Shown here: piece after piece, positions 1 to 46,786 of the stretch
How positions within the stretch are numbered: the first letter of the stretch is position 1
How the letters are laid out: every line of letters starts with the position of its first letter
Source: Cochliopodium minus
Lineage: Eukaryota; Discosea; Himatismenida; Cochliopodiidae
NCBI GenBank assembly: GCA_024220525.1
Contig: JAMYWO010000293.1
Coordinates: forward strand, 1-46,786
Length of the DNA: 46,786 nucleotides
Direction: 5' to 3'
Position numbers and translations under genes: made by a program
Notes under the pieces: model-generated
The model's database searches: none
Seen by the model: the letters and a program-made list of their open reading frames with translations, nothing else
What the model was told of the DNA's origin: nothing

Positions 1-72
1 ATAAAAAATAAAAAATAAAAAATAAAAAATAAAAAATAAAAAATAAAAAATAAAAAATAAAAAATAAAAAAT
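1..72. repeat. A-rich simple repeat at left window edge
   Basis: Tandem copies of a 7-base unit (ATAAAAA) fill the window edge and lie inside an intron of the DENN gene, just beyond the donor site at 77-78. The right window end carries the same A-rich unit on the same strand. That argues against telomeres, which would be reverse complements of each other, and for an assembly break in low-complexity intron DNA. Confidence 0.9.
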
Positions 73-78
73 TTTTAC

Positions 79-3000
79 TTTGATTTGAAGTTAAAATGAC
101 ATCTTGAGAGAGTTTGGCAGAATCCCTCATGGCTTTTTGCTTCTCCTTCTTGTGTCTCCCATTGAAAAAGTCAACAGAAGAAAAATTTTTGGATAGCGGA
201 GATATTTTTTGAGAGGGATTGGTGTCAGTTTTACTTTGTAACTCTAATGAAGTCTTTCTTGGTTTGTACATCAGTGATCTTTCGCTTTTATATTTTCCCG
301 AGGGGTTTTTTTCGTTGAAGATTATGATGCTTCTTTTGATGTTGTTTTGGCTTTGGGTGTTTCCGTCCTTTTTTTCATTGAAATTAATGTAAATTTAAAG
401 ATTGACAAAAAAAAAAAGTATATAAAAAAAAATCAATGATTAAAAATAAAAAAAATCTTTCAAATAAAAATTTTATTTTATCCAAGAAATAAAAAATAAA
501 ATTAAATTTAGAAAAACAATCAAAATGAATTAATAAAAAACAAAGAATAAAAAATATTTAAAATGAAATGTATTAAATTTTATTCAGAAAAAAATCAAAA
601 ATGAAAATGAAAAAATAAAAAAATAAATTGAAATTTAGAAAACAATAAGAAATATTAAATTTATTTAGAAAAAATGATGATAAAATTAAAATGTTAAAAA
701 ACTTTTGAAAAAAAATTAAAAAAAAATAAAAAACTGAAAAATTCAAAAAATTTACAGAATTATTTTTATTATGATCTTCTTCATTTTCGATTTGTATAGA
801 ATTGATTTTGAGTTCCATGGGCCCTTTCTCGGACATAATGAGATCATTGATGCTGTATTCGTTCTCCTTTTTTTCGAAGATGTTGCTTATGTTGCTCACA
901 GTCAATGAAATTCTCTCCTCCCTCACCCTCCTTTTATCTGGCAATATTTTTCTTGCTGAAAAATAAAAAAATAAATAAAAATGAAAATAAAATATAAAAT
1001 ATGGGTTGTAAATTATAAATTATAAATTATTAATATAAAATATAAAATGTAATATTTAAAATATAAAATATAAAATAAAATAATATAAAAAATAAAATAA
1101 TAAAAAATAAAAAATAAAAACAAAAAAATTACCAAACTGGATAGTCTTTGAAAAATGAAACCTACTCTTTTCTTCCTTTGTTCTATTCGACTCCAAAAAA
1201 TGTTCTAACATTTGGCTCTCACGGAACTTTGCCAAAAACTTCCTCACCTCCTTGCTCTTCTTTGCGCCAAAAGATTTGAAGTCAAACTCCTCATCGGAAT
1301 AAAATGTATCATAGTCGGAGAATATTTCGGAGAAAAAATGATAAAAAGATCCCGCTAAAGCCAAATCGTGTCGCCTTGATTTTTGAAGGTTTTTTTTTAG
1401 AAGGTCTATCTTCCTTTTGAGATCTGATTTGTATGGTTCGCATAGCTGCAGATCAGTTTTACAGGTTCGGAGGAATTTTCCGTGGGTCAGATCCACTACC
1501 AGTGCTTCTTCCACTTCCATCTTCAATATTTTGTTGTATGCTGGTCTAAGTACTCCAACCTATTTTTATAAATTTATATTTCTATTATTTTTTTCAATTA
1601 CTTTATTTATTTCATAAATTTCCTTTTGGGTGTAATTTTTGATTTAAAATATTTTATATTTATCTTTATTATTTGATATAAAAAAAAGTTTCAAAAAAAA
1701 AAAAAAAGAGTTGACCATGAAAGGCATAGGAGCTTCACAATAACCTTTATTCAATTAAAAAAAAAATTTTTTAATAAAGTTTTTATAAAGAAAAAAAAAT
1801 TAAAATTTAGTTTTTTAATAGAAAAAAGGTATTTAAATTAAAACATTCAAAAAATAAAAAATTAATCAAAAAAGAAAAGAGAAAAGATAAGAAATTACCC
1901 AAATACTCATTGGGCAAAATAGGGATGAAAATATGTTGCCAACAAAAGGGATAAACGAGACTATAGACAGAATTGCAGATAGAGCTCAAAGTGGGCAAAT
2001 CATCCGCAACGAAAATGATCCTGCTCTCCGACAACATCGTCTTAAAAATCCGTATGACATTATCAGCGGAGAATTTTTTTAGTAGGTGATAGTATGATAT
2101 GTGGTGTAACAACAACTCGTTGTCCTTTGGCATCGTTACGATGTATTTTTTGTTGTCTCCGTTCCTGGCTTTGGGAGATTCTATTTGCAGGGGTTTTATG
2201 GAGGTAGAGATTTCTAATGATTGTCCTGATTTTGGGATTTGAGAATCTCTTATCTTTTTTTTAACAAAAAAATTAAAAGAAATTTTTTAAAAAAAAAATG
2301 TTAAATTGTTTTATCTTATTTTTAAATTTTTTTTTTTAATTTTTTGAATAAAAAAAAAAAATTTTGTTTGATTTTTTTTTTTTTACAGAGTCTATCAAGA
2401 ACTCGAGATCTTTGTATGGCGGATATCTCATGAGGGAAATTATTTTTATCAGCTCTTCGAACAACCCGAAACAACTCAGCTTGCTCACAATAACCACACA
2501 AAATGGCATAATGTTATTTCCACCTTTTTAAAAACCAAAAAATAAATATAAAAAAAATGAATTAAAAAAGTTTTCTTTCATCAAACTACTTTAATTATTT
2601 TTTTACCCAAAAATCTTTTGACATACCCGAACTTTCTATTCCCTCCCTGATCTTGCATTGTGAAAGAAAACGTCTCCACAATCTCCCTTGATGCTCTGTG
2701 TTATTGATTATTTTAAAAAAAAAGATTAGATTAACTATTTGAATCCAATTGTATAGATAGATTGGAATAGAGATTGATATAAAAATAATGCTAAATAAAT
2801 TATATACCTTCGATTGAAAGAAATATTCATTATCTCTCAAGATTTTAATTTTGAATGGTTTATTCTTTTTCATTCGACTTTTTGAGGTGAACATATATGT
2901 TCCATGTATTTTTATATTCTCAAAAAAATAATAATATGATTGATATAAATCATATACACAAAGATATGTATTGCTCTAAATTGTAACATCTTGTTCCTAT

Positions 3001-3622
3001 AAATCCATCAAACCTGATATACCTTCATCTTATTTTAATTTTTATTTTATTTGATTAAAAATTTAAAGAGGGGGTTTGAAAAAGTTAAACAAAAAGATTG
3101 ATCAAAGTTTATGATTTTCTACATTGATCATTTTTTTTGTAAATTTAATACATTCAATTATTCGTATTATAAACGTTAATTTTTCAACGTAAAATTTATA
3201 TTGTATATTGATTGTTCTTATCAAAGATTATAGGGATAATTAGAATTTGAAATAAAGATTTGAAATTTTAAATAAATTTTTCCAAATTTTTTTAATTCTG
3301 CTGATGAGTATATTTGATTATCTTCTTTTAATATATTCTTCCTTTTTACCTTGATAGCAATAATTCATTAACATTTATTATGGTTGTCCCTTCTGGGAAG
3401 CAAAATTGGATGATAGGATTGGTATTTATCGGAGAGATGTCAGATGGGAATGAAGCAACCACATATGGCTCATTTTTATCTAAATGCATCAAGCAGAAGT
3501 GAGGATTATTGAATATATCTTTTTTTTTAACTATCTTTCTGCATACCTATCGATATAATCCTGAGGGATGTGAATAATACAAATTCGAATAATTTGGGTG
3601 TTTCATTTTGATAATTATTCAT
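79..3622 (-). CDS. DENN-domain protein, probable Rab GEF (3' end off window)
   Basis: Ten exons chain in phase on the minus strand: 3547-3622, 3350-3518, 2960-2996, 2808-2918, 2607-2682, 2387-2523, 1899-2253, 1133-1552, 756-955 and 79-367 (continuing left), about 623 residues so far. The start is the ATG at 3620-3622; an in-frame TAG lies just upstream. The uDENN part shows KLFEFVLF near residue 10 and later QFCFPEG and FSFTMQDQGGNRKFGY. The central DENN module shows the VVIVSKL strand, LLLHHISYYHLLKKFSADN and the SRIIFVADDL strand. A dDENN segment ends in FLAKFRESQMLEHFLES. The C-terminal exons are Ser/Lys-rich and look disordered. DENN proteins are known to activate Rab GTPases in membrane traffic; the Rab target cannot be read here. 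The 37-nt exon at 2960-2996 was placed by phase only and is the least certain. Confidence 0.88.
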
Positions 3623-4496
3623 CAGATCTATCTATAATAAAAGTTGAATACCTTTATTTTTTTTTATTTTCCATACTTTCCAAAAAAGTATATCTGGTCA
3701 TTATATTTTGTGATCCATTTCAAGAGGGAACAAAATTGTTCTACAAGGATCATTTTGCAAAGTTCCTCTGGGAAGAAATGTTTTCCGAAAATTCCTCATT
3801 TCTGCTTTAATATTTTTCAGAGATGAAATTTACAAGTTTCTCTTTTCTTGATGAAAAATAAAAATAAAATGTGGATTTAATATTCATTTTATCTGTTGGC
3901 AAAACATTTCAAAAGAATGAAATCAATTGGAAATGTGTTATTTATTTTTAATAAATCTTTAAGGTTTCAAAATCAAAATTGGTTGAAATTGATATTGGAT
4001 AGAACTAAAATGTTGAATTGAATTGCATTTGATTAAATTAATTTTTCCTGCTTTCTTTTAAATTTTATTATTTCTCCTTTTATATCAATTTGGAAAATAT
4101 ATTTTGGCAAAAAAAAAATTAATAAATTTGTATTTTAACATTGGAATTTAAAATTGAGTTGATATTGTGAACATATTTGTTACAAAAAATTTGAATATAT
4201 TTTATATTTCTTAATGCTTCAAAATATATAAAAATAATTAAAATTTTATTAAATTAAAAAAAAAGGTACGCTCTTTGATTTCAATTGAAGAATTTGTAAA
4301 TAAAGCACAAATAAAAGGAATAATAAAGAATAAACAAGAGAATCATAATCAAATCTTGCTTTGGGATCTTTAATATACGTAAATATAAAAATAATAAAAA
4401 AAAAAAAGGAAGAATATATACAAGACGAAAAAGTATAAAACAAATAAACATAGAAAAATTTCAGAAATCAAACAAAACAAAAGAAAATACACATTA
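3623..4496. other. Intergenic spacer between divergent DENN and disordered-protein genes
   Basis: This 0.9-kb AT-rich spacer separates two divergently transcribed genes and must hold both promoters. I see no recognisable regulatory motif. The only structure of note is an open plus-strand frame ending at 3810 with protein-like composition (reported among the findings). The stretch 3830-4496 is featureless. Confidence 0.5.
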
Positions 4497-5381
4497 ATGA
4501 TGAAAGATCAACAAATAAACAATCCATTTAAAGATATGAGCGAAGAAGAGGAAGAAGGATTTGGCTCTCCAAGATTGAAAGAATCTCCAGAAAAAACCTT
4601 ATCAAAGAGCATCACAAAATTGGAAATAAAAGAAACAAATAATAATATTTATGTAAATGCAAATAATGAACAAACGAATTTAATAGATAAAGAATCTCAT
4701 GAGGGGATTACATTAAAACCCAAATTGAATAATAGTATGAATAATAATGAAATAACTTTGAGTGTGAGCCCAGAGGGCCAGAAGAAAACGAATTTGAAGC
4801 ATCTCTCCTCACAATTGAAATTGGCAAAACAACATTCAGTGGAAAACATCAAATTGCTTCCAGAAACAAAGGCCAAGAGTAATCCCGTCCAAAAGATTGA
4901 TCTTCAAGAGGGATCCACTGAAAAAGATCTCTCCTCCCCCTCCAATGTAAAGCCTACCTTCAAATTTGGCAAGCATATAGATCCTCAGAGGTCCAATACA
5001 AACAAATTTGAAAATTGGGGTAAAAATAAGGGCGAAAAGGAAAAAAAGGTGAATAATAAGGAGAAAGATACCAATCCTAACCCCAAAATCAATTATACTC
5101 GTTCCCAATCTTTTAAGGTTGAACCTTTGGATACTGAGAAGGAGGCTTTGAACATTTCTTCTCTTAATCTCAACATATTGGAGCAGAAGACCTCTAGCAA
5201 GAAGAAGACTGGTTCTCTCGTTCTCAGATCCAAGCATCGCACTTATATCCCTCAGTTGAGCACCAAATCTAGCTCTCCCATCACCTCTCCCAACACTTCT
5301 CCCAATCACCTCAATAATTTCAATTCACGTGAATTGAGGCGACAATCTTTTGATCGTGGTGGTGAGGATTTGATCATTTGA
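4497..5381 (+). CDS. Intronless, intrinsically disordered Ser/Asn/Lys-rich protein
   Basis: A single uninterrupted frame of 294 residues runs from ATG (4497; a second ATG follows at once) to TGA. I recognise no domain. The composition is dominated by Asn, Ser, Lys, Glu and Pro, with an acidic patch near residue 17 (SEEEEEGFGSP) and a basic Ser/Thr-Pro-rich C-terminus. Several basic phosphosite-like motifs are visible (RSQSF, RRQSFD), of the type recognised by basophilic kinases and, when phosphorylated, by 14-3-3 proteins; that is inference. There is no signal peptide or membrane segment. A regulatory or adaptor phosphoprotein is possible but unproven. The lack of introns contrasts with almost every neighbour. 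Confidence 0.8.
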   Translation: MMKDQQINNPFKDMSEEEEEGFGSPRLKESPEKTLSKSITKLEIKETNNNIYVNANNEQTNLIDKESHEGITLKPKLNNSMNNNEITLSVSPEGQKKTNLKHLSSQLKLAKQHSVENIKLLPETKAKSNPVQKIDLQEGSTEKDLSSPSNVKPTFKFGKHIDPQRSNTNKFENWGKNKGEKEKKVNNKEKDTNPNPKINYTRSQSFKVEPLDTEKEALNISSLNLNILEQKTSSKKKTGSLVLRSKHRTYIPQLSTKSSSPITSPNTSPNHLNNFNSRELRRQSFDRGGEDLII

Positions 5382-5757
5382 ATCAAAACATCCTTCATCA
5401 TATCTTGTTATTTTAAAAAAAAACCCATATATAAAAATAAAATTTGGTATATATTTAAAAACAATAAAATCTCTTTTTAATTTTTTAATCACTTTATTAT
5501 CCACAATCATTCTTTGTTATTTTTCAATTATTGAAATAAATAAACAGATATTGTTCAATATTATTCTTTCTTTCTTTCAAAATTAAATTTCATTTTGAGA
5601 TATTGTTATGGTGAGTTCTGACTTATTCAATTGTAATTAAAAAAAAGCATATTCATTTCTTTATTTTTTTTATTTAGTGATACACTCATCAAAATACGTG
5701 ATCAAAAAAAATAAAAAAAAATAAAAAAAAAATTTATTTATAAATAAGAAAAGAGAT
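5382..5757. other. AT-rich spacer upstream of TRAP-beta gene
   Basis: 376 bases of A/T-rich sequence between two same-strand genes. I see no ORF, RNA gene or clear motif. It presumably holds the terminator of the upstream gene and the promoter of the TRAP-beta gene. Confidence 0.5.
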
Positions 5758-7117
5758 ATGGTAAGAGAAAATTTAAATCAATAGTCACAAAAAATCAAAT
5801 TTTCAATTCTTTACAATTTTCCTTTAAAAGAGAGCTTTGATTCTTTTGATTTTATTGTCTGTAATATTTGGGTTTACAACTGCTAATAAAGCATCACTAG
5901 TTGTACATAAATGGCCTTTGGATAGAGAATTTTTTGTTAATCACGAATTCACAGTAGAAATTACTGTATACAATGTTGGATCTGTGTAAGAAAAAATTTT
6001 TCTTCTAAAATTAGTAAATAATATGGAAAGAATAGACTATTTCATTTTAAATGTCTTTAAATATATATTTTTTAAATTGTTATAAATTGAAAGAAAAAAG
6101 ATAAAGAATAAAAATGTGGAATATCTTTAATCAAATATTTAAAAACATGATCCATAATATACTTTTTTACCTTCAAAATATTAATACAAGTTCAAAAATT
6201 CAAATAATATTTTTGCAACGTCGAAAATTTACACCATCATAGAATACTTGAAACATTTTTTTAATGAAAAATCTAATAAATATACATTTTATAGAACTGC
6301 ATATGATGTACATATTGAAGATGGATCATGGGAAGAATCTAAACAATACAAAGCAGTAATTGGATCCTCTAAATTCACCTTTGATCAAATCCCTGCAGGA
6401 AGCAACGTCACCCACTCCTTTGTCTTGGCTCCTTTGAAATCCACCAGAACCAGAGATGAAGCTCAATTGTATCCTGCTACCATCCAATACAGAAGCACCA
6501 AAGAAGCAACCATCAAACAAGTTGCATATTCCAACGATATTGGTACCCATCTTTTTATTATCCATCTTTAGATCATTTATACTTTAACTTTTAATCTGCC
6601 TTTCTATTCTATTATCTTCAATCCTTGAATATTTTTATATGAACTTTCTTTATATCTTTAATCTGTTATTCATCTTACATTTTCCTTTAAAAATAAAATA
6701 TATATTATCTTTTTTTAAAATGGCATTCAATTATTCGATCAATCTTTATAATAATCTAATATTTACATGCATAATCTCAAATAATCATAGATTTTTCTTT
6801 AATATATAACCTTTTGATAACAATTTTTTTTAAAACCTATATCTTTAATATCATTGATATTTCATTTTTCCAAACCACTAACTTTTTCTCAATAAATATT
6901 TATTTTTTTAAAAAAAATATAAACAGGAAGAATTGAAGTAAACACCAGAGCTAATGTTGCCAGTGTTAGAGCATCTCTTTCTGTGTGGCTCTTTTATCTC
7001 GTTTTGAGTCTTTTGGTTGTTCTCGCTCCTCTTTATGTTTACTATATCTTTCAAACCAATTATGTTGATGGTCTTCCAAAATCCATTGTTAAAGGAAGCA
7101 GCAAAAAGACCAACTAA
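5758..7117 (+). CDS. SSR2: Translocon-associated protein subunit beta (TRAP-beta / SSR2)
   Basis: Four exons (5758-5760, 5831-5985, 6295-6542, 6927-7117) join in phase to 198 residues, close to the 183 of human SSR2. Exon 1 contributes only the ATG: the base after it begins a GTAAGAG donor, and the second exon gives an N-terminal signal peptide (RALILLILLSVIFGF). The lumenal beta domain shows VEITVYNVGS, YDVHIEDGSW and the conserved glycosylation-site neighbourhood AGSNVTHSFVL. One transmembrane helix follows (LFYLVLSLLVVLAPLYVYYI), then a short basic cytosolic tail ending KKTN. In other eukaryotes TRAP-beta is part of the ER complex that assists Sec61 in protein import. The gene converges on the Nudix gene with 100 bases between stop codons. 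Confidence 0.93.
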
Positions 7118-7217
7118 AATCTATAAATCTTAAATTAAATAAAAAAATAAATTAAAAAATAAATTATTTTGAAAAAAAAAATAATCTTTGAAAAGTTTTT
7201 TAATTAAAGACAAATTT

Positions 7218-8218
7218 TTATTTAGCAAATTGAAAAGCTAATGCGAATGTGAAAACTTTTGCATCTATACAGCATGCCTCTTCCAATGCCATTTTTCCCA
7301 AAAAAGTTCTCAACTCATTGACAGGGACGAGGTAACTTTGTATTTCTTCGTTAGATTCCAACTCTTGTTTTGGGTTTTTGTTTTGTTCCAAGTCCAAATC
7401 AATATTAATGATTGTTATTCTTCCTATTGAGTCTGTCAAACTTTGGGGAGAAGGAATAGAATTTAAAGATTTATTAATATTAAGAAAAAAAGAAAGAAAA
7501 ACCTTCCTTCGTATGAAAGAACTCCATCAAGACAGTAATCTGTTTTAAAATTGATTGCTAGTTTTAAAAAGAAGCTTCAATAATAATTTTCTTTTACCCT
7601 GGACTTTTCAAAAATAATTTAAATTTTTTAAAAAAAAACAAATGAAAAATGGGTACTTTCTCCTACATAACCTGTTTCTTCTTTGAGTTCTTTGAGAGCA
7701 TTATATTCGAGGATCTCTTTTTCAGTAGCGTTTTCTTTATTAGGTACTTCTTCTAGTAATCCAGCTGGGAACTTTTAGTTTTTTTTTTTTTATAATTAAT
7801 AGAATCAATTTAATTTTAAAGGAATTACCTCAATGTTGCATTTTTTCAAAGGAGCTCTATATTGTTTTATTAACAAAACTTTATCAGTTTCTCCCTTTTT
7901 CTTCATTATTGGTATTATCTCCACAGCATCATAACCGGTTTTGTTTGTTGTATTTCTCGAAACACAATCCCAACTAGATGTGTTTCCACTTTTCTAAAAT
8001 TGAGAGGATATTTAATTTCCCAAATATAAGAATAAATTTATTGAAATTATGATTACATCTTTGAAGATGATTTTTTTGAGAGAAATCCTATATAAAAAAA
8101 AAATATAAGAATTAGAAGGATATTCTTAGATAAAATTCATTAAATATTGAAATGATAATCATTACCATGTTGCTTTATGAATGATTTGTTCTTCAACAAA
8201 GGAAGAATGGAATTGCAT
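7218..8218 (-). CDS. Nudix hydrolase, NUDT5/ADP-sugar pyrophosphatase-like
   Basis: Six exons (8166-8218, 8057-8087, 7829-7993, 7657-7771, 7503-7539, 7218-7440) chain in phase to 207 residues, against 219 in human NUDT5. The layout follows NUDT5: TWISLKKIIFKD and SSWDCVSR at the N-terminus, VLLIKQYRAP, the FPAGLLEE strand that opens the Nudix box (residues 84-91), and LKELKEETGY that closes it (residues 109-118). The C-terminal helix DAKVFTFALAF matches the end of the family. The box is atypical: about nine extra residues separate its two halves, and the usual Arg of REL is Lys. The family hydrolyses ADP-ribose and related ADP-sugars; the insertion makes substrate choice uncertain. The start is the first ATG of exon 1, which is required for phase. 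Confidence 0.9.
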
Positions 8219-8336
8219 TTCAATTTTTTTTTATTTTTTAAACTTATTTATTTTTATAAATTTTTTATTATAAATTTTTTTTAAGAGAAAATTTTATTTG
8301 GTCAAAGTTTTTAATGAAAATTTGAAAGTTTAAAGT

Positions 8337-9334
8337 TTAGTTAGGCTTGTGATTGTTGCAGTAGAGAGAACCGCTCTTGAGGTGATAAGTGGTTTCAGAG
8401 AGGTTGATATCGCAAACCTTGCAAGTGAAACATTCACGATGGAAAGAGTTGCCCAAAGCATAGATGGTAGGGGTATTAGAAACATCCTTTGAGCATTTCA
8501 AGCAAGACTTGGAGCCAGAAGAAATGGAGAGGTTGAGGTATTTATTCTTTAACTCCAACAAGAGATTCTTTGCTTCGGTGGTAGCAATCAATTTTTCGTT
8601 GGTGGTGGTGACAGGAACCATCTTGTCTTTAGGGAGAACGTTGTCCCAAGCAAAGTTTTGAGGATGGACAGGACATTCTTTTTCATATTTCTTTTTCTTG
8701 GTCTCAGAGGAATCACTTGAAGAAGAATCAGAGGAGGAAGAGCTAGTTTTGCTTGAATCAGATGAAGAGAACGAAGTGGTGTTGGAATGATTCTTTGGTT
8801 TGTTTTTCTTTTGGATGGCGAGAGTGAGGATCTTCAACTCTGGTTCTGCTTCCAATCTCAACTCTGGTCTTTCCTTGACTTTCAATTCGATTTTTTCTTT
8901 GATCTTTGGAAGACATTCTTTGCAAAGTCTGACTTTGGTCAATCCAAGAATGGAAGAAATGAAATTTCCTTTGCTGCAACTTCTGCAAACGTTTTTCTTA
9001 CAGTTCTTACACTCATACTTTTTACGGAAGAAATCAAAAGGTTTGGTACAAATGTTACACTCGGTTCTTGATCCAACTTGGTTGTTTTTGTCTATTTCTA
9101 CTTTCACTCCAATTTTTGGGATTTCACCTTCAATGTTTCCTTCAATATCTCCTTCTATATCCACTTGAGGAAGTGATTTCAATGCACTGACGATGGAGAC
9201 GGATTGTTTTCTTGCTTTCTCAGAAAGTTTTGGATCTTTGATTGCAATGTCATCAATTTTCACTTTTAACTTTGGGAGACAAGTCTTGCAAACAACTTTT
9301 GGTGATTTCCATCCAAGAACTGAAAGTTTATGGG
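8337..9334 (-). CDS. Tandem FYVE-like zinc fingers plus C-terminal LIM domain (N-terminus missing)
   Basis: An open minus-strand frame runs from the ambiguous base at 9335 to TAA at 8337-8339, giving about 330 residues with no start codon. The first visible residues (SVLGWKSPKVVCKTCLPKLK) match the end of the next finger (SSILGLTKVRLCKECLPKIK), so a second, truncated copy lies at the break. The complete finger has the Cys pairs CNIC, CKNC, CRSC and CKEC in FYVE-like order but lacks the RRHHCR motif, so PI3P binding is doubtful. A Ser-rich linker of SSSDSS type follows. The C-terminus is one LIM domain (CLKC, FHRECFTCKVC, YCNNH). LIM domains mediate protein contacts, often at the actin cytoskeleton. 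The gene is truncated by the assembly join, not by mutation that I can see. Confidence 0.8.
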
Positions 9335-9411
9335 NTTTTTATTTTTATTTTTATTTTTATTTTTATTTTTATTTTTATTTTTATTTTTATTTTTATTTTT
9401 ATTTTTTATTT
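9335..9411. repeat. Ambiguous base plus TTTTTA hexamer array (probable assembly join)
   Basis: A single N at 9335 is followed by about a dozen tandem TTTTTA hexamers. The minus-strand gene on the left loses its 5' end exactly here, and the plus-strand gene on the right begins with an intron-like tract and no start codon. A simple-repeat intron collapsed or mis-joined during assembly explains both. Confidence 0.8.
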
Positions 9412-9421
9412 TCTTTAAAAA

Positions 9422-11360
9422 AGACTGTTGGAAAAGCAAAGACAAGAGGAAATCAAAAGACAACAAGAAGAGGAAGAAGAACGTCAAAGAAAGTTGTTGG
9501 AAGAGCAAGAGAGAAAGAGAAGGGAGGAGGAGAGAAGACGTCTGGAACTCAAGCGCCAAGAGGAGGAGAAAAAAAAGCAAGAGGAGCTTCGTAGGAGACA
9601 ATTGGAAGAGGAGCAGAACAGAATGAGAAAGCTTCGTGAGGAAGAAGAGGAGAGAAAAAGACTTGAAAGAGTAAATTTTAATTTATTTTTATTTTTTATT
9701 ATTTTTATTATTATTTTTTTTTATATTAATAAATTATTTAAATTATCTTTATTTGGTTATTTTTTTTTTTTTAATTTTATTTCATTTTTTAATTTAATTT
9801 TTGATTTAATTTTTTTTATTATTTTTGTTTTATTCTTTTATTTTATTATTTTTTATTTTTTTATGTTATTTTTTTTTTTTAATTTTATTTCATTTTTTAA
9901 TCACATTTTTATTTTATTTGTTTATGATTTTATTTTAATTTTATTATCAATTTTATTATCAATATTTTTATTTTATTATTTTTGTTTTATTTTCATTTTA
10001 TATAATTTTGAATTTTTTTTATTTTTTTTAATCATATTTTTTAAGATTTTTTTTGAATAATTTATTTACATTATTAATTTTTTTTAGGAAAGGATAGATA
10101 GAGAAAATAAGGACAACCAATTGTTGAAGGATGCCGTCCAAAGAGCCCGTGAGCGTGAAGCACGTCTCCGCCAACTCCTCAAAGACAAAGAGAAAGACAA
10201 CTACGAAACCATGAAGAACGGTGCATTGGTTGACTACAATGGAATTGGTAAAGAGAATCAAAGAAATAATTTAAATTTAAAACATTTTTTAATTTAATTT
10301 TTTTTAAAAAATATTTATTTTTTTTTGTTTAATTTTATTTTTAAATATTTTTTTTCAATTTTTTTTTAAAATTTTTTAAATATTTTTTTTAAAATTTTTT
10401 AAATATTTTTTTTTTACTAATTATTTTTTTTTTTATTTAATATTCAAAATTTTTTAATTATTTTTTGTGAAATATTTTAACATTGTTTTAAATTTTTTTT
10501 TTTTGTATACGTTAGGAGCCATTGGCACAATTGATGCGCACGGAAAATATTTGAAGGAAGCTTGCGAAATTTGCGAGAAGATGTTGGAAGGCACCATCGT
10601 CATCGTGAATGACGACATGAACGAAGAACACATGTATCATCAACATTGCTTCGTTTGCAAAAAGTGTTCTAAAAAGTAAATTAAAAATAAAAATAAATAT
10701 AATAAAAATAAAAAATAAAAAAAATAAAAAAAATAAAAAATTAAATTAAATTTTTTTTATTTTTTTCATTCAATAGATTCACAGATTATTATTGGAGATA
10801 CAAGGGAAGCATTTATTGCCAACCTCATTACTTGGAAGCAGCGGACATGAAGTGCAACAAGTGCAGAGACTGGATCAAAGACCCCACCGTTGTGATGTCC
10901 TTCGACAAAAAGTGGCATGAGGATCATTTCTGTTGTGAATCCAGGTATTTCAATTATTTTTTATTAAATTTTTATTTAATTCAATTATTTTAATTTTTTT
11001 TTAAATAATTTTTTATTAAATTTTTTTTCATTCAATTATTTTAATTTTTTTTTAAAATTTTTTTTCTAAAGCGGAAAGAAATTCTCCGACCAAGATCCTT
11101 ATTACATGTTCAATGGAAAATTCCTATGCAAAGAAGAATACTACAAACAATCTAAACACAACTGCCATGTTTCCAACAAAAACATCGAGGACGAGGTAAT
11201 TGTCGTTAAGGATCGTTTTTATTCCAACCAGTACTTCATTTGTGGCCGTTGCCAGAAGAACTTGAGGCACGAGTCTTTTCATACTGTTGATGGCGATCCT
11301 ATGTGTAACAAGTGTGTTGAGGAGAAGAACTATCACCGTGTCATGAAGAACAAATACTAA
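9422..11360 (+). CDS. Coiled-coil protein with three C-terminal LIM domains (5' end missing)
   Basis: Six exons are visible: from about 9422 to 9670, then 10088-10247, 10516-10675, 10777-10944 and 11072-11360, all in phase. (The first is open upstream into the repeat.) The first part is a highly charged Glu/Arg/Gln/Lys coiled coil (LEKQRQEEIKRQ and similar), continuing through RAREREARLRQLLKDKEK. Three LIM modules follow. The first has CEIC, HCFVCKKC and YCQPH. The second has CNKC, HEDHFCC and CKEEYY. The third has CHVSNKN, FICGRCQK and MCNKC. Some zinc ligands in LIM2 and LIM3 are non-standard. LIM proteins with coiled coils commonly act as cytoskeletal scaffolds in amoebae; the partner is unknown. 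No start codon is present because the 5' exon lies in or beyond the repeat at 9335-9411. Confidence 0.85.
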
Positions 11361-11477
11361 TAAGCATTGTTTAACTAAATTGTTTATTAAATACTTTGTT
11401 TTATTCGAATTTATTTTAATTTTTTTGTTTTTTCTTTTATTTTTTAAATTTTTAATTTTTAATTTTAAAATTATTTT

Positions 11478-12823
11478 TTAAATTGAATCATGTGACCCAT
11501 TGGAAGCATTATCGATGAGATCGTAATTATTTTCTGTATGCTTTTCAGTATGTGGTTTTTGCAAACATTTAAAAATGAAAAACAAAACTATCAAAACGAT
11601 CACCAAAACGCTTGTCAAAATTGTAAATATAAACTTTGAGTAAGAACTGTGCAAATTGAAAAAAAAATAAAATAAAAAAAAATAATAAAAATAAAAATAA
11701 TTTAAAATTACCATTCAACAGTTAATTTTGAAAATTTTGTTCCTTATTAAAGATAATTAATTAAAAAAATTAAAAAATGTTTTTAAAATATGTAAAACTG
11801 TTCACCTTGGAAACGACCCTTACAAAAATCAACAGCAGCAGTATATTTGGAGGCGTCCAAATATAAAGAGAAAAACACAAAGGCAACCATTCCCACATCC
11901 AAAAAGTAACCTAATGTCTTTGCTATTTTGTTTTCTTTGCTAATTCCGAAGATAGTGAGCACCAAATAAAGAATTGCTCCTAAAATAGGAAAAGAAAATC
12001 TGACAGCATTGTTTTTATTTGGCCATCTTTCTCACAAAAAAAAAAATTAAATTTAAAAAAAATAAAAATTAAAATTATTAAAAAAAAAAAATAAAAATTA
12101 AAATAATGATCATTTTTAAATTAAGAAAAATTTTTTTTTCCTACCTGCACTTATAATAAGATGTTTGTCCTTGAACTTTGAAGGTAACAGGCAAATGATC
12201 TTTCCATGGACTTTCTTCACAACCATTTCCCGTTGTAGTTCTTTTTGGTGTAAAATATTTTTTAATTTTTTTAATTTTTTTTTAAAATTTTTTTTACCCT
12301 AGATTAATATTGTTTATTGTGTAAACTTGTGACATTTGCAGGATTGATAAAAAAAGAGAAAGCCCAAAACTTCCCTGTATAATTTTAAAAAATGTTTATA
12401 TTTATTTGAATAAATGGAAAAAGGAGAAATAAACTATTTTCGTCTGTGTTCTTAATGAAAAGTTTGAATATCTATTATTATAAATTTAACAATTAAATCT
12501 CAGATAATAAATAAAATATATTTTTTTTAAAGATTAAACCTTAGATGATTATGAATTATTTCACAATTTCAATATAGTTTCTTTCAAAATTTTTTTTTTT
12601 TTTTGAAAAGTGGAAAATATATTTTTAAATTATAACTTTTTGAATGGATAAATTTTCTTTGTTCAATGAAATGAACATATAATGGATGTGTTTGTGATTT
12701 AATGAGCAAAGTGAGTATTTTTTTTATTGGTGAAAAAATAATGAAAGAGATGATATTTTTGTTTACCAATATAATGAACATCCAGAACCAAAGCAAAGAT
12801 TTGCTCAAACATGTGGTCTTCAT
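11478..12823 (-). CDS. Small four-pass membrane protein
   Basis: Six exons (12767-12823, 12298-12374, 12145-12240, 11806-12026, 11712-11742, 11478-11646) join in phase to 216 residues, including one of only 31 nt. Four hydrophobic segments are visible: the N-terminal LLWFWMFIILGSFGLSLFL, then FSFPILGAILYLVLTIFG, YFLDVGMVAFVFFSLYL and FTILTSVLVIVLIVLFFIF. The loop between TM1 and TM2 is polar with paired Cys (GCEESP, YYKC), and the Cys-containing loop after TM3 may pair likewise. The tail is short and His/Asn-rich. The topology resembles MARVEL, claudin or tetraspan families, but I cannot assign one. It shares a short divergent promoter region with the KCTD gene. Confidence 0.82.
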
Positions 12824-12928
12824 TTTTTTATTTTTTTAAATTTTCTTTAAAAATATGAAAATAAAAAAAATTCAGTGTAAATATAAAACATTCAGAATTT
12901 TATACACCCATATATATTTTAGATCTTG
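12824..12928. promoter_or_regulatory. Divergent promoter region, membrane-protein and KCTD genes
   Basis: Only 105 bases separate the two opposing start codons, so both promoters must share this A/T-rich stretch. It contains a TATATATTTT element at about 12911. Placement is by geometry only; no known factor site is evident. Confidence 0.4.
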
Positions 12929-14652
12929 ATGGATAATTTGAATTATCTGGATTTATCTTCCAATATCAATGTAGATGTCCTATATAAGAAGATACAGAAA
13001 TATAAAGAGAAATATCAAGAGGAAAAGAAGGCACGGAAAGAATTACAGAAGAAATATGATGATCTGCAACTAGAATTCAATCAATATAAGCTATCAAATC
13101 AGAATTTTTTATCCACTAATGTCATTGAGTACGATAAAAACAATAAATCTGAAAAAGAATTGAATATCAAGAAGAATTCCTTTGAAATGATAAACATCAA
13201 TGAGAAATTATCCAAAAGCAACTTTGAATTGAGGAGATCAAAGTCATTTGAAGGTAAAATTAATTTGAAAATATGTTTAATGAGTCCATTTCATTTGAGA
13301 TTATCTTGATTTAAATGAGATTTATTCACTTTCCCTCAAATTTAATCTATCCTGTCATAATAATAATTTATACTCTAAAGTTCATTTTAAATAAAATAAA
13401 ATATCAAAGAAAAGATATCTAAAGGATACTTTTCATTAATACATAGATCATAATCAATGTTGAAATGATAGATTTAAACATTAATTTTGTTTTCATTAAA
13501 TTTCTTTTAATTATTAAACGAAACAAATATGTTCACAAATTTAAATTTTTTTTTTTTTTTCAAAATAGAATTTGAAGAAGAAAAGTTTTATTTTGAAAGA
13601 AACAAACTTGTGAAATTTAATGTGGGAGGATTTAAGTACGCGACCACTTGCGGAACAATATTCATGAGAGGAGAAAATTTTTTGACTCTGCTTGTAAGAC
13701 ATTTTTTTTCGTCCAAAAAAATGTCAAGCACCTTAGGTAAAATAATAAATTAAAAAATATTAAATAAAAAAATTTTAATCAACAAAAAATTAATTTTAAA
13801 TAATTTTAATTTTAAAAAAATAAAAAGACGATGAAGGATATTTATTTATTGATAGAAACGGAAGAATTTTCGAAATAGTTTTGGATTTTTTGAGGACTTC
13901 TTTCGTTTCTAACCCTCAGGATATAGATTACAAATTAATTGAAAAAGAGTTTCAGTTTTACCAAATAAAAATTCCTGAGGACAAATCCATCTCTATCAAC
14001 AGCTTACAGAACATAATACGAGAAAGCGAACCTATGAAAGAAGCAGAAAAATTTTTACAATGTTGTTGGGAAGAAATTGAAGAAGTAAGAAATATTTTAT
14101 TTTATTTTTTAAAAATATTTATATTTTCATTTTTTTTTTTGAAAAATATATTTTAATTTATTTTCGTTTAATAAACATTTTTCAAAATTTTTTATTTTTT
14201 ATTTTAAATTTTATTAATTTTTTTCAAAATTTTTTTGAAATTTAAATTTTCATTGATAAATTTTAAAAAATTGTTTTTATTTATTTATTTTTTTTATTTT
14301 TTATATTAATTTTAAATTTTTCAATTTATGTTAATTTTTTAAATATTAAAAGTGTATTCGAAGAAGAGCTATAGCATGTGAAGAAAGTTATAGATTGACA
14401 TGTTCCAAGTATTGGTACAAACTGGCAGAAGTGGGCAACAACACCAACGTAGAAGTGGGATTGAAAAATAAGTTCAAGTTCAACAAGCAGATCTCTCTGG
14501 ACAAAACCATCCGCTGTGTCGCCCGCCTCATCAAAAAAAAATATGGTCTCAAAACTTCCGTTTCTACTCAGAGATGGGAAGAGGCTCAAAGAACTGATTT
14601 CAATTTGGACATTGATTGGACTGAGAATGAGTTAAATTTGGTTAAATTGTAA
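12929..14652 (+). CDS. KCTD-like protein: coiled coil plus BTB (T1) domain
   Basis: Four exons (12929-13253, 13569-13736, 13828-14084, 14353-14652) give 349 residues in phase. The N-terminus is a Lys/Glu coiled coil (YKEKYQEEKKARKELQKKYD). Exons 2 and 3 encode a potassium-channel-tetramerisation type BTB fold: VKFNVGGFKYATT, a region equivalent to the FF.....S stretch (RHFFSSKKMSSTL), then GYLFIDRNGRIFEIVLDFLR. A helical, Cys-containing C-terminal part ends the protein. KCTD proteins often bridge cullin-3 to substrates or form oligomeric scaffolds. There are no channel transmembrane segments, so it is not a channel. A role in cullin-RING biology is family-based inference. Confidence 0.9.
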
Positions 14653-14831
14653 AAAGAAAAAGAAAAAAAAATAGGAAATGCAGGGAATAAGAAATTAAAA
14701 AAAAAAATGTTTTTTTTTAGATTTGATTATTAATTTTATATTATTTATTATGTTGGAAAATTTTTTATTTTTTATTTTTTTTTTTTTGAAAATACACTTC
14801 ATATTTTTTAGAATAAGAATTTGAAGTAATT

Positions 14832-15077
14832 TCATTTTGAATATGCTTCATTTGCTTTGTTAAGTGCCTTTTCTATTGATCCACTTTTTCCTTTTCCATT
14901 CCCCATGAAAACTCCTCTTTTGGTTGTCAATATGCATCTGTATTTTAGTTTGGGTCCTTCTTTGATTATCTTCCCTCCTATTTCTGGTTTGACAGAATAT
15001 CTCCAAGTTCCATCAATACCTTCAAATGATCCTTCTTCTCCAATAAATTTGTTTACGTAATTCATAATGTTTTCCAT
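14832..15077 (-). CDS. Small single-exon protein, possibly dsRBD-like
   Basis: An uninterrupted 81-residue frame runs from ATG (15075-15077) to TGA. Residues from about 32 on read EGPKLKYRCILTTKRGVF, then GNGKGKSGSIEKALNKANEA. This follows the double-stranded-RNA-binding pattern of EGP, two beta strands, a Gly-rich turn, then a Lys/Ala helix. The usual KKxAK of the second helix is weak, so this is a fold suggestion only. A WRYSV strand precedes it. The gene is divergent from the METTL9-like gene with 226 bases between starts and convergent with the KCTD gene. Confidence 0.7.
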   Translation of the reverse strand: MENIMNYVNKFIGEEGSFEGIDGTWRYSVKPEIGGKIIKEGPKLKYRCILTTKRGVFMGNGKGKSGSIEKALNKANEAYSK

Positions 15078-15303
15078 TTTTTTTTTTTATTTTTTTTTGA
15101 GTTTAAAAATTTTATTTTTTTCAGTAAAACAATTTTAAGAGAAATAAAAATTATTTCAAAAGGAAACATAGAACTGTTAAATTTTCCAACAATTTGATAT
15201 CTCTTTGAAAACATACATTCAAATCAAAATAGTAATTTCAATTTATTTTTTAAAAATCTTTGATAAATAAAAAAAATTGTTAAAGATTTAAAGTATATTA
15301 ATT

Positions 15304-17003
15304 ATGAGAATGAAATACTCTTCCAAATTAGCAATGAATCTCCTCAATTCAATCGAACAAGATAAAAATCTGCCAAAATTGAAATATTCTCTCAAATTAA
15401 AATATCTGGAGAAATGGGCACACTTGCACATCCCACTCGAATGTGATGAGGAGACCAAAGAATTCCTGGAAAAATGCTATAATAAAAATACCTTCAGGCA
15501 GATAGGAGAGGGATTCGCCAAATTCCTCCTTTCTTATTGTTATTCTGTGACGGATATCAATGGGTTTTTGGGGAGGGGTGAGATGTTTGTGTTCTCCAAG
15601 GATCATCTCAAGAAATTGCTGAATAACGAGACTTATCAGCTCATGCATTCCAAAAACAAAAAGAAGAAGTAATATAAATTTCTATCCCATTCAATATATT
15701 GATCATAAAAAAACAATTTAATCATCAGATCTCGTGATATAATATATTAACACTTTTTTCACAAAAATTTTTTTTTAATTTTGTCAAGCGGATATTAATT
15801 TAACATAACAAATGTCATTTAATTAGTTTTTGACAGTTTTAAAAACTTTTTGCTTGTTAGGATTTTGGATATTGGTGCGGGTGATGGGAATGTCACCAAA
15901 AATTATGAACATTTTTTTGATGAAATACATTGTACGGGTAAACCATACCATAAAAACAAGAACAATAAGATTTAACTTTATTTGAAAACAAATCTTTTTA
16001 AGAAATTTTTTTTTTTGAATATTTAATTTTAAATATTTTTTTAAAATATTTTATTAAATTTTTTTTTTGAATATTTTATTAAATTTTTTTTATTTTTATT
16101 TAATTTTTAAATATTTTAATTTTATAAAATTTTATATTATTCAAAATTATTTTTTAAATTTTTTCTTTTTAATAGAAGCAAGTCCTCAAATGGTAAAAAG
16201 ACTTAAAAGCAGGGGATACATCAGCTACGACACCTACGACATAACGGAAATAAAAGAAACCAATTTCGACGCCATCTCCCTCCTCAACGTTCTCGACAGA
16301 TGCGACAAACCCCTCACCCTCCTCAAACAAATTTATTCAAAGTTGGATCCTAGCGGGATATTAATTATTGCGGTGGTTCTTCCTTTTTGTTCTTTTGTTG
16401 AGAGTGGTTCGGAGCAGAAGACTCCCTCGGAGTATATTGATGACATGTTGGGTTCTTCTCTTAATTTTGAGTCTCAAGTAAAAATAAATATTCTTTTTAA
16501 TTTCTTTTTTTATTTTTTAAATTTAAAAATTTTTTTTATTTGAATTTTATTTATTTTTTTAAAATAAATTTTAAAAAAAGTCTCATTGAAACATATAAAA
16601 TCTGATCTAAAATAAAAATCTCCTACTTTTTTTTGAATTATTTTTCTTTTCACTAAATCATTATTCTCTTCAAAAAAAAAAGGAAAAATTTAAATTACTT
16701 TTATATAAGTCCTAATTTTTTTAAAAAAAAAAAACAAAAAATGACAAAATTATTGATTATTTCACAGTTTTTGTTTTAAAGATGAAAAATATGATTGAAA
16801 ATGTGTTTATTCCTTGTGGATTTGAATGTGTCAACTTTTCTAGGCTCCCTTACTTGTGTGCTGGAGACACTGAACAGTTTTATTACCTTTTAAATGATGC
16901 CATCTTTGTATTGAAACCTGTTCCCTTAGAAAATTGTCAAAGCGAAATTATTTATTTAGAAAGTCCTATCCAAGAAGACTCTTTGTTTGTCAATAAGAAA
17001 TAA
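15304..17003 (+). CDS. METTL9: METTL9/DREV-like protein methyltransferase
   Basis: Four exons (15304-15668, 15861-15937, 16176-16477, 16782-17003) join in phase to 321 residues, almost the length of human METTL9 (318). Landmarks run in family order: KFLLSYCY and GEMFVFSKDHLKKLL before the catalytic core, SAM motif I as ILDIGAGDG (residues 123-131), the acidic strand end CTEASPQMVKRLKSRGY, LLNVLDRCDKPLTLLKQI, LIIAVVLPFCSFVE, and the C-terminal RLPYLCAGD and DAIFVLKPV. Animal METTL9 makes 1-methylhistidine at His-x-His motifs of target proteins; conservation here suggests the same chemistry. Unlike animal METTL9 there is no obvious signal peptide; the protein begins directly with a Lys-rich helix. 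Confidence 0.93.
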
Positions 17004-17215
17004 ATTAAATATTTTATTTTAATTTTCATTATATTTGATGTTTTTTGAAAAAAAGTATCACAATGTTAATCAATAGGAGAAATGAAATTTGAAAAGAAAC
17101 CTTTTAAATTGTATGGTTCAATTATCAAATATCTATTTATCAAATATCTATTTATCAAAAAAAAAAAAATTAAAAAAGATAAATTCAAAATTAATAATAA
17201 AAAAAAAAAGGAAAG

Positions 17216-17744
17216 ATGAAAAAAGAAATTAAGATAAAATGGGAAGAATTTAAAGAAATTTGTTTTGATGAAGCAATTATAGATTATTACCTTCCTGAAT
17301 CCCAAAAATACTTTGTGGACAATGAGATTAGGAAATATAAAGCGAAATATCCCTCCTTTAATCTGAAAGATTTTAATAATTACGAAACTTTCACAACTGA
17401 ATATGCCAACGTTTACAAGTGGACTGACGAAAAAGAAGGAAGATTAGAATTATGGATAGAAAAAGAAGATGGCGAAGATTGGTTTTCTGTCGTTTACAAA
17501 GTAAAATCTTAAAAATGATTCAATCTTAAATTTCTTTTTCAACTTTTTATCTTTATTTAAAAAGGATGACGAATTCTTTTCTGTATCTTTGTTGTCTAGC
17601 CATCCCACTGTTGCATCTAAGGAATTTAATTTCACATTGAGCGATGGATCTACCAATAAATCCTTTCCAATCAAAGATCTCACAAGTGCAACCAATGTAT
17701 TAAATAGGATGTATGCTTTGGCAGATGATTTTATGATTAAATAA
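17216..17744 (+). CDS. Unknown 154-residue soluble protein
   Basis: Two exons (17216-17500, 17565-17744) join in phase: the first ends WFSVVYK at a GTAAAATC donor and the second continues DDEFFSVSLLSS. The protein is acidic and mixed alpha/beta, with no signal peptide or membrane helix. I recognise no family. Without the intron the frame would stop three codons later, so the second exon is inferred from its protein-like frame (KEFNFTLSDG, SATNVLNRMYALADDF) and the correct phase. A long minus-strand frame over the same bases is judged a shadow. Confidence 0.7.
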
Positions 17745-17953
17745 AGTAATAATTTGTTATAGACCAAAAATTCTTTTTTATTTGGCAAAATAAAGGAAAA
17801 TAATTCATTTTGTGATACAAATTCTTTATTATCTGAGTATCTCACTAAATTAAATTTAACATATTCCTTCAAATTTTTTTTATACTTTTGTGAAAAAAAA
17901 AAATAAAAAAAAAATAGTGTGAAAGTCTCTTTTTTTCATAATCCTTTTTAAAA

Positions 17954-20820
17954 ATGAAGAATTTGTCAAAGAATTTTAAAAATCTCAAATTTATCACCAA
18001 ATATTCCAAAAATGGAATGATGAACCTCAAATCCTTGAATGTCACATATTTTTCATCCATCACTATGATGTCAAACAAGATGGAGATGAAAAATGTGTCC
18101 ATAAATAAATCTATCACAAAATATAGTAAATCAAGCATCAAAGTAAACGAGAACAGCAAAAGATTATACTCCAATGTACCTCATAAGGTATTGTTGATGC
18201 CTGCTTTGTCTCCATCTATGGAAAAAGGTGCTTTGGTTGCTTGGAACAAGAAGGTAGGCGAGAAAATTGAGGCTGGAGATTCTTTGGCAAAGGTGGAGAC
18301 TGATAAGGCTTCCATTGATTGGGAATCTACTGAAGATGGTTATCTTGCAAAGATCTTTGTCAACGATGGAACAAAGGATATTCCATTGGGGACTCCAATG
18401 GGTAAAATGAAAAGAATAAAAATTATAATAATTTGGAAATATTTATTAAATAAACACAAAAATTAATATCTATCCCAAAAAACTATGAAATATTATCCTT
18501 TAATATTACATTATAAAATTAGATCAAAATAAATTTGTTAAATTTTGGACATCTCTAATAATCAAGAATAATATCTGATATAAACATTAAACAATCCAAA
18601 ATCATAAAAAATTATAGCAATCATCGTTTCCAAAGAATCCGATATCAAAGCAGCAGGGGAGCTCCAAGCTAATTCCACACCATCTCAACCAGAATCAACA
18701 CCTACACCTACACCTACACCTTCACAACAATCACAACAAAGCAAACCTAAACCAACCAATTTGCCTCCACATAAGGTATTGTTGATGCCTGCTTTGTCTC
18801 CATCTATGGAAAAAGGTGCTTTGGTTGCTTGGAACAAGAAACCTGGTGAGAAGATCGAAGCTGGAGATTCTTTGGCAAAGGTGGAGACTGATAAAGCTGC
18901 TATTGATTGGGAATCTACTGAAGATGGTTATATCGCAAAGGTCTTTGTCAATGATGGAACCAAAGATATTCTTTTGGGTACTCCAATGGGTAAAAAAAAA
19001 AAAGAAAAAATAACGAAATATATCTACCCATTTTAATGAGAATGAGAAGAAAATATCATTGATTTGGGACTGAATTTAAAATTATATTTGATGAATAAAA
19101 ATCTTAATGATACTCATATAAATGTATCATTATTGGAGATAATACTATTTCATCAAATTTTCCAAATTTATTAATCTTTCTTATTGACCAACAATATCTT
19201 TTTTTCCTTCAGCAATTATCGTATCTAGAGAATCAGAAATTAAAGCGGCAGCAGAAATTCCACTTGATGCAATCTCAGGTTCCTCCTCTCCATCCACCGA
19301 ACAACCAACCCAAGAAACAACCACCCAATCATCCTCAACCTCATCCACCTCCTCATCTTCTACATCTTCCACATCTTCTTCCTCTTCTCCAGTAAGACAA
19401 TCAGGAGAAAGAGTATTCATCAGTCCAAGAGCTAAGGTCGTCGCAAAGGAAAAGGGATTCAACTTCAACGAAATCGGAGGAAGTGGTCCTAATGGAAGAA
19501 TCATTCTCAAGGATGTTTTGTCCCATCAACCAAAACAAGCAACACAACAAAGTAAAGAAAAATTTTTGTTCATTTCATTTTTAATTATAAAAAATTTTGA
19601 ATTTACCATTACAAATTTTTTAAAAAAAAAATCATAAAGTTTAAATTGGATTTTAAAAATTAAATTTATTTACAAATTTTTTTAACATTTATTATCTCAT
19701 TATTAAAAGACTTTTTTTTTTTCTTTTAAAAAAATTAATCCTTATTTTTTCTTTAAGCTACTTCTACTTCTAGTTCTTCTGCTCCTGCTAAACAGCCAAC
19801 TAAAGACGTGCAATACTCTGAATACAAGGAAATTGAAGTCAACAACATCCGCAGAATCACCGCAGAAAGACTCACTCAAAGCAAACAAACCATTCCTCAC
19901 TATTACTTGACCATTGACTGTAATGTCGACAAATTGTTGTCTCTCAGACAATCTCTCAACGAGAAACTTGTCAAAGACAATGTGAAGGTTTCTTTGAACG
20001 ATATGATCATCAAGGTAATCTTTTTTTTATTTACGATTTTCCAAATTTTTTTAAAATTATTTTTCTTAATTATTTTCTTTATTTTTTCTAAATTATTTTT
20101 CTTTTGTAAATTATTTTTTTATTTTTTTAACAATTTTTTCAGAATTTTTATTTATATTATTTTTTTTTTTTTATTTATTTTTGTGTTTAGGCTTCTGCTT
20201 TGTCCATGAGAAAAGTACCACAAGTAAATTCTCATTGGTATGGTGATCACATCCGTCAATACAACGACGTCCACATTAACGTAGCAGTAGACACAGAACG
20301 CGGTCTCTATGTTCCTGTAGTGAGAAATGCAGAGAAGATTGGGTTCCTCGAAATTTCCTCTCAAGTCAGATCTCTTGCTGAGAAAGCTAAACAAAACAAA
20401 ATTTCTCTCGAAGAATTGCAAGGTGGAACTTTTACTATCTCCAACTTGGGAATGTTTGGAATCAATAGGTAACCTTTTTAAAAATCTTTTATTTTTTTAA
20501 TTTTTTCAATTTTTTTAATTTTTTAAGTAGTTTTTTTAATTTTTTAATTAGTTTTTTTCATTTATTTAATTTCTTTTTTAATTTATAGTTTCTCTGCAGT
20601 AATCAACCCACCTCAAAGTGCTATTTTAGCAGTAGGAACCACTGAAAAGAGATTGGTTCTCAAAGGTAAGGACAGCGAAGGAAGACCTAACGTTGTTGAA
20701 TCCTCCTTCCTCAAGGTTACTTTGAGTTGTGATCATCGTGTCATCGATGGTGCTGTTGGTGCTTCTTGGTTGTCTCAATTCCGTACTTATCTTGAAGATC
20801 CTATCACAATGCTCCTTTAA
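17954..20820 (+). CDS. DLAT: Dihydrolipoyl acetyltransferase, pyruvate dehydrogenase E2 (two lipoyl domains)
   Basis: Six exons (17954-18401, 18618-18989, 19213-19551, 19758-20014, 20191-20468, 20589-20820) give 641 residues in phase. A basic, Ser/Asn-rich presequence of about 70 residues fits mitochondrial import. Two lipoyl domains follow, with VETDKA lysines at residues 118 and 242. The linkers are Pro/Thr/Gln-rich and then Ser/Thr-rich. The E1/E3-binding domain reads [15 protein letters not shown], ending [12 protein letters not shown]. The catalytic acetyltransferase carries the active-site signature DHRVIDG with His614 near the C-terminus. E2 forms the core that passes acetyl groups from E1 to CoA. 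It indicates a respiring mitochondrion. The two lipoyl exons are near copies of each other. Confidence 0.96.
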
Positions 20821-21052
20821 AAATTTGAGTTATTTTTTCTAATTTAAAAAAAGTTTTTGGAGAAATTTCCTTTTTTTATATTCTTTTTTTTTTTAATAAA
20901 TAGAAATTATTTTAAATTCTGGTTTGACTTTGTTTATTTTTTCAAAACCAAAACTTTTCAAGAAAAAGTTATTATTATCAGAATATCCTTATTCTTTAAA
21001 TGTTTCTATTAAAAAAATAAAAAAAATTAAAAATTAAAAATATTGAATAAAA

Positions 21053-22457
21053 ATGGAACAATTTCTTTTGGCTGGAGATATCGTTCAAGGTTTTCAAGAA
21101 TTGGGCAATGTATCACGTGCTATGGTAAAGAATAATTTTTTATTATTTGCTTTTAAAAAAAAATATAAACTCATTTTGAACTATATTCAAGGTTGTAAGA
21201 GGTATAATAACATAGAATATCTTATTTACTTTCAAATTATTGTTTATCTCATATCCATTATTTTAAAAGGTATGAAAGAATCTATGAAATTGACTTTTGG
21301 AGAAGATTCTTTGTCTTTGTTTGGAGAAGATGAAGAAGGAGGATCAGTTAATCCAAAAGGAACTGAATTATCAATAATAGGTAAAGAAATATTAATATAA
21401 AATTTCAGAGAATTAATTTAATAAATTAAATAAAATTAAATCTAAAATCAAATCATTCACAAAAAGGAAAGGGTAAATGAACCATACATAAGTTTTTAAG
21501 AAATTTTATCTGATTTAATTTTTGATTTTGATAAAGGTTATAGGTAAAATAAATTCAATTTGATTTTGCATCAATCTTAAAATTTAAACAAAATATAAAA
21601 ATTAAAAAAAAAGAAATTGGGCTATTGGAGGATTATATTTCCACATCACTGCAAAAAAGAACATAGTTCTTACAGGAATAGAGGTGCATACAAGAGAAGG
21701 TAAAAAAAAAAAAAAAAAAATTCAAATTTTTAAAAACAATTCAAATTTATTTTTAGCTGGAAATTACAACATTGAGGTTTTTTCTAGAGAAGGCAAGTGC
21801 AAGTATGACATGGGTACAAAGGGAAGCTGGAAAGTGGTCACCCCAAAAAAGAGCTTTCAATTCTTTGGTTCAGTCAAATCTACTCGTGTTGTTGAGTCCA
21901 AAATTGTTTTGAAAAAAGGCAGAATTTATTTTAATATTTTTTTGATTTTTTTTTTTTTAAAATAATTTTTCGAAAAGGTCAATCCATCTCTTTTGTTCTC
22001 TCGAACAATGGAAATACTTCAGATGGAGAGCTTTGTAGAATATTTTAAAAATATTTTAATTTAATTTTTTTTTTAAATTTTTATTCTTAAAACTTTAATC
22101 ATGAAACATAGGCAGTAAGAAAAAAATTTTCTTTTTTTTTTCACAAAAAGATCTTCTTGTACTTATATTTTTTAAAAAAATTAAATAAATTTAGTGGACG
22201 GACAAATCATTAACACTTTCCCTAATGTAAAAACAAAACTTTCCATTTTGTTAAATTTTGATAACTATTTATTAATTTTTATTTTATTTTATGTTGTTAA
22301 TTTTTTTTTTAAAAAAAAGGATGTAAAAGATGATTTGAACAATGATGATTTGTCTGTTTCCCAAGTGTTTTTCACTGACAGAACTAAAGATTCTTTCCAG
22401 TTGTATAGCAATATTCATGCGGGGAGTTTAGTTGGAAAAGTTCTCTACAAAAAATAA
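21053..22457 (+). CDS. Unknown beta-rich protein assembled with microexons
   Basis: Nine exons restore one frame of 224 residues: 21053-21124, 21192-21201, 21270-21380, 21537-21543, 21614-21699, 21757-21918, 21978-22034, 22195-22226 and 22320-22457. The 10-nt and 7-nt exons each have AG and GT flanks and are required for phase. The donor at 21919 is GC, not GT. The core runs GGLYFHITAKKNIVLTGIEV, then YNIEVFSREGKC, a Trp-containing strand, SISFVLSNNG, and FQLYSNIHAGSLVGKVLY. This beta-sandwich-like pattern recalls repeated domains in which a loop reads vtItgfdvHt...nveVyt; I do not know a family name for it. The last intron is in frame and free of stops, so its removal rests on its A/T composition. 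Confidence 0.65.
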
Positions 22458-23199
22458 ACAATTTTAATTATATGAAATTATTTTGGGATATAATATTTAT
22501 CTGAAGCAAATATGAAAATGAGAATTATTATCATTTTCATTTTAAAAAAGCAAAAAGCAAAAAAGCAAATAAAAAAAAAGAAAAAAAAAAAGGAAAAATC
22601 ATTTCTTTCTCCCAAATCCCTTTTCTTTACTCAGAAAACATGTAAGTATTTGCATTCAAAATAACATTTCAAATTTTAATTAGAAAATACCAATGCTAAT
22701 GATATTGCGATGTTGAAATTCTTTGGTAATTTAACCTCAATTTCTCGCTTTCCAATTTTTGAGCGGGGTTAATTTTAATTCTAAAAATATTATAATAAAT
22801 AAGTTTCTGTCTTTTTTTCATTGTAGATTTTTTCATTTTTAAATTATTTTGTAAACATATAAATTTGATCTTGATATTATAAATATATAGAAATAAAGGA
22901 ATTCTTGATTGCTATATAATGATCTCTTTTGGCGAATCTTTCATTTTATAATAATTAATTATTTCCTCAATAATTCAAAAATTTTTTTTTTTTTTTTTAT
23001 AATTTTTGGCGCGAAAAATAAAATAATTTTCTTCTTGAACAAAAAATGATAAATTTGGTTTGATGATAAACAAATGAATTGGATAATGGAAGTGAAAAAT
23101 AAAATATATTAAATCAATCAAAAGGGGTTTTTTTTTTTTTGGATATTTTTAATGTACATTTTTATAGAAATACAACAAATATAAATAACAATTTTTTTT
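22458..23199. promoter_or_regulatory. Intergenic region with E2F-type sites
   Basis: This spacer contains TTTTTGGCGCGAAAAA at 23003-23018, an exact match to the E2F/DP consensus TTTSGCGCSAAA read from either strand. TTTTGGCGAA (22927-22936) is a second, half-matching copy, and a weaker TTTCTCGC lies near 22741. GC-containing octamers are rare in this A/T-rich DNA. Which gene they serve is unclear: both flanking genes end here. Splice-like signals (for example a GTAAGTAT donor near 22641 and a pyrimidine tract plus AG near 22826) hint at an unrecognised transcript. Confidence 0.5.
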
Positions 23200-23415
23200 T
23201 TAGATTTCGGGTGAAGATTCGAAATGCAATTTTCTTCTTGCCCTTTTTCCAAAATCTATTGCATTTTCTTCCTCGTTCTTTTTATCCTGTTTCAATATTC
23301 TATTTGTATAAGGTGTTTTTGGTGAAGAAGAAGTGATCCTAATGTGTTCTGGAGAGAATGAATACAAATCTAAAATTCTTTTTTTTGAATTAATTTTTAA
23401 CAGTGAAGATTCCAT
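23200..23415 (-). CDS. Tiny protein with CDK-site and cyclin-docking-like motifs
   Basis: A 71-residue single-exon frame runs from ATG (23413-23415) to TAA. There is no known domain. It contains Ser/Thr-Pro sites (SFSPEHIR, SSPKTPY) and, near the C-terminus, KRARRKLHFESSP. The latter fits the RxLxF cyclin-docking (Cy) pattern found in p21/p27-type inhibitors and E2F-like substrates. A short cell-cycle regulator or CDK substrate is therefore conceivable, but such motifs are short and occur by chance. Exons beyond the poly-T tract upstream cannot be excluded. Protein-like composition in an otherwise A/T-rich spacer supports coding. Confidence 0.5.
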   Translation of the reverse strand: MESSLLKINSKKRILDLYSFSPEHIRITSSSPKTPYTNRILKQDKKNEEENAIDFGKRARRKLHFESSPEI

Positions 23416-24292
23416 TTTGATTTTTTTTTTTTTTTTTATTATTTTTTTTTTCTTGGTGATTTTTTTAAAAATAAAAAATAATTTTTTGTTTTCTAAATAA
23501 TTAAATATTTTCTTTAATTGAAATTCCTTTAATATTGAAATAAAAATCAATTGAAAGAAACAAAATTACAAGAATTTATTCCAATTAAAATGCGAGAATG
23601 AAAGCTAAAGTTCAGTGGAATAGAATTTAAATTAAATTAAATTGATTTTTTGACACTTTTTTGGATAAAGAGGGCATTTTATTGAAAGAAGGGTATTAAA
23701 AAATAAATAAAATTTGAAAAAATTAAGATATCTTCAAAATAAATAAAAATTAATAAAAATTTATAAATAGAGTTTGATTGATTTTGAAAGAGATTTGGTA
23801 AAATATGAATTTGAAATAAAAATAGGAGATTACTTTTTGAAAAATGCTTCACAAGTTAATTTATTCATTTGGAAGCTAGTGATAGGAATCTGACACCTCT
23901 TTCTTTTTTATTGCTTTCTAATGAAAATTAATTAAATTTAATATTTTAATAAAAATTATTTAATTAATATTTTAAAGTTCGAATTATTTTGAAATTTCTC
24001 TTTTATTTTGAAATTAATTCGAATTGGTAACCAAACAAACTTTTGATTGTTACTTGACAAATATTTTGCGTTTTGTGAATTTTGAAACTTGTAACTTATT
24101 TAATGAAGAACTGGAATTTTTCAAATGAGATGATTTTAATTCAATTATTAAATTTGTTTTTTTTATTTAGATCGGAGACATAAGGAAGGAAAAATTTAAA
24201 TTAAAAAATCTCCAATCTAAAAATAATTTTTTAAAAAAGGAAGAAAAAAAATAAAAAACAATCAAAAATAAATTTTTTAAATCCATTTCAGT
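23416..24292. other. AT-rich intergenic spacer, nothing recognised
   Basis: 877 bases between the start of the tiny minus-strand gene and the stop of the R3H gene. It is A/T-rich, with no ORF of protein-like composition, RNA gene or repeat that I can recognise. It should contain the promoter of the small gene and the terminator of the R3H gene. Confidence 0.5.
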
Positions 24293-24893
24293 TCAAAATT
24301 TGTAAGTCACAGAATCATCCAAATAAAAAGATTTAAAATTGACAAGATCATAGGCATTAGTGTCTACATTCCACTTCTCCTTCAAATCAACAGTGGTGAT
24401 CTCTCCCAACTTGAAATAATGCTTATAAACAGGAGCATAATAAACAGGTTCGACACCTTTAAAGTCAGGGACAACGTCAACAATCTCGCCAAGAGTTTTT
24501 TCATCGAAAATTAAGGATTCTTTTACCATAAAATTCATTTTTTTTGATAAAACTCTTAAAAGATAAACTTCGACACGTATCGGAACATTTTTTAAACTTC
24601 CGATCAACGAAATTTCCTTCTCTAAACTGTTTTTCAGGCTATGAATCTCATGTAGATCGTTATTCAAGAAAGATCCATCGAAGATAAGTTCGTCATTGTT
24701 GATCCAGCAAGGGATTTTGGCTTCCAGAGTCTTTCCAGTAAGTTCCTCTATCTTTTTGTCAATGTGTTGGAAGACAAGGCAGATCAAATATTTTGATATC
24801 GTGTTTATTTTCGTTGGTTCCAACAACCAAAAAACTTTTTGCCTTTAACAAAATTTTTTAATTTTTATTTTTATTTTTTATTTTTTAGTTTTA

Positions 24894-24924
<31 letters not shown>

Positions 24925-26710
24925 TTTTTAGTATTTTTTTTGTTTTTTTTTAACCTAAATATCTTGACATAAGACCAAAAAGTGCAATCAGTAAACTTTG
25001 AAACCAAATGTTCCCAACTATCACTGCCTAAAACAATTTCGGGGTTATAATACTTGAGACTGTTAAAGTTGGCAGAGCGCAAATCTATTGAAAAAAAGTA
25101 TTTGTCACCGTTTTCCAAGAAGAAAGAATTTGTCTCCATCTTATAATCGAAATGTTCAATTTTTTCTGTAATTTTCTCCATTTCTTCTTTGTATTTTTGT
25201 AAATCATCCTCTCATAAATTTTGTAAGCTATTTAATAAATTTTTTTAATTTTTATTTATTAAGTTATAAATTTTATTTTTATTTTTTATTTTTTATTTTT
25301 ATTTTTATTTTTATTTTTTTATTTTTATTTTTAATTTTTTTTTTTTTTTTTTATTTTTTATTTTTTATTTTACCTTCAGTTAACTTGATTTTTTCTGGGA
25401 TTTCAGTTTTCAAGTTCTGAGATATTTCTGCCATCTTATCATTGCCACCAAGATTTTTGAGGGATTCCTTGAAAAATTCCAAATCTTTTTTGGTATTGTG
25501 CAACTTGTCAAAAAGTTCCACAAAATACATAAAATCGCTATTATCACACCTTATTATTTTTAAAAATTAAAAATTATAATTTAAAAATTTTAAAAATTAA
25601 AAATAAAATAAAATAAATCGATAAAAATTAAATTAAAAATTATAAAAATAAATCGATTTTAATTAAAAATTAAAATATTAAAAATTATATTAAATTAAAA
25701 TAATCAAATAAAATAATTTGTTTTAAAAGATGCTTTCATTTTTTTTTACTGATTCATTCTTAAGGAAAACCATTCTTTGAATTTTCTCTTGGAAGAAGAG
25801 TCCAACTCGCCTGGGTCTTCTATTGGCCTCTTTTCACGTGTTATGATCACAACTCTTTCGTTAAAAAAATTTATATATTTTTTAATAATAATTTATATTA
25901 ATTATATTAATTTATTTAATTTTTATTTTATTTTTCTATATAAAAAGTTTTTTAACATTTGCTTTTACCTCCATTTCCCTTCTCCTTTAGATTCTGATTT
26001 CAAGTCTAATTCCTCAGCTATGGAGTGAAGTATCATGCGTGACTTTGGAACTATTGATCTGTGAGAAACAAACGGTTCATTTAGTTTATTGGGATCATTG
26101 AACCATTTCATCACCTAAAAAGATTTAAAAAATGAATTTTTGTTTCAAAAAAAATGAAAATTGTTTTATAAATTCATAAAATGAAATTTTATTGTGTTCA
26201 AAAATGTTGTTATTATGAAGAGTTGATTTTAATATTTTATTTTTTCTTATAAATTTCTCAAAATTTCATCAATTTCAAAATATTAATATTATTTTAAGGC
26301 ATGACATGTCCAAATATTAAACTTTGTTAGCATATATAAAATTTTTTACTAACAAAATTTAAACTGTTGTAATATTTTTGGACATCCCCTAAAATTTGAA
26401 GGCGAAAATAAAGTGAATTATATTTTTAGAGTGAAATTATTCTTGTTACTTTTGTATTCCATTCTATATATTCTGGATCCTCCTTTTCTATCCTTTCCCC
26501 TCTCCATTTTTGGGTTGGAGGTTTGGATATCTTGGCATTATTTTGTTTGACCTTCCCTTTGTTGGGATTTTGTTTGGAATTATTATTATTTTTGGATCCT
26601 TTGTGGTTATTATCTATTTTATTTGGGATTTCTTCTTTGATGATATCTTTTTCTTTGTTGGTATTTATTTCCTCTTCTTTCATTTTTTTTATGTTTTTTA
26701 TTTTAATCAT
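24293..26710 (-). CDS. R3H-domain protein with large unknown C-terminal domain
   Basis: Six exons (26450-26710, 25969-26114, 25750-25854, 25374-25537, 24955-25210, 24293-24842) chain in phase to 493 residues. The N-terminal 87 residues are Lys/Asn/Glu-rich and disordered. An R3H domain follows with its namesake Arg113 and His117 (SRMILHSIAEELDLKSES) and the final strand RVVIITREKRP. R3H domains bind single-stranded nucleic acids. The remaining 330 residues hold a coiled-coil stretch (DDLQKYKEEMEKITEKIEHF) and a folded region (YFFSIDLRSANFNSLKYY, GSDSWEHLVSKFTDCTFW, YAPVYKHYFKLGEITTVD) that I cannot assign. A role in RNA or DNA handling is likely from R3H alone. The start is the ATG at 26708-26710; a second ATG lies ten codons in. 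Confidence 0.85.
26303..26386. repeat. Imperfect inverted repeat in R3H intron 1
   Basis: The arms 26303-26330 (beginning GACATGTCCAAATATTAAAC) and 26349-26386 (beginning CTAACAAAATTTAAAC, ending ATTTTTGGACATCC) are inverted copies with a 9-base insertion in the right arm. They would form an 80-base hairpin. It may be a miniature inverted-repeat element or just a structured intron. A related GGACATC string occurs in the first PDH E2 intron near 18548. Confidence 0.5.
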
Positions 26711-27037
26711 CAATGATTGCTTTTTTTTTGAAACTGAAGATAGATTAACAGCTGTATTTAAAGTAACTTGAAAAATTATTTCATTTTATATTTTTCTTTG
26801 GAAACAACGTTGAAATTAGCGCATTAAATTACACATCTTTCTAATAAAGAATTGCGCTAAAATTCGAATTGAAAACTAAATACTTTTGGAAGTTCAAAAA
26901 GTTTTTGACAAGAAAACAAGATCAATAATCATTATTTTAAAAAGATTCATTATTGTTAGTATTTGACTGGACATTCAAAAACTTCAATTTTCTTTTAATG
27001 TAACTATAAAAAATATTCAAAAAAAAAAAAAAAAAAA
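26711..27037. promoter_or_regulatory. Divergent promoter with TTAGCGCA inverted pair
   Basis: 327 bases separate the starts of the R3H (-) and FYVE-WASP-like (+) genes. TTAGCGCA at 26816-26823 and its reverse complement TGCGCTAA at 26853-26860 are spaced 29 bases apart. The GCGC core is unusual in this A/T background, so a factor-binding pair serving both genes is plausible. No factor is assigned. Confidence 0.45.
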
Positions 27038-29875
27038 ATGAGTAAAAAAGGAGTTTGGATTAAAGATGAAGATAGAAAAGCTTGTGTAATATGCCAATCC
27101 TCTTTTACTTCTTTCAACAGAAGGCATCATTGCAGAAATTGTAAAAAAAATAGAAAATTCCTTCAAAATTTCTTTTTTAAAATTCATATAAAACCATCAT
27201 ATCTGACATCTCATAAAATACATTAATAGGTGGTGATATCTTTTGTGGTAAAAATATATATAAACAATAATAAAATTTTGGAACATAGATTGTATATTTT
27301 GGTTGTTTTGAATCCAATACAAGAAGGATATATGATTATACTATGTTTATAACCAAACAATTTAAAATATTTAATTTTAAATCATCCCTTAAATCCTTAT
27401 ATACCATCCTATATAGGTCTATAATAAATCATGATCTCATATATCATTGATCATATTCCTTTTATTCGCAATTTATTCAAAAACAACCAAAATATATAAT
27501 CTATACGTTTAAAAATCATATGAATGAAACTATCAATCAAAAAAAAAAAAAAGGAAAATGTTCATCCAGCAAAGTATGAAAATAAATAAAATTTTTTTTT
27601 TTCAGCTAAAAAATTAAATATTTTTTTTTTTATAAAAAGAGTGAGATAGATGGGAAGATGGAAAGAGTCTGTTTGACATGTTACGATGAATTGAATAACA
27701 AGCACGAAATAGGAGCTCCCATCAATTTCAGCCATGATTCACATGTGGGATGGGATCCAGAGAATGGCTTCGACATTAAGAATCTTCCACAAGATTGGGT
27801 AAAGAAATAAAAAAGAATTACTTTGATGAAAAGATATCTTTTCGATATATTGTTTGGGAAAATTAATTTATAAATGTAAACTATAAATCCCTTGTATACC
27901 TAAGATTAATAATACGATTATAGGATAAATTTGTTTTAAACATTAATTTCAAACGTAAAATTCCTTTTCATATCGGAAATATACATGCAAAAAGTATTTT
28001 TGTTAATATAAAGTTTGAGAGATGGACTAATTTTCTTTAAAAAAATTATTTATCCAATTTTATATTAGATCCAATTCAATATTGATTTCTTTTTTTATTC
28101 TTTGAATAATTTTTTACATCTTTCTTTAATTAACTAAATAGATAAAACTCTTTAAACAAGCGGGAGTGAAAAAGAAAGATTTGGAAAACAAAGAAACAGC
28201 CCAATTTTTGATAGAAACAATTGTAGACAACATGGTTCCCAACAGCCAACCTCTACCTCCTCCAAGCAACATCTCCACCACCTCCACCTCCTCCAACCCT
28301 GTGAGCCCTTCTTCCGTTTCCAACGTGGTCCGTAAAGGAGATTCCACCTGTATGCTTGATTATTCTGGTGAGACCGAGACGGAGATCAAGATGAAGTTGG
28401 GTGATGATATTAGCATCGTTGAACGATCTGATCCTTTTTGGTGGTACTTAATAAATTAAAAAAATTTTTTTTTTTTTTTTTATTTTTTAAAAGATTTTTA
28501 TTTTAGTATATCTATTTTGTATCATATTTTTATTTGAAATTTTTAGTTTTTATTTTATTTTTTTAAAATTTTTATTTTATTTTTTAAATATTTTTTTTAA
28601 TTATTCATTTTATTTTTTATTTGATCTTTTTTTTTTTGTAAGGTATGGAGTAAACCACACAACGGGAGTGGAGGGATATTTTCCTTGTGAAGGAGGTTAT
28701 GTAAAATTCAATCCTAAACCCCCTCCCCCAACAAGAAATCCAAATGTAGAAAATAACACCAACAATGAACAAACCACAAAGTAAAAAATATTAAAGATTT
28801 ATTTTTTAAAATTTTTTTTTTATTATTTTTATTTTTTTTAATATTTAATATTATTTATTTCTATATTTTTTCATTTTTTATTTTTTTTATTTATTTTTTA
28901 TCTTGTTTTATTTGTTTTTTTCATTTTTTATTTTTTTTTAATAAAAGTAATAACGCTCCAGTGAAAAGTGTAAATCCAGTAAAAACAGCAGTGAAAAACC
29001 CAGTGAAGGGACAAATAACACCGGTGAAAAAGGGTGTAAAAAAAATGAACGGTGTCAAAAATCCTGTCAAAAAAATGCAGCCCAAACAACAAGGAGGAAA
29101 TTTGTCTCCTGTCAAAAAAATTCCTCCCACTGAAAATAATAACGATGGTGGAAATGATGTTGTTAATAACGATAGCAACAATGTTGTTGAAGATCAACAA
29201 CCAACTAATGTGGTGACTAATAGCGTTAATTTTTTTCATTTTTTTTTTAGTATTTGTTTTATTTTATTTTTTATTTGTTTTATTTTTTATTTTTTATTTC
29301 AAATTTTTTATTTTATTTTCTTTTTTTCAAATTTTTTATTTTTTATTTTTTTTTATCTCATTAGGAATCAAATGAGACTTATGTAGGTGACAACGAACCA
29401 CCATTGCCACCAATCCCCCCTTCTTCTAACGACAACGCACCTCCTCCACCTCCTCCCCCAAGCAACTTTTCTCCAAGTGTAAATAAAAAATTAAAAAATA
29501 AAAATTAAAATTAAAAAATAAAACTAAAAATAAAAATTAAAAAATAAAAAATAAAAATCAATTTTTTTTTCTATAGAGCAATTCACAACCTAAATCTTTG
29601 ACTCTTGAAGAACAAATTAAACTCAAACAAAATTCTGGTTTGAAGCCCACAGCAAAAATAGATACATTACCAACTCTACCAGAGGGTTAAATTAATTTTT
29701 AGATTTTTATTTTATTTTTGTTTATTTTTATTTGATTTTTATTTTTATTAATATTTATTTAAAAATAGACACCAATCCTTTGGCTAATGTTCTTCAAAAA
29801 GCTTTGGAATCTAGAAGAGGATCATTGTTAGAGGAACATGATGACGGTCAATCAGAGGATGAATGGAGCGATTAA
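27038..29875 (+). CDS. FYVE-CRIB/GBD-SH3-VCA protein: WASP-like Arp2/3 activator
   Basis: Ten exons (27038-27140, 27230-27247, 27554-27573, 27640-27798, 28142-28443, 28643-28780, 28948-29224, 29365-29478, 29577-29685, 29769-29875) give 448 residues in phase. Residues 7-62 form a FYVE finger with [33 protein letters not shown] and RVCLTCY, which should bind PI3P. A CRIB motif ([16 protein letters not shown], 71-86) and a GBD helix ([20 protein letters not shown]) match the Rho-GTPase-binding, autoinhibitory region of WASP. An SH3 domain (about 167-226: [24 protein letters not shown]) is followed by a basic linker and polyproline. The C-terminus is a WH2-like stretch ([17 protein letters not shown]), a central helix ([16 protein letters not shown]) and an acidic tail with a terminal Trp (SEDEWSD). 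Inference: Rho/Cdc42-gated actin assembly on PI3P membranes. Confidence 0.9.
27285..27504. repeat. Long imperfect hairpin in FYVE-WASP intron 2
   Basis: The arms 27285-27313 (beginning ATAGATTGTATATTTTGGTT) and 27475-27504 (ending CAAAATATATAATCTAT) are near-perfect inverted copies. Weaker pairing continues inward (AAGGATATATGAT against the region near 27450). The roughly 220-base unit could be a MITE-like insertion or a structured intron that brings the flanking 18-nt and 20-nt exons into register. Confidence 0.5.
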
Positions 29876-29926
29876 AAAAAATAAAAAAAAAATTTTCGAA
29901 ATAATATTTTTTTTTTTTTAAATATT

Positions 29927-32900
29927 TTATTTTTGGTTATTTTTTAAGCTTTCAATTTCTTTTTTGAGTTTTTCTATTTCGTAATCTTTTTCTTTTATTT
30001 CCTTGTTTTTCTTCACAATCTTTCTTTTCAACAATTCTTCACAACTAAGCTTGTTCTTATCTTTGTGGATGAGTTTTAAATTGTCTTCATAAAATTCTGA
30101 TCTTGAGATGTCTTTGTAATATGAAAGGCCATTCTCATTTTCAACTAAATCATCTTTTTGAGTATCAACGTTTTTTTCTTTGTTTTCATCTTTACTTATG
30201 GAAACGATTTTAGTATCTTCCAACAAGATTTGGTTTTCAATACAGTACTCTTCTAAATAAGACAAGCACTCTCCTGCTTCTGGTCTTTTTTCTACTTCTT
30301 TGCTTTTCATTCTATCAAAAAGTAATTCTAGTTTTTCTCCAACTTTAATGCTAGAGAAACTTTTTTAAAAAATTAAAAATTAAAAAAATTAAAATTAAAA
30401 ACAATAAAAATAAATTTTACAATAATACTTCTGTCAAAACGTTAGCTAAAGGGTAAATATCAGTCACATAACATTCTTTTTCAGTGTTTTGTTCAGGAGG
30501 AGAGTTTGAACTTCGTGTGTGAAATTTTTTGGGAGAAAAATTGAAGTGGTAGCTGCTTCCAAAGTCTATGTAAATGAAATACTTCTTTTTGTTTCTTTTA
30601 AAGTACATTATGTTCTCCCTTTTGATGTCTCTGTGTATGATTCCGTGTTGGTGAAGTATTTTGAGTTGAGAGAAAAGCATGTGGCACATCCTGATGAACT
30701 CTTTTTAATAATCAAAAAAGTAAAATCAAAAAAAAATCAAAAATAATAAATCTAAATTTGATACAAAAATTAAAAAATAAAAAAAAAAAGTAGAAAATAA
30801 AAAAATAAATAAATGAAATAAAGAAAATGAAATAAAGAAAATGAAATAAGTTTTAAAAAATAAAAAATAGAAAATCAAAAATAATAAATCAAATAATGAT
30901 AAAATTGAAACAAAAAAAAAATAATAAAACTAAAATAAAAATTAAAATAAAAAAATAATAAATAATAAATAAATAATAAAAAATAAAAATAAAATAAATA
31001 ATGAATAAATAATAAATAAAAATAAAAATAAAAATAAAAATAAAAATAATGAAATTAATGATATTAAAATTTTACCGTGTTCATGTTCAAAAAAGTTTTT
31101 GAGATTTGATTTAAGTGTTTTTCCATTCACCCAATCCAAAACAATGTATTTTTGATCCAGGAAATCATTTTGATCACCCAAATAGTCCAAAATTCTGGGA
31201 GTGACGAAGTGGGGAATTTTTTCGATCATTTTGAGGTTTGCGATTTCAAACTTCCATATTTTCACAAACTCCAACTTGTCGCTTGTTCTTTTTTTGATAG
31301 CCACTATTTGGTTCGTTTCTGTATCAAGGCACTTGTAAACTTTTCTGTGTTAAAAATTTTTTTAATTAGTTTTTACTTAATTATTTATAATTTATTTATT
31401 TTTTATATTTTTAAAATGTTTCTGTTTATTATTTCTTTTATTATTTTTTTTAAAAAAATTATTTGTCTTTTAAAAATATTTCTTGTTTTATTTTTTAATA
31501 TTTTTATTTATCACATTTCTTTTATTTTTTAATATTTTTTAAATTTATCATATTATTTTTTAATTTATTTGTTATTTATTTATTTATTTGTTATTTATTT
31601 ATTTATTATTTATTTATTTTTTTTATTATTTTTTGATTATTTATATTTTAAATGATTTTTATTTTTTTATTCAGTTTTTATTTTATTTTTTTACCCAAAC
31701 CCTCCTTTTCCAGCTGTGTTCAAGACGCCATATCTTTTATTGACTAAAAAATTTTCAGATAGACATTCATAGCAGCTCTTAGTTTTATTTTTGAAGAAAA
31801 TGATGTTGCTTCCTAAAAATTAATTAATCAAAAAACAATTAAAAAAAAAATAAAAAAAAAAATAATTCAATCAAATTAAAATTGAAAAATGAAAATAAAA
31901 AAATTAAAAATTAAAAATTAAACATTAAAAATAAAATTGAATATCAAAAGATTAAAAATTAAAAATTTAAAAATTAGAATGAAAAATAAATAAAAAAATG
32001 TTTAAATAAATAATAAAAAAAAAATGTTTAAATAAATAAAATAAAAATAAAAATAATAAAAAAAATAAAAAAAAATCAAATTAAAATTGAAAAATGAAAA
32101 TAAAAAAAATAAAAAAATAAAATTTTTTACCGCAATTAAAACAAATGATATCTTTATATTCTTCGCTTTCGTTTTCTTCGTTGTTTATTTGGGCTATGTT
32201 TTCCAAAGATTCTGTGTACTCTCCTTGATTTGTGAGTCTCTTTTCAACAAAATATTTCACTTGATTCTTGGGGAAACAATTAGACCTGAAAAAATAAAAA
32301 ATAAAAAATGAAATTAAAGTAATTAAAATAATTAAAATAATTTAATAATTAAAATAATTAAAATAAAAATAAAAAATAAATAAAAAATAAAAAATAAAAA
32401 AATCAAAAATCAAAAATAAAATAAAAATAAAAAAGAAAATAAAAAATAAAAAATAAAAAATCAAAAAATAAAAAATAAAAAATAAAATAAACTCATAAAA
32501 ATAAATGTAAAAAATAAATAATAAATTTGCCATTGAGAAAGAAACTCCAAGATAGAACGATGAACAACTTTGAAAAAAAAGATGGCGTTGTGATTACACT
32601 TGATTTTGATTTGGATGGCGTAGTGATAAGATTTTTTTTGTTCTTCTTTTTTAGTAGAAAGTTTGGGTAACAAAAGAGACTGAGAAGTTTTGATGAGAGA
32701 ATGGTTGGATTCTCTGAACGTTTTCATTTGAATTGCTACGAGTTCTTCGTTTTCTTGTTTTGTGTTTTCTTCGAGGAAGGAGAAGCTGAATCCGTCTATC
32801 CAATATATTTCGTCCATTGTTTTGTAACTATAAGTTGGACTAGTTGAAAAAAAAAAATAATTATAAATAAAAATTATTTTACAAAAATGATTAAAAAAAT

Positions 32901-35900
32901 AAAAAATAATTCTGTATTAAAAAATAAAATAAAATGGTTATTAAAAAAATAGTTTATAAAAAAATTAAATAAATAACAGTTCATACTAAACAAAAAAAAA
33001 ATTTGATTGAAATTTTGTTAAAATAGAATTAAAAACAAATAATTAAAATAAAAAAAAATTAAAAAAATAATCAAAAAAAAATAAGAAAAATAAAAGTAAA
33101 AATTGTAATTTTCTTTACTTTTCAGTGATTCCCTTGACGATCCTGAGGTACAAAACTTTCCACAAAGCAGAAGGCTTGAAAGGAATGAGATACTTGACCT
33201 TCCACTCCTTCTTCTTGCGAAACTGGCGGACATCAATACCTCCGAACAAAACGATCTCCGTAGGCTTCCGAAAAGGAAACAAATAAGGAACGACATACTG
33301 TATGGACTTGCCTGTCTTGCGAGGGTACATAATAGTCAAAGCTCCCAAGATCTTCTTCATTTTCTTCATTTTTTCTTCGTAACCCACGTTGTTGTTGCTG
33401 TTGGGCTCTCCTATTATTTTTTTGACCAGCATGTCTCTGTTTTGCTTGTTGATGAAGTAGAAGCATTGCGTGATGTGTTGGTAGTTGGGCAAGTTGATCG
33501 TTTTCTTGAACTTTTTCACCACTTTTCCGTTTCCTTCGCTCACCAGCATTCTTTCTACTTCTCTCAGCCTCTCCAATAGTGCTTGGTAACTAACTAAAAA
33601 AAAAACAACAAAAAAAATATTTTTAAAAATTAACAATGAAACCAAAAAATTTAAATTAAAATTTATTTACAATAAAATTTTTTTTTTGAAGTTAAAAAAT
33701 GAAAAAATGAAAAGGTGTTTTTTTTTTTATTAATTTCCAAAAATCAAAAAACCAAAAAAATTAAATTAAAAAGAATAATTGAAAAAATCAATTAAAAAAA
33801 AGTTATCAAAAAATTATCAAAAAAATTAAATTGAAAAATAATCAAGTAAAAAAAAATCAAATTGAAAAAAAATTGTCAAAAAAAATTTTAAAAAAAAATT
33901 TCCAAAAAAAAAAATAATTAAAAAAAAAAATATTAAAAAAATCAAAAAAAAATCAAACAAAAAAAACAACTTAAAAATATTAAGAAAAAAAAAAATCAAA
34001 CAAAACTAAAAAAAATCAGGTAAAAACTAAATATTTTAAAAACCTTTGTCTACTATACTTGTGTTGACTTTTGTTAAAAAGCTCATTATTTTATTGTCTG
34101 ATCCCTTGATCCAACTCAGAAGTTTCTTTATGGAATCCTCGCTGCTCGCTTTTCCTTTACCTAGGATGAATTTTCCTTTCTCCTTCCTGTAGTTGATGAT
34201 CTCCACAAACTTTTCCAAAACGTTCTGTACTCTTTCCTTACCAAAATCGAGAATGGACTTTACCATCTTGTTAAAAAATTTAGGATCTAATAAAAAAAAA
34301 ATTTTGTTAAAAAAATATCGAAACTAAAAAAATTAAAAATATTTGAGATAAAAAATAAAAATATTTTATTAATAAAGATATTAACAAAAATAAAATAAAA
34401 AATTATAAAATTTAAAAATAAAAAATGTATACCTGCAATAATAACATCTTTCATTTTGTCGTCATTAAAATAAGTGATCATCCCAAGCTTGTGAAGGTCA
34501 ATAAGGATGGGCTTTAAATTCTTCAAAGCATCTTCTGAGATTTCTTTGTCATTTTTCAGAAATATTTTTGTGGCGTTGGTGATTTTCTCTTTCAACTTGT
34601 TAAAGTCAATAAATGGGTTTTCTTTTGCTCCTTCATAAATCTTTTGGATTTTTGTCAAAACAAGCTAAAATTTTAAAGAAAATAAATAATAAAAAAATCT
34701 AAATAATAATTACAATAAATAAATAAATATTCATAAATTAAAAAATTAATATTTATAAATTATGAATAAAAAAAAAATTTAAAATCTAAAAAAAATAATT
34801 TTAATTTAAAATATAATATTAAAAATTAAAAAAATATTAATAAAATTTATTATGTTGTTCCAAAAATAAAAACATAAAAAAAATTATTTTTAAACAAAAA
34901 ATAGAAAATAAAAAAATTTAAAAAATAAAAATGACAAAGAAAAAAGATAAAAAAATTAATTTAATAAATTTAATAAAAAAATATTTATAATTCCTAATTT
35001 TACCTTGTGTTTAAGAGTGGTTTTTACTCCATACTCCTCTTTGTCGTATTCTGTAGAGATAGTTTTGTATAGTCGAGGAATACCTGATTTTGTCATTTCC
35101 TCCTTGTTTTTGATCACAATAAAAGAACTGTTGTTACAAAAAGATTCTTCGAAATAATGGATTTTGAGATGAATGTTGTATTCCTTGATCAAATTTTTTA
35201 TTTCTTCAAAAAAATAAAAATGAATTAAAAATAAAAAATAAAAAATAAAAAATAAAAAAAATGAAAAAATAAAAAATTTTTAAATCAAAAAAAATATTAA
35301 AAAAATAAAAAATAAAAAATTTTAATAAAAAAATTTAAAAAAATTTAAATAATTTTTATAAAATAAATATTTTTTTGGCACCTTTGTCTATACTTTGTAG
35401 TCTTTCATTTACTACCTCGTGGTCTTGGGAAATTTTGTCAGATTTAGTTCCAACGAGAATGACAGGAGTGTTTTCTTCGAGCTTTTTTTGGAGGAAGAAG
35501 AGCCAATAAACAAGTTTGTTTTGAGAGATCACTTTTTCTAATTTCTTTGATGTGTCAAACAGAATCAAATAACATCCCCCACAAAAAAAGAATGAATGCG
35601 ATTCCTTATTTTAAAATAATTAATCATAAAAAAAATAATAATATTAAAACAAATAAATCAAAAACAAAATAAATAATAAAAAAAATTAAATAGATTTAAA
35701 AAAAATAAATAATTTACAAAAAAAAAAAAAGTTTTTGAATGAATAAAATAATTTAATAAAAAAATATAACAACAAAAAAAGTTTTTGAAGAAAAAATAAT
35801 TAAAAAAATTTTAAATAATTAACTTTTATTGTTCTTTTCTTTTTTGAATTGTTTTACATGATATTCTTCATGTCCTGCAAAATCCCAAATTGAAAGAACA

Positions 35901-38900
35901 GTTCCGTTGTCCAGATTTTTTATTTGAGAGATTTCCACTCCATGGGTCATGTTTTCCTCTTCTTTGATGAAATTGACAACTTCTTGGTGTCGGAGTTTCT
36001 CAGTTTTGGGATCTCCTATTCCCAACAGCCTTGTCTTCAAAGATGTCTTGCCAACATCTTCGTTTCTATGAAAAAAATAAAATAAAAATAAAATAAAAAT
36101 CCAAAAAAATAAACAAAAAAAAAATAAAAATAATTAATAAAACTAGTTCATAAAATAAAAAAATAAAAAAAATAAAAAAAAAAATTCTCAAACAAATTCA
36201 ATTTTTTTACCCAACTATTTATTTTTTTTTTAAAAAAAAATTTATTTAAATTAATAAATTTTTCTTCATTTTTTTCTACCTAACATGATCTTTGAACCAT
36301 CAAAAGATCTTTTTCTGTAGATTTCGTTTCCTTGCTCGTCATATTTGACCATATACTCTATTTTGTTGACCAGCAAAACTCCGTTTTTGAATCTCTTGAG
36401 GTTTTTGATCTGACCCGAAAATTCTTCTCCTATCTTTTCACATTTCATTTTAATTTGGCCATCAGCAGGTTGGTTTGACTTTGTTTTTCCTTGAAATTTT
36501 TTTAAATAAAAATAAATTAGTTGAAAAATAAATTGATAAAATTAAAAATTAAAATGAAAAATAATAACAAGTAAAAATAAAAACAAATTAATTAAAAAGT
36601 AAAATATGATCAAAAATAAAAAGTAAAAACAAAACAATAAAGAATAAATAAAATAAATAATATAATAAATAAAAAAATAATAAAAAATAAATTATGAAAA
36701 TAAAAAATAAATAAATAATCAAAAAATAAAAAAATAAAAAAATAAAAAAATAAAAAATGAAAAATTTTTTAACCTTCACACTCCCAAACGAGTTCGGTAG
36801 ATTTGTCGAGCCAAAAAAACTTCCCCTCACCGTCCCACTCCATATCGTTCTGCACCAAACCAACCCAAACGATATTGTTGGAACCGTCAAGAAACTTTCC
36901 AGTGTAAGGAAGACCATTCTTGATTTTTCCTTCGAAAAACTCTACAGCATCATTAGTTGGTAAAGTGAAACGAATTTTTCCAAAACCGTTATACTCCTTT
37001 CCTTTGAACAAAGTGCCTTCAAAATAGAGAATGTTGTCGATGTTGGAAGTTTTTCCCTTTCCTTCCGTTCTTTTCCCCTCTTCCCACTTTCCTTCCCAGT
37101 AGATTTCTCCTTTCTCGTCGAGTTCTTTTCCCCACCCGCTGTGTTTTCTTCCTTCGACAAGGACTCCCTCAAAAAAGAGGTTTCTTTTTTTGGATTCTAC
37201 TTTTCCTTTCCCATTATATTCTTTTCCGTCCTTCCAAACCTTAATAAAAACATTTTGAAAATTTTTTTTCTGATTTTATTTTTTATTTTTTTATTTTTTT
37301 ATTTTTTCAATTTATTTTTTCAATTTATTTTTTATTTATTTTTTATTTTATTTTATTAATTTATTTATTTATTTTTCAATTTATTTTTTATTTATTATTT
37401 TTTATTTTATCTATTGGTTTGAAAATTGTTATTTCTATTTTATTTTTTATTTTATTATTTGTTTTTTATCACTTTTAATTTTTTATGTTTAATCTTTTAA
37501 TTTTTCTTTTTTAATTTTTCTTTTTTAATTTTTATCTTTTAATTTGAAATTTTTTTTTTACACCTTCCCAAATTAAATTTTTGTCTTTGTCATACTTGCT
37601 CCCATTACCTTCTGGTTTGTTAAATTTCATCCCACCTAATTTAAAAAAATTTTAAAAACAAAAAACTATTGAAAAAAAAATTATTATTTTTTTTAACCTT
37701 CGTAAATGTACATTATTGTTTCTTGTATCCCCTTTTTCCACATTCCCTTTGTGATTTTTTTCTTTTCTTTGTTGAACATTTTGCCTTTCCCGTTGGGCAA
37801 TCCTTCAACTAGACTACCTATTTAAAAAGTAAAAGTAAAATATTTAAAAATGAAAAAAAAAAAAAATAACAAACAAAACAGTAATAAGAAAATCAAATAA
37901 ATAATTTAAAAAAATAAAAAATAAAAATAAAAAAATAGAAAATAGAAAATAAAAATAATAAATTGATAAAAAATAAAAATCAAAAAAATAAGAATAAAAA
38001 ATAAAAAAATTAAAAAAAACAAAACAAAACAAAACAATTTTAAAATAATAAGAATAGATAATAAATAAGAAATAAATAAGACAAAAAAAAAATAAAAATA
38101 AAAAAAATGAATAAAAAAATGAAAAATAAAATAAAAAAGGACAAAAAATAAATATCAAAATAAATGAGAATAAAAAAATAAATAATAAAATAATAAAAAA
38201 AACAAAAAAATGAAAAATAATAGAAAATAAATAAAAAATAAAAACTATTACCATTCCAAATATACTTGTTTTTGTAATTGGTGAAACCTTTTCCCATCCA
38301 CTCTTTCCCATCCTTCCATTCTCCCTGCCACATAATTTCATTGTTTTTGTCAAGTTTGGTGCCAAATCCATTCAAAGTTCCCTTTTTGAGCTTACCATTG
38401 TAATAATAAGAATTATTACCTTTTGAATAAAGAAAAACATCTCCCTCTCCTTTCCATTTGATCCCATCCTTTAAAAAAAAAAATTTTTAAACATATTTTT
38501 AACATTTTATTATTTTGTAAAAAATTTTATTTTTTTAATACTTCACTATTTTTTTTTTTACCTTCATTTTTCCCTTCCAACATAATCCTTGATTCGTTTC
38601 ATAGATTTCTCCATAACCCCTCCATTCTTTTCCTTTTTTCCACTCTCCTTCCCAAAGTGGGTTTCCTTCAAAATCTAGCAAAGCGAATTTCTTTCCATTT
38701 CCATCTGGCAATCCCTCCTTCATTTCACCTTTTTTTTTTTTTTTTTCAAATTAATTTTATTTTTTAAAAATAAAAAAATGACTTTTTTTTTTTACCTTCA
38801 TAACAATAATTAACATTAAAAACTAATTTTCCAAACCCATTCCATTCTTTCCCATCTAAAAACAAAATTTATTAAAAAAAAAAAATTAACAAAAATCAAT

Positions 38901-41847
38901 AATATTTCGATAAATATTCTAAAAAATTTTAAATTGCCTTTAATTTCGCCAATCCAAGAAAATTTGTTGTTAATTTTCTTTCCCTTTCCATTCCACTCAA
39001 CACCTTCCAACCACTCTCCTTCCCAAACACAATTACCAGGCATTATTCTCTTTCCATTTCCGTTTTGCATATTGTTTCTTATTTCACCTGTCATTTAATT
39101 ATTAAAAAAAAAAAAAAAATTTAAAATTAAAATTTAAAATATTAAATAAAATGTTGAAAAAAAAAAAAATATTTTTTTTGCCATAATAAACCCAATTTGA
39201 TGAAATTTGAATTCCGTTGTCCCATTCACCTTCCCAAATGGTATTTGAAACATGATCTATTTTCTTCGCAATACCCGATGGCCTTCCCATTCGGAAATTT
39301 CCAATGTAAGTGTACTCTTTATTGCCCTCCATCATGATTTGAATTTCGCCGAATTGAGGAACATCCAAGCAAATGTTCAAAACAGGAGCTTCTTGGAAAA
39401 CGATGTCATTTATTTTTTCAATTTGTTTTTCGTTTATTTTGACAGACAAGTTGTACAGGTTCTTTATTTGGAACTTGTTGATGTAGAGTGTATCTGTATT
39501 TTCTGACAAATAGCTTTGGATATTCTTTTTGATGTCATGGTTAAAGTTAAAGCTTGAATTTTCTACAAAAATGAAGCGATCTTCTTCTCCGTATCTTTTC
39601 TAAGAATAAAAAAATTTTAAAAAATTAATTTGAAAAATATGGGATTAAATTTTGTAATAAAAATAAATAAAAAAACAATTTTGTTCTTACCAAATTTATT
39701 GTATAACTCAAAAGGAATTCCTTTTTAATTTATGAATGATTAAAAAAAAAAAATTTCAAAAATTAAACAAAAATTTACATCAATCATTCTGTAGTTCTGA
39801 ATCAACTTTATTTGATTTAAAGACAATTTTTCGGGCTCAGATATTTCCAATTTAAAGTTTCCTAAGCCAAGTTGTCCAAAGAATCCTTTTCCACAAACAA
39901 GTGCATCTCCCTTACCTATTTTTTTAAAAAAAAAAAATTCAAATTTATTTTTTAAAAACAAAAGTTTATACTGTTGATTAATAGTGTATGTGAGTGTCCT
40001 GTTGAGATGTAATCTATATTTTTTTGTACATTTACAAAATTTTGCTGTTTTTCATTTTCTGAATAGCAAAGTTGTTTGAAGTTATTTAAACCAGCAGCAA
40101 AAAGATTTTTATTTTCTTTTTTCAAAAAAATTTAAAATAAAATAAAATAAAATGAAACTAATTTTACTGTCCAAATAAAAAGTATGATAAGATCCACAAT
40201 GAACACTGATTGGTATGAATAAAGTTTCTATCTTTTGTGGAGCAAATCTATCATTTAAATCACCAATTCCTAATTGTCTTTATTTCATGGAAAAAAATTT
40301 TTAATTAGGATTTAATAAAAAAAAAAGATGAAAAATATTTTTTACCCATCCTCATTTTTCCCAAAACACCACAATCCACTTTCTAAATTAAAAAATTTTT
40401 AATTTAAGAAAAAAAAAAATGAAAATGAAAAATTAACTGGCCAACACAAAAGTATGGTAAAGACCACAACTTATTTGGTAAATGGTTTGGTCTTCCATGA
40501 TCAATTTAAGATTTATTTCTTTCGATTTTACTTCTTTTATCAGTGAGTTTTCAAACCCTATTAAATAATAAAATATAAAAATTGAAATTATCACAAAATT
40601 TTAACTAAGAAAAAATGTTTACCTAATTGTCCTATTTAAAAATAAATATATTTCCAAATAATTATTTTATTCTATTAAATTACCAAATTTATTGCTTCCC
40701 ATTCCATATAATTTCCCATTTTCTTTTATTTTTAAATTTTTTAAAAAAATTTAAGAAATTTTATATAAACCTTTCACAAACAAACAATGTTTCAATCCAC
40801 ATGAAAACATTTTTATTTTTTCGGGGATTATGAGAGTAGGCCTTCTGCAATCAAGGTTGTATTTCCTAAATTTTCCTGTAAAAAAAATGTGTCCATTTTC
40901 TTTTAAAAAAAAAAGATTGAGTAAATATTTTAGCCAACAAAAAATAATTTTTTAAAAAAAGACCTTTTTGAATCAAAGTGAACAGTTGAGAAGAGCACAC
41001 GCTTTTTACTTCTCTGTCAATCAAAACAAATTTATTTTGTTTAACTATTCCCACTTCTAATCCTAATTGTCCATCTTCGTTGTTTCCTATTAACAAGATG
41101 TCAAATTTTTTGAAAGGAGAATAAAATAAATTTGTTACCACATCCATAAAGATCACCATTATCTTTAATTTTTTTTTTTTTTGATGATTAAAAATTCTCT
41201 TTTATTTTATGAGGATGCCTTACTTTCAATATAAAAGGAATTGTTATTTCCTATTATTAAGATTTTGATCTTCTGATTGTTCATAATCTTCACTGGTGTA
41301 TTAGCACAATTAAAATCTCCTTTCCCCAATTGTCCTTGTGTTATATGAATTGAATAATAATTATTTTTGTTGAATATAATATCTCCTCTTCATTTTTTTC
41401 TTACCTGATTCATTTTGGCCGAAAGCAAATAGATCTAAGAATTCGATTTTTAATTAATATTTAGCTCATATATCCTTATTTATTTACCTCCATTCTCTAT
41501 ACATGTGATATTGAAAAGAATTTTAAATTTTATTTTTACATTTGGGGAAAGAAAAATTACCACATTGAATGATATTATGATGTGTTCTGATGGAATTTGA
41601 TGTAACTCTCATCAATCAAGATATTTGTGAGGATAATATTTTCAATTTTTTTATTTAATCAAATTAAAAACAGGAGATGTGAAAAACATACTCAAAATCA
41701 TAATGATTGTTAATCATTCAAGAAGGGGGAAAAAAAAAGGCAAACATATTTTAACTATCACATTTAGAAATTAAGAATTTACCATTAATCTTATTTGAAA
41801 AAAGGAATCCAAAGATATTTACCCAACTCAAAAACAAATATATTCAT
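29927..41847 (-). CDS. Giant Roco protein: RCC1-MORN-Roc-COR-zinc ribbon-kinase
   Basis: Thirty-seven exons from 41607 down to 29927 chain without a phase break to about 2,045 residues; the ATG at 41845-41847 is the likely start, with the exon after it unresolved. Order: at least six RCC1 blades (FGQNESGQLG, GKGFFGQLGLG) to about residue 360; about 17 MORN repeats (WEGEW, GKEWNGFGK) to about 925. Next is a Roc GTPase with P-loop GNEDVGKTS, DFAGHE and TKSD; COR with LHKLGMITYF and VIIADPKFFNKMV; a CxxC...CxxC ribbon (CFNC, CYEC). The kinase has GKGGFGKVYKC, VAIKK, HRDIKRENI and DFG, so it should be active. A charged coiled coil ends it. Roco proteins (LRRK, Dictyostelium Rocos) are GTP-regulated kinases; the LRRs usual before Roc are absent. 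The gene uses 4-nt and 9-nt exons and three GC-AG introns. It converges on the WASP-like gene, 51 bases apart. Confidence 0.9.
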
Positions 41848-41969
41848 TTCAAAAAAGTTTTATAAGAAAAATTTGCACCAATTATCTTTTTTAAGTGAAA
41901 AAAAAATATATAAAAAAAAAAATCAAATAAAAAAAGGAAGATCAATATATTTTTGATATATTTAAACAA
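41848..41969. promoter_or_regulatory. Short divergent promoter, Roco and C2-SPRY-DCN1 genes
   Basis: If the Roco start at 41847 is right, 122 A/T-rich bases separate two opposing start codons. A TATATTTTTGATATAT-like palindromic stretch lies near 41946-41961. This is placed by geometry; the assignment depends on the unresolved Roco 5' end. Confidence 0.35.
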
Positions 41970-44900
41970 ATGAAGAAGAGAAAAAATACAGAAGATAAGA
42001 TATTGACAATTAAATGCAGTGGTGCCAAGGGATTGTCTAATAGAAGAACGAAGAACGTAAAGGTCTTTTGCAGAATCAAAATAAGCACTGATAAGAATGA
42101 TGAAATAGAAGAAGTTGAAACTAAAAAAGATGGAAGACCAAAAGATCCAGTATGGAATTTTGAAAAAGAATTGTAAAATATAAAAAATTTTTAATTTTTC
42201 TTTCAATATTGCTTTATATAAATATATAATAATCCTCACCATGCATTATAAAGATAATATCAAGAAAAGAAAAGAGATATAATTTTTCTTGTGATGATCA
42301 ATCAATTTATTGTATACAATAAATCATGAATGTACAAGATATAAATATCCTTTTATCCTATAATAATGATTTATCAAATAATAATTGTAAATGTTTTACA
42401 TAAACTCAAAAAGTTATTCATGCTTTAATAACAATTCAAATAATGAAATTGTGCGGTTGAATAATATCAATATTTAAAACAATAAATGAAACAATAAAAA
42501 GATATATACAATTGATTGATCAAATTTTGTTTAAAAAACTTTTATAATTCAAAATTAATCGTAAATCTTTTTAACAGTTCACTTCCAAGCGATTTGGACG
42601 AAGAAATCACAGTCACAGCAACCATTTACGACGGCCAAAAGGAAAATGACGAGAAATACATGGGAGAAGTCATCGTTCAGTTCGCTCCTGACTCCAGCAA
42701 ATCCGTAGACAAGTGGTTTGACCTTTCTTCCAAAAATTCCACCAAAGTTGCAGGTACTCTTCAATTGTCCTTAAGCTATTCTGGGCCTTGTAAAAACTAT
42801 TTTTAAATAAAAAAATGTTTTTTTTTTCATGCAATTCTTTTTAAAATATTTATTTTTCATGTGCCATTCTTTTTATAAATAAAATTTTCAAAAATAAAAT
42901 TTTATATTAATTCATAAATATTTATTAAATAAATAAATGTTATTTTTTAAACTAATTTATAATTTAAAACAGCAATATCCATCAAAAAGAAACAATCCAA
43001 AGTCTTGGATCTCACTGGAGACGGAGCCCTGCTCAGAAGCAAATCCATTATCGACCAACCTTTCACTGTAGTCAAATCTAAGATTGTGGAATGGGAAAAA
43101 AACAGAGATGGTCCTGAAAACACAAAAATGATCACTTTTCCAAAATCCCAAGGTAATATTAATTGAAAAAAAATTTAAAAAAAACATCTTTTTCATCACA
43201 TTTATTTTTTTAAAAAATTTTTATTTTAAATTTTTTTAATTTTTTATTTGTTATTTTTATTAATAATTTTTAATATTTATTTTTCTATTTTTTTTTATTT
43301 CTTTTTCTTTTTATTTTATTTTAATAATTTTTGTTTTTTGTTTAGCTGTTATCAGCAAGGATGGATATACAATCTCTGGAAACAACACAGGATACTGGGG
43401 ATGGGGAAACATGGAGAGCATCAAAGCAGATTGCTTGCTCAAAACAGGGAAATGGTACTACGAACTCACTCTCAAAAACAATGGAAATCTCTATGTTGGT
43501 TTTTGTACTCCTGACTATGATCCTACTGTAACTCTTTCATTTTATTCAATTTTTAATTTAAATTTTTTAATTATATTCGTTCAAATTTTTTATTTTTAAA
43601 TTTGATTTTATTTATTCATTAAATTTAATTTTATTTTGTTTGAACCATTTTGAATTTTAAATTTAATTTTTTTCTTATATTTTAAATTTTTTTTTACTTT
43701 GTTAAACTTTTTATAATGATTAAAAATTAATTCTTGTTTGAAAAAATTTTTAAATTTTAAAACTATTTTTATTTTAAAACTATTTTTATTTTAAAACTAT
43801 TCTTGTTGAAAATTTTAAAACTATTTTTTATTTTAAATTTTTGATTTTAAAATTATTTTTTGATTCATTTTTTTGGTTTTAAATTTATTGAATTCAAATT
43901 TTTAATTTTGAAAAAAGAACTTTAAAAAAGGAGATTGTTTCGCATATGACGGACACAACAACAACAAAAGAAGAAAAGATACTGCCACTCCCTACGGAAA
44001 CGGACACTGGAACAACGGAGATATCATCGGATGTTCCCTCGACTTCTCCAAAAAATCCATACATTTTTACAAAAATGGGAATGATTTAGGTGAAGCTTTT
44101 GGAGCACAAGGTAAACTATTTTTAAAAAATTATTGTTTAATTTAAACATTTATTGAAACTTTTAATTTTATTTTATTTTTTAAAAATAAAATAAATTATT
44201 TTAATTTTTTAGAAAGAAATTATTCTTTCTTCTCACATTTTTAATTTTTTTTTGAAACACATTTTAATTTTAGATTTTGTTTTAATTTTTAAATACAAAT
44301 TCAATTTTAAACATAATTTATTTTAAATTTTATGTTAAAAATATTTTAAAATTTTTTATTTAATTTTTTAAACATTTATTGAAACTTTTAATTTTATTTT
44401 TAAAAGAAATTATTCACATTTTTAATTTTTTTTTAAATACATTTTTTATTATTAACTTTCATTTATTTTAATCTTATTTTTAATTTATTTTAATCATATT
44501 CCAAATTTTTATTTTGATTTTTTTTCAAAAATTATTCACTATTATTTTTTCTCAGAAATCACAAAAAATGTCGAACTGATTCCATTCTGCCAATTGTCAA
44601 ACAACATGAGCGCTTTCTTTAATTTCGGAGCTACTCCCTTCAAGTATCCTCTCAAGGGGCATCACCCAATCCACATCAAACTCTCCAACACCCAAATTGC
44701 CAAACTCAGAAGCAGATTCGATCATTATGAAAGTAAAAAAAAAAATTATTTAAAAAAAAAAAATTATTAAAAAAAAAACATTTTTTAATTATAAAAAACA
44801 TTTTTTAATTCATTATTTAGATAAATTATTTTTATATTTATGTTTTTTTGAATTATTTTTTTAAAATAACTTTTATTGGTAGAGGTTACTGTTGAAGCAG

Positions 44901-45962
44901 GGCACGAAGAAGAAGCAGCAATACACAGTGAAGGAGTAGAAAAACTTCAAAAAGGTAAAAAATTATTTTTATTTCATATTTTTAAATTTTAATTATTAAA
45001 TTTATTTTTAATTTTTTAATTTTTTAATTTTATTTTTTAAATTTTTTTATTTCAAATTTTGTTTTTAAATTTTAATTTCATTTCTTATTTTTTAATTTTA
45101 TTTTTAAATTTTTTATTTCAAAAAAAAAAATTGACAACAAAATTAGATCTTTCAATAGATGGAGAGGGTGACATCTCCTTTCTCGTTTTGAGTTGGAAGC
45201 TCGATTGTTCAGAGTTCGAAAGGATCACTCTCGACGAGTGGATGAACGGCTTCATTGTGAATGGATGTGAAGGTAAAAAAAAAATCCAAAAAAAAAACAA
45301 AAAATAACAAATAAAAAAACAAAAAAAATAAAAATTGAATTATAAATTTTTTTAAAAATTTTTTTGAATAAAATATTGAATTAAATCTTTATTTTTTTAA
45401 AAAATAAGGTATGAGTGACATTCAAAAAAACATCAAAATTTGGGTCGAGCAAGTTAACAGTGATCAAGAGCTTTTCAACATTTTTTACAACTGGATTTTT
45501 ACTTACATCAAGGGTAAAAAAAAATATTTTCGTTAAAAAAATTAATTCAAAAAATTCAAGAAATTTGAAAAAAAAAAAAATATTTACTTTTAAAAATAAT
45601 TTTGAATGTAAAATTAAAAAATAAATTTAAAAAACTATTCAAAAAAAAAAAATATAGGTGAAGGTAAAAGTATTCCTTTCGAACAAGCCAAAATTCTTTG
45701 GAACTTGGTACTCAAATCAAGAAAACTCAAACAAACTAAAAAACCATGGGCTTACTATGACAAATGGGTCGAGTATTGTGGCAGCACTGATGATCTTAAG
45801 AACATCCCCCAGGATCTTTGGAACATGTTGTGGATTTTGATGCAGAAGTACCCTTCCAACTTTGATGGCTATGACTCTGACAATTCTTCTTTCCCTCTCA
45901 AGATTGATTCTTTTGTCGATTATATTTATGGAGATGATTCTGGTGAATCTGATGATCTTTAA
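41970..45962 (+). CDS. C2-SPRY-DCN1 (cullin neddylation) fusion protein
   Basis: Ten exons (41970-42172, 42578-42789, 42973-43152, 43346-43527, 43918-44110, 44556-44732, 44883-44954, 45147-45272, 45409-45513, 45658-45962) give 584 residues in phase. Residues 10-138 form a C2-type sandwich (LTIKCSGAKGLSNRR, PVWNFEKEFSLPSD, YMGEVIVQF); few Asp ligands are visible, so calcium binding is uncertain. A SPRY/B30.2 domain follows: GKWYYELTL, LYVGFC, NNGDIIGCSLDF, IHFYKNGNDLGEAFG. From about 407 to 575 lies a DCN1/PONY domain: DISFLVLSWKLD, ITLDEWMNGFIVNGCEG, FEQAKILWNLVLKSRKLKQ, IPQDLWNMLWILMQKYP, and the acidic end IDSFVDYI. DCN1-like proteins act as co-E3s that load NEDD8 on cullins; SPRY domains often pick substrates. 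A membrane- or substrate-directed neddylation factor is inferred. The tail is acidic. Confidence 0.9.
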
Positions 45963-46058
45963 TTAAAAAAAAAATAAAAGAAAATTTTTAAATAAAACAC
46001 TTTATTTTTATTTTATTTTTATTAAAATAAATAATAAATTTAATTTATAATACATTTT

Positions 46059-46666
46059 TTATTTATCTTCTATTTCGGATATTTCGGAGGATTCATTCAT
46101 ATCCAAAATAAATTTAAAATTATTTTTGTTCCCAAAGTTGTTTGTCTCGCTTGTGCTCGGATCAAACAGATTTTTGGAAGTAGAAGATCTCCTGACTCCT
46201 ATAGAATGATACTTCTTCGATTTCGGGCTACGAGATTCATACAAACTATTGCTAGGACGAATCCACTTGGTAAAAGATTTCCTAGTTCCAGGACTAGCAA
46301 ACTCATCTTTGTCAGTATTTTTAGTTGGACTAAGTGTCAAAAGATCATTATCTACATTTCCAATATTTGAATCACTACCCTTATTAAATAAATGTTTGTT
46401 GTCCAACTTATAATCATTCTCCGCTTCCCTTTCTTTCTCATTTTTCGCTTCTCTTTCAAAAGTTTTTCTATTGTTACTTGAAGGGATGTCACAAGTCAAG
46501 CTACCAATTTCAAATTCGTCTTCTGCGTCTTTGCTGCTCAAAAATTCTAAATAGCTCGACACTTGGACGTCCTTCCTCTTTTTCTTCATCATATTTTTGT
46601 TTACGATCACTTCCACGTTCATATTGTTGTACAAACTCGATTTTGTTCCTGATCCTGAATCCAAAC
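46059..46666 (-). CDS. Last exon of an unknown Ser-rich disordered protein (5' part off window)
   Basis: An open frame begins after a CAG acceptor (46667-46668) in phase 2 and reaches TAA at 46059-46061, giving about 202 residues. No domain is recognisable. It is rich in Ser, Asn, Lys and Glu, with a charged central stretch (EREAKNEKEREAENDYK) and a run of Ser-Pro and Arg-x-x-Ser sites (TRKSFTKW, ESRSPKSKK, VRRSSTSK). This suggests a phosphorylated tail. The upstream exons lie beyond the right edge. The gene converges on the C2-SPRY-DCN1 gene with 96 bases between stops. Confidence 0.75.
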
Positions 46667-46708
46667 CTGAAATTTCTTTTTCTTTAAAAATAAAAAATGA
46701 ATTATAAA

Positions 46709-46712
46709 CAAT

Positions 46713-46749
<37 letters not shown>

Positions 46750-46786
46750 AAATAAAAAATAAAAAATAAAAAATAAAAAATAAAAA
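46709..46786. repeat. A-rich simple repeat at right window edge
   Basis: Tandem AAAAAAT-type units fill the last 78 bases and lie in the intron upstream of the last minus-strand exon. This matches the left edge in unit and strand, so it is a contig break in low-complexity intron DNA, not a telomere. Confidence 0.85.

Follow-up and report, generated by a model that had tools for sequence, protein, structure and literature searches.

The window, i.e., the whole stretch of 46,786 nucleotides from Cochliopodium minus analysed here, carries on its minus strand a predicted Roco kinase gene (29927..41612) of 37 coding exons and 36 introns (48–450 bp), whose spliced frame encodes 2,039 aa with no internal stop. 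The model was refined by hand, most of its exons being found by program: our purpose-written gene finder joined 31 exons on this strand (1,970 codons including the stop), and the refined version depends on a pair of GC-AG introns and on three very short exons, two of 9 nt and one of 4 nt (36214-36211). As controls, we ran a retrained finder over 29500-42300 on both strands, on the reversed sequence, and on 20 local shuffles. It returned 2,017 codons on the minus strand versus 320 on the plus strand, 329 on the reversed sequence, and 151–629 on the shuffles (at most 353 in 19 of the 20), a margin that is inflated because the codon model of the finder was trained in part on this very gene.

The ends of the gene varied with the settings. 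With a penalty, the retrained finder either placed them elsewhere (42982 to 29379) or split the gene at 41207/41159; it also continues beyond the stop at 29927, and looser settings extend the gene upstream of 41612. We set the putative start at 41612 because the Met of the model for L062 (paralogue C403) has the same spacing to the first blade of the propeller described below. Position 41847, the start in an earlier, sequence-only reading of this DNA, was set aside: no convincing exon links it to the first blade, and the L062 start corresponds to 41612, which appears better placed. That reading likewise had 37 exons in one open frame, of about 2,050 residues (41847-29927).

The front of the protein consists of an RCC1-like propeller, or RLD (exons 1–14, residues 1–358; 39779..41612, minus strand). 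The RCC1-repeat propeller that defines RLDs is matched above the Pfam cut-off (PF25390, E 2.2e-61) over residues 21–345, covering positions 1–347 of the 363 in the profile. Counting strand motifs by eye, we found seven blades, where the earlier reading had six or more; a simple motif pattern gives only 4. The PDB match to UVR8 has an E-value of 2.6e-47, and the propeller is nearer to UVR8, RPGR, and HERC1 than to RCC1, which appears, like the “RCC1-like G exchanging factor-like protein”, among the weaker matches. A linker then leads from RCC1 to MORN (residues 359–488 or so; 39240..39720, minus strand); it is homologous in five paralogues, namely L065 (7e-14), L066 (7e-12), L059 (2e-9), L062 (1e-7), and L060 (4e-4).

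Residues 489–916 (36802..39239, minus strand) form a MORN-type repeat array. An HMM built from the paralogues only gave 17 repeat matches, all but one with an E-value no higher than 0.05, and an HMM built from the protein's own units gave 14; the earlier reading put the number at about 17. The Pfam MORN score is below the cut-off of 22.5 bits both here (12.4 bits) and in paralogue C37 (21.1 bits). Exon 23 of the array was modelled by AlphaFold2 (pLDDT 80), and among the first 11 PDB matches of this model in Foldseek, six are MORN1, junctophilin-2, or SET7/9 and five are axonemal chains; these matches, with low TM-scores (0.31–0.38) and E-values of 2e-3 to 6e-2, none below 0.001, point to a MORN fold, that is, stacked beta hairpins. 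Paralogues conserve the sequences on either side of the array, namely the linker and the part that precedes Roc. LRRs are a common feature of Roco proteins and usually sit directly before Roc. In our protein, the Pfam search, read up to E 0.1, gave no LRR family; an RCC1 propeller and MORN-type repeats stand in place of the LRRs, with the MORN-type repeats preceding Roc.

The Roc GTPase (about residues 992–1143; 35196..36292, minus strand) has intact motifs GNEDVGKT, MTHG, DFAGHEEY, and GTKSD, a Pfam match above cut-off (PF08477, E 6.9e-17), and a profile match to Chlorobium tepidum Roco (PDB 3dpu) at 1.8e-17. Roc was found in all six aligned family members, with invariant motifs. Its P-loop (IMLVGNEDVGKTSL) is completed in the hand-refined model by the 4-nt microexon (36211..36214, minus strand), and the resulting P-loop agrees with the aligned paralogues. 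COR (A and B; about residues 1180–1620; 32550..35087, minus strand) is weak by Pfam, at 20.7–24.4 bits against a cut-off of 35.3 (COR-A, E 2.9e-5); COR-A was detected in four of the six aligned members and COR-B in one. Profile comparison aligns Roc and then COR in order to 3dpu, which gave the top profile match across Roc and COR-A. The predicted fold of Roc-COR from paralogue L038 has LRRK2/LRRK1 as its first 16 matches (11–14% identity); this model is weak (pLDDT 58), with low confidence in Roc, so that its support comes mainly from the COR part. By profiles and this model, COR lies directly after Roc, as the Roco family requires.

A zinc-ribbon-like CxxC...CxxC element (31763..32143, minus strand), identified in the sequence and without a match in the Pfam search, lies between COR and the kinase and is conserved in several paralogues. 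The protein kinase (30272..31726, minus strand) exceeds the Pfam cut-off (PF00069, E 4.1e-22) and has intact motifs (GKGGFG, VAIK, HRDIKREN, DFG, PPE); the charged C-terminal tail that follows (29927..30271, minus strand) is perhaps a coiled coil. Over the joined protein, Pfam places RCC1, Roc, and kinase above their cut-offs and MORN and COR-A below, the MORN-type fold being recovered by structure prediction.

Nine paralogues were chosen for RCC1 or MORN matches beside Roc-COR. The order RCC1-MORN-Roc-COR was found in four of them (C77, C302, C37, and C19), RCC1-Roc-COR with MORN nearly absent in three, ankyrin-MORN-Roc-COR in one (L064, whose intact Roc lies behind ankyrin repeats without RCC1), and MORN-Roc-COR in the last. 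RCC1 was not seen in L067, L038, and L039, whose front ends may be incomplete. The number of MORN units in paralogues ranges from 2 (C302) to 27–28 (C19), with Roc-COR retained. In a small tree (12 sequences, 586 columns), too small for any firm claim, our protein groups with C302, C37, and C19 (support 99) and C77 stands apart, beside C234 (94); this placement of C77 away from the other RCC1-MORN members suggests that front modules were gained or lost.

Several known systems can be compared with this protein. LRRK1/LRRK2 and the Dictyostelium Roco kinases (Roco group 2, LRR-Roc-COR-kinase) share with it Roc-COR followed by a kinase, with repeat modules ahead; they differ in that our protein has an RCC1 propeller and a MORN array, with no LRR, WD40-repeat, or ankyrin family by Pfam, and a zinc-ribbon-like element before the kinase. 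It also differs from the DAPK group, in which the kinase precedes Roc and a death domain is present: its kinase is C-terminal, and no death domain was found among its Pfam matches. Chlorobium tepidum Roco has Roc and COR-A in the same order; it is of the prokaryotic type, which a review, in its passages on these proteins, gives as LRR-Roc-COR without the kinase that our protein has. Alsin (ALS2) is the known RCC1-MORN protein and, according to a review, has eight MORN repeats alongside its RCC1-like domain; its DH/PH and VPS9 GEF domains are absent among our 11 Pfam matches. Our search of the literature found no description of an RCC1-MORN-fronted Roco kinase. The protein is a member of the Roco family, and its RCC1-MORN front half is a new variant.

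We consider it probable that this one gene encodes a large Roco kinase combining a Roc-COR switch, a propeller as binding module, and a MORN spacer or self-association platform. Roc-COR would be the GTPase switch controlling the kinase behind it, with LRRK2 and the bacterial Roco proteins as models for such a switch; the propeller in front would bind a partner or ligand, a role parallel to that of the WD40, Kelch, or ankyrin modules of other Roco proteins; and the MORN array, directly before Roc in the usual place of LRRs, would be a platform for self-association or a stiff spacer, its length varying between proteins. A ligand or partner bound by the front end would then alter the state of Roc-COR and, through it, kinase output. 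All three roles are ones we infer; a variable MORN count beside a constant Roc-COR suits a spacer.

That two or three neighbouring genes were joined in error is highly improbable. The gene is a computational prediction that had to admit the GC-AG introns and tiny exons listed above, the penalised finder sets other gene ends, and C77 is split by the finder. The same domain order at C77, C302, C37, and C19 and the conserved linker and pre-Roc stretch argue against such a chimera; moreover, the finder gave C302 as a single model of 21 exons that needed no refinement by hand. Since the order recurs in paralogues, the domain fusion is not an artefact, and the one-frame Roco kinase with an RCC1-MORN front half, as first proposed, is borne out by its spliced frame and domain order as well. 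The same proposal had the protein possibly carry its own exchange factor, the propeller acting in cis on Roc; we regard this as very unlikely and did not keep it. RCC1 itself is the GEF for Ran, a complete RLD shares the chain with Roc, and RCC1 and its exchange-factor-like relative are among the weaker PDB matches. However, the nearest solved relatives are UVR8, RPGR, and HERC1, and the intact Roc of the ankyrin-fronted paralogue L064 argues against an obligatory exchange factor in cis; passages of the sources add that Ran exchange activity is demonstrated for RCC1 itself only (review) and that GDP release by bacterial Roco proteins is fast (PMC6337361).

A MORN array anchoring the kinase at a membrane, where lipid binding turns it on, also seems unlikely, if less so; the earlier reading had suggested a membrane sensor. 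Some MORN proteins are membrane-associated, and junctophilin-2, PfMORN1, and TgMORN1 are among the fold matches of the array; at the sequence level, however, the array matches MORN weakly, and the same match list contains SET7/9 and axonemal chains. The endosomal Alsin would be a further precedent; PMC8773251 links its MORN/VPS9 region both to endosomes and to self-association.

Interest in Roco proteins comes mainly from LRRK2, the Parkinson's-linked kinase of which our gene encodes a relative, and for LRRK2 it is still debated how the GTPase-kinase core is controlled by the front half. A family found in nature that shares this core but has different, exchangeable fronts makes it possible to ask how the control is divided between the core and the repeats. 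More tentatively, Roco kinases lacking LRRs may form a large class in this genome, in which exchangeable fronts (RCC1 propeller, ankyrin, others) sit on MORN arrays with 2 to 28 repeats ahead of a constant Roc-COR-kinase core, a diversified receptor-like or sensor repertoire in which MORN could serve as the ruler for the distance between sensor and switch. Brown algal ROCO genes, according to a 2024 paper (PMC11378527), underwent a likewise lineage-specific expansion, with up to 47 in one species; they are LRR-ROC-COR, unlike our protein, and MORN and RCC1 have no occurrence in the main text of that paper. In the 44.7-Mb genome studied here, 47 further clusters match the Roc-COR of our protein, and the Roco-like loci form 79 clusters (inspected in part, some of them perhaps not functional genes), more than the 47 genes of the richest species in that paper.

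The sequence here is rich in AT (0.17-0.27 GC per kb) and eukaryotic in style, T-rich introns alternating with GC-richer exons. We searched the entire window, on both strands, with our own Viterbi gene finder, which has an intron model and a codon model, the latter seeded from nine open stretches, and obtained on the minus strand a single 31-exon gene of 1,970 codons (41159 to 29927). Manual refinement from the raw sequence added six exons, adjusted some of the boundaries within the repeats and permitted two GC donors; the refined model comprises 37 exons separated by 36 introns of 48-450 bp and encodes 2,039 residues with no internal stop, as the sequence-only reading had proposed in counting thirty-seven exons in one frame. 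It includes, on the minus strand, a 4-nt microexon (36214-36211), which completes the P-loop to give IMLVGNEDVGKTSL, in agreement with the aligned paralogues, and two 9-nt microexons (40631-40623 and 41496-41488). Three such tiny exons and two GC-AG introns thus occur in a single gene model, and the gene may be broken up in standard annotation. The two gene ends are less certain than the middle, since the retrained program, run with a penalty, puts them elsewhere: one setting gives 44 exons from 42982 to 29379, another a split at 41207/41159 with the 3' end at 29379.

Run on 29500-42300, the retrained model predicts a gene of 2,017 codons (32 exons) on the minus strand; the plus strand yields 320 codons, reversing the sequence 329, and local shuffling, done 20 times, 151-629 (at most 353 in 19 of the 20). 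As the gene's own codons are in the codon model, these controls are lenient toward it, and homology is the stronger evidence.

Pfam places three domains of the joined protein over the cut-off: RCC1-like (2.2e-61), Roc (6.9e-17) and protein kinase (4.1e-22). None of its 11 Pfam matches belongs to the LRR, WD40-repeat, ankyrin, DH, PH or VPS9 families, so that the description of a Roco kinase with RCC1 at its front and no leucine-rich repeats holds; so does the estimate of six or more blades, seven being counted by eye on strand motifs, though a simple pattern gave four. The solved structures closest to the propeller are UVR8 (2.6e-47), RPGR (4.5e-45) and HERC1 (9.6e-31), with weaker matches to an RCC1-like G exchanging factor-like protein (1.3e-23) and then RCC1 (about 1e-21). 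The kinase contains the motifs GKGGFG, VAIK, HRDIKREN and DFG, and between it and COR the protein has a CxxC...CxxC pair.

COR-A is below the Pfam cut-off (4.1e-4), and across six aligned Roc-COR sequences (the window and five paralogues) Pfam finds Roc in six, COR-A in four and COR-B in one. The profile built from this alignment has as its top match the C. tepidum Roco 3dpu (1.8e-17), with Roc then COR aligned in order; later matches are two more "Rab family protein" entries, then the LRRK2 Roc. The Roc-COR unit claimed earlier is supported, its COR part by this profile and by a paralogue's fold. The predicted model of L038, a single-frame paralogue, has a mean pLDDT of 58 and a poor Roc portion; its first 16 PDB matches are all LRRK2 or LRRK1, with TM-scores of 0.14-0.32 on the query.

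With Pfam MORN, the repeat stretch scores 12.4 bits (E 0.16, in three stretches) against a cut-off of 22.5, so the repeats are not MORN members by this test; the C37 paralogue reaches 21.1 bits, slightly under the cut-off. A repeat HMM trained on 58 units from five paralogues, the window excluded, matches the window protein 19 times, with 17 matches at 489-916 (16 of these reaching E 0.05) and two very weak (468-477 and 1321-1330); an HMM of the window's own units gives 14. The structure of the window's longest repeat exon (36775-37239, 155 aa) was predicted together with eight paralogue segments. The exon's predicted fold is all-beta (pLDDT 80); six of its first 11 PDB matches are named TgMORN1, PfMORN1, junctophilin-2 (two) and SET7/9 (two), all of them MORN proteins, and the other five are radial-spoke or axonemal complex chains, their identity absent from the output, presumably radial-spoke MORN proteins. 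These matches have E values of 2e-3 to 6e-2, none at 0.001 or better, with probabilities of 0.91-1.00 and TM-scores of 0.31-0.38. The paralogue HMM agrees with the "about 17 MORN repeats" first proposed, and in view of the predicted fold and the low Pfam score we term them MORN-type.

We searched the 44.65-Mb, 598-contig assembly, in which the window is contig C290, with three window queries: Roc-COR gave at least 90 matches (seven being its own exons; 70 of 196 candidates scored), MORN-to-Roc at least 93 (eight its own exons; 89 of 94 scored) and RCC1 at least 148 (88 of 717 scored). The non-window Roc-COR matches form at least 47 clusters. Within 8 kb upstream and in the same orientation, at least 25 of the 47 have a MORN-to-Roc match (in the repeats in 14, at the last repeat in four, in the pre-Roc linker only in seven), and a Pfam MORN match at C472 makes at least 26; at least seven have an RCC1 match. 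Nine clusters, picked for RCC1 or MORN-type matches and hence not a random sample, were fetched and modelled, several models being truncated where the fetched DNA ends; repeat units were counted with two HMMs, one trained on these same paralogues. C302 is a single 21-exon gene that encodes 1,728 aa and combines RCC1, two MORN units, Roc, COR and kinase. All parts are present in C77; the program divided it in two, and by eye a GT-AG intron of roughly 54 nt inside a MORN unit joins the pieces. C37 has RCC1, 10-13 MORN units, Roc and COR; C19 has RCC1, 27-28 units, Roc and COR, and extends into the kinase; in C461, C403 and C57, RCC1 and Roc-COR are accompanied by one MORN unit or none. C234 has 8-13 units and Roc-COR, its front possibly a neighbouring gene. 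L064 (C110:64300-72300) carries ankyrin repeats, 17-20 units and Roc-COR, so that the front module is exchanged while the core is kept. Pfam finds RCC1 in seven of the nine models, ankyrin in L064 and kinase in L060.

Could the domains be a chance neighbourhood of unrelated genes? Their order recurs in the paralogues, in C302 within one model, five paralogues can be aligned with the window protein across the RCC1-MORN linker (E 7e-14 to 4e-4), and the pre-Roc stretch RTFEGIRIMIxG is common to most of 11 aligned sequences. We thus reject this explanation and keep one fused gene, as originally read, as the probable model. Two further same-core Roco kinases, L038 and L039 (C19, C387), have one open frame, a short front and a cysteine-rich C-terminus that by eye is RING- or TRAF-like.

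From Roco family biology, as presented in the accessible parts of the literature, the core of the protein would be a Roc-COR GTPase switch governing the kinase. The propeller at the front may be a module binding a partner or ligand, and the MORN array a spacer or a platform for self-association, given that it ranges from 2 to 28 units while the core stays constant. Alsin likewise combines RCC1-like and MORN parts, and its MORN/VPS9 half serves self-association and endosome targeting according to the available portion of PMC8773251, a lead only for the role of the array here. The earlier suggestion that the propeller is a built-in exchange factor for Roc is unlikely, since Roc is intact in L064, which has no RCC1, and bacterial Roco proteins release GDP fast in the accessible text of a review (PMC6337361). 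RCC1 was also not seen in L067, L038 and L039, whose fronts are possibly incomplete.

Roco modules named in the accessible parts of reviews (including PMC6337361 and PMC11378527) are LRR, ankyrin, armadillo, WD40, Kelch, RasGEF, RhoGEF and others. Full-text searches of the openly searchable literature found no paper that brings Roco together with RCC1 and MORN, and among the papers listed by wider searches none indicates this architecture; within the literature covered, RCC1-MORN-Roc-COR-kinase appears not to have been described before in the Roco family, although such a sequence may already have been deposited without comment.

Over the genome, 82 matches to Pfam COR-A have an E value of at most 1; the window's own COR is absent from this set. 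The 60 with E no higher than 0.001, taken with the Roc-COR matches, form 78 clusters, or 79 with the window, to be read as Roco-like loci and not working genes, because some uninspected rows lie in long open frames. According to the accessible text of a 2024 paper (PMC11378527), brown algae exceed other reported organisms in ROCO gene number, the highest count being 47. The many RCC1-repeat matches, several of them clustered on C73, suggest that the genome also has a large RCC1 family outside the Roco genes.

The Roco gene has a divergent neighbour on the plus strand (41970-46370, 3' end uncertain), whose start lies some 360 bp away from that of the Roco gene; Pfam finds C2, SPRY and cullin-binding domains in its Viterbi model, a combination that looks unusual. 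A convergent plus-strand neighbour (27520-28784, the first part of an unrefined Viterbi model) has P21-Rho-binding and SH3 domains. Elsewhere on the plus strand, 17954-20820 encodes by Pfam a 2-oxoacid dehydrogenase acyltransferase (E2) with two lipoyl domains, probably dihydrolipoyl acetyltransferase; a mitochondrial-type enzyme is therefore present in the host.
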